Origin: a virus
DNA length: 64,000 nucleotides
Direction: 5' to 3' (one strand)
Virus record (IMG/VR): IMGVR_UViG_3300001589_000003
Location: 1-64,000 of that record
Every line of letters starts with the position of its first letter. Within the stretch, counting starts at the first letter, position 1. Position numbers and translations under genes: made by a program. The notes below the pieces were generated by a model. That model was not told where the DNA came from and did not search any database. It saw only the letters and a list, made by a program, of their open reading frames with translations. This document shows, piece after piece, positions 1 through 64,000 of this stretch.

Positions 1-2259
1 ATTAGCAATTCTAAGCCGCACTGATTGACCTGTAGTTGCATTTATGACAGTTTGCCCTTGGAAACTCCCTCGCATATAGTAGTCATTGAGTCCTGTTAAA
101 TTAGAATGTGAAAAATAAGAATAATTTGAAACTCTACTATCTATTCTTGTCCTGCCTAATATTGTGATGGCATCAGTGTTAGCACCTACAGAAATAGTAT
201 TAGCTGTAACCGGGCCAAATAAATCTATGCCATTAGCACAAGTTAATGTAGTACCTGCTGGGTTTAAAATGAAGTTAGCACTAACATTAGCTGCATTTTG
301 TAACAGTACTAAAAATCTTGGTTCTGCACCGCCTGAGTGAACACTATCTTCAAATATAAATTGTTGCTGTTCGTTTCCTGCTGGATTATAAGTAAACATA
401 AAAGCCATATCAGTAGTACCACCTGATTCATACTCAATTGCTTTTGTTAATGATGGATTAGAACCTCCTCCCATTTCTATAACACCAGCATTGTTCCATA
501 GCCCATTACCATATGTAAAAGTACGTTCATCTACATACCCCTTATGGATTAAAGAGAGGGTGTTGAAGTTTGCAGAGTAATCAGCAAAGTATTGAACACC
601 TTCCGGTGTAGCCCTATTATCTTCAAAAAACATACCGCTTATGCCAAGTGCACTATCATTTTGTGGGTCAATTATAAGACGTACTGCGTTAGTGGTAGTT
701 CCACCTTGTATAGATGCCCAGGCTCTAGTTGTTCCCACATCTATTAACCCAAAGTTACCATGTGAGTTCGGTGTTTGAAGATTCACAAATCCCCCTGTAG
801 GAGCTTCTATACTACTCGAAGCTGATAGAGGGGTAGTTCCCCCATTTAAGAGATAAGCCCCATCATTATATCCCAAATCTGGAATCCATCTATTACCATG
901 AATACTGAATCCGTTGGCTGAATAATCAGCAGCATACCCTATACCTGATTGATTAAGGGCATCGGTAATTAACATACCCGAAGAACCTAGATGTATATGG
1001 CTTTCCAAAGCTGAGTCTCTATACCTCATATATGTACCAGTACCTAATTGACCTAATGATCCCGTGGCAGAGGATGTTAATACCTGACCGACTTCAGCAA
1101 ATGATGCTGTTATGGATGATATGGAAACATTACCATCAGCTATAGCTAATTGATCATGAGCATTAGTAGGTACAGCATCAGTGGTAAGTACTAGCCCCCC
1201 TGTTTTACTTACAGTACCTATCAAGGTATCACCTAAAGTAAATGCAGCATTAGTTGACCAGAAGTTTAAGTCTGGGTTACCAACACTCTGTGATCCCAAA
1301 TATAATATGTACCCTGTAGCTGTAGTAACAGCATAGAATATAGCATCAGGTGTTTCAGTAGTACCTATAGTACCGTCTGATTGAGCATAGTATTTAGTTT
1401 CTGGAGTTAACCCTGATAGTCCTAACATAAAACCATCAGTTGTGAATGTAAAATTATCCACATCTGACACTGCAGTAACTATACCTAATATTATATCCCC
1501 TGTTGTAAACTTAGCATATCCCCCACCCTTAAATGTTACTACGTCCCCTACTGTTAAAGCATGGGCTACTTGACTTATGGGTTTAATGATTGAATCCTTT
1601 ACAACATCTGGTGGTGTTGCTATCTGATCTATTAAGTGGTCAAGAGCTAATCTAATCTTATTTACACTGCCTGGCCAATTACCAGGTGCACCTGGAGTGT
1701 ATACTAAGTTATCAGCATCTATGTTCGCCTGGGGTAGGAATGAGTTAATGTCTAGTGGAGCAACTCCACTCGCTGCATTCAACTGAGTGACCAATAAGAA
1801 ATCCGCTGGATTAACTGGTAATTGAAAGTCGTTTTCTACCCAAGTTCCTCCCGATGTGTACACCCCACTGTATATGTATAGCTTGTTGACCTCCATCACA
1901 TTAGAGATGATAAAGCCATCTAATGGAGTTTGGAATTGCCAAGCACCAGTTTGCCACTCAACTACATTATCTTCTTTACCCGACCAGGCACCAGTTGCTC
2001 CAGTATCGGCAATCAAATACCTCTCACCTTCGGTGGGTGAACCAGGGGGTATAGCTAGTATATCTAGTACGGGTCTCAACCAATATTGAGTAGTGGGATC
2101 AGTTACTGGAACCCAGGCTGCTCCAACTGTATCATAGTAGTGAAGCTCCACTAAGTCTGGAAAAGATGGGTTTAGTATTTTACCCCATAACACATAGGTT
2201 TTAGATGGAGCTGTCTCACTCCTAATTATACCTACTACGTTTCCTATATTTACTGGCAT
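1..2259 (-). CDS. Tail fibre / receptor-binding protein, C-terminally truncated by the window edge
   Basis: An open frame of 753 codons starts with ATG at 2259 and runs off the left edge without a stop. Residues about 65-120 (PTEGERYLIADTGATGAW, then EWQTGAWQF) resemble the DUF2793 domain found in phage fibres. The rest is low in Lys/Cys and rich in Gly, Ser, Thr and Asn with repeated short beta-type segments, as expected of a trimeric fibre. It follows the gpI-like baseplate gene by one base, the usual fibre position. Fibre assignment is fairly sure; the host receptor cannot be told. Confidence 0.75.
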   Translation of the reverse strand, partial: MPVNIGNVVGIIRSETAPSKTYVLWGKILNPSFPDLVELHYYDTVGAAWVPVTDPTTQYWLRPVLDILAIPPGSPTEGERYLIADTGATGAWSGKEDNVVEWQTGAWQFQTPLDGFIISNVMEVNKLYIYSGVYTSGGTWVENDFQLPVNPADFLLVTQLNAASGVAPLDINSFLPQANIDADNLVYTPGAPGNWPGSVNKIRLALDHLIDQIATPPDVVKDSIIKPISQVAHALTVGDVVTFKGGGYAKFTTGDIILGIVTAVSDVDNFTFTTDGFMLGLSGLTPETKYYAQSDGTIGTTETPDAIFYAVTTATGYILYLGSQSVGNPDLNFWSTNAAFTLGDTLIGTVSKTGGLVLTTDAVPTNAHDQLAIADGNVSISSITASFAEVGQVLTSSATGSLGQLGTGTYMRYRDSALESHIHLGSSGMLITDALNQSGIGYAADYSANGFSIHGNRWIPDLGYNDGAYLLNGGTTPLSASSSIEAPTGGFVNLQTPNSHGNFGLIDVGTTRAWASIQGGTTTNAVRLIIDPQNDSALGISGMFFEDNRATPEGVQYFADYSANFNTLSLIHKGYVDERTFTYGNGLWNNAGVIEMGGGSNPSLTKAIEYESGGTTDMAFMFTYNPAGNEQQQFIFEDSVHSGGAEPRFLVLLQNAANVSANFILNPAGTTLTCANGIDLFGPVTANTISVGANTDAITILGRTRIDSRVSNYSYFSHSNLTGLNDYYMRGSFQGQTVINATTGQSVRLRIAN

Positions 2260-2260
2260 C

Positions 2261-3019
2261 TTATGTTAAGTTTAAATATATTAAATCACCATTGTCATCT
2301 ATGTAGTATTGGCCTTCTTGTGGGCCTGATACTATTAAATCCCCAGCTGCATCTAGTGTTAAGACTAGGCCTGGATCATTTGCATTATCATATACTAGAT
2401 CACCATTACCATCAATTGTAACCTCTATAAATAATGGCTCTACAACTTCTAGGTTATAGGTTAGTGTTGCAAGGTCTGCATTGATTGGTTCTACTAAAGC
2501 TATTGCTCCTAGTATAGCATTGTATAGGTCAGCTGTTATAGTATTTGGACCGGTTATATCTAGGTCATAATCACTACAAGGCTCACAATCTCTATCGTAT
2601 TGTTGGCCTGAGTCATAGGTTATACCATTATCATAAAGTATACCCCCTGGTACTATCTCCGTAACTATAGTGTCCACTCCTAGTGTATATAGTATAGCTT
2701 CAAATGATCGAATAGTACCCTTTATTTTATATATGGATATTATATGGCTTAGGAATCTTCTATACGCTGCTTCACTATTGGTTAGATTTGGTATATCACC
2801 CAAAGTAAAACCTATGTATTCCAACATCTCTACCCTAGCAGTAAAAGGGTCTATCTGGTCAGTTACCTCGGTTACCTGACTATAATAAAACTCATCCAGC
2901 TCTAGTCCAAAGATTTCCATGTACCTTTGTATGAAACCTTTTTGTTGCCCATCTTTTAAGGAGTCCTCATCTATTATATAGTCAGGTAATAAATCTATTA
3001 TGTATTCTAGTAATCCCAT
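2261..3019 (-). CDS. Baseplate/tail protein, P2 gpI-like
   Basis: A 252-residue protein that begins with a short LPDYI-type segment and continues with a helical region typical of the P2 tail protein I family, which links the baseplate to the fibres. It lies between the gpJ-like and fibre genes, the same order as in P2- and Mu-like phages. The C-terminal third (after about residue 150) is acidic and carries repeated DNGDLIY / GNGDLVYDN units that may form a small fibre-docking beta domain. Its start overlaps the stop of the gpJ-like gene. Confidence 0.65.
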   Translation of the reverse strand: MGLLEYIIDLLPDYIIDEDSLKDGQQKGFIQRYMEIFGLELDEFYYSQVTEVTDQIDPFTARVEMLEYIGFTLGDIPNLTNSEAAYRRFLSHIISIYKIKGTIRSFEAILYTLGVDTIVTEIVPGGILYDNGITYDSGQQYDRDCEPCSDYDLDITGPNTITADLYNAILGAIALVEPINADLATLTYNLEVVEPLFIEVTIDGNGDLVYDNANDPGLVLTLDAAGDLIVSGPQEGQYYIDDNGDLIYLNLT

Positions 3020-4710
3020 TATACTGATTGACTTGAAGTTGGTTGACTTAGTACTGTAATGAATAGATCAGCTACGTCTATGGTAAATAATGAAAAATCA
3101 GTTAAGATCAATGCTCCTAGGTAGGGCTGAGTTGTAAACTCCCAAGCATCACCATCTGCATATCCTCCAGCTTGTACAGTAAACTCAACTATACCATCTA
3201 TAGCTACATAGGTGGCTCCCACATCTACCTCACCTTTAAATGCTCCCTCTCTGAATACTCTAACCTTATCAGTAGCCAATATGTATTCTAGTTTCCAGCT
3301 TGTTTTATTTACAGAGGTGGCAAATGTTTCATTAGTCCATGTTAAAACGTTAGTTCCCTGAGTGGGTCTAGCATAAGGTTTTGTATATAAAGATGTTAAT
3401 GTTACAAAGTCCACATTAGTTTGGTTGTCAATTAAAGCTTGTAAATCCGATAGTCTTATACTACCATTGATTTTTTGATTGTCTATATTACCGAATTCTA
3501 CCAAAGCTGTTTCAACTTGTGTCTTAGTCTCAGTGATTGCCTTTCTTGCAAGAGCTGTTACAGTAGCCCCTATCACCACTTTGGTTTCACCCGATGCTAA
3601 TACAGTTGGAAAGGTTGTAACCATCTTTTTTAACTCAGCTTCAGCCTGGGCTATTGCTATTAAAGACCCTGAAGCTAACCCTCCTCCTGTTGGTGCTATA
3701 TATATGGGTATATCTTTACCACAATCAAAATTTACTTCGGACCTTTGAACACCTACTAAATCCTCCATTACCTGTATATGATCATCATAGGTTACCATCC
3801 TTGATAAGGTCTTTATACTTAAAGGCCCATTCTTTCTAATGCTTTCCGTGCTTTGATATAGAGCACCTGATGATGAGTTCTCTTGTGAATTAATTAGGCT
3901 TACTTCCAATGCTCCAGGTAGTACTGCATCAAGGCTTAAAGTATCTTCATCAAATAGCCCCGCTCCTACCTTACCACCAGGCCCGTCCGTCTCTTGATAT
4001 ATTACTGATAAGGTTAATGCTGCTGATGGTAATTCTCCATTTATACCATCCCCTAATATGATGTACATGTTGGAATCTATGTCTAGGTCAACTATAAATA
4101 CCTTATCATTAGCTCCGTAATTTGAGAATGATTTAACTTCTGTGTAAGGGTCAACATCTACAGTTAGTTGTATTGAGTCTTCAGTATATTTGGCACCTAA
4201 ACTAAACCTCTGGTTTAAAGTACCATCTGTTGTACCTAATGCTACATTGGTTACCTCCACTACTTGTTCCATCGGTATAACAGAGATTGTATCATTAATG
4301 GGTATAACAATATCAGAGGTAGTTAAAAATCTTATACCATCCTCGCTATCAATGAATGATCCGGCATTTATAGTAAATGCAGATGGTACAGGTATGGACC
4401 AGGTTAAAGATAAATCAACCTTTTCAGATGATCTAGCTTTTATTCTATAATCTAATATATTAGTGTGTTTAACTACGGATGTTCTTCTAGTAGCCGTACC
4501 CATGAAAGATTCCTCAGCTGCGTTGTCTATGTACAGACCTAGCATCTCAGCTATACCAGCAAACATACTTATAATAATCACAAACGGGTTTGACTCCGAG
4601 TGATCAGTCATCTCTGGGTTAGAGTTAGTTACTCTGGATAGTAGAGAAGCCTTGATAGTTTCAAATGACCTATCAAGAAAACCAATCCACGCATTTTTTA
4701 CGTCAGCCAT
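3019..4710 (-). CDS. Baseplate wedge protein, gpJ / Mu gp47-like
   Basis: A 563-residue protein with the Baseplate_J pattern: an N-terminal helix-rich part with EMLGLYIDNAAEESFM, a central beta-rich domain, and the conserved segment around residues 285-310 (SIRKNGPLSIKTLSRMVTYD) followed by VQRSEVNFDCG. Such proteins form the wedges around the central spike. It overlaps the gp25-like gene upstream by one base. A beta-sandwich-like stretch after about residue 440 appears to be an added domain before the C-terminal tail segment. Confidence 0.8.
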   Translation of the reverse strand: MADVKNAWIGFLDRSFETIKASLLSRVTNSNPEMTDHSESNPFVIIISMFAGIAEMLGLYIDNAAEESFMGTATRRTSVVKHTNILDYRIKARSSEKVDLSLTWSIPVPSAFTINAGSFIDSEDGIRFLTTSDIVIPINDTISVIPMEQVVEVTNVALGTTDGTLNQRFSLGAKYTEDSIQLTVDVDPYTEVKSFSNYGANDKVFIVDLDIDSNMYIILGDGINGELPSAALTLSVIYQETDGPGGKVGAGLFDEDTLSLDAVLPGALEVSLINSQENSSSGALYQSTESIRKNGPLSIKTLSRMVTYDDHIQVMEDLVGVQRSEVNFDCGKDIPIYIAPTGGGLASGSLIAIAQAEAELKKMVTTFPTVLASGETKVVIGATVTALARKAITETKTQVETALVEFGNIDNQKINGSIRLSDLQALIDNQTNVDFVTLTSLYTKPYARPTQGTNVLTWTNETFATSVNKTSWKLEYILATDKVRVFREGAFKGEVDVGATYVAIDGIVEFTVQAGGYADGDAWEFTTQPYLGALILTDFSLFTIDVADLFITVLSQPTSSQSV

Positions 4711-5099
4711 TAGTATACAATTTTCTTATAAAATGGAAAAACAAATATTTCCTCTAGGTTGGAGTTTTTCAAACGATATGCTATAGATACGTCCATACTT
4801 TCACTCTGGGTGATATCTACAGATGTGTCTAGTACTTCTATTCGCGTTTCCCATTTAGAGAGATTATCGAATATGATAAATTCCACTAGTCCTTTTAATA
4901 CTTCATCATTAGGCTCTTCCAATAAATCCTCCAATAATGATACAAACTCAGTTAAGAATATTCTAGTATCACCCCATGACAGAATTAGTTTTATAGAGCT
5001 ATTGATTAGATCAAAACCTGTATCTAAGTCTACACCTCCACTTGCATTTACCTTGATTGGAAATGTTAGTCCTTTGCCTACGTAATTCTCTAATGCCAT
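4710..5099 (-). CDS. Baseplate wedge subunit, T4 gp25 / P2 gpW-like
   Basis: A 129-residue protein of the size of gp25/GPW lysozyme-like wedge proteins. It has the family features: a short N-terminal strand, SSIKLILSWGDTRIFL, a LEDLL-E-PND region, and W-E-RIEV followed by beta strands. It initiates sheath contact in contractile tails. It sits directly before the gpJ-like gene, as in other contractile systems. Confidence 0.75.
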   Translation of the reverse strand: MALENYVGKGLTFPIKVNASGGVDLDTGFDLINSSIKLILSWGDTRIFLTEFVSLLEDLLEEPNDEVLKGLVEFIIFDNLSKWETRIEVLDTSVDITQSESMDVSIAYRLKNSNLEEIFVFPFYKKIVY

Positions 5100-5323
5100 T
5101 ATGCTATAGATAATATGATTGGTATTGGATTTGCAATAACACTAGGACTAACACCAGTAGATACTACCCCAGCTGGTATAGTAGCTTGTGCTCCTTCAAT
5201 CCAAGTTTGTAGTCCGTCAAGAAAGTTATCTATAGCTACATCTGATGATTGTTCATCATCAGTGTTATTAACTATTGCTAATAGAGCAGTCTTAAGTGCT
5301 GGTTTACCTGTTGCTAAACTCAT
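5099..5323 (-). CDS. Small baseplate-region protein of unknown function
   Basis: A 74-residue protein with an Ala/Thr-rich N-terminal helix and a hydrophobic Pro/Ile-rich C-terminus. It lies between the spike and gp25-like genes and overlaps both. The position would suit a spike tip, but it lacks the Gly/Pro/His pattern of PAAR proteins, so no function is assigned. Confidence 0.6.
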   Translation of the reverse strand: MSLATGKPALKTALLAIVNNTDDEQSSDVAIDNFLDGLQTWIEGAQATIPAGVVSTGVSPSVIANPIPIILSIA

Positions 5324-5958
5324 TCCCCTATATTTATGTTTGTTGATTTAATTTCAATTATTTCACTCCTTAAATTCTGCAGGTCAACCAAAATATTAAA
5401 TAAAGGTTGGGGTCCCATAGTTGTATTAGTTTTTGCCTTTAGTAGCAGGTCTATTAAATCTTCTAGTTTTGTTTGTAAAGTGTTTCCTAATACTGCTGGT
5501 TGTAAGGCTTCTCCATCTTTTAGTATATTAATACTTCCAGTGGATGTAACATTTATTATCCCATTGGTGTCGTCAAGTTCTATCAAATGTCCACTTGGAG
5601 TTTTAAACCAATAGTTATCAACATCTTTTAGTTCATCCGGTTTCTCCCCCTTACCAAAATACCCATAAGACCATAGAGGTTTTCTTGGATTACCCTTTTC
5701 AAACTCTATCCATACAAGGTCATTTCTTTTGGGTATTACTTGAGAACCATACCCATTACCAGAGTAGTTAGATGCAGGCCAAGCCCAATGATCTAATACC
5801 ATATCACCATATACTTCAGGGCATGCAATTTTAACTCTACCAAGACCAAGCGGATCATTTCTATCATATACATACCCTCTATATTTGGAATAGAATAACC
5901 CAAGTTTCTCTAACCCATAATTACTCATATCATTTAACAGCTTTACTATTGGATTCAT
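5320..5958 (-). CDS. Central spike protein, gp5/gpV/VgrG OB-fold type
   Basis: A 212-residue protein whose residues about 25-120 match the OB-fold of gp5/VgrG spikes: GYVYDRNDPLGLGRVKI, then W-AWPASNYSGNGYGSQVIP and DLVWIEFEKGNPRKPLW-GYF. There is no lysozyme domain and no long beta-helix; only TPSGHLIELDDTNG and short strands follow. It is translationally coupled with the hub gene upstream (4-base overlap) and should form the membrane-piercing spike of the baseplate. Confidence 0.8.
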   Translation of the reverse strand: MNPIVKLLNDMSNYGLEKLGLFYSKYRGYVYDRNDPLGLGRVKIACPEVYGDMVLDHWAWPASNYSGNGYGSQVIPKRNDLVWIEFEKGNPRKPLWSYGYFGKGEKPDELKDVDNYWFKTPSGHLIELDDTNGIINVTSTGSINILKDGEALQPAVLGNTLQTKLEDLIDLLLKAKTNTTMGPQPLFNILVDLQNLRSEIIEIKSTNINIGE

Positions 5959-7535
5959 TGGTCGTCTGTTATGGGTATGCTCTTTAGTTCTGATGTACCA
6001 TCAGCAGGTAATGTAACTACTTTGTTTTTATAATTACCTAATCTATCTACATTAACCTCATTAGGATTCTCCGCGTCCAGTAGGTTGTTACCATTCTTGT
6101 ACATCTTAACATTACAAATATAACCACCTTCTGGGGTTATAGTGTGTTCCACATGATATACATAATAGTTACCTGAATACTTATTACCAGCCCCAAGGAT
6201 TGTTATGATTTTGCCAGATACTAGTGATGGATCACCTATGATCTTAGCTGAAGAATCTTTTAGCTCAAGGTCATTTCCAGATTTTCTATTAACTCCAATC
6301 CCTGCAATGTCTTTAGGGTTTGTTTCTACTGTGGGTATAGTTTCCTTCTTTGAGTATACCCTAAACCCTTTAGTATGAATTCTACCAGTAGCATCCAGTG
6401 CTGCAGTTATATGGGGTCTTTTACCCAATACCACTTTGGATGTTTGAGTACCTTGTTTACTCCAGTATATAAACTTTCTATCATCAGTGTCTAGTTTCTC
6501 GGTTTCCATTATTTTAGATATGGGGTTACCGTCATCATCTTTAACTATCCTTTCTACTGACAACCCATCAAAAGTTACTGGTCTATCAAAGGGGTTGTCC
6601 TCACTTGCTATTACTTCTTCAACAGCTTGTTGTTCTAAGCTCATCTCCACTGTGTCACCAAGTACACCGTTACCCAGTTGTCCTGCACCTATACCACCTT
6701 GTATGTATTTTTTCTCATCCTCTATCCAACCCGATACTGAAGATGATATGGTGTTCTTCTTCATCTGGTAATTCTTACTAGCGGGTATAAACTCAAGGAG
6801 TATACCCGGCTCTCCTTTATATTGGTAGGATTTATAAGGTAATTGCTTTAGATTTCTCCTTTTGATTATAAGGTTATCATCTCTACCCTCCAATACTAAA
6901 TTATCTATGGGCTCTATAGCTACAGTGTCATCCATAAACTTAGCATCTGACTTTGCTGATTGAGGTAGAGCTTCATACTCCTTGTATTTGTATTGTACAT
7001 TTCTAGTGGAGTCCCTCTCAACATTAAATTTACTTGCCTCGAAATCCATTTCGCCCTGCCTAGCTAAACCAAACTGAGTAGCTGATTCCCCTTCTTCAAA
7101 GGTTTCACTTTCATCAACTACCCCATTAACTCCATCCTGTACAGATAGACCATATGATTCAGCTAACTCATCTATAGTACCTTTTAAGTTGGTGCCATTC
7201 CATACATCCTTCGAGGAGTTAAGCTTTGTATATGCTTTCAAGCAGTAGGCTTTTATCTCTAGCCTCACGCCAGTCTCATTAAAGGTGGGTATTATATCCC
7301 ATATATAAACTTTCCTCTTTTGGGTAACTCCCCCAGTAAAGCCCCATACTAATATGATTGCTTTATCCTCTTGAAGGTCAGGGTCATCCACTATGTTAAC
7401 TAGATCGGTTTCAATAACTATACTTGAGTTGTCATCTACTTTCTCGGAATGCACATAGGAAAACCTAGTAACTCTTTCAAACACAAGGTCTTGAGCTTCA
7501 TTAAATATTCTAACAAGAACTCCTGGTGCACTCAT
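5955..7535 (-). CDS. Baseplate hub protein, gp27 / gpD-like
   Basis: A 526-residue protein placed between the LysM protein and the spike, where contractile phages encode the hub that holds the spike. The N-terminal 110 residues (RIFNEAQDLVFERVTRFSY, then KAIILVWGF-GG) have the beta-strand pattern of gpD/gp27 hubs. The overlap with both neighbours indicates coupled translation. Assignment rests on context, length and weak similarity. Confidence 0.65.
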   Translation of the reverse strand: MSAPGVLVRIFNEAQDLVFERVTRFSYVHSEKVDDNSSIVIETDLVNIVDDPDLQEDKAIILVWGFTGGVTQKRKVYIWDIIPTFNETGVRLEIKAYCLKAYTKLNSSKDVWNGTNLKGTIDELAESYGLSVQDGVNGVVDESETFEEGESATQFGLARQGEMDFEASKFNVERDSTRNVQYKYKEYEALPQSAKSDAKFMDDTVAIEPIDNLVLEGRDDNLIIKRRNLKQLPYKSYQYKGEPGILLEFIPASKNYQMKKNTISSSVSGWIEDEKKYIQGGIGAGQLGNGVLGDTVEMSLEQQAVEEVIASEDNPFDRPVTFDGLSVERIVKDDDGNPISKIMETEKLDTDDRKFIYWSKQGTQTSKVVLGKRPHITAALDATGRIHTKGFRVYSKKETIPTVETNPKDIAGIGVNRKSGNDLELKDSSAKIIGDPSLVSGKIITILGAGNKYSGNYYVYHVEHTITPEGGYICNVKMYKNGNNLLDAENPNEVNVDRLGNYKNKVVTLPADGTSELKSIPITDDQ

Positions 7536-7828
7536 AGTAAAGCTTTAATAGTTTCAAGGTTGGGTATAATTAGCTCCTGACCTATAGTTAATTCAAATGG
7601 GTTAAATATTTTGTTAACATCCATTATAACCCACCATAGCTTAGAATCACCATAATATCTATAGCTTATCTCCCATAGGTAGTCCCCCTCCTTTAATACA
7701 TAAGACTCATCCCCTTGTGTAAAATTTGGATACACGATAACAGGTCTTTTTAATAAAGTCCTGTTTTCTTGTTCTATAAGAAACCCATTAGCATATGGGT
7801 TATTTTTTCTTAGTGATAGAGTTGCCAT
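7532..7828 (-). CDS. LysM-domain tail protein
   Basis: A 98-residue protein ending in a LysM-like module (GDYLWEISYRYYGDSKLWW, NPFELTIGQELIIP). Small LysM proteins of this kind (Mu gpX / T4 gp53 type) sit between tape measure and hub genes and help join the tube or sheath to the baseplate. It overlaps both neighbours by a few bases. Confidence 0.75.
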   Translation of the reverse strand: MATLSLRKNNPYANGFLIEQENRTLLKRPVIVYPNFTQGDESYVLKEGDYLWEISYRYYGDSKLWWVIMDVNKIFNPFELTIGQELIIPNLETIKALL

Positions 7829-8385
7829 TAGTTATCAAATCTTCGTTCACCTATTCCTGTGTTATGATCAACTACCTTTCTTAAGGTTAATTCTTGATAT
7901 GCTTGTCTAGGTAGCATAGCGTTCTCTTTATCAAATAGAGATAGTTTATAGGGTGCTCCAGTGATTATCCATGTAGTGTACTTAAATAGATCACCAAATA
8001 TTAATAGTATTCTAGGTGGAGAATCTTTATAACCATTGGCTCTTGACAGAGATTCTACCCATCTACAGTTTGCTATAACATCTTGTCTCAATACATCAAC
8101 AGAGTACCAGTCTAAGGTTATTCTCAATTGATCCTCACCCCCTGTGTAATGATAGAATGGGTTATTTCTTCCTACTGATGGGATGACTGCCCAATTTGCT
8201 GTGGGTTCTACATCCAATTGTAATGGTACAGTTTGAATCCTTAATTTTTGTACTTGCCTGTCCCTGTCATCCAACCTTATCAACCACATGTTGGATGGTA
8301 TACTTTGAGGAAAGTCTACATTCTTCTTCTTAGGCCTACCAAATAATGGTGGTATATCTAGTTTTCTAAAAGTTGATGCACCCAT
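7828..8385 (-). CDS. Tail protein between tape measure and LysM genes, unknown
   Basis: A 185-residue beta-rich protein. It contains NNPFYHYTGGEDQLRITLDW and a SPPRILLIFGDLFKYTTWII stretch, and ends with YQELTLRKV. The location immediately downstream of the tape measure suggests a tube-initiator or baseplate-hub accessory role. I do not recognise a named family. Confidence 0.65.
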   Translation of the reverse strand: MGASTFRKLDIPPLFGRPKKKNVDFPQSIPSNMWLIRLDDRDRQVQKLRIQTVPLQLDVEPTANWAVIPSVGRNNPFYHYTGGEDQLRITLDWYSVDVLRQDVIANCRWVESLSRANGYKDSPPRILLIFGDLFKYTTWIITGAPYKLSLFDKENAMLPRQAYQELTLRKVVDHNTGIGERRFDN

Positions 8386-8391
8386 AATTTA

Positions 8392-10434
8392 TTAATTTGT
8401 GTCCATTGATAACATATCAGATAATGACTCCTCTTGTTGGGTCATTATAATTTCTCCTACTTTCTTACCATCTAGGTTTACTGATGCAGCTGCAAATTTT
8501 TGGTCCGATTCTTTTGATGCTCTTGATGCTAAGAAGTCTGCCCACTTAGCATCGTGACCAATTGCTCCCTTACCACTAGTTTTGGGTTTCATATTAGATA
8601 GTAAACCATCACCCCCTACACTGTCCCACCCTAGGCTTTTCTTAAGTATAGCTTGTCTACGGTTATAGTTAGCATTAGCAGTTTTACCTTTAAAATCCCC
8701 CTTCATAAACCCTACAGTACGGTCATACATATAGAATATACCTTGAAGTAAAGTTCCTAAACCATACCCTACCAATTTTAACATGGTTTTAAATCCAACC
8801 AATGCTCCTATTACTGTAATGATCATTCCTACAGGGCCAGTAATAACTCCAAGAGCTCTACCAAGTATACCTAGTCGTAAACTAGCAAATGATAGACCCC
8901 TAATGAACCCCATTATTCCTTTACCTCCTCCCATCATAGATGCTCCACTGGCTGCAGTTGCAGCTGATTGAAACCCTTTAACTCCTTTTCTAGCAAACTG
9001 TCCTCCTGGTCCTATCCATGAAGCTCCTTGTGCTACTGCTGCATACCTTGTGGCTGCAGCTGCAGAGGAATTCCAAGCCCAAGTTAAAGTTTTACCCATA
9101 GAAGCAAAGCTTACTGTAGAAGCTAATGCCATTAGTTTTATGGAGGTGAATAACACTAGCAGCGGTCCACCTATTAGTAATACTGCAGCTATACCAGCAG
9201 CAAGGATTACAAATGGTTTACCCCATGGTGTTTTAATAAATGCAGTGGCTTTGTTTATAATATTGGTTAGCATTGGAACTACTGTTCTAAGCATTGGTTC
9301 CAAAGCATTACCTACTTGAATCTTGAATGCCTCCCATGCAGAAGTCATAATTAGGGTATCACCTTTTAATGAATCCAACCTTAATTTAGATATTTGCATA
9401 GCTGCCCCAGCTGATTTATCCCTAACTATGGATAGTAGGTCTGATAGGTTATACCCAAGTTCGGTAGCTCTAAGTAATGGTGTAAATGATCTTGCTCCCC
9501 TTACATTAAATAGGCCAGTTAATACAGATAATCTATCTGGTGATGCTAAGCCTCCAAGTTTGTTCTGGAATACAGATAGCATATCTACTAAGGGTATGAA
9601 TTCACCCTTGGCATCTTTTAACATATTAGGGTGCAACCCTATTGATTGAAGTATGTCAGTTTGTTTCTGTGTTCTGAATGGGCCTACTACCTTAGCTAGT
9701 TGAGTTAACATTTGAGATAACCCTCTACCAGCAATTGAACCTGGTATACCTGCTGATCCTAGTACTCCTATAGCTGCGGCAGCATCCTCAAAGGGTAATT
9801 TAACATCACTTGCAGCTGATCCTAAATATTTTAATGCCTCATGGAGACCCTGTACATTAACATTTGATCGAGTAGTAGTCTTAGTTAGTACATCTGCCAT
9901 CCGTATGGATGAGCTTGCTCCCATACCAAATGCTGTCATCATGTTTGTCATCATGTCAGCAGCACCACCCTTACCATTTATAGCAGTATCAGTAGCAGCA
10001 CCCAATGCTGTTACTGCATCAATTGTTTTGTAGATATCACCAGTCTTAAAACCAGCTCTACCCATATACTCCATTGCCCCACCAACTTGCCTAGCTGTGA
10101 AGATTGTACTTTGTGATACTCTTAGTGCTGTAGCAGATAAGTCCTTTAACTCAGCACCGGTTGCCCCTACAACAGCCTGGGTTCCTCTCATCAAATAATT
10201 AAACTCGGAGGAGGTCTTTGTTGCATTAGCTAATCCCCTAGCCATACCATAGCCTACTACAGTCATACCAACGCCTACTCTTCTGGCCATTCTAAGGTTG
10301 TCTTGTGCTACCCTCCTTGCATTGGAGTGCATAAGATTCATGTCCCTAGTTGCCTGACGGGCATTAGCACTGAACCGGTTATGAAGGCTTAGAGCAAGCC
10401 CTATACCCATGTTACTGGAGCTAAGAGAAATCAT
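8392..10434 (-). CDS. Tape measure protein (TP901 type)
   Basis: A 680-residue protein with a TP901-core pattern (residues about 90-330: LSATALRVSQSTIFTARQVG, ALGAATDTAINGKGG, GSAGIPGSIAGRGLSQML). It is followed by two long hydrophobic segments (about 400-440 and 525-560) typical of tape measure proteins. It sits directly after the frameshifted tail chaperone genes. At the usual rule of about 1.5 angstrom per residue the tail would be near 100 nm, which is an inference. Confidence 0.9.
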   Translation of the reverse strand: MISLSSSNMGIGLALSLHNRFSANARQATRDMNLMHSNARRVAQDNLRMARRVGVGMTVVGYGMARGLANATKTSSEFNYLMRGTQAVVGATGAELKDLSATALRVSQSTIFTARQVGGAMEYMGRAGFKTGDIYKTIDAVTALGAATDTAINGKGGAADMMTNMMTAFGMGASSSIRMADVLTKTTTRSNVNVQGLHEALKYLGSAASDVKLPFEDAAAAIGVLGSAGIPGSIAGRGLSQMLTQLAKVVGPFRTQKQTDILQSIGLHPNMLKDAKGEFIPLVDMLSVFQNKLGGLASPDRLSVLTGLFNVRGARSFTPLLRATELGYNLSDLLSIVRDKSAGAAMQISKLRLDSLKGDTLIMTSAWEAFKIQVGNALEPMLRTVVPMLTNIINKATAFIKTPWGKPFVILAAGIAAVLLIGGPLLVLFTSIKLMALASTVSFASMGKTLTWAWNSSAAAATRYAAVAQGASWIGPGGQFARKGVKGFQSAATAASGASMMGGGKGIMGFIRGLSFASLRLGILGRALGVITGPVGMIITVIGALVGFKTMLKLVGYGLGTLLQGIFYMYDRTVGFMKGDFKGKTANANYNRRQAILKKSLGWDSVGGDGLLSNMKPKTSGKGAIGHDAKWADFLASRASKESDQKFAAASVNLDGKKVGEIIMTQQEESLSDMLSMDTN

Positions 10435-10437
10435 AAG

Positions 10438-11420
10438 TTATTTTTTGGTTTCGTCCTCGATTTTGGTGTGGTGTATTGTTGCTATGGTGATGTACCTTAG
10501 CCTTCTGGAAGTAGCCATCTTCCTAAACTCAGTCTCTGTAAATCTCATGTCTGCGGTGCAGCAGTAGTAATACTGGTATTCAAGAGACTGAGTAGTGGCT
10601 TCACTAATATCAATTATTTCAGTCTCCCCCTCTATTAGGCTTGGGGGAAGAAAAAAGCTGGTAGCAAGAACATTGATAGTTCTTCTGTAACACCCGATTT
10701 TGTTACCTGTGTAATGCAAGTGAATTGTTCATCATTTTTACTTAGAGCCTTTCTTATCTCGTTCATCTCCCTACTAGTAAATAGACTTAAATTCTCTATG
10801 GCTGTCCAAGTTTCCCCTGTATATAGTTCCAATGATCTAAGTTTAACCTTATCATTAATACTGAGCTGCTCAGTGTCCCCGTCTAGTGTTGATCTCTCCA
10901 TCTCACCAGTAAGATATCTCATTCTTAATTTCTTTCCACTAGCAAGTATAAATTCAAATGTTTCAGCTGCTCCGGCTGGATAAGCCTTTATAACCTCCTT
11001 ATCCATTTTATCTTCTTCTAGCTCTGTGTAAGGCTTTGATAGATCACGATCAAATTTTGATAGGTTTTCTTCAAATGGTGCCATACCAATCTTGGGTGTT
11101 TGAAATGTATAATCGAACATTATTTCATCACCCAGAGATAATAACCTAGCTTTATATAAGCCGTAGTATATGCATCTGTTTTTCATTGCTGCTACTCCCT
11201 CCCAAGTCATTCTGGGTTCTACTATTAAATTAGCTAGGTATCTATAGTAGGCAGTACCATCTTTATTGTAAGATGTGCTTGATAGTATATCTTCGTCATC
11301 CCCATTAGCCTCTCTTATGGTTATGACATTACCATCAGGTAGTGTAACATCCTCAGTGTTGTAATTTTGTTTGAAGAATGACTTGTTCATATCATCCATC
11401 ACTTTCTTGTCTCCTGACAT
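10438..11420 (-). CDS. Tail assembly chaperone, -1 frameshifted long form (GT-like)
   Basis: The frame ending at 10438 overlaps the end of the 261-residue frame in the -1 register and has no good start of its own. Slippage at T_TTT_TTC (10656-10650) joins residues 1-257 to 70 residues of the second frame, giving about 327 residues. The extension contains the YYYCCTADM and TETEFRKMATSRR segments. Such G/GT pairs, made at a fixed ratio, bind the tape measure protein during tail assembly; this is one of the most conserved arrangements in tailed phages. Confidence 0.72.
10635..11420 (-). CDS. Tail assembly chaperone, short form (G-like)
   Basis: A 261-residue protein encoded between tube and tape measure genes, the place of tail assembly chaperones. 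Residues about 20-60 (DVTLPDGNVITIREANGDDE) resemble the N-terminal strand region of such chaperones in other myophages. It ends with a hydrophobic MFLLPAFFFPQA just after a slippery site, and a second frame continues beyond the stop, so this would be the unshifted product. It is about twice as long as lambda gpG. Confidence 0.7.
   Translation of the reverse strand: MSGDKKVMDDMNKSFFKQNYNTEDVTLPDGNVITIREANGDDEDILSSTSYNKDGTAYYRYLANLIVEPRMTWEGVAAMKNRCIYYGLYKARLLSLGDEIMFDYTFQTPKIGMAPFEENLSKFDRDLSKPYTELEEDKMDKEVIKAYPAGAAETFEFILASGKKLRMRYLTGEMERSTLDGDTEQLSINDKVKLRSLELYTGETWTAIENLSLFTSREMNEIRKALSKNDEQFTCITQVTKSGVTEELSMFLLPAFFFPQA
10650..10656 (-). other. Programmed -1 frameshift slippery site in tail chaperone gene
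   Basis: On the minus strand the codons GCT TTT TTC give a perfect X_XXY_YYZ heptamer T_TTT_TTC. The zero-frame stop TAA lies at 10637-10635, 13 bases downstream. The -1 frame then stays open to 10438. Confidence 0.72.
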
Positions 11421-11452
11421 AGTTTTAAATTTTTAGTTTGTGTTTAGTTAAA

Positions 11453-11490
11453 TAAAAAGAGCTAAAGAAAAATACATATCCCTTTAGCTC
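11453..11490 (-). terminator. Rho-independent terminator after the tail tube gene
   Basis: A perfect 9-bp stem (GAGCTAAAG at 11459-11467 with CTTTAGCTC at 11482-11490) is followed on the minus strand by TTTTT. It lies between the tube gene and the chaperone gene, so tube and sheath may be made in excess of tail assembly factors. Confidence 0.75.
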
Positions 11491-11516
11491 CTTAATAGTC
11501 CTAGTCCAATAATGGA

Positions 11517-11972
11517 TTAAATGTATAACTCTTGATCAATACAGAACTCTATGTTTTCAATAGTGTTTTCAGATGACATTCTGTCAAGCTCTACCCCATT
11601 AATTTTCTGAGGCCAAACTCCTACATAGTTCCAGGTGTTCAATACTGTTGACCCATCTGTAGCTAGCTTTTGAATTTGAACAGCCTTCTTATAAGCTTCA
11701 GGTATAACCCCTCCACCAGTAAATTCATTTTGTACCAAATTAATCCAAGCCCATATAAGCTTATCTGGTAATGATGCATTATACAATTTCTCAATCCTTA
11801 AACTACCTAGTTTAAGGATTCCCCCCGTTTTAATAACGTGGTTACCTTCTCCATGCTCCACTATGTCAATTTCTCTATCTGCTAAGAAAACCTTCTGTAC
11901 TAAGAAGGGGTTCATACCAAATAGGAATATAGAGAACTGGAATTTTTTATGTGGATTTGCTATATTAGCCAT
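11517..11972 (-). CDS. Tail tube protein
   Basis: A 151-residue protein beginning MANIANPHKKFQFSIFLFG. Its pattern (NPFLVQKV-L, EIDIVEHGEGN, TGGILKLGSLRIEKL, LPDKLIWAWI) is that of T4 gp19-like tube proteins of contractile tails. It follows the sheath gene by a few bases and is followed by a terminator. Confidence 0.85.
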   Translation of the reverse strand: MANIANPHKKFQFSIFLFGMNPFLVQKVFLADREIDIVEHGEGNHVIKTGGILKLGSLRIEKLYNASLPDKLIWAWINLVQNEFTGGGVIPEAYKKAVQIQKLATDGSTVLNTWNYVGVWPQKINGVELDRMSSENTIENIEFCIDQELYI

Positions 11973-11978
11973 GATTTA

Positions 11979-13847
11979 TTAATTTAAGTTATCTTCAAAA
12001 CTAACTCCAGATGGAGTTGAAATAATATTGATTGTTACCTCCTGTAAAGATACTATCTCTTTTAAATATAGCTCTACTACATACTTACCTTGATCTAGGT
12101 CTGCTCTGTTGTTTACAGATAGGTCAGCATCGGTGTTGGCAAATTGATCGCCTCTCCATGCATACTCAACTAGAGCTCTCTTCTCTTTAGAAGCTAAGTC
12201 ATTTAAGAAAGGTGTTACCTCGTTATACATCTCTGCAAATGTCCTAAAATCATTTGGTTGTTCTAGGTATCTCTCAATGGACGGTTGTAATGACTTCTTG
12301 ATAAATATCAATAGCTTAACCACATTTATAAATGATTTTCTGGAAGAGTCCAATTGACCTGAAAAGTTACCCTTGATAAAGTTTCTACCGTTCTTGTTAA
12401 CTACAGCATTGATTTGTCTCTGAGCTAGTTGATCCAATTTACTACTACCCCCAGGTGCAAAGTTATTCACAATGCCCAAGGCACTATCTATAACTCCTCT
12501 TTGAGTTCCAGCAAATGAATACCACTCTCCAAACTCAACAGATGATCTCATAGCAGCTCCTATTGCATCACCTAACTCAGATATCTCATAAGGGGTATCT
12601 GTATCAAGGAATGGGTTATCAATCTTCAACCCTCCAGCTATAAAGTAAGCATATCTAGTATCTACTGCGGCAGCATCCTTTGCTGCTTGTAAAGCAGCTA
12701 CTGTGGTATTGGAGTTATCAAGGTGTAGGAATGCTACGCAATCCTCTCTGTTCTTAGTATATGTTGCATAAGCAGCCAATACCGAAGTATCAGAATTATC
12801 CAATGGTGCAATAACCTCAAAGTCATCAAAGTTATCGAATGCATATGGACCTGTTCCTCCAGCATCACCTGACCAGTCAGCAGCTATTGGGCCACCTACT
12901 GTATTGGGTGTTGTGATTACATTAGTTCCTACTAAGTCAGCTGTTGCATTAACTCCAGTTGGATTTACATGAGGTACTCCAGCAACGTTGGCTGTAAATA
13001 CTAGATCAGCTACTGCGCTTGTTAGGATTATGCCCTGTGTTAGGTATGCTGCTTGATTTGCTGTAACAAAGTTTGCAGCTGTTGTTGTTAGATCAGTGTC
13101 AAAGGTTGCCACTAGAGTTAACCCTCCAGGTCCAGCAATGGTAGCGGTACCTGATGTACCAGCTAAAGTTAAGGTGTCAACCTGAGCAACGGCTCCTACT
13201 CCTCCATCACTTCCACCGGTTGCAGAAAAGGTTCCTGTGTCTGGAAGTAGTGGTGCAGTGAACCCTGAAGCATCAAAATATGTTACATTAACAATCTTGC
13301 TTTTAGATATCACATCGTCTAAGTAATGTGAGTTTGCAACATCTGGCATTAATGGAATTTTTAAGTTCTCATATTTTTCGTTTATACCTGGGCTATTCAA
13401 ATGTTGAATCTCTAGGTTAAACGCATCGGTATCTCCGTTAGATGCAAGAGTGATTAAGGCTATAACATTGTTATAATCTACACCAGCATATTTTAGGGTA
13501 AGACCGAAATAGGCATCTCCACTCTCTTCACCTAGCGTACTTGGGAAGGTTGCTTTTGCAGCATCCAAAGTATTAGGGTCGGCTATGTCAGTGTAGTGTC
13601 CTACTTTATTTATTCTCAATTGAGCACCTCTTAGAAAAGCTCGCTTCACTAAGGTAGGCCCTTCAAGACCCTCAACTTCTCCACCATATTTCTTTTGAAA
13701 CTCAGTCCAGTTGACCATGATCTCATCATCGTGTCCAAATGGACCTCTAAGAGTTCTCACAGATACTGCGCTAGTGCCTTTCAAAAGAGAATCAATGAAG
13801 AAACTCTGGTCTATCTCATTAAATTTGATTTTTGCAGAATTTGGCAT
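11979..13847 (-). CDS. Tail sheath protein with inserted beta domain
   Basis: A 622-residue contractile sheath protein. The C-terminal part is the conserved sheath domain (residues about 440-620: FVNVVKL-like INVVKLLIFIKKSL, WRGDQFANTDADL, KYVVELYLKEIVSLQEV), and the N-terminus has VSVRTLRGPFGHDDEIMVNW. Residues about 220-320 form an insertion rich in Thr, Ala and Val (see 12894-13184). It polymerises around the tube and contracts on infection. Confidence 0.88.
   Translation of the reverse strand: MPNSAKIKFNEIDQSFFIDSLLKGTSAVSVRTLRGPFGHDDEIMVNWTEFQKKYGGEVEGLEGPTLVKRAFLRGAQLRINKVGHYTDIADPNTLDAAKATFPSTLGEESGDAYFGLTLKYAGVDYNNVIALITLASNGDTDAFNLEIQHLNSPGINEKYENLKIPLMPDVANSHYLDDVISKSKIVNVTYFDASGFTAPLLPDTGTFSATGGSDGGVGAVAQVDTLTLAGTSGTATIAGPGGLTLVATFDTDLTTTAANFVTANQAAYLTQGIILTSAVADLVFTANVAGVPHVNPTGVNATADLVGTNVITTPNTVGGPIAADWSGDAGGTGPYAFDNFDDFEVIAPLDNSDTSVLAAYATYTKNREDCVAFLHLDNSNTTVAALQAAKDAAAVDTRYAYFIAGGLKIDNPFLDTDTPYEISELGDAIGAAMRSSVEFGEWYSFAGTQRGVIDSALGIVNNFAPGGSSKLDQLAQRQINAVVNKNGRNFIKGNFSGQLDSSRKSFINVVKLLIFIKKSLQPSIERYLEQPNDFRTFAEMYNEVTPFLNDLASKEKRALVEYAWRGDQFANTDADLSVNNRADLDQGKYVVELYLKEIVSLQEVTINIISTPSGVSFEDNLN
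12894..13184 (-). other. Inserted Thr/Ala-rich domain within the tail sheath gene
   Basis: Residues about 222-318 of the sheath carry segments such as LTLAGTSGTATI, ATFDTDLTTTAANFVTA and ADLVFTANVAG. A module with this ATFxTxLTTTAxNFVTA pattern recurs, to my knowledge, in virion proteins of Bacteroidota phages. It probably sits on the outer face of the sheath, as sheath insertions do in other phages. Confidence 0.55.
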
Positions 13848-13889
13848 CTTTTATTTGTTTAATTTATAATTTATAAATTTAGTATTGTT

Positions 13890-14489
13890 TTAATTGACTT
13901 TTTTGTTCAGTTGGTTTTGAACTCTAGTTGCAGTATCATTAATACTTATTCTATGAGGCCCAGATAGTATGGTGGGTTTGGAGAAGTTGTATACTAGTAA
14001 CCCAACTATATTACCTGAGTTGTTTCTAAGAGCTTCACAGAATATAGTTCCTATACCCCAAGCCTTCATGTAGTTTTTGAATTGCATCCTATCATCCCCT
14101 AAATTATCATTATTGGTTATCTGAAAATAATCCGTAACAGATAGCTCATAGGTTATGGTATGAATCATTGCATCTAAAGGTCTATTAGTAGTCTCTCTTT
14201 GCATCGAATCAAAGTTTGGGTATAGAGCTTCATAAGTCATGCTGTATTTTTGGATTGACCTACCTGATGAATAATATTCTCCATTATGAAACTCCAATAT
14301 ATATACTCTGGAAGCTTTTAACTTCATTAGGGCAGTATATAGTATTGGGGTTATTTCTAAAGCTAGTTTATTAGAGATCATTAATCCCATTCTGGTTTTA
14401 GCTTGTAACCGTCTATTTTTATAATACTTCCATAGCTCTACTGCTATGTATATAAGAACTATAGCTAAGCCCTCGTATAATTTTTCCAT
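13890..14489 (-). CDS. Membrane-anchored GAF-like protein of unknown role
   Basis: A 199-residue protein with an N-terminal membrane segment (residues about 5-19, LAIVLIYIAVELW) followed by basic residues. The soluble domain (RVYILEFHNGEY, WGIGTIFCEALRNNSGNIVGLLVYNF) resembles GAF/PAS-type sensor folds. It is encoded between sheath and neck genes, an odd place for such a protein. The fold guess is moderate and the function unknown. Confidence 0.55.
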   Translation of the reverse strand: MEKLYEGLAIVLIYIAVELWKYYKNRRLQAKTRMGLMISNKLALEITPILYTALMKLKASRVYILEFHNGEYYSSGRSIQKYSMTYEALYPNFDSMQRETTNRPLDAMIHTITYELSVTDYFQITNNDNLGDDRMQFKNYMKAWGIGTIFCEALRNNSGNIVGLLVYNFSKPTILSGPHRISINDTATRVQNQLNKKVN

Positions 14490-14497
14490 GATTAATA

Positions 14498-15172
14498 TTA
14501 AGGTGAAGTTACGTTTATTATACTTGTATTTGCTTGATCATCTTTATCCTCAACAATATTGATATCTGTCATCTTAGGTATATTAGATGCCACTACTTGA
14601 TTTACTATTTCAAATACATCTATTGCCTCATAATAATACTCTTTTTGAAATATACCCAATGATAGGTCTGGGTTCTGTGCAAGAAATGTATAGGTTACTA
14701 AAAATGATTCATTAGCATCATTATAGTATGGTACATATATTCTATTGGGTAATGCTAGAACTCTTATTTGTTCTAGTAACCTATCCTGTGATGTTTTGTT
14801 TGATACCAAGCTTACTTTAAATCTGTAAGTAGATGAGGTACTAGATGATGATACCTTATCAAAGGTTAATCCATTAGCAACATATGCTGGAGTAGGATCA
14901 TTACCTACAGTACCCTCATAAAAGCCCTGCCCAGTAATTACCACTCTTGGCATCTTCTGTTCACCCCTATCATTACTAGGGCCATGACCAAATAGGCCAA
15001 CTGCAAAACCATTAGGGCCCTGCTCTATAACTGACATGGCTGCATCAAAATCTGATTGACTAGCAGCATAAGTAGTACGATCAGCTATATAACCATGCTC
15101 TAGCAGTAGGTCATAGAATCTTTTCTCTACGCTTCTTTCAACAATCTCTTGTATGTTTCCTAGTGTACTCAT
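14498..15172 (-). CDS. Neck or tail-terminator protein, unknown
   Basis: A 224-residue beta-rich protein following the Mu gpG-like gene (4-base overlap) and preceding the GAF-like gene and sheath. The context is that of the tail terminator or a neck protein. Visible segments include RVVITGQGFYEGTVG and RVLALPNRIYVPYYND. No family is firmly recognised. Confidence 0.6.
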   Translation of the reverse strand: MSTLGNIQEIVERSVEKRFYDLLLEHGYIADRTTYAASQSDFDAAMSVIEQGPNGFAVGLFGHGPSNDRGEQKMPRVVITGQGFYEGTVGNDPTPAYVANGLTFDKVSSSSTSSTYRFKVSLVSNKTSQDRLLEQIRVLALPNRIYVPYYNDANESFLVTYTFLAQNPDLSLGIFQKEYYYEAIDVFEIVNQVVASNIPKMTDINIVEDKDDQANTSIINVTSP

Positions 15173-15651
15173 CTTCCTATGGTAAAACCACTTCCTCTTA
15201 AAAATTGTATTTTTCTATATATAGCCATACTTACTATCCTAGCCATACCTTTTGCTCCTCCCATCTCATCCACTGAAGGCCTCCATAAGGGTCTCTCTGG
15301 AACTCCAAATCCATACTCATGTCTTGTAGCAATTTCAGATATTGATATACCTCTATGGTTCATTGCAGAAACTGGTACTCCAGCATAATATGTAAAGTTA
15401 CTCCTCCAAGCTTTTATAGCATTATAATAAGCCTCGGTATCGACCAATATTCTTGGGTCCCCAGAATTAGTTCCAGGTGCTAATGGTAACCAAGATAGGT
15501 CCTGATTGTTGATATGACCTTTAACTATCTTCACTAACTTCTCAGCAGCTTTTCTTTGACCATATATTGATGAACTCTGTAACGCAGCAGGTAATGCCGC
15601 TAGCCCCATCTTTGCTCCAGTCCAATTACCCGTTAGTGTTATGTTTATCAT
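15169..15651 (-). CDS. Virion morphogenesis protein, Mu gpG / HK97 gp10-like
   Basis: A 160-residue protein with the pattern of tail-completion proteins of the gpG/gp10 type: AAEKLVKIVKGHI near residue 40, then LVDTEAYYNAI, IATRHEYGFGVPERPLWRPS (the usual E-G-PaRPf motif) and a basic C-terminal helix. It acts at the head-tail joint. Confidence 0.65.
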   Translation of the reverse strand: MINITLTGNWTGAKMGLAALPAALQSSSIYGQRKAAEKLVKIVKGHINNQDLSWLPLAPGTNSGDPRILVDTEAYYNAIKAWRSNFTYYAGVPVSAMNHRGISISEIATRHEYGFGVPERPLWRPSVDEMGGAKGMARIVSMAIYRKIQFLRGSGFTIGR

Positions 15652-16115
15652 TGATCTAGTTTTGATACCCCTGTTTTCACTTCCTCTCTTCTCATAATAA
15701 CTTGCATCAATAGGGGGTCTGTAGATGCTTGAGCTAGTTGAGTATCACCATCTGCTCGATATATTATACCGTTAATATTGAATATGTCTTGTTCAGGCTT
15801 AAAATCGAAATACCCATCTGGGGTTGTATAACCTAAACCGGTTAGATATTTAATATTAAACATAACTATCAAGTTCTGATCATCCAGATTACCTGTAGTC
15901 TTATGTTTAGTTATAGGCCAGGTTCTAAAATAGTTATAACCAACTAAAGCCATAAGTTCTATTTCTGTGTAGGTCTCTTCTTTCTCTTCATTATACATAG
16001 CTACACCAGCAGGAGCATGTCTCAACCATATTATGGTCTCTTGGTTATACTCCTCGTGGATATCATTAATTGCCTTCCTGTAGGCGTTCCATTTACTAAG
16101 TCCTATTTTTGGCAT
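15648..16115 (-). CDS. Neck/head-tail joining protein, unknown
   Basis: A 155-residue protein. I chose the ATG at 16115 (MPKIGLSKWN) because it overlaps the upstream stop as TAATG, although the frame stays open 15 codons further. The composition is beta-rich with an Asp/Glu-rich centre. Position between the connector and gpG-like genes suggests a head-completion or stopper function. Confidence 0.6.
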   Translation of the reverse strand: MPKIGLSKWNAYRKAINDIHEEYNQETIIWLRHAPAGVAMYNEEKEETYTEIELMALVGYNYFRTWPITKHKTTGNLDDQNLIVMFNIKYLTGLGYTTPDGYFDFKPEQDIFNINGIIYRADGDTQLAQASTDPLLMQVIMRREEVKTGVSKLDQ

Positions 16116-16975
16116 TATCCAAAGTTTTTGTTTAATATAGTTATAGCATCTGTTGGACAAGGCTTAATTGCCTTCTGGGGTATTACTGGGTTCTTAGATA
16201 GTTGTCCACATATGGGTAGATATATTCTAAGTCTTTTAGCTAACATACATAACTCATTTGCCATGTTATCAAATGCTGATTTACCATCGGGCCCAGACTT
16301 GAATAACTTCTCAAGTGAGGCAGCTCCATCAAACCATTCTGTATCTGTAGGGCCAGTAGTTATCTTCTTTACTGGTACTCCATCGGATGTTGGGTCGTTA
16401 TTACCAAAGAGTCCTATATAAGCTTTTCTAGCAACTAGATTTAAGAAGTCATAAATCACTAGTTTAGCGATTAGAAAATTCACTAGAGGGGGCCAATTTG
16501 ATTCCACATTAGACACTGTTATTATGGGATCAACTATATCTTTTAAGTACTCCCTCCAGTAGAATATTTTCATGTTTCTATAGTCCTCGTCTATGGTTAT
16601 ACCCTCTGGAGTTTCTGTATCTATCATTTCTTGTAATGATGTAGTGTAGTTATTCTCATCCACTACCCTGAAGTCCCCAGCTGATAGGGGCTCTGCTAAT
16701 GTGGTATCAACCGGGGTATTGATAACTTTATATGCATGACTTCCAAGTACTCCTGTGTTGGCTGTTTCAAATGTGAAGGTTACTACATTATTACCTGTAC
16801 CAGATATAACTCCATTTGCTAATGTAGTTTCAGATACAAACCCGTCATTAGAAAATACCAATGTTAGAGTACTACCCGTTAAATCTAGAGCTACACCATT
16901 CTGGGTATAGGTAAAAACCTTTACCTTCTTTCTATCCTTAAAGATTGTAAAATCCGATTGCTGTAAGTTGCTCAT
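16115..16975 (-). CDS. Head-tail connector/adaptor with N-terminal Ig-like domain
   Basis: A 286-residue protein in two parts. Residues 1-100 are beta-rich (KVFTYTQNGVALDLTGSTLTL, VTFTFETANTGVLG-HAYKV), like the Ig-like domain of phage baseplate BppU proteins. Residues about 130-286 are helical and resemble head-tail adaptors, with a PPLVNFLIAKLVIYDFLN helix. The C-terminus holds three Cys (C244, C258, C274 region). Function is inferred from position. Confidence 0.55.
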   Translation of the reverse strand: MSNLQQSDFTIFKDRKKVKVFTYTQNGVALDLTGSTLTLVFSNDGFVSETTLANGVISGTGNNVVTFTFETANTGVLGSHAYKVINTPVDTTLAEPLSAGDFRVVDENNYTTSLQEMIDTETPEGITIDEDYRNMKIFYWREYLKDIVDPIITVSNVESNWPPLVNFLIAKLVIYDFLNLVARKAYIGLFGNNDPTSDGVPVKKITTGPTDTEWFDGAASLEKLFKSGPDGKSAFDNMANELCMLAKRLRIYLPICGQLSKNPVIPQKAIKPCPTDAITILNKNFG

Positions 16976-17175
16976 GTTATTACGTCTATGTTTTCATTAT
17001 TATCGCTAACCTGAATATCACAGGGTTCGTCTGTACTAACTATAGTATTTATATTATCAGATATAACTAACTTAGTATCTTGAGTGACTAACCTAATATC
17101 AGCCTTGTAGACTATAAGTGTAGGTGATGAAGAGCCCCCACCAGAAAGCCCTAACCCATATGTTAATATCGTCAT
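16972..17175 (-). CDS. Small hypothetical protein in the head-neck operon
   Basis: A 67-residue protein with a Gly/Ser-rich start (GLGLSGGGSSSP) and a beta-rich acidic body. It overlaps the next gene by 4 bases, which supports translation. Function is unknown. Confidence 0.5.
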   Translation of the reverse strand: MTILTYGLGLSGGGSSSPTLIVYKADIRLVTQDTKLVISDNINTIVSTDEPCDIQVSDNNENIDVIT

Positions 17176-17357
17176 GATGGATGTCTTTTCATTATTCTTA
17201 GGAAACTAGGATTATCAAGCTCATCGGTAAGATCGAACCTAAGTAGTTCAGTTATACCATCATATTATAAATATATAGCATTTAGTATTGTATGAGGTAT
17301 ACACAACAAAAGGAGCTAACTGTTAAATTAACTCCTTTTATAAATTAAGCTATTACC
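17176..17357. other. Intergenic region between connector and capsid operons
   Basis: It holds a terminator (17300-17340). In addition a short open stretch without an ATG ends in a TGA that overlaps the ATG at 17175, possibly a remnant peptide. Nothing else is seen. Confidence 0.4.
17300..17340 (-). terminator. Terminator downstream of the capsid gene cluster
   Basis: AAAAGGAG (17308-17315) pairs with CTCCTTTT (17332-17339), with further pairing inside. The descending arm ends in TTTT on the minus strand. It closes the capsid transcript before the neck genes. Confidence 0.7.
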
Positions 17358-17819
17358 TTAATCCTTTTCAGGCTCTTCGTCCTCTAATAAGTACTCCTTC
17401 ATCTCTTTGAGTTTTAACTCAGAAAATTTAGCTAGAGTATCTTCATCATGTTCAAAGTTCTCTTTGTAATAATCTATAGCATCATCCTTCTTTGTAAAGC
17501 TGTTGACTAATTGCTCAGCCTTTTCTTCTTCAGTAAGTTCCAGTGGTGCTTCAGGAGCTTTCACTTCCTTCTTGTCATTAGGGTTTTCCTCTTTCTCCTT
17601 GGCAGCTTTTGCAAGTGCCTTCAATGCTTTATCTTCATCCATATCCTTGATGTGGTTATGTTTCAGAGCTACCGAAATTCTTGCAGTGATTGGTCCTAAG
17701 TACTCAACCGGAGTTTTGTTACTTACTACCTTTAACTTGGATTGAGGATCAACAAAAACCGAAGCTCCATTTTTACTACCCAATACAAAGTATCTTTTAC
17801 TCTTTGTTTTTTTTGCCAT
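17358..17819 (-). CDS. Charged capsid-region protein, unknown
   Basis: A 153-residue protein with a small N-terminal beta domain (RYFVLGSKNGASVFVDP) and a long Lys/Glu-rich, probably helical C-terminal part ending in EDEEPEKD. It follows the major capsid gene. The frame carries no catalytic motif; a head-accessory role is possible. Confidence 0.6.
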   Translation of the reverse strand: MAKKTKSKRYFVLGSKNGASVFVDPQSKLKVVSNKTPVEYLGPITARISVALKHNHIKDMDEDKALKALAKAAKEKEENPNDKKEVKAPEAPLELTEEEKAEQLVNSFTKKDDAIDYYKENFEHDEDTLAKFSELKLKEMKEYLLEDEEPEKD

Positions 17820-17843
17820 GATATATAAATTTTAGTTATTTAA

Positions 17844-18944
17844 TTACTCTATGATAACTTGTTCCAATGGATCAACATCCATATAAGCAGGGAACCCATT
17901 TCCAGAGAATAGTATACTATCATCTATAATCACCCTAGCATCTCTGTACAAGATGCCAAACCCAGTAGTCAATGATGCATAAGTTTCAATTTTTTGGTTT
18001 GAAACTATTTTATCAGATTCCACCAATAGAGGTTGAGCATTATACTTAATGATTGCTGATGTTCTATCAATAACCATTTGCTGATCTACAGGCATGCTAC
18101 CATGAATATAGTATGCAGAACTTTGAGGTACTGGAGTTTTCAAGTCCAATTTCTTCTCAGTTGTACCAGTATCTCTTAACTTGAATTCATCCAAGAATAA
18201 GGTTTCAATAGCAGCTTCTTCGCCACCAATGATCCCAAAAGGAGTTCTACCGATTCTAGCCATTCTAATCCAAACTCTTAACAAGTCTTTGTAAGACATT
18301 GATCCGGTTGTTTCAGTACCAACTACTGGAGCTGATTCCGAACCATCTGCCTGCTCACCATTAATAAGAGTATCAATCATAAGAGCATCAATGCCTTGAT
18401 TCAACTTAACCCCAAAGTCTTGGAGGAAGATACCAATTACGTTAATTGATACATACTGTACCACTTCGTAAGGTATTTGAATACCACGTCCCATCTTCTT
18501 AACCTTTAAGGTCTTTTGACCGAAACTTATAGTTCCAGTTGGAATGCTTTCACCTTCACCCACATATTTTGGTGTAGCATCCGACATGTTTAAATGGGGA
18601 ATAGTTACTGTAGGATTTGAGATAGTTTGTTCTGCTGCAATGAAGTCAGCCCAGATTGGAGATTTTCTCAATCCCAAACGTAATGCGTCTCTTATAATTT
18701 CAGGGATCAACCATCTAGCTGATTCATCAGGTAAAGTGAAAAGATTCTGGATGGAATCAATACTAGCATTTAGGCCTAAATCATCATATAGAGCCTCCAT
18801 ACTAATTCCCCATTTCGATCTTACAAATTCCCCAATTGATATGTCCATTGGGTTATTAGCATCCTTTCGCATGGATTCACAAGACATTACTACTTCTTGT
18901 AAACTATCCTTGTACTGCGATTTTCTGTATTGTTTAGTGTTCAT
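17844..18944 (-). CDS. Major capsid protein (HK97 fold)
   Basis: A 366-residue protein in the capsid position between cement and neck genes. The patterns WADFIAAEQTISNPTVTIP, YVGEGESIPTGTISFGQKTL and KMGRGIQIPYEVVQYVS match HK97-fold capsid proteins (the region leading to the spine helix). There is no long N-terminal scaffold domain, consistent with a scaffold fused to the protease gene two genes upstream. Confidence 0.82.
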   Translation of the reverse strand: MNTKQYRKSQYKDSLQEVVMSCESMRKDANNPMDISIGEFVRSKWGISMEALYDDLGLNASIDSIQNLFTLPDESARWLIPEIIRDALRLGLRKSPIWADFIAAEQTISNPTVTIPHLNMSDATPKYVGEGESIPTGTISFGQKTLKVKKMGRGIQIPYEVVQYVSINVIGIFLQDFGVKLNQGIDALMIDTLINGEQADGSESAPVVGTETTGSMSYKDLLRVWIRMARIGRTPFGIIGGEEAAIETLFLDEFKLRDTGTTEKKLDLKTPVPQSSAYYIHGSMPVDQQMVIDRTSAIIKYNAQPLLVESDKIVSNQKIETYASLTTGFGILYRDARVIIDDSILFSGNGFPAYMDVDPLEQVIIE

Positions 18945-18957
18945 AATATATTTGTTT

Positions 18958-19386
18958 TTAAAGTAAGCAAACTTTTATAGCATCACCATTTGTCGCAGCT
19001 TGCGTTAAATTATGACCCACTACTAAATCAGGTTCTGCTCCCCCAGCAACATACTCTCTCAAACCTGTTGTTCCGTTGTAAGCACCTAACTTCACGATTC
19101 CTGCATCTAAGCTGTCTGCTGCAGCTTCTGCATTAACTACTGTGTAGCCTCTCATGACTACTGTAACTTCCTCATCCGCAAGTCCATCATGCATGGAGTA
19201 ACCTATTACTAGAGTTCTCTCATCATCAAGGGCTGCAGATTGTACTGTTCCTGTTGCAGTCAAAACTACTGCATCACCTTTATTCACTGTTTGACCTGTT
19301 TCAACTACAAAGCTAATACTTAGCTTATGAGCTTCTGGATCTATATGGAATTTACTGGTGGTTGGGGTTCCTAATGTATTTGGCAT
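18958..19386 (-). CDS. Capsid cement / decoration protein
   Basis: A 142-residue beta-rich protein with TGQTVNKGDAVVLTATGTV and VIGYSMHDGLADEEVTVVMRG, a pattern seen in DUF2190-type capsid decoration proteins. It lies directly before the major capsid gene. Confidence 0.68.
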   Translation of the reverse strand: MPNTLGTPTTSKFHIDPEAHKLSISFVVETGQTVNKGDAVVLTATGTVQSAALDDERTLVIGYSMHDGLADEEVTVVMRGYTVVNAEAAADSLDAGIVKLGAYNGTTGLREYVAGGAEPDLVVGHNLTQAATNGDAIKVCLL

Positions 19387-19405
19387 CTTTCTTTATATTT
19401 AAGTT

Positions 19406-20956
19406 TTAGTTAGATTCCTCTGTAGGTTGTACACCATGTATACCAGATGCATGATTGCTTGACTTACTTAAGTTAGCCATCACTTCTTGATTACTCTTAG
19501 GGGTTGCTGGAGTAGCCTCTTTCTTAATTGGCTTACCATCTGCTCCCATCACTCCAGTATCAAGGTTTGCTGTAGAAGCACGAGTTACTATAGTTTTACA
19601 ATTTGGACATTCTGCTTCAAAACTTTCTTCGGCAGTTGTTCCGTACTGTAGAACTAGAGCTGAAGCAGTGTCTAAGTTTGCTTCCGCAATCATTGCTACT
19701 ATAGCATCTTGAGCTTTATCAGCTCCACCCACTGATACGTGGTATAACCTTAAGGCTTCATTCCTAGTGGAAGTTTTAACCTTTTCCAATGCAGCCTCAT
19801 CTAATTTACCCTTAGCAAGTGCAGCTATATCCTCTGCGGATAGTAGTACACTATCTTCTGGGTATTTTAGTTTGAGAGCTGTCAACTCTTCGTTAGCTGT
19901 TCTCAATTCACCGGTCAGTTTTAAGACCTGAGCATCTGTACTTTCTGCTGGAGTGAATGCATCTAAGCTAATAGACTCTTCATTCATGGCAGCAAATACA
20001 ACCACATCGGTGGCATCCGCAGCTAAACCGAGTTTACTGATCAATAACTTTTTAAGTTCTTTGTTCATAGCTTTCGATTTATTGTTTAATTTATTTATAT
20101 TATCTTTAAGTATTGTTGGGTCTGCTGTTAGTTGTATTTTCTCTGTTGTGTAGTTTTTCCAATCCAAGAAGTGGCCCATCTCTTTAAATTGCTGCTCTGA
20201 AAAAGACATAGCATTCGACTCAGCATACTTGGGGTTAACTATCTTCTCATCCTCAATTTTTTGAGCGTATGGGTCTGCCCCATGAGTAACTAGTGATATC
20301 TCATCATAAGCAATGATTCTTGTTACCACCCTCCTTACTAGCTTACCTTCTTCATCAAAGGTTCCCAGTCTACCGAAGAATTCACTACGATCCATTTTCT
20401 TATGAGATTGCTCCCACTCAAACCTAACTGTTACAGACACTGAATGAACCGATGGTGGGTCCATCATTATACCCCTAACTAGTTTAGGGTTAGCTTTACC
20501 ATCCAGTTTAAATCTTGCATTTATACCAGGCGGTACTTCTACTCCTTCATAGGTCTTTTTGCCTTGCCAGAAAGTTTCAAATACTGATCCCACCTCGTTA
20601 CCTACTATGGCATCGTGATTGGTCATTACCGCTTGACCAACTAACTTCGACATGGAATCCTTTAGTACATCTCCTTTTCCAAAATCTACAGGCCCAAACT
20701 TGTTAACTAATATTTTGGATAGAGCTCTAAATATGGGAAAAGCAAACTCATCATCAGCTGGGGCAAGATCACTTGCTTTCACATCTGGGTAATACTTATT
20801 AAAATCGGGTGTAGATGTATGAAATAAGCCAAAGCTTTCTATAGCCATGGGCTCATCCGATAGTATATCTTCAATATCTGAAGCCTTTGCCACCATGGGT
20901 ATCTTGTTACTCAGTAACGTATGACCCATAAAAAAACTTTCTTTTGATTCAGGCAT
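19406..20956 (-). CDS. Prohead protease fused to scaffold domain
   Basis: A 516-residue protein. The first 240 residues fit a prohead serine protease: VKLVGQAVMTNHD-like (LVGQAVMTNHDAIVG), PPSVHSVSVTVRFE (His and Ser of the usual H-S pair) and EISLVTHGADPYAQ. The rest is a helical, acidic scaffold-like domain beginning near MNKELKKLLISKLGL (ATG at 20068). The C-terminus has CPNCKTIV, half of a zinc-ribbon-like site. The protease should cleave head proteins during maturation and digest the scaffold. Confidence 0.72.
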   Translation of the reverse strand: MPESKESFFMGHTLLSNKIPMVAKASDIEDILSDEPMAIESFGLFHTSTPDFNKYYPDVKASDLAPADDEFAFPIFRALSKILVNKFGPVDFGKGDVLKDSMSKLVGQAVMTNHDAIVGNEVGSVFETFWQGKKTYEGVEVPPGINARFKLDGKANPKLVRGIMMDPPSVHSVSVTVRFEWEQSHKKMDRSEFFGRLGTFDEEGKLVRRVVTRIIAYDEISLVTHGADPYAQKIEDEKIVNPKYAESNAMSFSEQQFKEMGHFLDWKNYTTEKIQLTADPTILKDNINKLNNKSKAMNKELKKLLISKLGLAADATDVVVFAAMNEESISLDAFTPAESTDAQVLKLTGELRTANEELTALKLKYPEDSVLLSAEDIAALAKGKLDEAALEKVKTSTRNEALRLYHVSVGGADKAQDAIVAMIAEANLDTASALVLQYGTTAEESFEAECPNCKTIVTRASTANLDTGVMGADGKPIKKEATPATPKSNQEVMANLSKSSNHASGIHGVQPTEESN

Positions 20957-21374
20957 TTTTAATTTTGTTTTTGTAAGATTCTATTTTATTTTTTACCATA
21001 GACACTCCCAATTGTATTAGAGCCATCCATACCCCATTAAAGCTATAAGCTAAAGTACTAAAGGGTTGATCTTGACCAATGATTACCATTAACCAGGTCC
21101 ATAATTGAGGAGTATATGGTGTAGTTATGGGTAGTAACATTAAACTAACCAACATTCCTAACCACTCATGTTTAAAAAACATACCCACTTCACTCCAACC
21201 CAACCCATCATCGTCAAGATCATATTTTTTCTGGTCGAATAATAATTTACAGAGGTTATAGAACAACCACCCATATAATGCTAATGCCCACGGGTTACTA
21301 AGGAACACAGGTAATTGTACTGGTTCTACAGTCCCCATTCGGGTCATATATATGATTGCTAGTATAGTTTTCAT
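20949..21374 (-). CDS. Multi-pass membrane protein between portal and protease
   Basis: A 141-residue protein with about four hydrophobic segments (near residues 1-14, 24-47, 66-96 and 105-125) and a charged acidic loop (DQKKYDLDDDGLG). It overlaps the protease gene by 8 bases. It could be a second holin-like or superinfection-related membrane protein, but no family is recognised. Confidence 0.55.
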   Translation of the reverse strand: MKTILAIIYMTRMGTVEPVQLPVFLSNPWALALYGWLFYNLCKLLFDQKKYDLDDDGLGWSEVGMFFKHEWLGMLVSLMLLPITTPYTPQLWTWLMVIIGQDQPFSTLAYSFNGVWMALIQLGVSMVKNKIESYKNKIKNA

Positions 21375-21392
21375 GATTTCTTTGAAGATTGA

Positions 21393-22877
21393 TTACTTGT
21401 TTGATCTTTTCTTCACTGTCCCCTGTGTATTGTTCTTATCGGTCGTCTTTCTTTCTGACGTATCCTTTCCCTCCTCCTTTTTCTTCTTAGCTGCCGCATC
21501 ACCGGAGGGGTCCTGTGTATTAATGTCTATTCTTGGTTCTTTCTTATCGGGTTTAACATATCCTAACTCATCAGCCCATTGTTCTAGCCCTATAATACCA
21601 TATTGGTATTTTACGATTTGATTCCTTACCATAATCTCTTGGGCTTGTTGGTATTTCAAATCATCCTGTATGGTTGATCTTTTGAATACAACATTTAAGT
21701 CCTTAAAACTAAACCCTGCCAGAGATAGTGCAAGTTTATACCCAAACTCTAAGTTCTGGATAATAATGTTTTGAACATTGGTTAATTGAGCTAGCATCTT
21801 AGTAAACATAACGGTTACAAGAGTTTCACTTGCTCCGGGTCTACCCATAAATATTGCATCATACTGTAAAGCTGATGCAATAGCTAATTCGTTTTGTTCA
21901 AATAAGCCCTGTACTCCTTCAGCAGATTTTACAGTAGCTTTAAAATCAAACTCATGATCATCAATAAAACCAACATTTGCTCCATCGGCAAAGCCTTCTA
22001 ATACCCTTTCCTTAGTCTCAGTTAGAAACTGTATCAACCTCGCTTCATAAGCAGGCTCAGTTTCATTCTCCATCATATCAGGCTTTGCTATCTTAGCATC
22101 TAAGTAACCAAGAATACCAAGCATGTTGATAATGTTTTTAATATTATCAACCATGGAGGTTTGAGTAGCAATTGGATCAATTACTGCCATATAAGGAGGA
22201 ATACCATAGGGGTTATCCAAATCCCCATTTAATGCTATATACTTATATTGGTTGGTATTTAATTTTTTAAGGTCTTTATCGGCACCAATTATACCTAGAC
22301 CCATATTTTTTAGTTTCTGATATGGTTTATAAGTTCTAGCCCCCTTATTAACAACAAATCTTACATTCTCGGGTTCTAAGAACCTAATTTGATCAATCTG
22401 ATTTAAAGCCATGTTTGGAATCCATTCAGTAGATAGTGCTCCTCCAATCATGATTTGCCTAAACATCTTATTAACTATTCCATCTACTCCTGCTGCACCA
22501 GCATGCCATGTAGATGAAGCATCTTTTAGATAGGCTCTCATCTTATCTACTTGATCAGCTGGAACACTAGGATCGAAGTTAATCTTATGCCCAGTATTAG
22601 CCAGCCTAACAAAATCATTCATTGCTTGACTTACATCTGGGTTTATCTTGGATAGTTTTCTTAAGATGGGTATAACATCAAACTGAAACTCAGGTGTTAC
22701 AGTTCTTAAACTTTTAGATAGGCCAGTTAACTCATTAGGAAAAGGTAGCTCTCTTTTTACAGAAGCTCTACTATTCACTATGGGTTTAGTGACGGGGCCT
22801 ATATCAATCTCCTTTCTAGCAGCTTTAATCTTATCACCACCAAAACCGATATTTATGTCTAATCCTAAAATTTGCAT
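21393..22877 (-). CDS. Portal protein
   Basis: A 494-residue protein directly downstream of TerL. It has portal-type segments (GGALSTEWIPNMALNQIDQI, YIALNGDLDNPYGIPPYMAV, and a long helix-rich C-terminal half with GVQGLFEQNELAIASALQYD). It should form the dodecameric ring through which DNA enters. The C-terminal 40 residues are highly charged and probably disordered. Confidence 0.82.
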   Translation of the reverse strand: MQILGLDINIGFGGDKIKAARKEIDIGPVTKPIVNSRASVKRELPFPNELTGLSKSLRTVTPEFQFDVIPILRKLSKINPDVSQAMNDFVRLANTGHKINFDPSVPADQVDKMRAYLKDASSTWHAGAAGVDGIVNKMFRQIMIGGALSTEWIPNMALNQIDQIRFLEPENVRFVVNKGARTYKPYQKLKNMGLGIIGADKDLKKLNTNQYKYIALNGDLDNPYGIPPYMAVIDPIATQTSMVDNIKNIINMLGILGYLDAKIAKPDMMENETEPAYEARLIQFLTETKERVLEGFADGANVGFIDDHEFDFKATVKSAEGVQGLFEQNELAIASALQYDAIFMGRPGASETLVTVMFTKMLAQLTNVQNIIIQNLEFGYKLALSLAGFSFKDLNVVFKRSTIQDDLKYQQAQEIMVRNQIVKYQYGIIGLEQWADELGYVKPDKKEPRIDINTQDPSGDAAAKKKKEEGKDTSERKTTDKNNTQGTVKKRSNK

Positions 22878-22880
22878 GAT

Positions 22881-25424
22881 TTATACGGGTTGAACTATTA
22901 TACCTCTTAATTTTATTTTACGAACATGATTGGTTATTGCCTTTGCTAAGATAGCATCATCTGTATAACCATCATCGCTTGAGAGAAGATCATCAGTTTG
23001 GGGTCCTGAACCTTTCCCCATTGCTACAGCTTTGTTTTTCTCATCATATATAAAGGTGTAGGCTTCTTGCACGAATGCTTCATCCTTTATTATAATGTTA
23101 TTCAGCCTGATGTCTTCCTCAAGTTCCCCTATTATTATGGGTCTATTCTTGGAAGTTGTATACCAACCTGGTATCTTCTCTTCTTTCGGCTTTCTTTTCT
23201 TTTTCTCCTTAACTAACTTAGTAGAGTAATAAAGCTTACTGTAATTCATCTCCTGTAGTTTAGAAGTTACTGCCAAACCTATATCATTAGATTCTGGAGC
23301 TAGAATTGCTCTATGATATATGTTACCTAGTCCTGCCATTAGTATTGCAAGCTCATTTGGGGGTAGTTTACCCTTATAAGAACCATACTCTTCTCCTTTT
23401 TCATCCATTATGGATAGAGCCGAGTAATCTCGTGATCTACCAGTTGAAACGTCACCCCCTATTCCAAACCTTCTACCATTCTCTGGTAACTTATAAATCT
23501 GTAAATTATCCCCCATTGAGGTTTTTACAGATTTTAGAACTTTATCAAATTGCCTATGTTTAGTTAGGTCTAATGGTATGTAATCATTTAAGCTTTCTTC
23601 TATAGCTCTTATATCCAATAGATCAAATACTGAAGACCCTGACGTTAAAAAATCGCCGTCAATTTCTTGAGCAGTACGTCTTGGTCCCAATGATGCTGAC
23701 ATCTCATTATACCAATTTGGGAACTTCTTGGTAGTGTCATTATCCTTACCACGTTCTGGGTGCATCTCCCATTTAAGTCGTAATGGAGTAAACTCTCCAC
23801 CGGAGCAAGCTTCTACCCATTTTTTGTGAAAGAAGTTCCCGATCCCATAGGGGGTGTTATGGTTAATAAAATGCGTTTTTGTTATATAAGATTCATCTTT
23901 TTCTACGCAAATGTCATAGATGGTGTCCTTAAATTTTCTCAGTACTACCAACTTACTTATTTTAACTCCTTTACATCTACTACCATTTAGCACTCTAGTT
24001 ACATAACTTGGGTGAATCCCTAAACTTTCTGCTATATCTTTTCTTCTTATCCCAGTATAGTGTTGTTCCCATATTTTACCAATGGTCATGATATCGGGAA
24101 ACCCTTTACCCGTATTGTTATTTAGAGTTAAGCCCCTAGAGTGTTTAACCGCTCTCTGGGCATTTTCTTTTCTAGTTATAATTTGAAGGTTATTAACATG
24201 ATCTATGTTCCTGGTATCATCCTTGTGATCTACTATATGACCCTTTGGTATCTCTCCTATAAAATGGGTAGCTACTAATATTGATACTTTAAATTTTCTT
24301 GATTTTTGCTTACTCCAAAGAGATACTCTATGATATCCCTCTGAACTAACCATTAATCTCTTCTCCTTTCCAGAACCTCTATAATACACCTTACCATGGT
24401 TAGAGATAAGATAATTAGGGTAGCCTTTTATTTTTTCCTTTCTCTCCTTCTTAGGGGGTTTATTTAGGGGAGCAACTTTTAAATTATCAACTCCACTATC
24501 AAATGTAATAGTGTATAAATCCTTTTTGATTACCTGTTTTAAAGTTTTCCAGCCTTTAGTGGTTAATACCCTATGAGCTGGAGTTGCTTTTAGCCTCTGC
24601 CCCATGTCACTCTCCACTTCCCAGGTTTTAAGTTTTCCTTTGTTTACAGCTCCTAATACTCTTCTCCACTTACCTGTATGTGATAATACCTCTAGTCCTA
24701 AGGCTTCCACATTATGTTTTCCAAAGTTCTTTGGGGCTATCATATCAACCCTAAAATTTCCACTTTTCCCAACTATTTCTGTATCACCTGTTATACAAGA
24801 ATTAAGTATAGCTCTACCCCCAGTTGATAGTGTTGGAAATGCTGCAGCCCATATTTGATCTGCCCACCTAATGATCGCAGCTTCATCAATAACCAATAAC
24901 GATAAAGCCTCAGATCGACCAGCTTCTTCTGTAGTTGGTATAGAGGTAATGAGAGAACCATTAGCGAACTCGATTTCGGAGGCAGTACCCAAGTCCTTAG
25001 TTCTCCCATTGATGATTTGTACTTGAAGGTGGTCAGGTAAGTTCCTATACATGAACTTAATCTTTCTCAATACCTTCTTAGCAACGGTGTCTTTTATGCT
25101 TATGATATTTATGTTCTTGTTTGAATGGAACATTGCATACCATAAGCAAAATAATGATATCAACTCTGTCAGCCCTGCCTGGCGGAATTTGAGTATAATA
25201 TTAAACCTTTCTCTAATAAAGGAATAAAGTACAGCCCTTTGATATGGATATAATCCGAATTGGACTTTACCATAGACTGGGTTAATAACGTGTATAAAGT
25301 TGGAGAAAAAGAATGGGTCGGCAGCAGCTCTGGTTAAATCCTCGAATTCATCCGAAGACAAAGGTTTGTTTACAACCTTAGAAGCTCTACCCTTGGAGCC
25401 TATGTTTTCATCTGTATTATTCAT
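22881..25424 (-). CDS. terL: Terminase large subunit, interrupted by an intein
   Basis: The 847-residue frame is a TerL split by a 314-residue intein. Extein ATPase motifs: LKFRQAGLTELIS (residues 78-90, Walker A variant) and LLVIDEAAII (176-185, Walker B). The coupling motif ILNS/TPYGIGNFF is interrupted by the intein after residue 209. The nuclease domain has GIGGDVSTGRSRDYSAL, ILAPESNDIG and an acidic TDDLLSSDDGYTDDA near the end. The spliced protein would be 533 residues, a normal TerL length. It packages DNA through the portal encoded next. Confidence 0.9.
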   Translation of the reverse strand: MNNTDENIGSKGRASKVVNKPLSSDEFEDLTRAAADPFFFSNFIHVINPVYGKVQFGLYPYQRAVLYSFIRERFNIILKFRQAGLTELISLFCLWYAMFHSNKNINIISIKDTVAKKVLRKIKFMYRNLPDHLQVQIINGRTKDLGTASEIEFANGSLITSIPTTEEAGRSEALSLLVIDEAAIIRWADQIWAAAFPTLSTGGRAILNSCITGDTEIVGKSGNFRVDMIAPKNFGKHNVEALGLEVLSHTGKWRRVLGAVNKGKLKTWEVESDMGQRLKATPAHRVLTTKGWKTLKQVIKKDLYTITFDSGVDNLKVAPLNKPPKKERKEKIKGYPNYLISNHGKVYYRGSGKEKRLMVSSEGYHRVSLWSKQKSRKFKVSILVATHFIGEIPKGHIVDHKDDTRNIDHVNNLQIITRKENAQRAVKHSRGLTLNNNTGKGFPDIMTIGKIWEQHYTGIRRKDIAESLGIHPSYVTRVLNGSRCKGVKISKLVVLRKFKDTIYDICVEKDESYITKTHFINHNTPYGIGNFFHKKWVEACSGGEFTPLRLKWEMHPERGKDNDTTKKFPNWYNEMSASLGPRRTAQEIDGDFLTSGSSVFDLLDIRAIEESLNDYIPLDLTKHRQFDKVLKSVKTSMGDNLQIYKLPENGRRFGIGGDVSTGRSRDYSALSIMDEKGEEYGSYKGKLPPNELAILMAGLGNIYHRAILAPESNDIGLAVTSKLQEMNYSKLYYSTKLVKEKKKRKPKEEKIPGWYTTSKNRPIIIGELEEDIRLNNIIIKDEAFVQEAYTFIYDEKNKAVAMGKGSGPQTDDLLSSDDGYTDDAILAKAITNHVRKIKLRGIIVQPV
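23856..24797 (-). mobile_element. Intein with HNH homing endonuclease in TerL
   Basis: Residues 210-523 of the TerL frame form an intein. It starts CITGDTEIV (block A), has ATPAHRVLT (block B, TxxH) and ends YDICVEKDESYIT, FINHN (blocks F and G, His-Asn), followed by extein Thr. Inside are a NUMOD4-like segment (GYPNYLISNHGKVYY), an HNH core (HIVDHKDDTRNIDHVNNLQI) and a C-terminal helix-turn-helix (RRKDIAESLGIHPSYVTRVL) that probably binds the target. All splicing residues look intact, so it should be active in splicing. Confidence 0.9.
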
Positions 25425-26122
25425 TTAAGTTTATAACCTATATCAGTTTTTAAAATGAATTGAGTATCGTTAGATAAAGTAAACGATGCGTCCCCTCTTA
25501 ATCTAAATCTACCCTTAGAGATAGAATAATCCAAACCTAGGATGGGGGAACTCAATTGAAAGTTGTACCCAGTGTGTCCATATAGATTTGATACATAACT
25601 TGCATGTCCAACTTTTTTAGGCAATTCGTCGGCTCTAAAATTGCCTTCTCGAAATTGATATCTAAAACGGTCATAATTAACGCCAAAGGAGTTTTGCCTG
25701 ATGGACCCGTCAATTCCCAACAGATCAAGTCTGAGGCTGTCCCCACTGAATTCTCCATAGATAAGTTTACTTGCATCTGGGTGTTGTTGTAGAAATGCTA
25801 ATGAGATTTTGGTTATCTCTCCATTCAAAGAGTCTATTACGGATAACAGTGAGTCATCCATGACTACCTCTCTACTTTGGTAGCTTTTTGTAGAATCAAT
25901 GTAATTTATAACATATCTAGGTGGAACATAATTTTCATACTCTGGTGTTGGTAATTTACTATAATCTACAAATACTGTTGTAGAGTCAGTTTTAAAATTT
26001 GGGTTTTCCCAATACTCTTTAGCCTTAGCATCTTGATCTTTCCTGTCAAGGTAAAAAAAGATTATTAAACCTATTATGGCTATCTGTACTATAAGGGAAC
26101 CCCATTTTCTTAGGTTTTCCAT
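25421..26122 (-). CDS. Membrane-anchored periplasmic protein, possible spanin-like lysis factor
   Basis: A 233-residue protein with one N-terminal membrane segment (residues about 9-25) and a periplasmic part. Its C-terminal 90 residues form alternating strands (FQLSSPILGLDYS, GRFRLRGDASFTL, FILKTDIGYKLK) that look like outer-membrane beta hairpins. It lies beside the holin and endolysin genes. A unimolecular or inner-membrane spanin role is a guess from topology and position. Confidence 0.55.
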   Translation of the reverse strand: MENLRKWGSLIVQIAIIGLIIFFYLDRKDQDAKAKEYWENPNFKTDSTTVFVDYSKLPTPEYENYVPPRYVINYIDSTKSYQSREVVMDDSLLSVIDSLNGEITKISLAFLQQHPDASKLIYGEFSGDSLRLDLLGIDGSIRQNSFGVNYDRFRYQFREGNFRADELPKKVGHASYVSNLYGHTGYNFQLSSPILGLDYSISKGRFRLRGDASFTLSNDTQFILKTDIGYKLK

Positions 26123-26194
26123 AACTTTAAATTTTTAATTAAACATAACCCCTGAAACTAAGTTCAGAGATTCAACATACAATTGCATATATAT

Positions 26195-26236
26195 ACCCCC
26201 CTATTTTCCCCTTAAGGGGGAATAGGATGGGGTAAT
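26195..26236. repeat. GC-rich inverted repeat before the holin-endolysin genes
   Basis: CCTATTTTCCCC, TTAA and GGGGGAATAGG form a nearly perfect hairpin flanked by outer TACCCC / GGGGTA arms. No T-run follows on either strand, so it is either an atypical terminator or a regulatory hairpin between the holin-like gene and the next gene. Confidence 0.55.
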
Positions 26237-26251
26237 ATTCATGCATTGTTG

Positions 26252-26443
26252 TTAGAATTCTTTTATTGCTGCTTTTATAGAAGGCCAATTGAGTCCAACG
26301 AATATACCTACAAGAAGCCAAGCTATCTCATAGAACACTACCCCATTTTTGAATATGAATAGTAGTACAGCTATGGTTAGCAGTGTTGCCGATTTTAAAG
26401 CATACTTAGCTAACCAATTCTTAAGCATTACAAGATATTTCAT
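26252..26443 (-). CDS. Small holin-like membrane protein
   Basis: A 63-residue protein with two membrane segments (about residues 17-32 and 37-52) and charged ends (MKYLVMLKNWLAKYALK, AAIKEF). It is encoded 8 bases after the endolysin gene. Size, topology and position fit a class II-type holin. Confidence 0.6.
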   Translation of the reverse strand: MKYLVMLKNWLAKYALKSATLLTIAVLLFIFKNGVVFYEIAWLLVGIFVGLNWPSIKAAIKEF

Positions 26444-26450
26444 AAATTTA

Positions 26451-27011
26451 CTATTTAGTTAAACATTCGATAAATCCTTTCACACATAAGCCTCTGTCTC
26501 CATCGAAGTTGTATGATCTTTTCTTTCTGGCTACTTCTATACCTTCTCTACCTCCACTATCATTGGTATTCCCTTCTACAGCCATGAAATGGGTTTTCTT
26601 CACATCTTCCACAATTCCAGCATGTCCATAAGTCCATACCCCATTTTTAGTCTTAGAAGGCTCACCATCTCTTCGTTTCTCAAATATAACCATTGATCCA
26701 GGTTTTGCTATCTTAGAAACTTTAAATAGTCCGGTATCATCCTTCTCAAAGTTCTCAAGTGTTCTAACAGCATTAGCACTACAATTGTCTGTTATACTTG
26801 CCAATACTTTACTTTTACCCGAGTATGTAGGATGTGCCCAAGCAGCTTCTGCAAATAGTGCACACCATGCCCATCCGTTTTCAAAGCCCACTCTTCTCAT
26901 AACACCATCAAGTATAGGGTTTACAAAACCCCCGTTATTGGGTATCTCTCTTTCACCTATCATCTCTCTTACCCATTGTAAAACTGCGTCATTCATTTTT
27001 AGTACTTCCAT
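26451..27011 (-). CDS. Endolysin, CHAP-type cysteine peptidase/amidase
   Basis: A 186-residue protein with the CHAP/NlpC pattern: WAWCALFAEAAW (catalytic Cys, residue about 50), PGSMVIFEKR, YGHAGIVEDV (His, about 129) and VEGNTND (polar third residue). It has no signal peptide, so release would need the holin. The ATG at 27011 is used; a second ATG at 26996 is equally possible. The leader CTTTTAAAACA is like other starts here. Confidence 0.75.
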   Translation of the reverse strand: MEVLKMNDAVLQWVREMIGEREIPNNGGFVNPILDGVMRRVGFENGWAWCALFAEAAWAHPTYSGKSKVLASITDNCSANAVRTLENFEKDDTGLFKVSKIAKPGSMVIFEKRRDGEPSKTKNGVWTYGHAGIVEDVKKTHFMAVEGNTNDSGGREGIEVARKKRSYNFDGDRGLCVKGFIECLTK

Positions 27012-27015
27012 TGTT

Positions 27016-28011
27016 TTAAAAGTTTAGTTTATCTATTATTGATTTGAACCATACCCCTATTTCGTAAGGGGGTGATTTTGTTACTGTTGTTCTAGCTTTG
27101 TTAATACAGTACTCTGACCAATCCTCATCATACCATAGTTTAAAAGAGTCTGGAACTCCTTGTATTCTAGCCATCTCTCTAGGTGATAACATGTGACCCC
27201 AATGATTAAACTGTCTGTTAGCTTTCCTTACTGTAAATGGGTATGCGTTGGCAAAATTACGATATACCCCTGGTTGGTTCTTCATACGCTCCCTATTTAC
27301 AGGCCAACGATTTTCCGCCTTGAATTCCGTTAACCAGAGCTTTCTAGCTTTCTTAACAGATACCCTAGAATCATCGCCATAATATAGGTTAATCATTTTC
27401 TTGTCATCTTCAGTAACATGACATATACTAGGATTATATTCCTCTAATCCTTTTATCAATTCACCTGACGTTTTGTAGATGAAGTCGGTCTTTGGTAGTT
27501 TAAATTTTTTTATTGTATTCTTGGGTAAATCCTTATGAACCCCCACTATTACTAATCTAACCCTAGTTTTTTGAGAGTTACCCCAAGCTGATACTGACTC
27601 CTTAAAAGTAACTGTTCTGTAGTTTAAGAACTCATCCAGTAGGGTTGGGTAGTGCTCAAGCATCTTGGGTAAATTCTCCATCATAAAGAACTGAGGTTGG
27701 TAGTAGTTGATAGAATCCACAAATGCTCTTAGACTAGCGTTCTCGCTCGGATCACTCATCTTCTTAGCCCTAGAGTAGGCTAGTACTGATGAATGCCCAC
27801 AGTCTGGAGCTCCAATAATGATATCTACCCCATCCTTCCTATACCTGACATCTGTTGTTTCATCATAGGATACGTTAAAATTTAGGTTCCATTGTTTTTG
27901 GTGGGTGGTGTGAAACACAGTTCTTGGTTCTATATTACCAACAAGTTGGTTTCTAAATGGGTGAAGTATTACACCGTTACCTCCACATACTCCTAATGTT
28001 TTCAAGCTCAT
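27016..28011 (-). CDS. Orphan C5-cytosine DNA methyltransferase, divergent
   Basis: A 331-residue protein with DNMT motifs in the standard order: motif IV IIIGAPDCGHSS (catalytic Cys retained, second Pro replaced by Asp), motif VI MMENLPK, motif VIII QKTRVRLVIVGV, and a C-terminal LSPREMARIQGVP-SFKL with TKSPPYEIG. Motif I is degenerate (LGVCGGNGV in place of DLFAGxGG). No restriction gene is adjacent. It may protect phage DNA from host enzymes; activity is uncertain because of motif I. Confidence 0.72.
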   Translation of the reverse strand: MSLKTLGVCGGNGVILHPFRNQLVGNIEPRTVFHTTHQKQWNLNFNVSYDETTDVRYRKDGVDIIIGAPDCGHSSVLAYSRAKKMSDPSENASLRAFVDSINYYQPQFFMMENLPKMLEHYPTLLDEFLNYRTVTFKESVSAWGNSQKTRVRLVIVGVHKDLPKNTIKKFKLPKTDFIYKTSGELIKGLEEYNPSICHVTEDDKKMINLYYGDDSRVSVKKARKLWLTEFKAENRWPVNRERMKNQPGVYRNFANAYPFTVRKANRQFNHWGHMLSPREMARIQGVPDSFKLWYDEDWSEYCINKARTTVTKSPPYEIGVWFKSIIDKLNF

Positions 28012-28098
28012 ACAATTTATAAGATAAGTATTGTTTGACTATTATTTCACCTAGAGTTTTAATTTTTTTATTCAATTATTTAATCATATCTTTATCAC
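28012..28098 (+). promoter_or_regulatory. Divergent intergenic region with a candidate rightward promoter
   Basis: This is the switch from minus-strand to plus-strand genes. A TTTG (28034-28037) and TAATTTTT (28060-28067) approximate the Bacteroidota -33/-7 pattern for the plus strand, with a 22-nt spacer and one mismatch. The fit is weak. Confidence 0.35.
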
Positions 28099-28407
28099 AT
28101 GGAAATCAAAGAATATATAAAAAAGGCAAAAAAATATCAGAAGACCCCCAAACGGAAAAAGCTTGATAGACTAACTTATTTAACTTTAGGATATGCGGGT
28201 GAAGGAGGAGAGGTAGCAGATGAGATTAAGAAGGCATGGAGAAATAAGTCGGGTAGGATAACTAAAGCACGTAGAAACAAAATATTAATAGAAATGGGTG
28301 ATGTCTTGAATATTACTTTTAGAATGATGAAGGAACTCGACTGTACCATGGAAGAACTTCTGGATATACACTTAGAAAAACTTAAAAATAAAGCTAAACC
28401 ATTTTAA
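28099..28407 (+). CDS. MazG-like nucleotide pyrophosphohydrolase
   Basis: A 102-residue all-alpha protein with the MazG-family metal-binding pattern GYAGEGGEVADEIKK (ExxE) and LIEMGDVLN (ExxD). Family members hydrolyse (d)NTPs to the monophosphate. It is the first gene of the plus-strand island. A second, longer member of the same superfamily lies at 56.4-56.9 kb. Confidence 0.75.
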   Translation: MEIKEYIKKAKKYQKTPKRKKLDRLTYLTLGYAGEGGEVADEIKKAWRNKSGRITKARRNKILIEMGDVLNITFRMMKELDCTMEELLDIHLEKLKNKAKPF

Positions 28408-28408
28408 C

Positions 28409-28591
28409 ATGAATGCAAAGAATATTATGTCAATCGCAGGGTACTGGGTTACGTTCTACATTATACACATAGATATAGTAGAACTAGTAGGAAAGGACAC
28501 CAAATACTATTGGATAATGATTTTAAAATTAGTAATATTATCACTTATGGCCTTCCTTAGAGGGTTCAACAATAAAACTTTACAAATATGA
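28409..28591 (+). CDS. Small two-segment membrane protein
   Basis: A 60-residue protein with two hydrophobic stretches (about residues 7-27 and 34-50). It starts 1 base after the MazG-like gene and overlaps the next by ATGA, so it belongs to the same transcript. Function unknown. Confidence 0.55.
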   Translation: MNAKNIMSIAGYWVTFYIIHIDIVELVGKDTKYYWIMILKLVILSLMAFLRGFNNKTLQI

Positions 28592-29175
28592 AAAAACTAT
28601 GGTGCCAATTTATACTTTGGCTTTTTAACAAGAACCTAATGCTCATCAATGGAGAAGTTGATGAACGGGGTAAGGTTACAGTACATGTGGGTATTGATTC
28701 CAAATACGAACACCCACTAGGTAAGATTCAGGTGGATAGACTCTTTCACATACCAGATTGGAGATACAAAGCAGATTGGATCAATACGGAGGGCGAATAT
28801 ATGGTCAGGCTACAAGATAACAATAAACCCAATTTGTTTATGGAGCATATAGCAACTCGAGATGATCTAACCTCTCATTTTGGAAAAAACTTTAACCCAT
28901 CTTCTGCAAAGTTGATTGCTGGCTGGTTATTTAAACATGTTCAACTATCTACAGGAGTAGCAGTGGATGTTATCGTTCGACCTAAGGGTATGGAGAAACA
29001 ATTGTTCTTAGAAAATGTGAAGAGTGGAAAAATGAAAGCTGTTGAGTTTACTAGACCCATAGATTACATGAGAGTGGTGGATGTTAATATAGAAGCTTAC
29101 TCTGATGTTGCTGCTCTTAATGATGCAGAAAAGTCAGAACTGAAAGCCTTTTTACATAAAGCAGATTTATCATGA
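28588..29175 (+). CDS. Hypothetical protein
   Basis: A 195-residue mixed alpha/beta protein. Notable segments are KVTVHVGIDSKYEHPLG, HIPDWRYKADWINTEG and VDVIVRPKGMEKQLF. I do not recognise a family. It is coupled to neighbours on both sides by 4-base overlaps. Confidence 0.6.
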   Translation: MKKLWCQFILWLFNKNLMLINGEVDERGKVTVHVGIDSKYEHPLGKIQVDRLFHIPDWRYKADWINTEGEYMVRLQDNNKPNLFMEHIATRDDLTSHFGKNFNPSSAKLIAGWLFKHVQLSTGVAVDVIVRPKGMEKQLFLENVKSGKMKAVEFTRPIDYMRVVDVNIEAYSDVAALNDAEKSELKAFLHKADLS

Positions 29176-29330
29176 GCCATATGAACAGACCCTTATCTAA
29201 ATTGGATGATACCAAAGTACCCAAGAAAGTATATCACTCATGGGCATCTGGGGTTGATAATGATAAGGGTAGGAAAGTAAGACATCCTTATACTGAAGTG
29301 GGGTTCAAATTTGACAAAGACAAGACATGA
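29172..29330 (+). CDS. Small hypothetical protein (52 aa)
   Basis: The frame starts with ATG overlapping the upstream TGA and ends overlapping the next ATG, both as ATGA. It begins MSHMNRPLSKLDDTKV and is basic. The double coupling is the main support; function is unknown. Confidence 0.55.
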   Translation: MSHMNRPLSKLDDTKVPKKVYHSWASGVDNDKGRKVRHPYTEVGFKFDKDKT

Positions 29331-29647
29331 AAGATTCAGAGAAATTAAAACTCTTAGCTAACTGGTTTGATTTAAGAGATAAGGAACAACCTATATTTAA
29401 AGGTAGTGGTACAGAAGTTCAAACAGACCTTAGAAGAATAGCTAGAAGCTTAGAAATAGATGAAAGCATAACCCAAGTTCCTGTAAATACTAGGCAAGTG
29501 GTAGATGTGGATGTTATCACTGGGTTTAATGCAAAAACCCTACGTGAAAATCTACTGAGAGCTTATGATGATGGTTTTGAGATAGTATCTAACTTAGCTG
29601 GTGATGCTAGACTAGGTTATTCAATTATTGTACATAAATATAAATAA
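29327..29647 (+). CDS. Hypothetical protein
   Basis: A 106-residue protein with a helical N-terminal half (LKLLANWFDLRD) and a beta-alpha-beta C-terminal half (AYDDGFEIVSNLAGD-RLGYSIIVH). No family recognised. It is coupled to the preceding small gene. Confidence 0.55.
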   Translation: MKDSEKLKLLANWFDLRDKEQPIFKGSGTEVQTDLRRIARSLEIDESITQVPVNTRQVVDVDVITGFNAKTLRENLLRAYDDGFEIVSNLAGDARLGYSIIVHKYK

Positions 29648-29648
29648 C

Positions 29649-30176
29649 ATGCAAAAAGAAAGAATACCCAAAGAATTAAAAGGAGCACTGATCTGGTTAA
29701 GTATGTCAATAATACTTGGGTTCGCAGTCATATCCTTCAGTGAGAAGATAAATGGGCCGAATGCCTTTTTTAATAATTGGTGGCCTGTATTAGTAGGACT
29801 ATCAATTATGGTACTAGGTATAACTAATGTACATGCTTGGCGAGAGTCCAAGAGAATTCGTAAAGGAGCCCATATAAAGGTTCAGTTCCTTAGGGCTATA
29901 GTGATATCATTAATTTCATTAGGGCTAACTATGTATGCACCTGCTCCAATTATCAAATGGCAATTCTTTATAAGTATCTGTTCTTTTCAGATCGGTATAT
30001 TTATGTTAGCCTTTGATTACTTATTCAACTATTACAAAGGCAATGAATGGAGCTATTTTGGAACAGAATCAGTTCTGGATGTTTTCAATGCTAAAATACC
30101 CATATGGTTAAACATCTTTTTGGAGGTATCATTTCTAATTGGAACTATATGGGCTTTTGATAAGTATATTGTATAA
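29649..30176 (+). CDS. Four-segment membrane protein
   Basis: A 175-residue protein with hydrophobic segments near residues 14-34, 45-62, 83-103, 107-127 and 150-170. The ATG at 29649 (MQKERI) is preferred, because the upstream alternative overlaps the previous gene. Function unknown; phage membrane proteins in such islands often serve superinfection exclusion, which is only a suggestion. Confidence 0.55.
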   Translation: MQKERIPKELKGALIWLSMSIILGFAVISFSEKINGPNAFFNNWWPVLVGLSIMVLGITNVHAWRESKRIRKGAHIKVQFLRAIVISLISLGLTMYAPAPIIKWQFFISICSFQIGIFMLAFDYLFNYYKGNEWSYFGTESVLDVFNAKIPIWLNIFLEVSFLIGTIWAFDKYIV

Positions 30177-30178
30177 TA

Positions 30179-30400
30179 AGGCAGAGGATAGCATAGCTGA
30201 CAAATGCGCTACCCATACAGGGTAGAGATCGTGGGGTAAGAGCTCACCTTCTGCCTAGAAATTTTAGAACACTCGATGGATATGTAAACCGGTGGTCGGG
30301 TCTGAACGAACGGTATAGGGGTTAATCAGAGTGAGGCATCTGTCGGGTATATGATTAAATGTATTCGTCTCAATGATTAATCATCAGGCCATTTTTTAAC
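30179..30400 (+). ncRNA. Structured non-coding RNA with RNase P RNA-like signatures
   Basis: No reading frame covers this stretch, which is richer in G and C than its surroundings. A 9-bp helix (30179-30187 with 30248-30256) encloses two hairpins: CTACCC/GGGTAG (30209-30214, 30220-30225) and GTGGG-GTAAGAG-CTCAC (30231-30247). The loop GTAAGAG equals the conserved region III loop of bacterial RNase P RNA. In the same order as in that RNA come GAGGATAG (like GAGGAAAG), GTAAGAG, GTAAACC and ATAGGGG. The 3' conserved ACAGAA-CCGGCU strand of helix P4 is not seen, so it would be a reduced or divergent form. Confidence 0.45.
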
Positions 30401-30416
30401 TTTAAATCTAATAAAC

Positions 30417-30587
30417 ATGAGAATTTTAAATGCATTCTTTTATATATTCTGCATCCTGTGGGTAGTTGCTACTCTATCTGTAGTGATTTGGATGATCACT
30501 AATTATAATCATTACGGATGGATTCTTTTAATATCACTAGCAGTTGCTGGGTATATGGTGCATAGAGTACATAACCCCAGGCATTGA
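30417..30587 (+). CDS. Small membrane protein (56 aa)
   Basis: Starts MRILNAFFYIFCILWVV and has two hydrophobic segments (about 5-25 and 35-48). Its TGA overlaps the ATG of the next gene (TGATG), which supports it. Function unknown. Confidence 0.55.
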   Translation: MRILNAFFYIFCILWVVATLSVVIWMITNYNHYGWILLISLAVAGYMVHRVHNPRH

Positions 30588-30901
30588 TGGTAGAATTTAA
30601 GAACGGTACTAGAATAGAATCACCCAACCTAAGTGGACAAATAGCCATAACCGAAGAGATGGTAAAATATAATGCTATGGGTTGGAAGGCTGAAGACTTG
30701 TTTAAAGCTGACCTTATCGAGAACACCAATATCGACCGTGACAATCCGCAAGGTTGGTATGGTTGGAAAGTGAGCTTGGGAGTATACTACTTCATCTGGA
30801 ACTCACAGCCTGCAAATCCCACTAAAAAAGAAATTGCCATGATCCGAACTATGCTTCAAAGAGATGGCTATGAAGTTGAACCTTTATCACTTTTATTTTA
30901 A
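30587..30901 (+). CDS. Hypothetical protein
   Basis: A 104-residue protein starting at the ATG that overlaps the preceding TGA; a TTG one codon earlier is less likely. It has a beta-rich N-terminus (VEFKNGTRIES) and WYGWKVSLGVYYFIWN. No family recognised. Confidence 0.55.
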   Translation: MVEFKNGTRIESPNLSGQIAITEEMVKYNAMGWKAEDLFKADLIENTNIDRDNPQGWYGWKVSLGVYYFIWNSQPANPTKKEIAMIRTMLQRDGYEVEPLSLLF

Positions 30902-30960
30902 AAACCATAAGAACACTTAAATCATTTAACACAGACACAATAGATAAGTTAGTCAATGCG

Positions 30961-31278
30961 ATGAACACTATATTAAGTCAACCAGGTAAATTTAATATTC
31001 ACTTACTAATGAAGGGCTTAGAAGCACATGTATACCTATCCACCTCTTTACAGAGTATGGGTCTAGTGATACAAGTGAGACCAACTAGGTATGAAGTCAA
31101 TAGGGATGCTATAAAATACTACACCCCCAACCCAAGTACCCTTCGGATGACCAAGGGACATCCCTTAGCTATCTTAATACTTAAGCAGTATAACCTTCAC
31201 AAGGATAGGTCTAATCTTAACTTTGCCTTAACTAAACTCAAAAAGAAATATGGACGATTTAACGAAAAAAGTACATAA
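30961..31278 (+). CDS. Hypothetical protein
   Basis: A 105-residue basic protein ending FALTKLKKKYGRFNEKST. Its 3' end overlaps the next gene by 29 bases. No recognisable motif. Confidence 0.5.
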   Translation: MNTILSQPGKFNIHLLMKGLEAHVYLSTSLQSMGLVIQVRPTRYEVNRDAIKYYTPNPSTLRMTKGHPLAILILKQYNLHKDRSNLNFALTKLKKKYGRFNEKST

Positions 31279-31477
31279 GATTCTTGTGAAAAAATACGGT
31301 CAAGAATTTGATAAAGGGTGGTTTGAAAACGGAACTTTATTTAAAAACATAATTAAAGCAACCGAAGAAGCATTAACTATACCCGATGTTAACAAATCTG
31401 TTTGTGTACAGACTGGATTAGAATGTGGTTTTCCTTGCCATAGTGAATGCCCTTTATATGATAAGCTGAAACCTTAA
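31250..31477 (+). CDS. Small Cys-rich hypothetical protein
   Basis: A 75-residue protein whose C-terminus carries a cluster of five Cys (VCVQTGLECGFPCHSECPLY), suggesting a metal site. Its stop overlaps the start of the next small gene. Function unknown. Confidence 0.55.
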   Translation: MDDLTKKVHKILVKKYGQEFDKGWFENGTLFKNIIKATEEALTIPDVNKSVCVQTGLECGFPCHSECPLYDKLKP

Positions 31478-31644
31478 TGAATATGAAAAATACATTTGAT
31501 TACACAGCCAAGAGCAAAGAAGGAAATGACATCAATGGACAAGTGTTAGCTGAATCACACGCTGATGCTTATGACTACTTATGTGAACAAGAGTACACAG
31601 AAATTAATGTTAAACGACATTTTGAAGTGGACGAGCTTCGTTAG
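31477..31644 (+). CDS. Small protein with T2SS-F N-terminal-like motif (55 aa)
   Basis: The frame MNMKNTFDYTAKSKEG then NGQVLAESHADAYDYL resembles the short alpha/beta repeat at the N-terminus of GspF/PilC proteins (F-Y-A-G-G-A-S-A-L pattern). The ATG overlaps the previous TAA. The similarity covers the entire protein but is short, so function stays unknown. Confidence 0.5.
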   Translation: MNMKNTFDYTAKSKEGNDINGQVLAESHADAYDYLCEQEYTEINVKRHFEVDELR

Positions 31645-31652
31645 TAGGCTTA

Positions 31653-31735
31653 TTACCTACAACGCTCATGAATATAAGGCGTGTGGGCTGGTTTTGCGTT
31701 GTAAATGCCTTTATATTTAATGTTATCACACGTTT
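31653..31735 (+). ncRNA. Intergenic element with three interleaved complementary pairs
   Basis: Three pairs are found in the order A-B-C-A'-B'-C': TACAACGC (31658) with GCGTTGTA (31696); AATATAAGGC (31671) with GCCTTTATATT (31707); CGTGTG (31680) with CACACG (31727). They cannot all nest, so the transcript could form a pseudoknot or switch between folds. It lies 35 bases upstream of the GNAT gene. Confidence 0.4.
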
Positions 31736-31765
31736 ATTATGGTAGGAAACTTTTAAGAAATAAAT

Positions 31766-32161
31766 ATGAATAAAGTAGAGAAAGCCCTAAAGGTTGTAGA
31801 TTACTCATCTTACAACCTAATTGCCCATTACCATGATAAGGAGTTTAGTCATACTATACACATCATGTTTAAGAATGGTTCAGGCTATTGTAGAGTTTAT
31901 TGGTTCGATGATGACCCAGTCAATATCTACCTAGAATACCTAACCGTTAGTAAGGCTTTTCAGAAGCAGGGTAAGGGAGCACATCTCCAGGTTTTAAGGG
32001 AATCCATAGGTAGAGCAATTGGAGCAACCAAATCTAATCTGTGGGTAATGGAAGGTACGTGGATGCAAGAATGGTACAGAAGGAGAGGCTACGTTGATAC
32101 TGTACCACATGAGAAAGAGCCTGGTAGTATTTGGATGGAAAAGAACATTAGAACTAGATAG
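31766..32161 (+). CDS. GNAT-family N-acetyltransferase
   Basis: A 131-residue protein with the GNAT acetyl-CoA-binding motif A, LEYLTVSKAFQKQGKGAHLQ (residues about 56-75), and a C-terminal motif B-like WYRRRGYVDT. Substrate unknown. Phage GNATs may modify host proteins or toxins. Confidence 0.75.
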   Translation: MNKVEKALKVVDYSSYNLIAHYHDKEFSHTIHIMFKNGSGYCRVYWFDDDPVNIYLEYLTVSKAFQKQGKGAHLQVLRESIGRAIGATKSNLWVMEGTWMQEWYRRRGYVDTVPHEKEPGSIWMEKNIRTR

Positions 32162-32165
32162 AGTT

Positions 32166-32609
32166 ATGAGAAACTATATGAAGCCCCAGAAGAAGAGAAA
32201 CCGGTGGGACCCTTATAACCCCAAAGTATCACTTAGAGTCAAGAACGCTTATAGGAAGGTAGGGTTCACTATGACGAGGCTGGAAGATACATGCCCTACT
32301 TGCATGGGTGATAGGGAACTATGTAGAGCCAAGAAAGTCAAGGTTGAGGTTAATAACTTTATGGTTATATATTGTTCTAAAAGCTACTACATACTAGTAT
32401 ACAAAAAGATGTCAACCCTTGGCAAGTACCTAGAACGAATTGTTCTGGATTATCCGAAACCCTTAGGAGTTTGCCTGAAAATTCCCGTACTAAAAAAGGC
32501 ACACGGTGTGAATAGAGGATATAAAAATGAGGAAAGGAATAGGGGATCAATCCCTATCCAATCCCTCATGCATCAATCAATAATCTATCCTATAATTGAT
32601 TTAAGATAA
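32166..32609 (+). CDS. Basic hypothetical protein with Cys cluster
   Basis: A 147-residue protein from the ATG at 32166, just after the GNAT stop. It has CPTCMGDRELC (residues about 42-52), a possible zinc site, amid basic residues. The last 35 codons run through a hairpin and overlap the convergent gene by 25 bases, so the true end may be uncertain. Confidence 0.45.
   Translation: MRNYMKPQKKRNRWDPYNPKVSLRVKNAYRKVGFTMTRLEDTCPTCMGDRELCRAKKVKVEVNNFMVIYCSKSYYILVYKKMSTLGKYLERIVLDYPKPLGVCLKIPVLKKAHGVNRGYKNEERNRGSIPIQSLMHQSIIYPIIDLR
32539..32557. terminator. Hairpin at the convergence of plus and minus gene blocks
   Basis: ATAGGG (32539-32544) pairs with CCCTAT (32552-32557). On the minus strand it is followed by pyrimidine-rich sequence and a TTTTT about 20 bases later. 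It may act as a bidirectional terminator between converging transcripts. Confidence 0.4.
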
Positions 32610-32995
32610 TCCAAAAGATTCTTGCAATCTTTGAGATCAATCTCATTCCTTGAAGATGAGAAATTCTCTATCTTAAAATCTTGGATTTTCCAATTCTCTT
32701 TATAGAATTCCATAAATGATTCAATTGAGATCAATCTCTCTTCATCTGATCTATCTTTTCCAAGGATATCATTGATATATCCTCTTAATCCTCTTCTGAT
32801 CTTCGATCTCTTTTTCTTCTTATCCTCTGATCCTAATGCATCTAATCCCTTATATATGGATTTAGATGATCCCTTGGCATCTTCCTTATCCAATAGAGAT
32901 TTCTTTCCTTTGGATAGATCAATCTTGATATTAGATGCATTCAATGCATCATTAGATTGAGATTCTTTCTTTGCATCCTTTAATTGATTTTTCAT
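32585..32995 (-). CDS. Lys/Asp/Ser-rich hypothetical protein with odd composition
   Basis: A 136-residue charged protein with a disordered N-terminal half (DLSKGKKSLLDKEDAKGSSK) and a more ordered C-terminal half. The DNA is crowded with ATC, GAT and GATC words and uses codons unlike its neighbours. It is preceded by one copy of a 63-bp promoter-like repeat. Confidence 0.5.
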   Translation of the reverse strand: MKNQLKDAKKESQSNDALNASNIKIDLSKGKKSLLDKEDAKGSSKSIYKGLDALGSEDKKKKRSKIRRGLRGYINDILGKDRSDEERLISIESFMEFYKENWKIQDFKIENFSSSRNEIDLKDCKNLLDYLKSIIG

Positions 32996-33020
32996 GATAT
33001 TAGATTTAATTGATTAATAA

Positions 33021-33083
33021 ATTATTGATTTTCAAATATTATAAATGATTTTGGATTATCCTATATAAATGATTAAAAAGATT
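33021..33083. repeat. 63-bp direct repeat, copy 1 (promoter-like)
   Basis: It matches the copy at 33211-33273 without gaps and with about seven mismatches. On the minus strand it reads GGATAATCC followed about 16 nt later by AATATTTG, near the Bacteroidota -7 box, and lies upstream of the 136-residue gene. Its distal part contains the last codons of the 44-residue gene. Confidence 0.6.
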
Positions 33084-33190
33084 AATCCCTCTATAAAGAT
33101 AGATATTCCCATGATGAATTTAAATTTCATGATCTTAATTTCTTTTCTTGATAATCCGATAGATTCCTGAATGATGATTTGATTTTTCAT
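33056..33190 (-). CDS. Small membrane protein (44 aa)
   Basis: ATG at 33190, stop at 33056. The peptide starts MKNQIIIQESIGLSRK and ends in a single membrane segment (FIMGISIFIEGLIFLIIYIG, residues 25-44). A repeat-type promoter lies directly upstream. Function unknown. Confidence 0.5.
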   Translation of the reverse strand: MKNQIIIQESIGLSRKEIKIMKFKFIMGISIFIEGLIFLIIYIG

Positions 33191-33210
33191 GATCTTGATT
33201 TATTTAATTG

Positions 33211-33273
33211 ATTATTGATTTTCAAATATCTAAATAAATTCTGGATTATCCTATATAAATGATTAAAAAGATT
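33211..33273. repeat. 63-bp direct repeat, copy 2 (promoter-like)
   Basis: This copy sits upstream of the 44-residue gene. It includes a duplicate of that gene's last codons where no coding frame continues, which shows that the module was duplicated as a unit. Confidence 0.6.
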
Positions 33274-33299
33274 CTCGGTAATTTCTCTCCTAACTCATG

Positions 33300-33392
33300 G
33301 ACAATTCCGGTCGGCTGGTCTCATACACAAAGAAGGCCTGTAGCGCAGTACTTGGCCTCAGACCCTTTTATTCTTTGTAGTATTGGAATTAT
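33300..33392. ncRNA. Structured non-coding region, orientation unknown
   Basis: Complementary segments are AATTCC (33303-33308) with GGAATT (33385-33390), ACAAAGAA (33327-33334) with TTCTTTGT (33371-33378), AGGCC (33334-33338) with GGCCT (33354-33358), and GGTCT (33317-33321) with AGACC (33360-33364); the last crosses the second. No tRNA T-loop or full cloverleaf is present. The stretch 33274-33472 otherwise has no gene. Confidence 0.4.
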
Positions 33393-33472
33393 ATGGAAGT
33401 GAATAAGATATTCGTATTTCGTGATCTAATCCACTAGAGATATGAGTGGGTATGCCTATTTCTAACCGAAGA

Positions 33473-34297
33473 TTAATCTATAATCTCTCCGTCATCCTCT
33501 CTTCTACCTTCATGGGTACCAGGCCCCTTACCCTTCTTTCTTTTCTTGGGTTCAAGGCTTATGGCCTCAGACTTAAGGTTCCAGCCCCTTTGCTTAGTTG
33601 CCACAATCTCCGGTACATCACCCTCTAGGTATTGAGCCCCCAGAGCCTCCTGTTGGGTACCGCTCTCTAGTAATGGTTGCTCTCTCTGGGCATCTATCAT
33701 TTTCACAGCCTCATTGGTACCTATGTAGTTCTGGTTGTTGGCCTGTTGGTTATTATTGTTAATAACAGTAGTAGGGTCTGATGGTGTAAGAGTCTTGACT
33801 AAGTCCGCAATTGGCTTAAGACTATCCATTTGGTTCTTGATGGCTCCATTCAACGCTGATGTAAGGAATGGTACGTAGCGATCTCCTTGCTCACGCTTGA
33901 GCACCTGAACTTGGTTCAAAGCCGTGCCCCGGTCAGCCAGAGCCCCTTGAACTGTCATAGCCAACAAAGCCCGATATGTATCTTGTAACCCATCCTCTCC
34001 GTCACCTATTGCTGTCATACTCCTTACGACCTTGGTTGTGGCTTTTATGACTCTACCAACAGGCATATCAACGAAGTCTGCTAACTCTGTAATAGATATC
34101 ACCTTGCCATTCACTTGATATCCATCCTCTATATATCTATGCAGTATTCTCTCTTGTATTCTCTTGTAGAGTTTTTCTCTTTGTTTTTGGTCATCTTCAA
34201 CATGATAGGCTTTCATTGCCATGGTTAGTCCTGCGGTTCTTGGTACCCTAACCTTTCCGTCATCTACAGGCTTCTTTCTTTGTTTAGTCTTTTTCAT
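33473..34297 (-). CDS. Hypothetical protein, possible small terminase-like
   Basis: A 274-residue protein. Residues about 60-90 (GKVISITELADFVDMPVGRVIK) look like a helix-turn-helix; the centre is helical; a PTTVINNNNQQANNQN linker precedes NEAVKMIDAQR. The layout, an HTH, an oligomerising core and an N-rich linker, is like some small terminase subunits, but it is far from TerL and the call is tentative. Confidence 0.5.
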   Translation of the reverse strand: MKKTKQRKKPVDDGKVRVPRTAGLTMAMKAYHVEDDQKQREKLYKRIQERILHRYIEDGYQVNGKVISITELADFVDMPVGRVIKATTKVVRSMTAIGDGEDGLQDTYRALLAMTVQGALADRGTALNQVQVLKREQGDRYVPFLTSALNGAIKNQMDSLKPIADLVKTLTPSDPTTVINNNNQQANNQNYIGTNEAVKMIDAQREQPLLESGTQQEALGAQYLEGDVPEIVATKQRGWNLKSEAISLEPKKRKKGKGPGTHEGRREDDGEIID

Positions 34298-34463
34298 TGT
34301 CTTGTGGTATTATGGTCATGTTAGTAAACTCTGGTGCTTTGTTATGTAGTGCTACAATGTCCACCCTCATAATGTAGTCTTGATATAGTGTTCCATCCTC
34401 GTCTACACTCATCCCATCTGGTACTGGTGTTATAGTTATATCGATGTCCTTATCTTTCTTCAT
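34284..34463 (-). CDS. Small hypothetical protein (59 aa)
   Basis: The ATG at 34463 (MKKDKDIDITITPV) follows the previous stop by a few bases, and the end overlaps the next gene by 14 bases. It is beta-rich and acidic. Function unknown. Confidence 0.5.
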   Translation of the reverse strand: MKKDKDIDITITPVPDGMSVDEDGTLYQDYIMRVDIVALHNKAPEFTNMTIIPQDNEKD

Positions 34464-34467
34464 TTCT

Positions 34468-34782
34468 TTAGTGTTTATGGTCTGGAGCAGTCCTGGTGTC
34501 TGAATACTCCACATTTGCTAGGTAATCATAGTACCAGGCCTTCCAATATTCTTCCTCTGATGCATCGAATGACCAAGCTTCCCAACCTTTACCTTGTATG
34601 ATTGCCTCCTTGATCTCTTCATCATGACTACCTCTCATATCTACATGATCACCATTGAAGGTAACTTGGTGCTCATTCATTTCTTTGAACCAATTTTCTT
34701 CATCCAAATAATTATCTATAAATGAATAATCTTTGATCTGCAACCCTTCTTCAATTAATGCATCCTCTCTTAAATTTTCCAT
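34468..34782 (-). CDS. Acidic hypothetical protein
   Basis: A 104-residue Trp- and Glu-rich protein from ATG at 34782 (MENLREDALIEEG); codons further upstream correspond to the A/T-rich leader. The C-terminus EEYWKAWYYDYLANVEYSD is aromatic. Unknown function; the acidity would suit a DNA-mimic or host-takeover factor, but nothing proves it. Confidence 0.5.
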   Translation of the reverse strand: MENLREDALIEEGLQIKDYSFIDNYLDEENWFKEMNEHQVTFNGDHVDMRGSHDEEIKEAIIQGKGWEAWSFDASEEEYWKAWYYDYLANVEYSDTRTAPDHKH

Positions 34783-34841
34783 GATCTTATATATTTGATT
34801 TTCAATAATCAATATAGAGATAATAAATGATTGATCCTATT

Positions 34842-35234
34842 TTAATTGATCCCACCTTGTCTAGGTTCGGGTCTATTTGGTGTATCTGGCATTTTATCAG
34901 TGTACCATATATGTTTGTCAGCCCAATCTATTTCTAGGCCTTCTTCAAGAAATACCTCTTCGTGTACCATCACGTTGGTTATCATCTCTTTGATCTCTTC
35001 ATCAGAGGGTCTTGGGTCTACCCCTTCAAAGTCCTTGAGTGCTTTAGCAAATATAGCAGCCTCCATTACAGTTTGGTTTTCATCCTCTAAGGGTTTACCT
35101 TCCTTAAATAACTCATCTATCTCATCCAGTATGGTATTGCATTTACCTTGAATGTTATTTGCTTCTTGACGTAAAGCTTTAAGCTCATTCATTTTAGATG
35201 TTATGTTCTCGTGTATTTCTTCTAATCTGCTCAT
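34842..35234 (-). CDS. Coiled-coil hypothetical protein
   Basis: A 130-residue protein with an N-terminal coiled coil (residues 1-45, heptads of L/I with E/K) and an acidic rest. Same operon as the next two genes, with 2-base spacing. Function unknown. Confidence 0.5.
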   Translation of the reverse strand: MSRLEEIHENITSKMNELKALRQEANNIQGKCNTILDEIDELFKEGKPLEDENQTVMEAAIFAKALKDFEGVDPRPSDEEIKEMITNVMVHEEVFLEEGLEIDWADKHIWYTDKMPDTPNRPEPRQGGIN

Positions 35235-35236
35235 GG

Positions 35237-35452
35237 TTAATATTCTTTTATTACTGGTTTATAATATCTCTCTAGTTCTTTCTGTGTAATAGTCTCCTTT
35301 TCATCAACTGGTCTATAGGTACTAGTGTATAGATTCCAGCCATTGGGTAGTTTTATATCCTTCACATCCCTCTCTACTTCTTGTATAGTTCCCTTAGCTA
35401 TGTTTAGTCTAAAGATTTGATCTTTGTTTTTGATGTGGTGGATTATAACCAT
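35237..35452 (-). CDS. Small hypothetical protein (71 aa)
   Basis: Starts MVIIHHIKNKDQIFRLNIA, directly after the TAG of the upstream gene. Mixed alpha/beta; no motif. Confidence 0.5.
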   Translation of the reverse strand: MVIIHHIKNKDQIFRLNIAKGTIQEVERDVKDIKLPNGWNLYTSTYRPVDEKETITQKELERYYKPVIKEY

Positions 35453-35641
35453 CTAGGGTTTTCTTAGATTAAGTAAGCTTGGTTTCCTCTTCAACCAATC
35501 AGCCTTTGATTGCTGGTGATCATGGGTCTCCTTCTGCTCATCATCACAAGGTATTCTATCGCCTTTGGTTTTAGCTTGTTTTCTTGGATTAGTTAAGTCC
35601 ATAAGAAACTTGTCTTGTTTTTGTTGCTTAGTCTTTTTCAT
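35453..35641 (-). CDS. Small basic hypothetical protein (62 aa)
   Basis: A Lys/Gln-rich, probably disordered protein (MKKTKQQKQDKFLMDLTN). Its N-terminal MKKTKQ is shared with the protein at 33.5-34.3 kb. Its ATG overlaps the stop of the frame upstream. Confidence 0.45.
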   Translation of the reverse strand: MKKTKQQKQDKFLMDLTNPRKQAKTKGDRIPCDDEQKETHDHQQSKADWLKRKPSLLNLRKP

Positions 35642-35808
35642 AATGTCTTCTTTAATTCTTTAATAAGAGTAGTTTTCATGATGTTATCTTCTATGTAGTG
35701 TAGATTGGCCCTATGTTGCAGATGGGCTATCCCACTAGGGGCATGGTTGTTTCCTATAAACTTAATTATAGTCTTTTTTAGCTTTAGTAAGCAAATGATC
35801 TTTTTCAA
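35638..35808 (-). CDS. Possible small gene with non-ATG start (56 aa)
   Basis: The frame ends in a TGA that overlaps the ATG of the next gene (TTATGA), as real genes here do. The only early start is TTG at 35808. The peptide has KFIGNNHAPSGIAHLQHRAN. Coupling is the main support; a decayed gene is an alternative. Confidence 0.3.
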   Translation of the reverse strand: MKKIICLLKLKKTIIKFIGNNHAPSGIAHLQHRANLHYIEDNIMKTTLIKELKKTL

Positions 35809-35834
35809 TCTCTTTTCTAATTCCCATAATTTTT

Positions 35835-35936
35835 CTATTCTTGGTTATCCAGCATCATATCATAGTTCTCAATATCATCATGATAAAATTTGGCTTCCTC
35901 CAATTCCTTAATAGATTTATATATAATTTTTTTCAT
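35835..35936 (-). CDS. Very small hypothetical protein (33 aa)
   Basis: Starts MKKIIYKSIKELEEAK after an A/T-rich leader like those of neighbouring starts and ends at TAG. A helical acidic peptide; coding is plausible but unproven. Confidence 0.3.
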   Translation of the reverse strand: MKKIIYKSIKELEEAKFYHDDIENYDMMLDNQE

Positions 35937-35975
35937 AATTAAAGATATGCATAAATATTGGATAATCAAAATTAT

Positions 35976-36185
35976 TTAATCGGGGTTCTCAGAGTTTAAG
36001 TCTACGGCCTCCAATATTAGAGCACCTAATGTTGCAATTGATTCCGGTGACAGTTGATTTGCAGGATTAAGTAATATTAATCTAAGTCTTAATGGTAATG
36101 ATCTCACTAGACTTCTATTAGTGTCATGGGAATTACGCCTTTGTTTCACTTTTCCCATACTGAAGTGGTATTTTGTTTTAGGCAT
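35976..36185 (-). CDS. Small hypothetical protein (69 aa)
   Basis: A basic N-terminal half (MGKVKQRRNSHDTNRS) and a hydrophobic/acidic C-terminal half (PESIATLGALILEAVD). It follows the 59-residue gene by one base. Function unknown. Confidence 0.45.
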   Translation of the reverse strand: MPKTKYHFSMGKVKQRRNSHDTNRSLVRSLPLRLRLILLNPANQLSPESIATLGALILEAVDLNSENPD

Positions 36186-36186
36186 A

Positions 36187-36366
36187 TTAATATATAGTTT
36201 TTCTGATTTTGTTCCTTTCTTTAGCCAAGAGAGTTTGCTCTCTTCTTACTTCTTCGGTTTCTTCTTCCTGTTTCTTGGGTCTTTGTCTCTTCAAGAATGC
36301 GGGTAGTTGGGTAAAGTTCTTCTTCAACCTAACTATCATCTGTCTTCGGGTTCTATTTTGTTTCAT
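36187..36366 (-). CDS. Small basic protein (59 aa)
   Basis: ATG at 36366 after a TTTAAATT-type leader; it begins MKQNRTRRQMIVRLKKN and is rich in Arg, Lys and Glu. The following gene starts one base after its stop. Function unknown; nucleic-acid binding is conceivable from charge. Confidence 0.5.
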   Translation of the reverse strand: MKQNRTRRQMIVRLKKNFTQLPAFLKRQRPKKQEEETEEVRREQTLLAKERNKIRKTIY

Positions 36367-36407
36367 GGTTTTTTAATTTAAAGTAGATAAGCCCGAAAGC
36401 TAATCAA

Positions 36408-36419
36408 TCCACCGGTGGA
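36408..36419. promoter_or_regulatory. 12-bp perfect palindrome upstream of the 59-residue gene
   Basis: TCCACCGGTGGA is a perfect palindrome in an A/T-rich gap, 42 bases upstream of the ATG at 36366. It could be an operator. On the plus strand TTTTATTTT follows, so a small terminator cannot be excluded. Confidence 0.35.
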
Positions 36420-36469
36420 GTTTTATTTTCAGATTAAAGCACATTCTCAAAAGAAACTAAGCTCTTTTT

Positions 36470-36949
36470 TTATTCAAATTGTTTGTTATAATTTTCTATA
36501 TGAGCAGTAGCGTTGAAGTCCTTGACTAACCAATCAATATTTCTTGGTACTGCCTTATTATCGTAAAGTACGTCTTTTGGTGATTTATAACCCATCAATT
36601 GTAGAGTTACCTTAATGTCCTTATGGGTTCTAAATGATATAGGGTGTATAGGTTCTTTTTCTAATCTAGGGTCTTTACTACCATCTTGTCTTTTTTTGTG
36701 CCAGACTCTTTCTCTACCTGCTAATTGCCAATGCTCTAAGTATAATATGCAAGCAAATTCATCTAGTCTTAGTAGTCTGGCTATAGGTGGGCATTTATCT
36801 GCTTGCAGCGCCATTCTCCGTATCTCCTTTTCAGCACTGGTTGCGGCTGGAGTGTTAGCTCTTATAGAGTTTAAATAAGTGGGTGTAGCTGATACCCAAG
36901 TAGGGGTAAATGTTTCAGCATGACAGTTTTCGTTGATTTCTTTTTTCAT
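36470..36949 (-). CDS. Hypothetical protein
   Basis: A 159-residue protein with an Ala/Thr-rich N-terminus and a basic centre (LAGRERVWHKKRQDGSKDPR). RTHKDIKVTLQLMGYKSPKD may be a small DNA-binding helix pair. No family recognised. Confidence 0.5.
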   Translation of the reverse strand: MKKEINENCHAETFTPTWVSATPTYLNSIRANTPAATSAEKEIRRMALQADKCPPIARLLRLDEFACILYLEHWQLAGRERVWHKKRQDGSKDPRLEKEPIHPISFRTHKDIKVTLQLMGYKSPKDVLYDNKAVPRNIDWLVKDFNATAHIENYNKQFE

Positions 36950-36954
36950 GGTTA

Positions 36955-37467
36955 TTAAGTTGGTGTCTCTAAGTATTCTTCGCTTATTGGCTTACCCAGT
37001 ATAGTTTTTAGAAATGGTAGCCATATATCTGGGTTATTCCTTGGGTACATATCATCTATATCGTTATCATTCATAATGTTTAATATAGAGGGAAAGTCCC
37101 AGGCTTCATTAAATAGCATAATGTAGAAGTCTTTCTTGGTCTTTATTGCTTTTACTTCTTTGAGCGTGACACTATCCTCAAATATTTCATCAAGGTCTTC
37201 CATAGTAGCGATGAAGTCTTTCTTCATTTGGTCGAGTGATTTCATGTTTTCTTTCTTCGATTCTCTAGCCTCTTGTCTTTCCCGTCTACCCTCACAAATG
37301 TGGAACCAATCTATAGCTGTAGGTAAATTCTCATCTGGTATCTTACCTTGTATAGCTTTGGTGAAATCTTTAATCTCCATATCTTTATTGTAATATGGTT
37401 TAATTGCATTAACAATTTGGTTGTAGGTTTTAAAGCTTTTCATAATATTATTATTTAGATTTTCCAT
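36955..37467 (-). CDS. Hypothetical protein
   Basis: A 170-residue helical protein. The ATG at 37467 (MENLNNNIMK) is chosen because codons upstream coincide with a TATATTTA promoter-like box; an ATG at 37443 is possible too. Contains an Arg/Glu-rich helix (ICEGRRERQEARESKKEN). Unknown. Confidence 0.5.
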   Translation of the reverse strand: MENLNNNIMKSFKTYNQIVNAIKPYYNKDMEIKDFTKAIQGKIPDENLPTAIDWFHICEGRRERQEARESKKENMKSLDQMKKDFIATMEDLDEIFEDSVTLKEVKAIKTKKDFYIMLFNEAWDFPSILNIMNDNDIDDMYPRNNPDIWLPFLKTILGKPISEEYLETPT

Positions 37468-37506
37468 AATTAAATATAAGAATATATTATCTAATATCAA
37501 TAGACC

Positions 37507-37668
37507 TTATCTCTTTTTTAATTGGTCAGCTTTAAAGTCTACTCTTTGTTTCGATCTCTTTAACTTGACCATAAATGGGAACCATGCCCACCCTTTCTTT
37601 TTGATCTTAACTACAACCCCTTTACCGTTTGGAGTCTTAACCTTGTTACCCTTCTTTAGTTTCATCAT
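37507..37668 (-). CDS. Small KOW/SH3-like basic protein (53 aa)
   Basis: The frame MMKLKKGNKVKTPNGKGVVV resembles a KOW/SH3-type strand with G-K-G. The ATG overlaps the TGA of the metalloprotease gene. It may bind nucleic acid or ribosomes, by analogy only. Confidence 0.5.
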   Translation of the reverse strand: MMKLKKGNKVKTPNGKGVVVKIKKKGWAWFPFMVKLKRSKQRVDFKADQLKKR

Positions 37669-38147
37669 CCTATTGTTATAGTTCTACCAAATAGTTTGTT
37701 TAGCATCTCAGTTCTTAAGGTTTTATAGTTTACAATTACGCATCCTAGGTCTGACCTCATAATACTTTCACAATCTTCATCTGGGCTGTGGTGTAATCCA
37801 AGTGCTGCATGTCCTAACTCGTGCATCATTATTACCTCTCTACTTATTAGATCTTTCTTGGCCCATCTCTTCTCATCAATTACTATGTTCACCTCCAGCC
37901 TACTCCAAGAGCAATCAAAGGCTATACCTTGTATACCCGGATAAATTTTATAGTATGAACTTAAGTCCCCAAATAATATGCTTACATCACGATGTGAGTT
38001 GTTCTGTCCTCTGATCATACCTTCACTTAGGAATAGCATGTAGTATTGATCTAGCTCAGGGTCTACAGCATAGATGGGCTCTTTTCTGAATAGGTAGCAG
38101 CTATTCATCATCATTAATACTAGGATTGATATTAGTGTTCTTTTCAT
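37665..38147 (-). CDS. Secreted metzincin-like metalloprotease lipoprotein
   Basis: A 160-residue protein with a lipoprotein signal (hydrophobic residues 4-14, lipobox MNSC with Cys17) and a full metzincin zinc site HELGHAALGLH (residues 109-119) followed by a Met-turn-like SIM (128-130). It should be anchored in a host membrane and cleave peptides in the periplasm or outside. Lipoproteins made by phages often modify infection of the cell; the substrate is unknown. Confidence 0.75.
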   Translation of the reverse strand: MKRTLISILVLMMMNSCYLFRKEPIYAVDPELDQYYMLFLSEGMIRGQNNSHRDVSILFGDLSSYYKIYPGIQGIAFDCSWSRLEVNIVIDEKRWAKKDLISREVIMMHELGHAALGLHHSPDEDCESIMRSDLGCVIVNYKTLRTEMLNKLFGRTITIG

Positions 38148-38166
38148 GATTTCTAGTGATTTAATT
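38145..38166. repeat. Shared 22-bp 5' leader, copy 1
   Basis: The sequence from the start codon of the metalloprotease upstream is identical over 22 bases to that at 42100-42121 before the ComM-like gene. Minus-strand core: AAATCACTAGAAATC-ATG. A shared translational or transcriptional control element is possible. Confidence 0.55.
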
Positions 38167-38230
38167 TATATATTTTAATATGATTCATCTAATATATGGA
38201 AGATTAAACTAGATTCAAAATCTTTATAAC

Positions 38231-38258
38231 CAAAAAGCCCAGAGTATTAGTCTGGGCT
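38231..38258 (-). terminator. Terminator after the 77-residue membrane protein gene
   Basis: AGCCCAGA (38236-38243) pairs with TCTGGGCT (38251-38258), and TTTTTG follows on the minus strand. Confidence 0.8.
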
Positions 38259-38263
38259 ATTGT

Positions 38264-38497
38264 TCAATCTCTGAAAATCTCATTATGTAATATTCTCTCA
38301 TTTATCTCCATTGACCCAGAGTATACTAGTACCCAGATGATAATTCCTAAGGCTATCATAACTGGTGATGATAAATCAAGTACCCTTATACTATAGACTG
38401 TTGGAATTATAGAGAGAGTTGTTGCAATTAACATCGCAACCTTAACGAATTGAGATACCTTCTTTTTCAAGAGGGCTCTTGCTAAACGTAAATCCAT
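38264..38497 (-). CDS. Small two-segment membrane protein
   Basis: A 77-residue protein from ATG at 38497 (MDLRLARALLKKK); upstream codons of the same frame belong to the leader. Two hydrophobic segments lie near residues 20-37 and 43-62. A terminator follows immediately. Function unknown. Confidence 0.5.
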   Translation of the reverse strand: MDLRLARALLKKKVSQFVKVAMLIATTLSIIPTVYSIRVLDLSSPVMIALGIIIWVLVYSGSMEINERILHNEIFRD

Positions 38498-38521
38498 AAC
38501 CTTTTCATTTGTTTGACAATA

Positions 38522-38556
38522 AACAATGCCCAAGACTTAGGATCAAGGGCATTGTT
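38522..38556 (-). terminator. Terminator after the secreted 142-residue protein gene
   Basis: A perfect 10-bp stem AACAATGCCC (38522-38531) with GGGCATTGTT (38547-38556). The T-run on the minus strand is short (TTTATTG). Confidence 0.65.
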
Positions 38557-38598
38557 TTCAGATATTAAATCTTCGTCAGATTGCCTTCAAGCGGGTTG

Positions 38599-39027
38599 CT
38601 ATACCCTAAGGTTCTCCGATCTTAAGTAACCAAAGGCTGTCTGTCGATACCTCTTGTTACTGTGCTGTGGGTTTAGTTCCCATCTGTAGCCTTTCCTCGT
38701 TAGAGCAGTTATAGTAATAGATTCGTCTTGCGGTATACTTAAATCATACCAGGCAAAATATAGGACGTCAATCTGTTTACCATAGCTTTCCTTAAAGAGT
38801 AGTCTGTTATACTTGGCTCTATGTTCAAGTTTGACCTCAAATGTAACATATCCAACCTCTACGGTATTTAGGATAGTTATTTCAAGAACTTGGGTTGGAG
38901 CTTTCATAACAACATCAAAGCTATTATCAAGTGCAACAGTGACTTCTTTTTCGATAGAGGTCAGACCGTTTGCCAATACACTTCCTAGAAGGGTAAAGCA
39001 AAATACTAGGCTCAGTAACCTTTTCAT
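38599..39027 (-). CDS. Secreted hypothetical protein
   Basis: A 142-residue protein with a Sec signal peptide (MKRLLSLVFCFTLLGSVLANG, probable cleavage after ALA-like VLA). The mature part is beta-rich. It lies beside the lipoprotein protease and membrane genes, so this cluster may act on the host envelope. Confidence 0.55.
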   Translation of the reverse strand: MKRLLSLVFCFTLLGSVLANGLTSIEKEVTVALDNSFDVVMKAPTQVLEITILNTVEVGYVTFEVKLEHRAKYNRLLFKESYGKQIDVLYFAWYDLSIPQDESITITALTRKGYRWELNPQHSNKRYRQTAFGYLRSENLRV

Positions 39028-39076
39028 CTCATCTGTTTTAGTTTAACATTCATTTAATAAAGTCTTTAATAGTCTT

Positions 39077-39283
39077 TTAGTATTGTTTTATTTTAATTGT
39101 TGTCCATTTTTTAAATCCTATGAGTACCCAGTCATCTGTTTTCTTGAGTGCTCTGAATGCTTGATCATAAGTAAATTGCCACATCCAATCTATCTTCTCA
39201 AGCTTGAGTATGATGGCTCTCAAAGATTTAGCTTTGTATTTCTTTTTGCCTTCTGGCGTCTCTATTTTTACCCTGTAACTCAT
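39077..39283 (-). CDS. Small hypothetical protein (68 aa)
   Basis: Basic and Trp-containing (MSYRVKIETPEGKKKYKAK). Overlaps the preceding gene by 4 bases. Function unknown. Confidence 0.5.
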   Translation of the reverse strand: MSYRVKIETPEGKKKYKAKSLRAIILKLEKIDWMWQFTYDQAFRALKKTDDWVLIGFKKWTTIKIKQY

Positions 39284-40098
39284 GCCTTATAATTAGGTTC
39301 TGTGGCTTTTATAAAATCAATCATATCTACCAATAGGTATATGTCTTCTATTATGTCTTTCTCCTTATCGTTAAACCTCCCGTCATACTTTAGGTTTCTA
39401 TCATACTCTAGTTGTAGGTAACTCTTTGCCTGTCTTTCCTCTTGTGAAAACTGTAAAGTTAAAATATGATCGTGGTACTCCATTTGATGTTCTCTCATGA
39501 ATACCATACCTACTTCTGTCTTGAAGGATTCATAGCTATCATCACCTTGGTATATATCCTCTCTTTCTAGGTCATTTCTAGTAGCGTGATTGAATGAGTC
39601 TATGTGTTCTACTATGTATTGACGTACCCTAGGTATGATCCACTCTCTATCATCATTGGCTGTGGTTATTCTGAGAGGTTCTGGTGTTAATTCTACCATG
39701 GAGTGATTTGGGTACTCTATCTTTATATTCATACCTGGCCTTCTGTAACTTGTGGTTCTACCATGTACATCTGTATTTACATCTTCTATTGGAGGCTTTA
39801 TTCCTCTTCTTCTGGCTACTTCTTCTAATGTAGGAACGTCCATTCCTGCATCTAATAATGCCTCTAATGTTTGTTTTAGCTGCTTATAGGTCATTTCTGA
39901 TCTACCCATATTTCTACCTCTACCATCAAATAGTTCTTTTAATTCTCCTACATTAAACCCTCCTTGGGTTGGTACATTCCTCATGGCCTCTCTCCATTCA
40001 TCCTCAGTAGGTCTGCCATGCATTTTGTTTGCCTTTCGTCCGAATTGCTCCATCCAAGAGGGTCTACCGTATCGGTTCTTATCGAAATTCTTACTCAT
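39280..40098 (-). CDS. Hypothetical protein
   Basis: A 272-residue charged protein. The N-terminal 60 residues are Arg/Gly-rich (YGRPSWMEQFGRKANKMHGR); the C-terminal half is helical and acidic. No catalytic motif is evident. Confidence 0.55.
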   Translation of the reverse strand: MSKNFDKNRYGRPSWMEQFGRKANKMHGRPTEDEWREAMRNVPTQGGFNVGELKELFDGRGRNMGRSEMTYKQLKQTLEALLDAGMDVPTLEEVARRRGIKPPIEDVNTDVHGRTTSYRRPGMNIKIEYPNHSMVELTPEPLRITTANDDREWIIPRVRQYIVEHIDSFNHATRNDLEREDIYQGDDSYESFKTEVGMVFMREHQMEYHDHILTLQFSQEERQAKSYLQLEYDRNLKYDGRFNDKEKDIIEDIYLLVDMIDFIKATEPNYKA

Positions 40099-40102
40099 TG
40101 TG

Positions 40103-40375
40103 TTATTGTTTAGAATACCACCTTTGTTTGGTCATGACTATTATGTTGAGGTCATCTAGTAATACTCCTAGGCCTATCATTGCAGCCTTGTTTTCTTCGT
40201 CCTCCATTTTACTTAAGTTTATATCTTTCTCCTTAAATAATATAGCCCTGTCCAGTGCTTGAATGTATAGTTGTGGTATAGGTATACCTTCTTCTACCAA
40301 AGCCCCTAGTTTAGATTTTATCCGGTTAAGTTCATGTAAGGAGAACCATTCCATTATGTAAGTTACTTGCCTCAT
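40103..40375 (-). CDS. Hypothetical helical protein (90 aa)
   Basis: A helical protein with MEWFSLHELNRIKSKLGALV. Its ATG overlaps the previous TAA (TAATG). A second ATG at residue 8 is possible. Function unknown. Confidence 0.5.
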   Translation of the reverse strand: MRQVTYIMEWFSLHELNRIKSKLGALVEEGIPIPQLYIQALDRAILFKEKDINLSKMEDEENKAAMIGLGVLLDDLNIIVMTKQRWYSKQ

Positions 40376-40563
40376 TAGTTCAGTCTTATTTTGTATTCTT
40401 GTGTTAATTCTCTTTTAAGAGATTCTACATCCTCATTCCAAACCCACTCTATTAGAGTGTCAGGTACTACCATGATCTCCAGTTCTACCCATTTTTCAAT
40501 GGTCTTTTGAGCTGCCTCCAATTGAGGTATATCATATATCGGTTCTGGTAGTAGCTCTCTCAT
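40375..40563 (-). CDS. Small hypothetical protein (62 aa)
   Basis: Acidic and helical (MRELLPEPIYDIPQLEAAQK). Coupled by overlaps on both sides. Function unknown. Confidence 0.5.
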   Translation of the reverse strand: MRELLPEPIYDIPQLEAAQKTIEKWVELEIMVVPDTLIEWVWNEDVESLKRELTQEYKIRLN

Positions 40564-40796
40564 GATATCATTACGTAAAGAGGTGAGCTTGCACTTAATG
40601 TAGATTCTATTCCATTGGTGTCCTTTACCAATAGTCCGTTCTCATTAACATCTACCAAATGGTACACGGTATATTCCCAGAATACCTTAGTCTGGTCATT
40701 CTTGTAGAATAGTTTAGTACCCTGTGGTACCTCATTATAATCCCATAAGGATTTGAATTTGTTTTTGGTAAGTTGTGGTTCAAATGATTTTCTCAT
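40560..40796 (-). CDS. Small hypothetical protein (78 aa)
   Basis: A beta-rich protein with VPQGTKLFYKNDQTKVFWEY and a following YHLVDVNENGLLV, an SH3-like strand order. First gene of a four-gene coupled cluster. Unknown. Confidence 0.5.
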   Translation of the reverse strand: MRKSFEPQLTKNKFKSLWDYNEVPQGTKLFYKNDQTKVFWEYTVYHLVDVNENGLLVKDTNGIESTLSASSPLYVMIS

Positions 40797-41048
40797 GATT
40801 TTCTTATTTGATTTTCAATAATTAAATATAATCATATTATAACTCCTAAAAAACGGAATTTCCAAAATTATTGGATAGTCAAATATATAGTATAGAATAG
40901 TCTTTTGATTATCCCAAATATCCCCCACTACTGATTGTATAAGGCATTTTACATTCAATTCAAATACCTTGCACGGAGTACATAACAGAAGGAAGCCCCG
41001 AGAACCTATCAACTCGGGGTACTTCCTTACTAGATATACCTAGGAAAA
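40797..41048. other. Intergenic region with terminator and A/T-rich promoter zone
   Basis: It contains the terminator at 40989-41028 and an A/T-rich stretch with TATATTTG (minus strand, 40887-40880). A frame here of 65 codons crosses the terminator and is not considered a gene. Confidence 0.5.
40989..41028 (-). terminator. Strong hairpin after the 102-residue gene
   Basis: AAGGAAG-CCCCGAG (40989-41002) pairs with CTCGGGG, a 2-nt bulge, and CTTCCTT (41013-41028), a 14-bp stem. The minus-strand T-run is weak. Confidence 0.65.
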
Positions 41049-41357
41049 TCAAAAACTAGGTATATGATCTGCTGTGTAGACTGTTCCAGCCCAAGTGATA
41101 GCTTCTTCTCTTATCACCCTACCTGCTTTCTTGGTTTCGGCTTTAGCAATCTGCTTAATCAAAGATGCAGTCTTTCTTCTGATACCTGAGCGAAATTTCT
41201 TTCTTGAAGGTATATCAGTTGCATCCGAAGGGTACTGATACATTAGGTCTTTTTGTTCTGTGATGACCTTTGTCACATTTGCCTTGTTCTTGGCATCTTT
41301 CTTTTCCGTCTTATTAGCCTTGCTAATATCAACGTTTTTGTTTTTTGTTGTACTCAT
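41049..41357 (-). CDS. Basic Lys/Asn/Arg-rich protein, possibly DNA binding
   Basis: A 102-residue protein, basic throughout: a Lys/Asn/Thr-rich first third (KANKTEKKDAKNKANVTK) and FRSGIRRKTASLIKQIAKAE in the middle. It has its own promoter (41399-41429) and terminator, so it is a single-gene transcript and probably well expressed. Function unknown. Confidence 0.55.
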   Translation of the reverse strand: MSTTKNKNVDISKANKTEKKDAKNKANVTKVITEQKDLMYQYPSDATDIPSRKKFRSGIRRKTASLIKQIAKAETKKAGRVIREEAITWAGTVYTADHIPSF

Positions 41358-41398
41358 GTCTCTTTTTTTTAATAAATGATTAATTATTTTTTGTTATC

Positions 41399-41429
41399 CA
41401 AATATAAAAGAATTATTTGATTATCCAAT
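41399..41429 (-). promoter_or_regulatory. Bacteroidota-type promoter
   Basis: The -7 box TATATTTG lies at 41406-41399 and ATTG (one mismatch to TTTG) at 41429-41426, separated by 19 nt. It is about 42 nt upstream of the start at 41357. Confidence 0.6.
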
Positions 41430-41440
41430 AACCTTTTTAA

Positions 41441-41470
41441 TTAAAAACCCTGGTGTATTAGGGTTTTTAA
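41441..41470 (-). terminator. Terminator after the ComM-like gene
   Basis: A perfect 10-bp stem TTAAAAACCC (41441-41450) with GGGTTTTTAA (41461-41470). T-rich on the descending side; it overlaps the end of the upstream coding sequence. Confidence 0.7.
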
Positions 41471-42102
41471 TTCTTGGGTAATTCAGCTTCTTTGATAATT
41501 AGGTAATTTCTAATTTGACTTATTACGTCAATTGTTAAGTGCTTTTCATTAATAATTACTATTGGCTGATTTTTGACAACTCCGAACTTTCTATACTCTA
41601 TTGGCAATATTGCCATTTCATTGTCATCATAGTTACCACGAGAATACTGAATTGCTTCTGCTAGATGCTCTATTCTTATTTTGTCTGAATTTGCAAGTTG
41701 TGCAATTACTGAGGCCGTTTTAATCACTTTGTTCTGTTGACCTAAAGATAGCTCCATTCTATCAATGGCTGTTTTAAATAGTGATTCACAGGATGCTGGC
41801 TTATCATATTCGGTCGGGACCATATTATTTTTTGCCTGTTTTACTCTATGTTTAATATCTTTTAATGTTTCAAAACTTGTTTTATTTGTATAGTCAGGTT
41901 TCCATATTTCAATACTCAAAAACCCATCTTCCGAAAATTTAACCCTAGAAAAGAATTTTTTAATTATGTTAAAGTCTTCTTTTGCTTTGGGGTAATTTAA
42001 GATGTTATATTCTAGTTTTATGGAGAAATCCCCTAAACAAGCTATCTCATAAGCTCTTGAAAGATTAACCCAATGGCCGACATAATTTTTATCTTTACCC
42101 AT
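41467..42102 (-). CDS. Protein with stand-alone ComM/Mg-chelatase C-terminal domain
   Basis: A 211-residue protein. Residues about 118-155 (SLGQQNKVIKTASVIAQL, then IRIEHLAEAIQYSRG) match the C-terminal helical lid of ComM/YifB and ChlI proteins, normally written LkvARTIADL, eHlaEAiqYR. The AAA+ domain is absent. The N-terminal half is unknown and may bind a partner. ComM is a helicase in recombination, so modulation of a host or phage AAA+ protein is possible, as inference. Confidence 0.6.
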   Translation of the reverse strand: MGKDKNYVGHWVNLSRAYEIACLGDFSIKLEYNILNYPKAKEDFNIIKKFFSRVKFSEDGFLSIEIWKPDYTNKTSFETLKDIKHRVKQAKNNMVPTEYDKPASCESLFKTAIDRMELSLGQQNKVIKTASVIAQLANSDKIRIEHLAEAIQYSRGNYDDNEMAILPIEYRKFGVVKNQPIVIINEKHLTIDVISQIRNYLIIKEAELPKN

Positions 42103-42121
42103 GATTTCTAGTGATTTAATT
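42100..42121. repeat. Shared 22-bp 5' leader, copy 2
   Basis: Identical to 38145-38166, including the start codon and 19 bases upstream. Confidence 0.55.
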
Positions 42122-42143
42122 CTATTAATGATTAAATGATATT

Positions 42144-42151
42144 CAAATATA
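42144..42151 (-). promoter_or_regulatory. Promoter -7 box upstream of the ComM-like gene
   Basis: TATATTTG on the minus strand about 42 nt upstream of the start. No clear TTTG is found at the -33 distance. Confidence 0.4.
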
Positions 42152-42176
42152 TAAATAATATAACTAGAATATCTAA

Positions 42177-42401
42177 TTAACCCCTAGATAAGATCAATTT
42201 CTTTACAGGAGTGATCTTATAGAAAGTTCCCTTTGGTTTGCTCTTAATTCTGTAGCCTTGTTCAAGGGTATCTTTCTCGAATTTGCATATAGCATAAGGT
42301 AGATTGGTCAATATTGTACCAACATGCCTTGATTTTCCTTTCTCCTTGTTCCAATGCCATTCCTCAAGGTTGTGCATCTTTGGTTTTGATGGTGCTCTCA
42401 T
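42177..42401 (-). CDS. Small hypothetical protein (74 aa)
   Basis: A basic protein (MHNLEEWHWNKEKGKSRH, IKSKPKGTFYKITPV). Coupled to the DUF2786 gene by overlap. Unknown. Confidence 0.5.
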   Translation of the reverse strand: MRAPSKPKMHNLEEWHWNKEKGKSRHVGTILTNLPYAICKFEKDTLEQGYRIKSKPKGTFYKITPVKKLILSRG

Positions 42402-43150
42402 TAGTTCAACATTTTTTGTCCTCCGTATCCTCGGTCTGCTCCTACCCCTTTGGCTACATTCATATTTCTTCCGGCCTCTACTCCACTCTTATACCCTGCT
42501 TGAGAGTATGGAGTTTTCTGTTTAGCATGTCCAGCATTAGGGTAATTCTCCGACATCCATTTAGATAGCTTACCTCCTTTATCTAAGACTATAGCATCTA
42601 CCTTAATGTTGGTGTGCCTCTCATTCTGTTGCTCTTCTCTGAGCTTCTTCCCTATACCCTCAGCTGCTCCCCTAAGCCATGATCTTATGTAGGTATTTCT
42701 CTTATCTCCTCCATCATAGCTCTTGAATGAATCTCTAGCTAATATTCTTAGTCTAGGTACTAACTGGTGAACCATATAGTGAGTGAACTCTCTATGCATT
42801 GGTTGTCCGATCAAATGAACCTTTAAACCTGATATAGACCCATCTGTTAGTATAGTGCAGAAATTAGGTCCAGCACATGCATTATATAGATATACTACCC
42901 ATGAAGATTCGTGTCTATTGGTAAGTTCTGAGCAATCTACATTTTCTTCATTAATGTTTTCGGTAGCGTTATCGCTCATGTCTATCTCTGACATCTCCAA
43001 CTCATACTGTATTAGCATTTGTTGTATCTTAGATGCAAAGGCTTCAGCCTCTTGAAGGTTCCCCAGTTGCCTAGCTGACTCCTCCTTTTTCATCATCTTT
43101 CTAAGCTTGATCTTTATCTTGCCAAGCTGATCATTTTGTGTCTCATTCAT
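42401..43150 (-). CDS. DUF2786-domain protein
   Basis: A 249-residue protein. The first 50 residues (LRKMMKKEESARQLGN, then AEAFASKIQQMLIQYEL) match DUF2786, followed by a C-terminal domain that usually accompanies it (WLRGAAEGIGKKLREEQ). The family is common in phages and plasmids; its biochemical role is not known to me. Confidence 0.65.
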   Translation of the reverse strand: MNETQNDQLGKIKIKLRKMMKKEESARQLGNLQEAEAFASKIQQMLIQYELEMSEIDMSDNATENINEENVDCSELTNRHESSWVVYLYNACAGPNFCTILTDGSISGLKVHLIGQPMHREFTHYMVHQLVPRLRILARDSFKSYDGGDKRNTYIRSWLRGAAEGIGKKLREEQQNERHTNIKVDAIVLDKGGKLSKWMSENYPNAGHAKQKTPYSQAGYKSGVEAGRNMNVAKGVGADRGYGGQKMLN

Positions 43151-43662
43151 AGGTCTAATAGTTGATTACATAAATCTAGTTGTTCATTTACTTTGGCCAT
43201 TACCTCCATATCATCTGGGCACCTGAACCAATCCTCTTCTTCATTAAAGTCTATCTCACCCTTGGTTTTTAATAGCATTATGTGATGGTAGAAGCTGGGT
43301 TCATGATCTTTTAGAAAGGGTACAAATGCTTTGGCTAAGTAGGGGTTTATTTTATCTTTTAAGCTAAGCATTAAATCCCTTAGTGAATTAAAGTTAGTGG
43401 CATCCTTCATTATTTCAAGCATATGATCCTTCGGCATTATACTCATTAGGTACTCATTGAAAGCATCTCTAAATTTTGGGCCATTATCCTCCGTGTAGTC
43501 TGTTATTATATGCATTACATTTTCTGACCACTTATGGTCATGCATCTGGCATTGGTATGCCTTTAGAATACTAAACTCATCGCATACATCTCTCCACTTA
43601 GGGTGTTCTTCATTTTTGTCCAGCCAGAATACTAGCTCCTCCACTGTTTTGAATGGTTCCAT
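43147..43662 (-). CDS. Hypothetical protein
   Basis: A 171-residue acidic helical protein (VEELVFWLDKNEEHPKWRDV). It overlaps the DUF2786 gene by 4 bases. No recognisable domain. Confidence 0.5.
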   Translation of the reverse strand: MEPFKTVEELVFWLDKNEEHPKWRDVCDEFSILKAYQCQMHDHKWSENVMHIITDYTEDNGPKFRDAFNEYLMSIMPKDHMLEIMKDATNFNSLRDLMLSLKDKINPYLAKAFVPFLKDHEPSFYHHIMLLKTKGEIDFNEEEDWFRCPDDMEVMAKVNEQLDLCNQLLDL

Positions 43663-43666
43663 GATT

Positions 43667-43945
43667 TTAGGGTTTATGTTTTAGTTTGATTTCCTTTTTC
43701 ATCTTATTATGTACCTTTAGTATAGCATCTTGTAGTTTCCTCTTTTTAGTTACCCTCATATATACACCCTTGGAATCTGTCCTAAAGGCAATGTATTTTC
43801 TTTTTCTATTTATACCTATACAGTTGTGAATTTTATTATTGTCCTTGTCTCTGTAGTCCAGTGCATAAACTATTACGCAACCTCCTACTTCGTCTCCAAC
43901 ATTTGCAAAGCTCCTAGGCCTTTGTGCCTTTCTTTCCTTTGGCAT
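43667..43945 (-). CDS. Small basic hypothetical protein (92 aa)
   Basis: A basic protein with a beta-rich centre (GGCVIVYALDYRDKDNNK) and a Lys-rich C-terminal helix. Its start overlaps the upstream membrane-protein gene by 32 bases. Unknown. Confidence 0.5.
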   Translation of the reverse strand: MPKERKAQRPRSFANVGDEVGGCVIVYALDYRDKDNNKIHNCIGINRKRKYIAFRTDSKGVYMRVTKKRKLQDAILKVHNKMKKEIKLKHKP

Positions 43946-44102
43946 AATCTTTGTATTGTCTCTTTAAACCACTTGTCCAGTCGTCCATCATCCTAGTAAA
44001 TGCATTAGGTGAGAACAGAAATACTAATGACATGAACATCATTATTAATAATACCCCCATAAATAAGAAGGGTCTACCTAGTACTCTTTTTATCTTTTTC
44101 AT
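43914..44102 (-). CDS. Small membrane protein (62 aa)
   Basis: One or two membrane segments (residues about 11-33) and a basic C-terminus (KGKKGTKA). It overlaps the neighbouring genes on both sides. Unknown. Confidence 0.5.
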   Translation of the reverse strand: MKKIKRVLGRPFLFMGVLLIMMFMSLVFLFSPNAFTRMMDDWTSGLKRQYKDYAKGKKGTKA

Positions 44103-44446
44103 CTTGTTGGTGTTAATATTGCATTGTTATTTCTTATCCTAACAACATACCTCTGAGTACCTATGATTATATTGTCAGGGTGATACATTGTACCTTGACT
44201 TTGTATGAATAGGTCAGGGTATGAAGTTAATGGACCTAAATCTATATCACCTCTATATGGCATCTCATCCTTGTAAAGGTACTTCCAGGTTTTCCAATCA
44301 AACCTTATCACCTTTCTATTTGGGTCTGAGTCATATGATAGTACAGCCTCTGATTCAGGTATAGCTGGTTCTGGTTCTTCTGTAGCTTTATAGTAAACCC
44401 ATAACATTCCATAAAGCAATATAATAATTAGGCCAAAATATCTCAT
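44099..44446 (-). CDS. Membrane-anchored or secreted protein
   Basis: A 115-residue protein with an N-terminal hydrophobic segment (residues 4-18) and a beta-rich exported part (VIRFDWKTWKYLYKDE). It could be anchored in the inner membrane. Unknown. Confidence 0.5.
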   Translation of the reverse strand: MRYFGLIIILLYGMLWVYYKATEEPEPAIPESEAVLSYDSDPNRKVIRFDWKTWKYLYKDEMPYRGDIDLGPLTSYPDLFIQSQGTMYHPDNIIIGTQRYVVRIRNNNAILTPTR

Positions 44447-44628
44447 ATTCCGTGGTAATAGTCTTTAAACTTAACTTTGTTTCCTACTACCCAGCTGATT
44501 ATCAATGCTCTACATTGTACATCAGTTATACCTGCATGTTCAGCAATTGCAGCTGAACTGTCACCTTGATGAGATTGGATGTAATCCCAGAGCTCATTTG
44601 ATGATAATTTTTTATTTAGATTTTCCAT
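44443..44628 (-). CDS. Small winged-helix-like DNA-binding protein (61 aa)
   Basis: The region SNELWDYIQSHQGDSSAAIA then AGITDVQCRALIISW reads as a helix-turn-helix. The ATG at 44628 lies only three bases after a TATATTTG promoter box, so the message would be leaderless or nearly so. First gene of a five-gene cluster; a regulator role is plausible. Confidence 0.55.
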   Translation of the reverse strand: MENLNKKLSSNELWDYIQSHQGDSSAAIAEHAGITDVQCRALIISWVVGNKVKFKDYYHGI

Positions 44629-44631
44629 ATT

Positions 44632-44662
44632 CAAATATATATAATCTTTAACTCTTTTCAAA
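44632..44662 (-). promoter_or_regulatory. Bacteroidota-type promoter, near-leaderless
   Basis: TTTG (44662-44659), 19 nt, TATATTTG (44639-44632), an exact match to the TTTG/TAnnTTTG pattern. The start codon begins at 44628. Confidence 0.7.
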
Positions 44663-44663
44663 C

Positions 44664-44695
44664 AAAAAAATAGAGGAGCTATCTCAAGCTCCTCT
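44664..44695 (-). terminator. Terminator after the Hc1-like gene
   Basis: AGAGGAGCT (44672-44680) pairs with AGCTCCTCT (44687-44695), followed on the minus strand by ATTTTTTT. Confidence 0.85.
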
Positions 44696-44776
44696 TAGTT
44701 TGCAGTTGGTGATCTTTAGTCTTTTAAGTCCGAAATCAAAAGAATACCCTCAATTGCATTCAGATGCCTCGTTTGG

Positions 44777-44956
44777 CTATCTGATCTCATCCATTACGTC
44801 AACTCTTAATTCTTGACATAAGGCTTTGATTTCTTGGCAAGCTTTTCTAGCTCTTTTACCTGCTGCTTTGTTCTGGTTGTCTTCAACCTTAGCAACATCC
44901 TCTTTCATACCTTTAACCAACTCTTTGATCTCTTGGTGGGTGTCTTTTAAACTCAT
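44777..44956 (-). CDS. Histone H1-like protein Hc1 family (59 aa)
   Basis: ATG at 44956, stop at 44777. The core NQNKAAGKRARKACQEIKAL then CQELRVDVMDEI follows the small Hc1 family of Bacteroidota, whose members read NKAAGTRVRKGLQELKKLA-IR. These are small DNA-binding chromatin proteins. It is transcribed alone with a strong terminator, which suggests high expression. The phage could compact its DNA or disturb the host nucleoid. Confidence 0.7.
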   Translation of the reverse strand: MSLKDTHQEIKELVKGMKEDVAKVEDNQNKAAGKRARKACQEIKALCQELRVDVMDEIR

Positions 44957-45023
44957 AATTTATAATGTTTTAGTTTTAAAAAATATAATCTTAAATAGTA
45001 TAATCAATCATCTGGTAGTGATA

Positions 45024-45260
45024 CTAGTATAACTTCTCACACTCTACCAAATCATTGTTCTTTATGTGGGCATTCAAGTGTTTACCCACAGATTCCGATT
45101 GCATCAACCCTATATGCCCCGTTGGGGTTATTGGGCAGTAACTGTATATGTCGGATGAATGAAACTCTACCACTAGTGTGTGACTCTCTTTATCATACCC
45201 CACTGATTTAACATTGGAAGATTTAACTTCTGTTCTTGGTACCTCTAATAGTTTGCTCAT
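45024..45260 (-). CDS. KTSC-domain protein
   Basis: A 78-residue protein matching the KTSC domain: VKSSNVKSVGYDKESHTLVV, FHSSDIYSYCPITP, and SESVGKHLNAHIK. The domain occurs alone or fused to nucleases and tRNA-modifying proteins; its function is not established. Confidence 0.7.
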   Translation of the reverse strand: MSKLLEVPRTEVKSSNVKSVGYDKESHTLVVEFHSSDIYSYCPITPTGHIGLMQSESVGKHLNAHIKNNDLVECEKLY

Positions 45261-45266
45261 GATTTT

Positions 45267-45644
45267 CTAATTTAGATATTGGTTAAGTTCTTCATGTAAA
45301 TTTAATAACCTATGAATCGGTCTAAATTTCTCTAGGTCTCCTCCATCAAAATCCTGTATCAGAGAGTGTCTAACCATCGCCATATTTATGCTATCCAATA
45401 TATTAGGAAAGTCTTCGGGTTTGTCTTCCACCCTCTCCCACATGCTTATAAATTTGGTAACAGTTTCTAATATCTCTATCGAACTACAGTCATAGCCTTC
45501 CTCATTAAACTCCCTCCTCCAGTCCTGTATCACCTTGTTTTTGGATAATCTCAGTAAGGATTTTTGTTGTTCTTTGGCTATGGTTCTTATGACTGCCCTC
45601 TGTTGAGAGGAGAGCTTTATTTTTTTTATCTTCTTTAAGTTCAT
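45267..45644 (-). CDS. Hypothetical helical protein
   Basis: A 125-residue helical protein with a basic N-terminus (MNLKKIKKIKLSSQQRAVIR). It is the first gene after the promoter at 45670-45701. Unknown. Confidence 0.5.
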   Translation of the reverse strand: MNLKKIKKIKLSSQQRAVIRTIAKEQQKSLLRLSKNKVIQDWRREFNEEGYDCSSIEILETVTKFISMWERVEDKPEDFPNILDSINMAMVRHSLIQDFDGGDLEKFRPIHRLLNLHEELNQYLN

Positions 45645-45669
45645 ATATCTTTATCCTTTTAGATTTTAT

Positions 45670-45701
45670 CAAATATAATCAATTGATAACTAGAAATCAA
45701 C
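45670..45701 (-). promoter_or_regulatory. Bacteroidota-type promoter
   Basis: TATATTTG at 45677-45670 and GTTG (one mismatch) at 45701-45698, 20 nt apart, upstream of the start at 45644. Confidence 0.55.
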
Positions 45702-46248
45702 TTAAATGTAACTCTTCTTTATCAAGATTCCCAATGTGTGGTTTCATCATAAAGTAGTAGTTAAGTTCGGCATTGGTTTGAAGTAAACCTTTCTTCCACC
45801 TACCATGGTACTTCCTCCAATCTGTGCGATCCTGTATTGTCATGATCTCTGGAAAAGTAAGAGGTACTTTCTTCTTTCTATGGTTCTGAGTATCATTAAC
45901 TAACCATGGCATTTTTATTACCGAGTGAAATTTACCCTCTAGGTAGATTATTATAAATGGGGCTCTACGATCAAAAAACCTTATCCCTATGAGGATATCA
46001 GTGTTATATTTGTCCTTCGTAGGGTCATTGTCTATGTGATCTAGTCTCACTAACCATTGACTCTTATGATGATGTCTCTTTTTCCATACTACATCCTTAT
46101 TTTTCAAGTCTACAAAACCAGAGGATACAAACCTATACTGTAGTGTATAGAACATCTTTATTACCTTCTCCATGTCAGGCTTTTTAATGATCTCCTTTCT
46201 AAGTAGCTCAAATATCTCTGGTATAGTTCTTTTATCTTTCTTTTCCAT
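45697..46248 (-). CDS. Hypothetical protein
   Basis: A 183-residue protein with many His, Lys and Trp (WKKRHHHKSQWLVRLDHID) and DILIGIRFFDRRAPFIIIYL in the centre. A small alpha/beta nuclease fold is conceivable but no conserved motif was found. Confidence 0.5.
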   Translation of the reverse strand: MEKKDKRTIPEIFELLRKEIIKKPDMEKVIKMFYTLQYRFVSSGFVDLKNKDVVWKKRHHHKSQWLVRLDHIDNDPTKDKYNTDILIGIRFFDRRAPFIIIYLEGKFHSVIKMPWLVNDTQNHRKKKVPLTFPEIMTIQDRTDWRKYHGRWKKGLLQTNAELNYYFMMKPHIGNLDKEELHLS

Positions 46249-46265
46249 GTTCTTTGGGTTAAAAC

Positions 46266-46302
46266 AAAAAAGAGCTCAAATCTAGTTAGACCGAGCTCTT
46301 TT
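46266..46302 (-). terminator. Terminator after the Lys-tail protein gene
   Basis: AAAAGAGCTC (46268-46277) pairs with GAGCTCTTTT (46293-46302); a T-run follows on the minus strand (TTTTTTG). Confidence 0.8.
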
Positions 46303-46343
46303 CAAAGTACTTAAATTCAGATACCTACAACCTCGGGGTCCCC

Positions 46344-46907
46344 TTAATCGTCTGTGTCCTTTTTCTTCTTTTTCTTTTTGTCCTTCTTGTCCTTTTTTGG
46401 CTTCTCATCTTTAGTCTCAGCTTTATCCGCCTTGTCTTTCTTACCTTCTTTTTTCTTAGCAGGCTTTTTCTCAGCTGCCTTTTTCTCCTTGGCTTCTTTA
46501 TCAGCTGCATCATATTTTGCAGGATCAACCAAATAATCTTCAAGGCTTACCTTGGCTCTCTTTGCAGCAGCTCTACAGTTTGCTCTGAATTTCTTACGTT
46601 GTTCTGCATCAAACCCATCTGGGTAAGCATACTTAGTAACTCTCTCCCCTTTTTCAGGTTTGTTAGCTTTCATGAAATCCATCAACTCCTTTTTAGTTGC
46701 CTCCAAGGCATCAATTGAAGTAGTCTGATCTTTGTAAGCCTTGGCAATCTTCTTGTCCTTGTGCTTAGAATGATCCTCAGTTTTCTTGAGCTTGTTATCT
46801 TTCAATAGAGCTCTTCTTTCATTCAAAACTGTTTTCAAGTCAGTCTTGACTGTTACCAATTGTTCCTTTGCTGAATCATAAGTCAGCTCTTGTTTCTTTT
46901 TCGCCAT
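46344..46907 (-). CDS. Protein with long Lys-rich tail
   Basis: A 187-residue protein. Residues 1-130 are helical with an ordered TKYAYPDGFDAEQRKKFR region; residues 135-187 are a Lys/Ala/Asp/Glu tail ending KKKKKKKDTDD. It has its own terminator. Similar tails occur at 48.8 kb and on the SSB. Unknown, possibly nucleic-acid binding. Confidence 0.55.
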   Translation of the reverse strand: MAKKKQELTYDSAKEQLVTVKTDLKTVLNERRALLKDNKLKKTEDHSKHKDKKIAKAYKDQTTSIDALEATKKELMDFMKANKPEKGERVTKYAYPDGFDAEQRKKFRANCRAAAKRAKVSLEDYLVDPAKYDAADKEAKEKKAAEKKPAKKKEGKKDKADKAETKDEKPKKDKKDKKKKKKKDTDD

Positions 46908-46924
46908 TGTTTTAAAAGTTTTAG

Positions 46925-47326
46925 TTATAACTGTTTTTCATTAGAAATTCCGGCTAGAATCTCTTTGAATTCTAAAGAGTCAAATATAATTGAATCTTTT
47001 CTATTTTCCATACAAAAATCAAAATAAACTTTAGAGTCTTCTATGTTGGTATTGATCAATAGTAGTTCTTTTTTTACTCTGTATTTTAAACCCTGTTTCT
47101 GACTAGTCCACTCCAGCCAGGTTATTATTATCAAGCTACCTTCACCATGGTTCTTTATCCTATCTCTTAGGTAATCTACCTTTCTTTGTAATTGAGATAC
47201 TCTAGTTTTCCTTTTTATCTTCTCTGCCCTAGTATTATAAATCTCCTTATTGGCTATTTCTCCACATAGTAGGTCATTGGTTTCTTTCCACCTTATGATT
47301 AGTTGTTTGAGAGTTTCTCTTTCCAT
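46925..47326 (-). CDS. Hypothetical protein
   Basis: A 133-residue protein with a helical N-terminal half (RAEKIKRKTRVSQLQRKVDYLR) and a beta-rich C-terminal half. Overlaps the next upstream gene by 28 bases. Unknown. Confidence 0.5.
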   Translation of the reverse strand: MERETLKQLIIRWKETNDLLCGEIANKEIYNTRAEKIKRKTRVSQLQRKVDYLRDRIKNHGEGSLIIITWLEWTSQKQGLKYRVKKELLLINTNIEDSKVYFDFCMENRKDSIIFDSLEFKEILAGISNEKQL

Positions 47327-47955
47327 GCCTTACTGTATTTTTGTACTAGGTAATTAGTTAATTTCTCCTGTTTTGCTACTGATCTGGTATATGCCTCATT
47401 CTCATCGTTTTTTAATGAATCTAGTAGATGATTTAGAGTTTCCATTATAGAATCTAGTAGAGTGTCTCTAAACTCACTAGAAACTTCCCTAGCATCCTTA
47501 TGGCTGATTTTTATATTGATTCTCTTAAGTGATCTTCTACTTTTACGGTTTTTGTTACTAACCTTCCATCTTTTTACCTCGGTTAGTAATAGTACTGCAG
47601 TGTATAGGTAATCTATATATTTATTAGCAATAAGTACATCCTCATCATGGCCTATTATTGAGTAGGTTGAACATACTGTATCATCTAGTATAGCTGAGGT
47701 CTTAATTATTTTAACATCTAGGTATAGTTGTAGAATGGAGGACAGTGGGTCCAACCATTGTGGTATGTTACCACATACTTGGAGTAGATTTACATTAACC
47801 TTTACTGGGTTGAATTCTTTTCGATGGGTTTCCTTGATAGCTACTATGTACCTATGAGCATCAGTTAGTTTCTCGGGTATCTTGAGTCTGTAGGATAGTT
47901 TGGGGCTACTTACAGTTCTAAGAGTGGTCTTGATTTTTCCAGTTAGGTGACTCAT
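47299..47955 (-). CDS. Hypothetical protein
   Basis: A 218-residue basic helical protein (HDEDVLIANKYIDYLYTA, WKVSNKNRKSRRSLKRI). Overlaps both neighbours. No motif recognised. Confidence 0.5.
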   Translation of the reverse strand: MSHLTGKIKTTLRTVSSPKLSYRLKIPEKLTDAHRYIVAIKETHRKEFNPVKVNVNLLQVCGNIPQWLDPLSSILQLYLDVKIIKTSAILDDTVCSTYSIIGHDEDVLIANKYIDYLYTAVLLLTEVKRWKVSNKNRKSRRSLKRINIKISHKDAREVSSEFRDTLLDSIMETLNHLLDSLKNDENEAYTRSVAKQEKLTNYLVQKYSKAWKEKLSNN

Positions 47956-48160
47956 TTTGGTTTGGTAAGATTATACTAGATTTTGTTTTAGTTGGTTCAG
48001 GGTCTAGCTCCTGTAGTATCTGTTTTAGCTCCTCCTTGAAAGCTTTAGCATCTTGTTTTATCAATTGGTGCATCTCATCATTAAGCTCCCCGAACTTAAA
48101 TACACTAGCATCCATTGCCATCTCACCGGCAGTCATCATTATCCAAAGAGAATTAGCCAT
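47918..48160 (-). CDS. Small helical protein (80 aa)
   Basis: The ATG at 48160 (MANSLWIMMTAG) lies just after the stop of the previous gene and is preferred. The frame is open a further 36 codons upstream inside that gene, where it reads ELEEEAVDLPITFG, so an earlier start or a shifted fusion is not ruled out. Unknown function. Confidence 0.45.
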   Translation of the reverse strand: MANSLWIMMTAGEMAMDASVFKFGELNDEMHQLIKQDAKAFKEELKQILQELDPEPTKTKSSIILPNQNESPNWKNQDHS

Positions 48161-48180
48161 ACCAAATGTTATTGGTAAGT

Positions 48181-48582
48181 CTACCGCTTCTTCTTCGAGC
48201 TCTCTTGTTGATCTTTTGTGAATCTGTCTATCATTGACTTCACTGGGGCTCTGTCTTTTTCCATCCATGTTAGTAATTCTTTTCTAGTTGTACATATTAC
48301 TAGGGGTGGTACCATTGGTAGTGTTACCATACTGGCTCCTACTGGTAATAGAGCTTTCATCGTAGTATTAGCTGTACCTTTTTCTCTAGCATTATCCATA
48401 TCATCTGCCTTGGCTACATTGTGCTTCATTATCCTATTGAACTCAATGTACCATGTTTTCTTGTTCCTACTCTTTGGATGAATAAGAGATTTTACTACCT
48501 GAGTAGTCATTATACTCTGTGTTTGTGGGTCTATGAAGAATATTTCATCTCCTACCTCTGATTCTGAAAATGGTTTTTTCAT
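48181..48582 (-). CDS. Hypothetical protein
   Basis: A 133-residue protein with SEVGDEIFFIDPQTQSI at the N-terminus and a basic end (ESSKKKR). It overlaps the preceding small gene by ATGA. Unknown. Confidence 0.5.
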   Translation of the reverse strand: MKKPFSESEVGDEIFFIDPQTQSIMTTQVVKSLIHPKSRNKKTWYIEFNRIMKHNVAKADDMDNAREKGTANTTMKALLPVGASMVTLPMVPPLVICTTRKELLTWMEKDRAPVKSMIDRFTKDQQESSKKKR

Positions 48583-48746
48583 AGCTCTAGGGTTGAAATG
48601 TTAGAATCACCCTTGCTTTCATTTATCTCCTTTTGTACCAATTTACTAACCCTGTGGGCTATCGTGGTATCATATGGATGAGTTAGATGTTCTTTTGTAA
48701 AACTATCTAGCATTGATTTGAATGATATAAGCTCGGGTCTATTCAT
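48579..48746 (-). CDS. Small hypothetical protein (55 aa)
   Basis: Begins MNRPELISFKSMLDSFTK and ends in TGA overlapping the next ATG. A terminator lies upstream of it, so it starts a new unit. Unknown. Confidence 0.5.
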   Translation of the reverse strand: MNRPELISFKSMLDSFTKEHLTHPYDTTIAHRVSKLVQKEINESKGDSNISTLEL

Positions 48747-48757
48747 AATAAGTGGGT

Positions 48758-48784
48758 TTAAAAAAAGGAGCCATCTCTGGCTCC
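48758..48784 (-). terminator. Terminator after the acidic Lys-tail gene
   Basis: GGAGCCA (48767-48773) pairs with TGGCTCC (48778-48784), followed by seven T on the minus strand. Confidence 0.85.
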
Positions 48785-48791
48785 CTAGGGT

Positions 48792-49268
48792 TTATTTTTT
48801 CTTTTTCTTCTTTTTCTTTTTGTCTTTTTTGTCATCGTCCTCCTCAGTGTCCTCCCAGTTAACATCACCCCCTCCATCAAGGTTTAGTTCTTCTTTAACC
48901 ATGTCTCTAAGATCATCAAGGTCATCAGCATTATCTGGGTCCAAGTCTAGCTTATCAGCCTTGATAAGTTTTTTGAGCTCTTTCTTGTTCATACCATCAA
49001 TCTCATCAGCTGTGTGAGTAGCTGCTTCTTCTTTAGGCTCTTCTTTCTTAGCCTTCTTTTCTTTTTTAGGCTTTTCCTCCTTCTCTACTACCTCAGCCTC
49101 TGGGTCTGGAACTAGAGTGCTCAATGATTCAAGATCATCAAACCCAACTATCACCTGAACTATCAGAGCAGTATTATCATTGAATTGAATAGATAAGGCA
49201 CCCGAGGATAGCACCTCTGAGCTCTCAATCTGTTTACCTGCGTAAATGTCTCCTTTTGCTTTTGCCAT
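48792..49268 (-). CDS. Acidic protein with SAP/HeH-like motif and poly-Lys end
   Basis: A 158-residue protein: a small beta domain (1-45), a Lys/Glu linker, a helix-extended-loop-helix-like segment NKKELKKLIKADKLDLD (residues about 93-125) and an acidic stretch followed by nine terminal Lys. Such motifs bind nucleic acid. It is flanked by a strong terminator, suggesting abundant expression. Unknown. Confidence 0.55.
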   Translation of the reverse strand: MAKAKGDIYAGKQIESSEVLSSGALSIQFNDNTALIVQVIVGFDDLESLSTLVPDPEAEVVEKEEKPKKEKKAKKEEPKEEAATHTADEIDGMNKKELKKLIKADKLDLDPDNADDLDDLRDMVKEELNLDGGGDVNWEDTEEDDDKKDKKKKKKKKK

Positions 49269-49307
49269 TTTTTATTTATTGTTTAATTGTTAAAATACTT
49301 GGTAATA

Positions 49308-49347
49308 TAAAGGGTAGCTTTCGTTTGCCACTAGTCACTACCCTTTA
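49308..49347 (-). terminator. Hairpin after the 84-residue gene
   Basis: TAAAGGGTAG pairs with CTACCCTTTA (49308-49317 with 49338-49347), a perfect 10-bp stem, but no T-run follows on the minus strand, so function is uncertain. Confidence 0.5.
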
Positions 49348-49371
49348 CTAATCAACCATTCATTACTAGTC

Positions 49372-49626
49372 CTACACTAGTTTCTTAAACCTCAAGGTTG
49401 CTATACCTTCTTGGTCGGCATCTGCCAATGTTTGCTTAGCCATCTGTCTCTGTAAGTTGTTAAAGTTAGAAACTTCCTTGGATTTCATAACAATTTCGGT
49501 AGACATTATATTTAACTCTGATTCTGCTGCTAGCTCATTGGCTTCACTCTCATCAAATTTCATTTCTACATCAGTGCCATTTCTAGTTAGTTTGGCTTTT
49601 ACTTCAAATGTTTTTATTGTGTGCAT
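49372..49626 (-). CDS. Small hypothetical protein (84 aa)
   Basis: A beta-then-helix protein (FEVKAKLTRNGTDVEMKFDE). Overlaps the upstream gene by 23 bases. Unknown. Confidence 0.5.
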   Translation of the reverse strand: MHTIKTFEVKAKLTRNGTDVEMKFDESEANELAAESELNIMSTEIVMKSKEVSNFNNLQRQMAKQTLADADQEGIATLRFKKLV

Positions 49627-49972
49627 TTTCCTGGTCTTTTAGTTTTCTCTCTCTTCTTCTTAAAATAGTTCTAAAGTTCTTTTTTGATTGAACCGTTATA
49701 CGTTTTGCTGGATAATCATATTTTTCTACTGGTATGGATGTCATTTCATGTTTCCATAATAGTACTTTAAATTTAAGCCCATGTATTAATGCCTTCTCAC
49801 CTTTTATTACTATATACCTTCTAAAGTTATGTCCAAGGTAATCTTCGATAGCTTTAATAGCATGTCCTTTCTTTTTAAATGTATTCCTAAACAATACAGG
49901 GCTATGAAGTATTGTGCAGTCCACAACATAGTACCTCTTAGGTTTTATTTTCTTTTTTCTCCAACTCATCAA
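49604..49972 (-). CDS. Basic hypothetical protein
   Basis: A 122-residue very basic protein (RRRERKLKDQE at the end) with AIKAIEDYLGHNFRRYIVIK. Overlaps both neighbours. A nucleic-acid role is plausible from charge only. Confidence 0.5.
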   Translation of the reverse strand: MMSWRKKKIKPKRYYVVDCTILHSPVLFRNTFKKKGHAIKAIEDYLGHNFRRYIVIKGEKALIHGLKFKVLLWKHEMTSIPVEKYDYPAKRITVQSKKNFRTILRRRERKLKDQENAHNKNI

Positions 49973-50558
49973 TAGCTCGTTTCATCCACATCTTAACCGA
50001 TTTCTCTAGGGCATCTGGAAATACCTTCTTTACCTCCAAGTACATCTTAGGAGCAAAGTTCTTGTATAGCTCTTTTACCTCGTATTTGTGTCTCAGCTTA
50101 TCATATAGATCACTAGTTAAATCATAGGTTAAACTTTTCTTGGTACCTTCGTATATACCAAACTTATTCTTACTCTTCTTTTCTCGTTTTTTCTTTGGTA
50201 TTCTAGTCTTTCTTAAGGACTTAGTTTTAACGGTGATGTTATTATCCTCATCCGTATTTGAAAATCTTTTAAATTGCCTTACTGGGTCTTTCTTTTTATA
50301 ACCCCTCTTTTTCAATTGTTTGTCCATCCATAGGTCGAAGTCTTCCAACAACTCCCTGTCCATAGGTTGGTCGTAGTTTCTTATAAACCAAGATGATAGT
50401 GAACCCTGATCCCCTTCGACTAGCTCATCGAAGTCCATACCCCTCATAATACAGGCAGCTTGTAAATCTCTGTATACAAATGAGGCTAATTCCTTATAAG
50501 CAGAATATTTAGGGTGGTCCCTGCTTATGTTTAGATTGAATTTGTTTTTTCTTGACAT
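49938..50558 (-). CDS. Hypothetical protein
   Basis: A 206-residue protein, helical, with a basic linker in the middle (RKTRIPKKKREKKSKNK). It is the first gene after the promoter at 50584-50614. Unknown. Confidence 0.5.
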   Translation of the reverse strand: MSRKNKFNLNISRDHPKYSAYKELASFVYRDLQAACIMRGMDFDELVEGDQGSLSSWFIRNYDQPMDRELLEDFDLWMDKQLKKRGYKKKDPVRQFKRFSNTDEDNNITVKTKSLRKTRIPKKKREKKSKNKFGIYEGTKKSLTYDLTSDLYDKLRHKYEVKELYKNFAPKMYLEVKKVFPDALEKSVKMWMKRAIDELEKKENKT

Positions 50559-50583
50559 GATTTTTTATTGAATGAATGATATT

Positions 50584-50614
50584 CAAATATATAATAAATC
50601 ATAGATAGATCAAA
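50584..50614 (-). promoter_or_regulatory. Bacteroidota-type promoter
   Basis: TTTG (50614-50611), 19 nt, TATATTTG (50591-50584): an exact TTTG/TAnnTTTG match about 26 nt before the start at 50558. Confidence 0.7.
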
Positions 50615-51599
50615 TACCTAATTTTTTATTCTTCTTTAGTCTTTTCCTGGCTTTGTTTGGGTCTTTGTTCTTGGGGTTTAGCAATTGTAAGTCCAAGTCC
50701 TTAAGTGCTGATTCCAAGAACTTCCTAGAGGCTATTCTCTTACGTATGTTGTTATAATTCAAAGCATAACCAGTCATTTGTCTGAACTTGGGCCAGAATA
50801 ATTGACCCTCTACTGGGTTCTTTGGCTCGTCAAAGTTGTAGTTGTATAACAAGTCCAGAAACTGCTCAGCTCTTTCTGGTCTAGTGAATAGGTATAGGCC
50901 CACCCTTGATAATTCCCTAGCTGTATCGTCACTGTGCTCCACCTCAATGATTGAGTCGGCATAGTCAACGAATTTAGAGAATATGGGTACATATAATAGG
51001 TTATTTGGTTTTCTAGTCTTTGATGTATAAGAGTATCTTTTTATTATTTGCTCAACAGTGAACGTATTCATGGTTAATAGGTTCTTTATGTTGTTCTTAT
51101 CATTGTTCTTGTTTCTCCTTTTGAATGCTGATGGCTCTTGTATCTCTTTGGGTAATATTCTAAAGTTATTCCATCGGTCGAATTCAAATACCATTAGGGC
51201 AAAGTTCTTATCTACAACAGATTTGGAGTTAACTAGCCTTTCCATCTCATCTATGATAATTTTATCCCTAACTGATGTTATGGTGAATTTTATCTTATCC
51301 ACCTTTGCTACAGCTTCATTGGTTTTCATCCTTTGCTTTATAGCATAGTTTAGGTATTTTCTAAATCTCTTGTCTATTTTTACATAGCTGGGTATAACAG
51401 TATCATACATAGTTAAATGCTCTGAAAACATCTTTAAAAAATGTTGGGCTCTTGCCTCTATCTCTAGGAATTTATAATGAGCTCTTTCCATGATCTCACC
51501 TGCTTCCCAAGTGGATTTACCATGACCATACCTTAGAGATAAAGCTAGTTGCTCATCCTCAAGTAATAATTTCCAAGCCTTTTTATTATAACCTGTCAT
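50610..51599 (-). CDS. Hypothetical protein
   Basis: A 329-residue helical basic protein. Segments include MKTNEAVAKVDKIKFTITSV and FDRWNNFRILPKEIQEPSAF. The C-terminus NKARKRLKKNKKLGI is basic. Overlap with the NusG-like gene suggests a joint transcript. No domain recognised. Confidence 0.5.
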   Translation of the reverse strand: MTGYNKKAWKLLLEDEQLALSLRYGHGKSTWEAGEIMERAHYKFLEIEARAQHFLKMFSEHLTMYDTVIPSYVKIDKRFRKYLNYAIKQRMKTNEAVAKVDKIKFTITSVRDKIIIDEMERLVNSKSVVDKNFALMVFEFDRWNNFRILPKEIQEPSAFKRRNKNNDKNNIKNLLTMNTFTVEQIIKRYSYTSKTRKPNNLLYVPIFSKFVDYADSIIEVEHSDDTARELSRVGLYLFTRPERAEQFLDLLYNYNFDEPKNPVEGQLFWPKFRQMTGYALNYNNIRKRIASRKFLESALKDLDLQLLNPKNKDPNKARKRLKKNKKLGI

Positions 51600-52276
51600 T
51601 TTTTCTTAAGTTTATATTCCATCTCATCAGTTGATAGCTCCTTCATTTCTGTGTTCATGAAGGACTCCTTGTATATAGTGTAGAAGATGTTCTCAAAGGA
51701 TACTGTAACCCTTGACATGTGAGTTTGCAATAGTAATTTTACCTCTACTTCTTTTTTCTTTTTCTTTACCTTTATTATTTCTGCATCCAGACCATCGAAT
51801 GGATACCCCTTCAATACAACTATCTTACCTTCATATAGGTTTTCTACATCCGCTGCACTATATATTGATTTAGAATTCTGGCTTTTTCTTATCCTTATTA
51901 TCTCCTTGGTAGTTACTATACCTATGCCCATTGGGTTGTGTAAGAAGTAGCTAGGGTTCTTAGTGTAGTCAAGATCAGTGTATGCGCATCTATCAGTTAC
52001 CCAAGCATAAATGGCTGTTATATCCTTTTGCATTTGTTTTAGCAAATGGCTATTAGGTAGGAAGTATTTAGGAACACTAAAGAACCCGTAGTTAAATAAG
52101 AATGGTATATCTTCAAAATGTTCTTTGCCTTTGTGTCTCTTATTTAAAACACTTACCATGGGTACAAATGAAGTGACACCCTTATAAACATTAGACTTCT
52201 TTAAGTCATCCTGTATAGTGCTTATATGTTTAGATGATATATAAGCACCGATCCAAATTACTGGTCTTTTTGCCAT
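51596..52276 (-). CDS. NusG-like transcription factor
   Basis: A 226-residue protein with an NGN-like N-terminal domain (WIGAYISSKHISTIQDDLKK, FVPMVSVLNKR, then PFLFNYGFFSVP, the usual pLFpgYvF motif) and a C-terminal KOW domain (NLYEGKIVVLKGYPFDGLDA, residues about 150-200). NusG/RfaH-type proteins bind RNA polymerase and suppress pausing or termination. A phage copy could drive read-through of the many terminators in this genome. Confidence 0.7.
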   Translation of the reverse strand: MAKRPVIWIGAYISSKHISTIQDDLKKSNVYKGVTSFVPMVSVLNKRHKGKEHFEDIPFLFNYGFFSVPKYFLPNSHLLKQMQKDITAIYAWVTDRCAYTDLDYTKNPSYFLHNPMGIGIVTTKEIIRIRKSQNSKSIYSAADVENLYEGKIVVLKGYPFDGLDAEIIKVKKKKKEVEVKLLLQTHMSRVTVSFENIFYTIYKESFMNTEMKELSTDEMEYKLKKK

Positions 52277-52806
52277 CTCTTAGTTTGAATTTTTCTAGCT
52301 ACCTTTTCAAATTTCTTCCACTTAATATCAAGTAGGGCGTTTGTAGATGTCATAAACAATCTTTGCCCTTGATTTGTTATAATTATAGATTTGGGTTTTT
52401 GTAATTTTATGGACTTACTTAGTATCTTGTAATCCAAATAGGACATGATAACAAAGAATAACCCCTTAGGTAATCCATTGTATCTCATGAATAACATAGG
52501 CATCTTCTCACCCCTTACTCCATCTTCTAGTGCTTGATTCCAGAACTTAAGAACCTCCGACTCTACATTGTAGAACATCTTCTCGAAGTTTATGTCTCTA
52601 TAGTTTTTTACCTCTATGGTTAGTGGAAATACGTAGTTCTTCTTTACACATATTATATCACCCACTGTATAGTCCAGAACATGTCCTCTTAGTCCTCCTG
52701 ATGCTGGGCTTCTTTTAAAACTCATACCACTCCACTCTTCCCACCACTCTATAGCCTGTTTTTCTCCTCGTGCGCCTTTTGCCCTAGAATCTACTTTTTT
52801 AGCCAT
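52258..52806 (-). CDS. PD-(D/E)XK Holliday-junction resolvase-like nuclease
   Basis: A 182-residue protein. The core GARGEKQAIEWW (Glu), KRSPASGG, VGDIICVKKNYVFPLTIEVK (D then E-x-K) is the Hjc/PD-(D/E)XK arrangement. Overlaps the NusG-like gene by 19 bases. It would resolve branched DNA during recombination-driven replication and packaging. Confidence 0.65.
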   Translation of the reverse strand: MAKKVDSRAKGARGEKQAIEWWEEWSGMSFKRSPASGGLRGHVLDYTVGDIICVKKNYVFPLTIEVKNYRDINFEKMFYNVESEVLKFWNQALEDGVRGEKMPMLFMRYNGLPKGLFFVIMSYLDYKILSKSIKLQKPKSIIITNQGQRLFMTSTNALLDIKWKKFEKVARKIQTKRWQKDQ

Positions 52807-52849
52807 GTTATTGTTTATTAGATATATTGATCAATAGTACAATGCGATA

Positions 52850-53212
52850 CTACTGGGTTTGGCACCCTTTACTGTAGCCTGCATGTCTACCATTTTTATG
52901 AGCATCCTCAAAATTTTCACTCTGAGTAAGCCATCTAAGATTAGTGTATAAGTTATTATGTTTATTAAAATCTATGTGATCTACATGTAATCCTGGTTTA
53001 TACCCATCTACAAAAGCCATTGCTACTAGCCTATGTAGGTACATAGTTTTTCTACTTTTATAATTTTCATCAGTTATTAGGGTTACTAATATGTATCTCT
53101 GTTTTCTATTAGATGTTTTTCTAACTTTGCCAGTTCTAATATTTCTAACTTTACCGTGGTTAGAGACTTGGTACTTACTAAACCCTTGTATATCTTTCCA
53201 AATTTCCTTCAT
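52850..53212 (-). CDS. Free-standing HNH homing endonuclease (NUMOD4-HNH)
   Basis: A 120-residue protein from ATG at 53212 with a NUMOD4-like start (EIWKDIQGFSKYQVSNHGKV) and an HNH core (LHRLVAMAF, LHVDHIDFNKHNNLYTNLRW). It nicks or cuts DNA to copy itself into related genomes. It sits between the resolvase-like and Rad50-like genes. Its NUMOD4 part resembles that in the TerL intein. Confidence 0.85.
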   Translation of the reverse strand: MKEIWKDIQGFSKYQVSNHGKVRNIRTGKVRKTSNRKQRYILVTLITDENYKSRKTMYLHRLVAMAFVDGYKPGLHVDHIDFNKHNNLYTNLRWLTQSENFEDAHKNGRHAGYSKGCQTQ

Positions 53213-53232
53213 ATAGTACAATAGCATATTGT

Positions 53233-55095
53233 CTATAATATCACTGTAGCACCGCTGCTGGCCCGTCTGAGTGATATTTGATTGTCTATATTGCTGGATA
53301 GGAACTCCTTCCTGTGGGTTACTAGGTGAAGTGGTAAATTCCTAGATTTTAGTAGAATTAACTCGGCTACCATGTCTATATTGGATTCGTCTAGTGACTC
53401 AAATATCTCATCCATTATGAGTAGGTTAACACTTCTTGATTTGTGTATAACATCATGGATGGATAGAGCTAAGCATACATCTACCAATTGTTGTTCTCCC
53501 CCTGACAAACTTGGGTAATCCCTTATATTATCCCCTTCGTAAATGAAGGCATTGAAATCTTTGTTACCTGACTCTAAGTCTATGAATAAATCAACTCTAA
53601 ACCCTAGGCTCTTTGAGTATTCTAGCATGGCATTATTCACCAAGGCTAATTGAGATTGGAATATGTAATTCTTTAAGCCCTTGTTGGATAGAGCATCAGT
53701 TATTACCCACTCAAGTAATTTTACCTCCTCTATTAAACTGTCCCTATCAGGCTTTAGTATCTTTAGAGTTTTCTTATATTCCTTTACCTCAGTTTTGTAT
53801 TTATTTAGCTCTTCTTTGTTTATGGGTTTTGATTTAAGGTCATCATATTTTTTTCTGAGTTCCTTTAGTTTTTTGTTCTCGCTCTTAAATATGTCTGGAT
53901 TATACTCTATGGTATCATATCCCACATTTATCACTTCCTCTAGTGAGTTTCTATTACTTAAATGATCATCTTTCAATGATTCTAATATCTTGATACTAGA
54001 GTCTAGTTTTTTTAACTCCTTTTTCATGGTTTTTATACCCTTCTTCTTTACCTTATATTCTTCTTGACATCTCTCAAGGTTTTTACTCACAGTAGCCATT
54101 TGTTTTTCAAATAACTCCTTATCCAGAGGTTGACCACACTCATTACATTTTTTGATCTTGGACATTAGTGATATCTTTAAATCACCTATCTCTTTTTTCT
54201 TAGCCTTTACCATGGATATTTCACCAGATAGGTTTAGGTCTATTCTAAATTGTTGTTTTTCTACAGTCTCATATTTACTCATTTGTTTCTCCAATGAGTC
54301 TAAGTTTTTACGTATAGATTTCTCTTTATCTCTTAGCTCTTGGTACTCTGTTTTAGATTTATTTAACCTGTCGATTGTATTCTCTTTTAAGGCTATATCA
54401 TCAGCTACATTCTGTAAATCATCCATTAGCCTAGTTTCCATTGAGGCTATGAATTCTTTCTTTGTAGCTATTTTATCTTTTGTTACCTCTATCTCTTGTT
54501 TCTTATCCTCCAGTAAGCTTTTAGTATTAATTAGGTCTTTAGATGCTTTCTCTTTACCCTGTGCTATATAAGGAACATCAAAAGCCTCCTCAAACATCTG
54601 TTTCTGATTAGGGCCTCTCTCTGATAGTAGTCTGGTTAACTTTTGACCGAATAAAATTGAGCTTTTAAATAACAAAAGAGACATACCTAAAAGCTCCTCT
54701 ATTTTTTTCTGCTGATCCTTCTTGTCCCTAAGCTTTTCTAGCCATATTCCAGACACATATACAAAAATACCATTTCCACCTCTCACATCTCCCACCTTAT
54801 CTTTGTAGTTTTTGCATCTTATAATTTTTACCTTCTTACCATCTACTAATAACTTCACCGTAACTTTGGTACCCTTGAAGGTAGTTAGTCCTTTTATAAC
54901 ATCCTCCCAAGGCTCTACTGATTTCCCGCCTATTGTTTTACCATACAATACCCAAGTTAACGCCGAAAAAATAGTGGTCTTTCCAGAACCATTTTTCCCG
55001 AATATTAAGTTAGTTCCTGACTGATCTAACCTATATGGAAATGGCTCCAGTATTGAGCCAAATCCTTCTATTAGTATGTTTTTAAATATTATCAT
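53233..55095 (-). CDS. Recombination nuclease subunit, Rad50/SbcC/T4 gp46-like
   Basis: A 620-residue ABC-type ATPase: P-loop FGKNGSGKTT (32-41), long coiled coil with a zinc hook CNEC (317-320), signature LSGGEQQLVD (about 520) and Walker B LLIMDEIFESLD. Together with the Mre11-like subunit two genes upstream it resects DNA ends for recombination-dependent replication. Confidence 0.92.
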   Translation of the reverse strand: MIIFKNILIEGFGSILEPFPYRLDQSGTNLIFGKNGSGKTTIFSALTWVLYGKTIGGKSVEPWEDVIKGLTTFKGTKVTVKLLVDGKKVKIIRCKNYKDKVGDVRGGNGIFVYVSGIWLEKLRDKKDQQKKIEELLGMSLLLFKSSILFGQKLTRLLSERGPNQKQMFEEAFDVPYIAQGKEKASKDLINTKSLLEDKKQEIEVTKDKIATKKEFIASMETRLMDDLQNVADDIALKENTIDRLNKSKTEYQELRDKEKSIRKNLDSLEKQMSKYETVEKQQFRIDLNLSGEISMVKAKKKEIGDLKISLMSKIKKCNECGQPLDKELFEKQMATVSKNLERCQEEYKVKKKGIKTMKKELKKLDSSIKILESLKDDHLSNRNSLEEVINVGYDTIEYNPDIFKSENKKLKELRKKYDDLKSKPINKEELNKYKTEVKEYKKTLKILKPDRDSLIEEVKLLEWVITDALSNKGLKNYIFQSQLALVNNAMLEYSKSLGFRVDLFIDLESGNKDFNAFIYEGDNIRDYPSLSGGEQQLVDVCLALSIHDVIHKSRSVNLLIMDEIFESLDESNIDMVAELILLKSRNLPLHLVTHRKEFLSSNIDNQISLRRASSGATVIL

Positions 55096-55454
55096 TGCTG
55101 AACAAATCTTTTAACAGTTTTAGTTTTAGATAACTCAATTGTACCCATAAACCTAGTTAAGGGTTGAATGAAAGTTTGAATCCTAGGTTTTTTAATTGTT
55201 TTAACTTTACCTGCTCTCTTGTGACCCTCTGGATGTAACACTTGAGTTCTCTCCCCATTCACCCACTCCCATACTGGAACGAACCTATATTGAACTTCCA
55301 ATCTTCTATACATCACATAGGGAACCCTAAGCTTTCTCCACTTCTCTTTGTCATTCATAGTATGGGTTACAACCCCCTGTACTATGTATAGTTCTCCCTT
55401 ATAGTGTTGGTATACTCCAGGTTGTACATCATACTCATTTATCCAGTCCATCAT
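55092..55454 (-). CDS. Small protein between gp46- and gp47-like genes
   Basis: A 120-residue beta-rich basic protein (GVYQHYKGELYIVQGVVTH resembles the DUF1653-type SH3-like fold). Overlaps both recombination genes, so it is made with them. The DUF1653 similarity is tentative. Confidence 0.55.
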   Translation of the reverse strand: MMDWINEYDVQPGVYQHYKGELYIVQGVVTHTMNDKEKWRKLRVPYVMYRRLEVQYRFVPVWEWVNGERTQVLHPEGHKRAGKVKTIKKPRIQTFIQPLTRFMGTIELSKTKTVKRFVQQ

Positions 55455-56421
55455 TTTCTAGGTATTTAATTAAAGTGTTCCTTTTTTCCTTGGATTTAAT
55501 ACCCTTTACTTTTAGGTATTTTTTAGCTAGTTTTTTAGCTTTATCCTTGGGTTTAAATAATAAGTCATCTGCCTCGGTGGTTTTAATTATATCCTTTGGT
55601 ATTTGAATCCAGAAATCAGTTTCATTTCCAGGCTCTTCACCCTCATTGTAGTATTTGAACTCTGGTAAGTTTAAGGGTTTAAATTTTAAAGTTCCATTTG
55701 ACATCAATAGATTTAATCCCATTGTTGTACCACTGTCAGAGGTTCTCTGCTGATGGGTTGCTCCCAGTAGGTAGGTATTACTGAAAATCTTTTGTGGTTT
55801 GTGTATGTGTCCAGATATAGCTAAATCGAATTTCTTTAAAAGCTTATATAAGTTCTTGGGCATATCTGTTTCTACCTCATACCCATTAGGCTCTACAGCC
55901 CCCGGTAGGTGAGTATGTAATAGTATTATATTCTTCTTCTTTGGCTCTATCTGTTTCGATAGTGTTTCCACAGCCTGTATAACATCTGAATTGTTAGACA
56001 TATAAGGCACACCATGTAGAGCATAAAGATCATTGTTTTTAGGTATTATAGTTTGGAGGTCTAAGTTTATTATATTTGGATATATTGTCGATAACATATT
56101 AATATAACTCGGGCTTGTATAGGCAACTGAATTTTTATCACATTGGTCATGGTTTCCAGATATGCAATATATATTTACTTTAGCCTCCTTAAATTTGTTT
56201 AGCCACTTGAAAACATGGTTGAGTACGGTGTTTTTTAGGTATTTTGGGTTATCGAAGAAATCCCCTCCAAACAATGCGTCTACCCCATGCTTAATGCATA
56301 GTTTTAATACCTTATTAAGTATTATCTCATTATGTAGTAATCTGGAGCTATCAGTGGAGAACCTCGCCCAATCCTCCACATGGGTATCTGAAAATATGAT
56401 GAACTCAACCTTATTTTTCAT
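55435..56421 (-). CDS. Recombination nuclease subunit, Mre11/SbcD/T4 gp47-like
   Basis: A 328-residue calcineurin-type phosphoesterase with all metal motifs: SDTHVED (residues 11-17), GGDFFDN, SGNHDQCD, LLHTHLPG and SGHIHKPQ. It is the nuclease partner of the Rad50-like protein. Confidence 0.92.
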   Translation of the reverse strand: MKNKVEFIIFSDTHVEDWARFSTDSSRLLHNEIILNKVLKLCIKHGVDALFGGDFFDNPKYLKNTVLNHVFKWLNKFKEAKVNIYCISGNHDQCDKNSVAYTSPSYINMLSTIYPNIINLDLQTIIPKNNDLYALHGVPYMSNNSDVIQAVETLSKQIEPKKKNIILLHTHLPGAVEPNGYEVETDMPKNLYKLLKKFDLAISGHIHKPQKIFSNTYLLGATHQQRTSDSGTTMGLNLLMSNGTLKFKPLNLPEFKYYNEGEEPGNETDFWIQIPKDIIKTTEADDLLFKPKDKAKKLAKKYLKVKGIKSKEKRNTLIKYLENDGLDK

Positions 56422-56422
56422 A

Positions 56423-56917
56423 TTAGTTACTTTCTGAGTTTCTTAGAATAATTGTTTTTAAATCAGCAGGGCTATAATTTACGCATTTAAGTGTTTTCTT
56501 ATTATTGTCAAGGTCTATTACAAAGAATACTTCATCAACCGACACTATATCTGTATTTGGTATACCTTTTTGATTCGCGTACCACATTTGAGTTTCTTCA
56601 GCTTCTTCTATTGTTTTACAAGCTTTACTCATATTCGATCTGTGTACTTCATTGAATAACTCCCTAAATATGCTCCCTAATCCAAACTCTAATACCGAAC
56701 CCGATAGTACATACTGTAAATCACATAATGCGTCCGCTACCTCAACCAAGTCTTTTTCCACAGTTGCATCCACTAACTCTTTCAGCTCCTCTGTTATTAA
56801 GCTTATTCTTAAGGCTACCCGATCTTCTGATGGTATCGTCGGATAAGTCTCTATGGAGTTGTTGGTAATTTTATGAAACTCTCTAACTAAATTTAAGCTT
56901 TTCGGGTCTCTCATCAT
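56423..56917 (-). CDS. MazG/HisE-family nucleotide pyrophosphohydrolase
   Basis: A 164-residue protein with the all-alpha NTP pyrophosphatase pattern: LITEELKELVDA (ExxE) and VEVADALCDLQYVLSG (ExxD-like), and an added C-terminal domain. Phage members of the family remove non-standard nucleotides or act on ppGpp; substrate unknown. Overlaps the exonuclease gene by 4 bases. Confidence 0.75.
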   Translation of the reverse strand: MMRDPKSLNLVREFHKITNNSIETYPTIPSEDRVALRISLITEELKELVDATVEKDLVEVADALCDLQYVLSGSVLEFGLGSIFRELFNEVHRSNMSKACKTIEEAEETQMWYANQKGIPNTDIVSVDEVFFVIDLDNNKKTLKCVNYSPADLKTIILRNSESN

Positions 56918-57804
56918 TTTAAAGTTTTAAATGGTCTAATAAATGAATTGCCCATTAGTTTTGTCATATTATACTTTCTGGCAAGTCTGTTGAATTTTTC
57001 AACATTAAGTTTCGGGTTTTTACCCCCTATGTATTCAGTTTTGAGTTGATCTTTAAATTTGGAGTAGAAGTATCTCAAGTCAATCAACACTCGGCATATA
57101 TCTATCAACTCTAGTAACTTATCTCTCTTTATTATAGTATGATCATCATTTGATTTCAAGAAGTTCGCTAAACTCCCATATTTCTCAAGTAATTGTGCTG
57201 CCTTAGTAGGACCTATACCTGGGTAACCTGGTATGTTATCAGAGTTGTCTCCTATGAGGGTTAACCAATCAACTGTGTTATGAGCATGGTAACCTTTCTC
57301 TTCAAAACAATTTTCTTCGGTTATGATGGTTTTCTTTTTCCTCTTGTCATTGAAGATACTAACGTTAGCATCTATGAGTTGGTCAAAGTCTTTATCATTA
57401 CTGATTATGATGACATTGGTAAAACCGTTCTTACCTGCTAGTTTGGTTAACTTGTAAATCATATCATCAGCTTCACCTTTGCTGTTGAATATCTGCTTTA
57501 CCCCTAGATGCTTAAACATCTTCTGTACAATGCTCTTTTGTTTTAAGAAGTTCTTGTAGTCAGTTAAAGATTTATGGGCTCTCTCCTTATAATTGGGTAA
57601 TACCTTTACCCTCTCCTTAGAGTGTCCCCCATCCCATACCAGTATCATCTCGTCTGGGTTGAATCTACTGATGTAACTTCTGACCATGGTTACTAACCCA
57701 TATATTATTGACACTACAAAATTCTTATAGGATAGCCTCGAGTAAGCATGATAAGCTTTCCAAGCTGAATTGTTACTGTCTACTATTACTAATGTCTTAC
57801 CCAT
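56914..57804 (-). CDS. 5'-3' exonuclease / RNase H (FEN family)
   Basis: A 296-residue protein with VDSNNSAWKAYHA (first Asp), DEMILVWDGGHSKERV, SNDKDFDQLID, and the helix-hairpin-helix region WLTLIGDNSDNIPGYPGIGP. Family members remove RNA primers and 5' flaps in replication. Its N-terminus overlaps the GIY-YIG gene by 16 bases. Confidence 0.9.
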   Translation of the reverse strand: MGKTLVIVDSNNSAWKAYHAYSRLSYKNFVVSIIYGLVTMVRSYISRFNPDEMILVWDGGHSKERVKVLPNYKERAHKSLTDYKNFLKQKSIVQKMFKHLGVKQIFNSKGEADDMIYKLTKLAGKNGFTNVIIISNDKDFDQLIDANVSIFNDKRKKKTIITEENCFEEKGYHAHNTVDWLTLIGDNSDNIPGYPGIGPTKAAQLLEKYGSLANFLKSNDDHTIIKRDKLLELIDICRVLIDLRYFYSKFKDQLKTEYIGGKNPKLNVEKFNRLARKYNMTKLMGNSFIRPFKTLK

Positions 57805-58361
57805 CTATAACCTCCTGTCTTTTTTCTACGTCCTGCTATACAACTACCTATATTTTGTCTTGAACAATTGTTATCTTCAGCTCCTTCTCTTGCTGTTGGG
57901 TAGTATTTTCTATTACCTTCCCCATCTACCCTGTAAAGTCCTTTAGCATTGGGTGAGTTCTCCCCTCTCAACAATTTGTGAGCTTCTGATAACTTCTTCC
58001 TGTGTGATAAAGAGAAATTAGCACCCTTCATGGTCAATGACATGTTCTTTGACCTGTCTCTGTAAGTAGTGTTCACTAAGTCAAACCCAAGTTCTACCAT
58101 CCAATCAATCCAAGTATTTTCAGCTTTAAGCTTTTTGGACTCAGGTACAATATCCAATAGTTCAATCGTTGGCTCCTCACCCAAGGAGTTCAACCATACT
58201 ACTCTCTTATTAGTTTTTCTACCTTTACCACCCTTAAATGACTTAGCTTCTTTCATATGCCTACTTAACCTATGTTTTAAAGATTCCCCAGTTTGCCCAA
58301 CATACCTAGGTAAAAAGGTTATTGGGTCTTTCAATACATATATTCTAACAATATCTTCCAT
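57789..58361 (-). CDS. Free-standing GIY-YIG homing endonuclease
   Basis: A 190-residue protein with a GIY-YIG domain (IYVLKDPITFLPRYVGQT, HRLSRHMKEA) and a NUMOD3-like segment (GANFSLSHRKKLSEAHK), then a small C-terminal HTH-like part (TAREGAEDNNCSRQNIGSCI). It lies between the FEN and RecA-like genes. An inverted repeat abuts its start codon. Confidence 0.88.
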   Translation of the reverse strand: MEDIVRIYVLKDPITFLPRYVGQTGESLKHRLSRHMKEAKSFKGGKGRKTNKRVVWLNSLGEEPTIELLDIVPESKKLKAENTWIDWMVELGFDLVNTTYRDRSKNMSLTMKGANFSLSHRKKLSEAHKLLRGENSPNAKGLYRVDGEGNRKYYPTAREGAEDNNCSRQNIGSCIAGRRKKTGGYRWVRH

Positions 58362-58395
58362 GACTAGTATAACAGATTAATTTATTATACTAGTC
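58362..58395. promoter_or_regulatory. Inverted repeat abutting the GIY-YIG start codon
   Basis: GACTAGTATAA (58362-58372) and TTATACTAGTC (58385-58395) are perfect 11-bp inverted repeats with a 12-nt loop. The repeat begins one base upstream of the ATG at 58361. It could be an operator bound by the endonuclease or an mRNA hairpin restricting its translation. Confidence 0.65.
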
Positions 58396-58408
58396 AATTA
58401 GTATTGTC

Positions 58409-58561
58409 TTATTTTTCATGAGTACTGGTTATTATTACTTTACCCAAACCTTTTATTGTGGGCATGGTTGATTTCCAAATATTTCTTACCCGCTTTATTT
58501 CTCCTACACTAGGTTCTTCGTGATCCCCATTGATATTTACCGTACCTTTATAGCTATTCAT
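58409..58561 (-). CDS. Small basic hypothetical protein (50 aa)
   Basis: The frame MNSYKGTVNINGDHEEPS starts inside the last codons of the RecA-like gene (overlap of 8 bases) and ends at TAA. Contains KRVRNIWKSTMPTIKGLGK. Unknown; the overlap supports translation. Confidence 0.5.
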   Translation of the reverse strand: MNSYKGTVNINGDHEEPSVGEIKRVRNIWKSTMPTIKGLGKVIITSTHEK

Positions 58562-59681
58562 CATCTGATTGAGTTTTACCTACATTCACTGGATATAAAT
58601 TTCTAGTCAGTGCGTCTATCTTTTCCTGAGTTTTAGAGATGGTATTAATACCAGACTTTTTAATCAAAGCTTTTCTCATCTTCTTGTTCTCTATTAGCTT
58701 TCTTAAAAAATCATCCTCTCCATTAGCTATACTTTTACCCTTGTATTTGTAGTGTGACCCACCTTTAGTAACAACCCCTAGTTCCTGTAGTATCTCTGGT
58801 AACCCATGATACCTGGAGAATCCTACGTAGCCATATATATCATCTCTAAAGTATACCTGAGTTTTGATGTTCTCCTTTGGAGGAGCAACCTTGTTCTTAG
58901 GTATAGTTAAGTAGATGTTCTGGCCCATCTTCTTTCCCTTCTTATCATCTTTGAACTTACCATCTACCATTTTACCTTTGATTTGCTTTGATCTAATAAG
59001 ACCAACCCTCTGTGATGCATAAAATCTAGTAGCCTTACCACCTGGTGTGATATCAGATGCTTCATATATTGAGGCACCTACCTTATCTCTTACCTGATTC
59101 ACCATTATTACTACCACCCCATACTCTTTATAAAAGAAGGACCTCTCTCTATACATACGGTAGATAGCTTTAGCCCTGTTGCCCATTTGAGATTTACTAC
59201 CCATGGCATCCGCACCTATATTCTCTTCACAATCAAGTGCTGCAATAGAATCACAGACTACTACTATAGGTTCATTGTTAGTGAGCTTTGATCTCCAGTA
59301 TATTATTTGATCCCTGTGCCAATCGGAATACTCTTCTACTGTATTGGAGGTTAGTACTTCAGCTAAAGATGGGTCAACCCCATTCTGTCTTATCCAATGG
59401 GGTGTCCACGCAAATTCTGCATCACCCCATAACACTCTACCTCCTAATGCTTGAGCTGCATAACAAAAGTCTAAGGCTAATAAAGATTTACCTGTCGACT
59501 CGAATCCAAATAACTCCATCATCTTACCGTAGGGTATACCTCCTCCTAACTGCCAGTTTAAGGCTAAGCTCCTAGATGGAAGCCATAAATCCTCTTCATC
59601 AGGTAGGGTAATCTCACCTGATGAAGAGTTTACGTATTTTTTATCCAGAGCAGAAGGTGATAGTAATTTTAGTTTTGCCAT
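58554..59681 (-). CDS. uvsX: RecA/UvsX-like recombinase
   Basis: A 375-residue protein with Walker A GFESTGKS (59-66), Walker B IVVVCDSIAALD (139-150), the RecA-type segment VNQVRDKVGASIY (194-206) and GGKATRFYASQRVGL (214-228), where L2 and the ATP-cap are found. It carries out strand exchange, together with SSB and a mediator from the two neighbouring genes. Confidence 0.9.
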   Translation of the reverse strand: MAKLKLLSPSALDKKYVNSSSGEITLPDEEDLWLPSRSLALNWQLGGGIPYGKMMELFGFESTGKSLLALDFCYAAQALGGRVLWGDAEFAWTPHWIRQNGVDPSLAEVLTSNTVEEYSDWHRDQIIYWRSKLTNNEPIVVVCDSIAALDCEENIGADAMGSKSQMGNRAKAIYRMYRERSFFYKEYGVVVIMVNQVRDKVGASIYEASDITPGGKATRFYASQRVGLIRSKQIKGKMVDGKFKDDKKGKKMGQNIYLTIPKNKVAPPKENIKTQVYFRDDIYGYVGFSRYHGLPEILQELGVVTKGGSHYKYKGKSIANGEDDFLRKLIENKKMRKALIKKSGINTISKTQEKIDALTRNLYPVNVGKTQSDDE

Positions 59682-59690
59682 GTTTGTTTT

Positions 59691-60481
59691 TTAAAATGGT
59701 AAATCGTCTGAATCATTATCAGGCTTTACTTTTTTTTACCTTTCTTGTCCTTTTTCTTTTCAGGCTTCTCTTCTTTCTCCTTTTTGTTCTTGTCTTTCTT
59801 ACCTTTCTTTTTCTTAGGCTTATCCTCTGGACTGATGTTCAAAAAGTTATTAAGTATAGTCTCTGCCTCTTCCTCTGTCTTAACATCCTTTCTTACCATT
59901 GCCTCAACATCCCAAATTTTATTGTACTCCTTATCTAATTTAGTAGGTTTACATGGAACTACTGAATACTCTGTGTCCATCATTGTTGAACCAGTCCTAG
60001 TTATCTTTAGGTCATACCCATTTTTAGGGTGAGTGAAGTCTCCCTGTTCCTCATCCAAGAAATAATCAATTAAGTTCTGAGCTGTACCTGATGTTAGAAG
60101 TAATAGCTTACCAGATTTTTGTTTGTTGATCTTCTTACCTTTTAGATCATCGAATAACACTACTGGAATAACATACTTCTTCTTCGGCTTTAATTTCTTA
60201 GCAAGGTCTTGGTCATCATCATCACCCTTCTTTAGTTTCTCGTACATATCTATAATGGGGCATGGTTCTCCAAAAGTTGCTGCCGATATAACTCCCTTAA
60301 CATCACCTCCAAAATAGAACTGAGTTACCTCCAACCCAAATTCTTCTGACTCATCTACAGGTAGAGGTCTAACTCTAATTGTTTCGTCTGCCTTAATAAA
60401 GATCATGTTACCTCCCTCTGATCTGTCTTTCATCGCCTTCTTACGGGCTTTCATTTTTTCTTTTCTGTTCAAATCTGACAT
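59691..60481 (-). CDS. Single-stranded DNA-binding protein, gp32-like, with a frameshifted acidic tip
   Basis: The zero frame (60481-59726) encodes 251 residues: a basic N-terminus, a gp32-like core (FYFGGDVKGVISAATFGEPC, KKYVIPVVLFDDLKGKK) and a Lys/Asp/Glu tail ending KKGKKK at TAA. At the end lies A_AAA_AAG; a -1 slip reads 12 more codons, VKPDNDSDDLPF, to TAA at 59691. DDLPF is the classic SSB tip that recruits replication proteins (E. coli ends DDDIPF). So the tip appears to be made by frameshift, unless the A8 run is miscounted. Confidence 0.82.
59729..59735 (-). other. Putative -1 frameshift heptamer A_AAA_AAG in the SSB gene
   Basis: Minus-strand codons GGT AAA AAA AAG TAA contain A_AAA_AAG, the same heptamer as in E. 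coli dnaX, directly before the zero-frame stop. The eight A are 59737-59730. The -1 frame encodes a typical SSB tip. Confidence 0.65.
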
Positions 60482-60499
60482 CTAGTTTTAATTTATGGT

Positions 60500-60946
60500 T
60501 TAACGTTCATTTCTAATGTTTGCTGATATGGTTTGTAGTAAGTCCTTTCGTATTTCAAATGATCTTACACAAACCTCAAGTAAATCTTTAAGTTCTTCAA
60601 GCTCTAGGACACTGCGTTCCATTGACTTCACCTTTTTATCCTTTGTCACCAAGTAAGCCTCTGCCTCCTTTAATGATGTATACCCTTTGTTCTTCTTAAC
60701 AATGGGTATCATTCTAGTTTTCTTAGCTGATAGTTTTTTGTGGAGTTCCTTATGTTTTATAAGTATCTTCTTATGAAGCATAGCTACAAATGCATAACTT
60801 GTAGCATGGTTCTTCAATTGCTTTATCATGTTTTCTTTGTCTATCTTTAACTCTTTATAGACATTGAATTCAAAGACCTCACCATTATAAGAGACCTTAA
60901 TCTCCATAACTTTTGAGGTCTCTGCATACTTATATAAATTACCCAT
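60500..60946 (-). CDS. UvsY-like recombination mediator candidate
   Basis: A 148-residue helical protein encoded between the SSB and the kinase gene. The length and layout resemble T4 UvsY (137 residues): a first helix bundle (ATSYAFVAMLHKKILIKHK), a basic middle (KKTRMIPIVKKNKGYT) and a last helix ending with SFEIRKDLLQTISAN, similar to the IKSRGFAIKHI end of UvsY. Loading UvsX on SSB-covered DNA would be its role; identity is moderate. Confidence 0.45.
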   Translation of the reverse strand: MGNLYKYAETSKVMEIKVSYNGEVFEFNVYKELKIDKENMIKQLKNHATSYAFVAMLHKKILIKHKELHKKLSAKKTRMIPIVKKNKGYTSLKEAEAYLVTKDKKVKSMERSVLELEELKDLLEVCVRSFEIRKDLLQTISANIRNER

Positions 60947-61563
60947 TAACCTAATATGTTTATTATTTTATTCTTTCTATCATCCAATAGTAATGGGGTA
61001 ATTAAATGTATTTTAGTATTACTATTCACCCTACTCATTTCTGCTTGAAACTGGTAATGATATAGGGAAAAAATATGGGTCACCATGTGTTGATAAACTT
61101 GAGAAGTTAACCTTGAACCATTATCTTCCACAAAATCAAACATAAAGGGTACTACAAATATGTGATCCAGTGGTATCATAGCTTGAATACAAGCTTCATA
61201 AAAATCATGGTTTATTCCATCATTTTGATACAACCCAGCTTGTAACATATAATATACAAAGTTATCTATTGGGCTTCTATCAGTAACAAACACTTGGTTG
61301 TCCTTTATAAGCTCTGACCTTCTGGTTAGTATCATTCTTTGCAACTCATATCCAAATTCTGGGTTATTGTGAGACTCCTTTATTACTTTAGCATGACCTT
61401 CCCGCCCTTCAACCCCAAACCTACTAGCTAGGTATTCTCTGTCGTCATCAGTTTTTAAATCCCCAGATGAACCAGACAAATGGGGTAAATTATAATGTTC
61501 TGCAACCCATTTTACTAGGGTTGTCTTGCCTGAGCCGCTGGCTCCAGAAAATGCAACTTTCAT
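60946..61563 (-). CDS. P-loop nucleotide kinase-like protein
   Basis: A 205-residue P-loop protein: FSGASGSGKTTLV (residues 5-17), a DRSPIDNFVYYM segment (about 102-113) typical of deoxynucleoside/NadR-type kinases, and a helical C-terminus. It may phosphorylate nucleosides or nucleotides, consistent with the dCMP deaminase nearby. Exact substrate unknown. Confidence 0.7.
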   Translation of the reverse strand: MKVAFSGASGSGKTTLVKWVAEHYNLPHLSGSSGDLKTDDDREYLASRFGVEGREGHAKVIKESHNNPEFGYELQRMILTRRSELIKDNQVFVTDRSPIDNFVYYMLQAGLYQNDGINHDFYEACIQAMIPLDHIFVVPFMFDFVEDNGSRLTSQVYQHMVTHIFSLYHYQFQAEMSRVNSNTKIHLITPLLLDDRKNKIINILG

Positions 61564-61578
61564 ATTATTATTATTATT

Positions 61579-63822
61579 TTAGTTTAACCATTTATTATAA
61601 TCCTCCTTTATACTATAACCTTCTAACCCTGCCCAGTGTTTACCAACCTCAGCACCCATCTTTAAAAATACCTTTTCCATCTTACAACCAAAGTACTTCT
61701 CTGATTCAGGGCTGGAGCATACCTCAACTATTTTAGGTACTGCTAAATGTATAAACTCTGGCTTAACATAGAAACCTATTGAATCATGCACTGTATATGC
61801 TTGAGGTTTATATTTTTCTATGTCAGTGAGTTTTAACTCACCCTTATTAACTAAATCTCTTAATGCTATGGATGATAGTTGAGTAAAGTCTGAGGCTGCA
61901 CTCTGAATAGGGGCATTGATTGAGTCCCTCATAGCCTTCCTTCTCACACCGTCATCATTGGAATATATGCTACCCAGCCTTCTCTTCCTACCAAAGATGT
62001 TCATAACATACCCATGTTTCATAACATATTTTTCTTGGTGTTTGAACCATGCTCTAACGCCTGGGTACATCTCCAACCATTCGTTCTTAAAAATTTGAGC
62101 CTCTTCTTTAGTTACTATGTCTCCTGGTTCTGATAGGGTTCCAGCAAGCATCTTCGCTGATTGTTGATAGAGTATACCAAAGTTTATAACTTTAGCTCTC
62201 TTCTTTAGTTTGGTCCAGTATAGCCAGTCTGGATGGTCTTTGTTATCCAGTATAACTTTAACCTCATTATACATATCAAGTTTGCCAACTGATTTGCAGG
62301 CAGTAGCAACATGGATGTTATATTTTCTAGCAAAGATGTCTATCATTGCTTGATCATTTGCTATCTCTGCTACTACCCTTAACTCAGCCTGACCATAATC
62401 TACCTCTAATATTAGATGGTCTTTGGGTGGTACAAATGCAGTCTTTATCAATGGGGTTGTGGTAGCTCTAGGAATGTTCTGCATATTTGGGTCCCTAGAT
62501 GATAACCTCCCAGTAACGGTGCCATGTATAAAGTAATTACCATGAAGTGTGTTGTGTTTTGTTAATTTATCTAAGATACCTACCATGTAAGTCGAGTGCA
62601 TCTTAGTTAACTCCCTATAGTCTAGTAGGTTCTGAATGAAACCAGTTTTATCTATAAGTCTTAGCTCTAATAAAACCTCTTCATCCGTGGAAGGTCTGTC
62701 CGTTTCTTGTTTAGTTTCCTTATCCTTGGTGTACTTTATAATCTTAAACCCTAACCCCTTCGGTGAGGTGAATAGGAGTTCTATCATTTGATTGGGTGAT
62801 GCAAAGTTTACATCATCTACTACTTCATTCTTTGAAACTAACTCCCCTGCTATATACCTACTTATCTTCTCATATCTATTCCTAACAGCCATATCCACAT
62901 TTTTCATGGGCTCTTTTCCAGGCTTCAAAGGTTTGCCTTTCTTTATTAGTTTTATCTCTTCTTTTGTTTTAGTTATTAGCTTCTCTATGTGAGACTGTAC
63001 TCTCCATTTCTGGAATTTCTTTATAACTTTTTCTTTCTTTAATAGGTCATGAGTTATAGCAATCTTTTTACCCTGTTCCTTTTCCACCTCGGCTAGATAG
63101 GGTTTATCTATCACCATCCCTACAAATTCTGATTCTGCTAGTACTCTAGTTTGCATCATGCACATGTTTCTAAATAGATCATAAAACTTGTGCTTCCAGA
63201 GTAGTCTCTCCAATACTAACATCAACCTTAAAGTTAAATCGCAATCCAGTACGCAATATTTTGATAAGGATTTTATAGGTATATTCCCCCACCCCTTATA
63301 CTTGGCTATCATACCATGTACTTCATCCTCATAGTCTGCAAACTCTGGTAGTAAAGATTTAACTAAGGATTTAAGATCACTAGGTGGTGTCTCTTCTAAA
63401 AGGTATTTAGCAAGCATTGCATCGAAGAGTCTACCTCTCATCCTAATACCATACCTTAAGAACCATTTGTATTCAAACTTTAAATTGAATGCCACCTTTA
63501 TAACATTTGCATTCTCACATATATGTTTTCCGAAATATTTTAGTATTTTCTTAGCCTCTTTTCTAGTAAAGCATGAGTCCTTATGAAATAGAGGTATAGC
63601 ATATCCAGCACCTGGTTGAAATGAAACTCCTAATATGGTAGGTTCATCTTTCTTGTATTGAAACCCCACTGGTTTCTTATCCCCTTTAGATGTCAAGGGT
63701 CCTTCTGGTCCTGTAGCTTTAGTTTCAAAGTCAATGGATGCATACCCAGTCTCTTTACACCAAGCTACTATCTGTCTTACCTCTTCAAAGGTAGATATTA
63801 TTTTATACCTCTTTTTACCCAT
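61579..63822 (-). CDS. polA: Family A DNA polymerase with 3'-5' exonuclease
   Basis: A 747-residue PolA-type enzyme. The proofreading domain has SIDFETKATG (D31, E33), AFNLKFEYKWF and CVLDCDLTLRL. The polymerase motifs are DYGQAELR (A, D475), KRAKVINFGILYQQ (B, 541-554) and VHDSIGF (C, H679-D680). Motif C has Ser where most PolA enzymes have Glu. There is no N-terminal 5' exonuclease; that activity is the separate FEN gene. It replicates the phage genome. Confidence 0.93.
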   Translation of the reverse strand: MGKKRYKIISTFEEVRQIVAWCKETGYASIDFETKATGPEGPLTSKGDKKPVGFQYKKDEPTILGVSFQPGAGYAIPLFHKDSCFTRKEAKKILKYFGKHICENANVIKVAFNLKFEYKWFLRYGIRMRGRLFDAMLAKYLLEETPPSDLKSLVKSLLPEFADYEDEVHGMIAKYKGWGNIPIKSLSKYCVLDCDLTLRLMLVLERLLWKHKFYDLFRNMCMMQTRVLAESEFVGMVIDKPYLAEVEKEQGKKIAITHDLLKKEKVIKKFQKWRVQSHIEKLITKTKEEIKLIKKGKPLKPGKEPMKNVDMAVRNRYEKISRYIAGELVSKNEVVDDVNFASPNQMIELLFTSPKGLGFKIIKYTKDKETKQETDRPSTDEEVLLELRLIDKTGFIQNLLDYRELTKMHSTYMVGILDKLTKHNTLHGNYFIHGTVTGRLSSRDPNMQNIPRATTTPLIKTAFVPPKDHLILEVDYGQAELRVVAEIANDQAMIDIFARKYNIHVATACKSVGKLDMYNEVKVILDNKDHPDWLYWTKLKKRAKVINFGILYQQSAKMLAGTLSEPGDIVTKEEAQIFKNEWLEMYPGVRAWFKHQEKYVMKHGYVMNIFGRKRRLGSIYSNDDGVRRKAMRDSINAPIQSAASDFTQLSSIALRDLVNKGELKLTDIEKYKPQAYTVHDSIGFYVKPEFIHLAVPKIVEVCSSPESEKYFGCKMEKVFLKMGAEVGKHWAGLEGYSIKEDYNKWLN

Positions 63823-64000
63823 ATTTTTTTACATCTACTCCTGCTCTAAGTAACACTTTTAAAGGCTCTGTATCTCTGAACTCTTCTGAGTATTCTACAA
63901 CCTTTATCCCAGATTGAATTATTGCCTCTGCACATTTTATACATGGGCTGTGTGTACAGTATATTGTTGCCCCTTGTAGTTTTATACCATTCTTTGCAGC
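63815..64000 (-). CDS. dCMP deaminase (partial, C-terminal part)
   Basis: The visible 61 residues run off the right edge. They contain the zinc-binding THSPCIKCAEAIIQSGI (S/T-PC-x-x-C) of deoxycytidylate deaminases and AGVDVKKYG at the end; its TAA overlaps the start region of the polymerase gene. It makes dUMP for thymidylate synthesis. Confidence 0.88.
   Translation of the reverse strand, partial: AAKNGIKLQGATIYCTHSPCIKCAEAIIQSGIKVVEYSEEFRDTEPLKVLLRAGVDVKKYG

Follow-up and report, generated by a model that had tools for sequence, protein, structure and literature searches.

An acidic tip encoded out of frame behind an A-run suggests that a phage gp32-like SSB gene is recoded

Does a single phage gene for a single-strand DNA-binding protein (SSB) give rise to two proteins, one with and one without a bacterial-type acidic tip at its C-terminus? 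The question is raised by a locus in the window, the 64,000-nucleotide stretch of DNA analyzed here, which is part of a 76,278-base IMG/VR virus record. On the minus strand of the window, a replication block runs in the order DNA polymerase A, thymidylate-kinase-like protein, small protein, SSB, and RecA/UvsX, with the recombinase gene (58554..59681, minus strand; Pfam RecA, 1.7e-32; phrog_97 UvsX-like, 4.6e-60) lying directly downstream of the SSB gene. The SSB gene (59726..60481, minus strand) encodes a zero-frame product of 251 amino acids, and its 3' end reads GGT AAA AAA AAG TAA. The A-run in this stretch is exactly eight residues long (59737-59730) and is followed by G at 59729, so that the A8G site (59729..59737, minus strand) includes the dnaX-type heptamer A_AAA_AAG (59735-59729) in zero-frame register. 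The initial annotation had pointed to this run and heptamer, to a basic zero-frame end, KKGKKK, and to a -1 continuation closing on DDLPF; all three readings hold, the full zero-frame end being DKKGKKK-stop. Following a -1 slip, the codons GTA AAG CCT GAT AAT GAT TCA GAC GAT TTA CCA TTT TAA encode VKPDNDSDDLPF-stop (59691..59729, minus strand).

Access to this extension appears to be restricted. A TAA stop in the -1 frame (GG-TAA-AAA) takes in the first two A's of the run, and ATG, GTG, and TTG are absent from the short -1 segment, which leaves a slip inside the A-run as the only ordinary entry to the frame; an independent start for the segment was ruled out for lack of a start codon. The DNA pattern for DDxPF-stop occurs once in the 64 kb, against 0.00 matches expected from shuffled sequence. 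The segment also meets the criterion for an SSB acidic tip, in that DSDDLPF-stop forms the very last residues and follows a lysine-rich tail (residues 217-251; 59729..59833, minus strand) that is predicted to be disordered, with pLDDT values below 50 over residues 217-245. The bacterial SSB C-terminus (MDFDDDIPF in Escherichia coli) is built in the same way, with acidic residues and (L/I)PF at the extreme end of a disordered tail. Bacterial SSBs, however, encode their tip in frame, whereas in the window it lies out of frame on a gp32-like phage SSB.

The assignment as a gp32-like protein rests on an SSB match (phrog_1192 single strand DNA binding protein, E=4e-21) and on a structural model. 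The AlphaFold2 model, built from 33 aligned sequences (pLDDT 83.5), matched the RB69/T4 gp32 core (2a1k, 1gpc, and 8gme) with E values of 2e-9 to 6e-8 and a TM score of about 0.5. This relation to PDB entries came from structure comparison and not from a profile sequence search; the window SSB itself gave no Pfam match at 1e-3, while its relative L038/L041 matched Pfam gp32 (PF08804) at 43.2 bits (cut-off 26.8). According to the model, the window SSB has the T4/RB69 gp32 fold, which supports the identity proposed in the initial annotation; cooperative ssDNA binding is inferred. The window SSB thus resembles T4/RB69 gp32 in its core fold, its ssDNA-binding role, and its replication neighborhood, but differs in that its zero-frame tail is lysine-rich and that a bacterial-type tip is reached only after the slip. 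T4 gp32 has an acidic C-domain of its own. Such a tail could plausibly bear a tip of the bacterial type, since four distinct relatives of the window SSB encode one in the ordinary manner, in the zero frame (L010 and L013, DDLPF; L019, GDLPF; L037, DDDDIPF).

These relatives belong to a family of about 70 distinct members (family 1), 69 of which were placed in a tree. A single-sequence search of IMG/VR with the SSB found nothing, and alignments were required to reach the relatives. In INPHARED, only four distant relatives were found, two of them fragments, with no tip where the end was present; the genome contigs yielded two relatives, both tipless. Three of the roughly 70 members, namely the window gene, L009, and L038, carry the tip out of frame, in each case behind A8G and in the -1 frame, with no case in the +1 frame. 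L009 and L038 stem from other samples, and their SSBs are about 57% identical to that of the window and about 90% identical to each other. Both read GTT AAA AAA AAG at the same place as the window's A8G, and both end in KKKKRLG-stop in the zero frame. Their -1 extensions differ, measuring about 22 and 60 residues, of which the longer includes a CPVSGKDCKDKKCLAINLC segment, and both close on DDLPF-stop. At 44% of the conserved degenerate codons the two genes show synonymous differences; their slip sites nevertheless match exactly, and RLG-stop in the zero frame is altered only by synonymous changes (AGA/AGG, CTA/TTA, GGT/GGA, and TAG/TAA; 4/4, counting the stop). Judging from these codons, both frames look selected, and both the short and the tipped product look maintained.

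In the tree, the genes that are tipped by a slip fall within a supported group of seven (99/96) whose other members lack a tip, so that two changes are required, namely two gains or a gain plus a loss. Of the 69 relatives in the tree, 62 are tipless in every frame, and so is L008, which lies inside the window's clade; the tip therefore seems dispensable over evolution. As L009 and L038 are closely related, family 1 provides about two independent lineages. The initial annotation held that its reading would be refuted by relatives in which a run of different length restores a single frame, or which keep the heptamer and lose the downstream frame. When the junction was compared, no A-run was found repaired to a single tipped frame, and no relative in the window's clade keeps A8G while losing the -1 tip; in the remaining relatives, the tip is wholly absent or, in a few, in the zero frame. 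Across family-1 tails, A-runs of at least eight residues go with a tip in either frame (5/6, against 2/64; Fisher 1e-5, or 8e-5 with L009 and L038 counted once), an association that is post hoc and ignores kinship. In L013 (A8 at 3402) and L019 (A9 at 2117), the run comes shortly before a zero-frame tip; slipping by -1 there would bring a stop within a few codons and so cost the protein its tip, which is the true dnaX polarity.

Two further observations concern tips in this family. The 3' ends of L036 and L037 encode near-identical SSBs that end in KSDID and DDDDIPF, respectively, a pair revealing that even very close phages can differ by the gain or loss of a tip. In L071, an apparent -1 tip of the SSB was ruled out, as it belongs to a distinct gene of 74 aa that has an ATG of its own (about 2065-2289); this gene ends in SEDDLPF, lies upstream of the kinase gene, and neighbors a tipless SSB, and a relative of the window phage may here encode the tip as a stand-alone protein.

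Out-of-frame tips recur in gp32-like SSB genes beyond this family. IMG/VR was scanned for A7G followed, after 5-35 bases of any sequence, by DDxPF-stop, and the frequencies obtained are lower bounds. The tip was in frame with its ORF at at least 118 loci and out of frame at at least five (at least three of them distinct). Among the matches listed, every out-of-frame locus was a gp32-like SSB gene with the tip in the -1 frame behind A9G, and no out-of-frame tip was seen in any other type of gene. These loci, L119, L123 (identical to L199), and L176, which we refer to as family 2, all lie near RecA-like genes, and their -1 tips read EHYEDDLPF (L119; site at about 1595-1640 of the reverse complement), RSSYANDDIPF (L123), and SKKEQQEEDFLDDIPF (L176). 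The cores of L119 and L123 are 48% identical, and L176 is remote, with a Pfam gp32 score of 35.3 bits (cut-off 26.8); no family-2 relatives were found in INPHARED. In family 2, the zero frame does not stop at the run and continues to a C-terminal CPxxxxFGxD...CxxC motif common to their relatives. The -1 tip is consequently nested within a continuing zero frame, and both frames past the run carry recognizable information, which sequencing error cannot easily explain. At all six sites of the two families, A_AAA_AAG or A_AAA_AAA stands in register, and at four of the six the -1 frame is closed by a stop just where the run begins. Together, the retention of A8G with a -1 DDLPF end in L009 and L038 and the nested -1 DD[LI]PF ends behind A9G bear out the initial annotation's view that the -1 frame is meaningful.

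Two controls were available for this recurrence. Among 970 ORFs in loci fetched by homology, out-of-frame DD[LI]PF ends were found only in SSB genes, two family-2 cases in this set having been known beforehand; the EEVPF/EEVPW matches in the same set were short or shadow frames and were taken as chance. In 398 genomes belonging to the same phylum as G001 (a Bacillota MAG, the source of L106), the A7G-tip pattern had no match in any frame, a control that bounds chance and is uninformative on cellular SSBs. As a separate observation, the gene upstream of the SSB in L176 (1399-2361 of the reverse complement) ends in CPAGYSFGK...CDDC, like the C-terminus of the SSB itself, and the two genes thus share a C-terminal module.

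Several explanations other than recoding have to be considered. The initial annotation took a miscounted homopolymer to be the main alternative, the true run being A9 with a single tipped frame, and in the window, L009, and L038 a single added A would indeed bring the two frames together. We consider this unlikely, since both frames carry conserved information: the same A8 appears in three separate assemblies, the other runs of 7-8 in the window sit within intact ORFs, and the synonymous-only changes in RLG-stop of L009 and L038 speak for a zero frame that is kept. At the family-2 sites, no single count of A's joins the -1 tip and the shared Cys motif in one frame, and the presence of a hidden tip behind an A-run in the SSB genes of distantly related phages makes sequencing error an improbable cause. 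Mere coincidence, in which the -1 frame just happens to end in DDLPF, might be entertained for the window alone, where the tail is low in complexity and lysine-rich and the -1 segment is short. Yet the chance of a frame ending in DD[LIVM]PF is about 2e-7 from base composition, and the ending recurs, without exception in SSB genes, in L009, L038, L119, L123, and L176, which renders this explanation practically untenable.

A slip at the level of DNA would have a different meaning: the run would flip between A8 and A9 in the phage population, each virion encoding either a tipless or a tipped SSB. Mononucleotide runs are a classic contingency structure, and close relatives such as L036 and L037 do gain and lose tips, but every out-of-frame locus was found in the off state, without an in-frame sister bearing one extra A. 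An SSB gene, moreover, is normally essential and not a contingency gene, and we regard such phase variation as improbable. The function of the tip could also be other than docking. The C-terminal LPF of Streptococcus mutans SsbA suffices for ClpXP degradation in some strains (PMC5143411), and the -1 end might accordingly serve, instead of or besides docking, as a tag through which ClpXP turns over the slipped molecules. That recognition is strain-dependent, and the ClpXP of other bacteria ignores LPF (PMC5143411); DDIPF is used at two of the three family-2 sites, and the acidic tip is far more general as a docking site (PMC7913777). A degradation tag is hence given little weight.

How the slip may occur is less certain. 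A_AAA_AAG is the shift site of E. coli dnaX (PMC5009743) and ranks among the most shift-prone heptamers in E. coli (PMC4066793, PMC5009743). Transcriptional slippage as in Thermus dnaX, in which the polymerase adds an A on A8 or A9 and mixed mRNAs result, is a sub-case of recoding and not an alternative to it; the initial annotation had raised it as well. PMC5009743 reports that bacterial RNA polymerase slips efficiently in vivo on nine A's, the run length of all family-2 sites, and that A_AAA_AAA, the heptamer of L123 and L176, is much less prone to ribosomal shifting than A_AAA_AAG. On the other hand, the run is no longer than A8 in the window, L009, and L038, where A_AAA_AAG stands in register, and all six sites need a -1 shift, while a slipping polymerase would also yield products in the other frame that end nowhere recognizable. 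The A9 of family 2 leans toward polymerase slippage; the A8 of the window fits either route, and sequence cannot decide between them. For the phenomenon as a whole, we put slippage by the polymerase at a little short of even odds. The outcome is alike under both mechanisms, namely a mixed population of tipless and tipped SSB.

Neither accessory element of the dnaX site could be firmly assigned. No conserved or unusually stable RNA structure was found 3' of the slip sites (z -2.0 to +1.5, pseudoknots being outside the analysis), so that a classical dnaX-type downstream stem-loop is not met, and the lack of a conserved structure is in keeping with polymerase slippage. Within the 6-17 nt upstream where an internal SD would be expected, each of the three family-1 sites has an SD-like AGGA/GGAG at a distance of 13-15 nt (59748..59751, minus strand, in the window); none of the three family-2 sites has one, an absence that likewise fits polymerase slippage, and the same motif occurs by chance at 27% of positions in these gene tails. 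The gene starts of the window phage look SD-less, and from these start contexts alone the host is inferred to be a member of Bacteroidota. The ribosomes of Bacteroidia make no use of SD (PMC9976891), and in an SD-less host an SD element of the dnaX kind may fail. No phage tRNA able to affect slipping was found in the window.

Taken together, we propose, with a probability of about 0.83 and in the absence of protein, RNA, or reporter data, that recoding by ribosomal -1 frameshifting or RNA-polymerase slippage lets one gene yield both a tipped and a tipless SSB. What is observed at the level of sequence is the pair of frames, their conservation in relatives, and the recurrence of the arrangement in other gp32-like SSB genes, and the gp32 fold is given by the model; that both proteins are made, their ratio, and the recruitment of host or phage SSB-interacting proteins by the tip are inferred. 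Most expression would stop in the zero frame after the lysine-rich tail and give the tipless SSB, while a fraction would slip by -1 within A8G, through ribosomes on A_AAA_AAG or an RNA polymerase that adds one A, continue for 12 codons, and end in DDLPF. The SSB coating the phage ssDNA would then be mixed, with the recruiting tip present on a set fraction of the molecules. In bacteria, the SSB tip docks many partner proteins (PMC7913777), and by analogy the likely effect of the slip is to set the number of docking sites on the phage ssDNA filament, although binding itself is inferred. We further consider it reasonably probable, with less confidence than the recoding itself, that several lineages have repeatedly recoded a single gp32-like gene into a tunable mix of tipped and tipless protein, with slip efficiency setting the density of host docking and, in family 2, with the choice lying between a docking tip and a Cys-motif, possibly metal-binding, C-terminus.

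The closest precedent is dnaX, the best-known case of recoding in bacterial and phage replication genes. Like the window SSB, it is a replication gene with an A-run slip site (A_AAA_AAG in E. coli, a nine-base run in Thermus) from which two proteins, tau and gamma, share an N-terminus and differ in a C-terminal interaction region, by ribosomal frameshifting in E. coli and transcriptional slippage in Thermus. The two systems differ in polarity, as the dnaX slip truncates the protein to gamma whereas the window slip adds a tip, and also in the protein concerned, in the stem-loop that was not found at the window site, and in the SD-like element, which remains uncertain there. The lambda tail assembly chaperone gpG/gpGT likewise represents conserved recoding in tailed phages with a C-terminally extended minority product, but it serves morphogenesis and not replication, and a whole domain is added instead of a short tip. 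The initial annotation knew of no description for an SSB, and none that links an SSB to frameshifting or slippage was found in the literature covered, which leaves out most subscription journals; the case is absent from the accessible portion of the main recoding review and from the main text of a large bacterial frameshift survey. A recoded C-terminal variant of a replication protein is thus already known from dnaX, while the gene and the tip-adding logic appear new. If true, a slip-switched tip would let a phage set the number of host-recruiting tails on its ssDNA and would bear on the number of tips required by an SSB filament. Such SSBs are truncated by gene callers, and standard annotation does not show the tip.

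Two further observations concern other genes. Close to the recombinase gene of the window, an ORF starting MEDIVRIYVLKDPITFLPRYVGQTG (57789-58361, minus strand) resembles, by eye, a GIY-YIG homing endonuclease. In the gut phages DP SC_2 and SC_6, the DNA polymerase genes (L003, 69-2066, and L002, 175-1623) appear, likewise by eye, to be interrupted by intein or homing-endonuclease segments.
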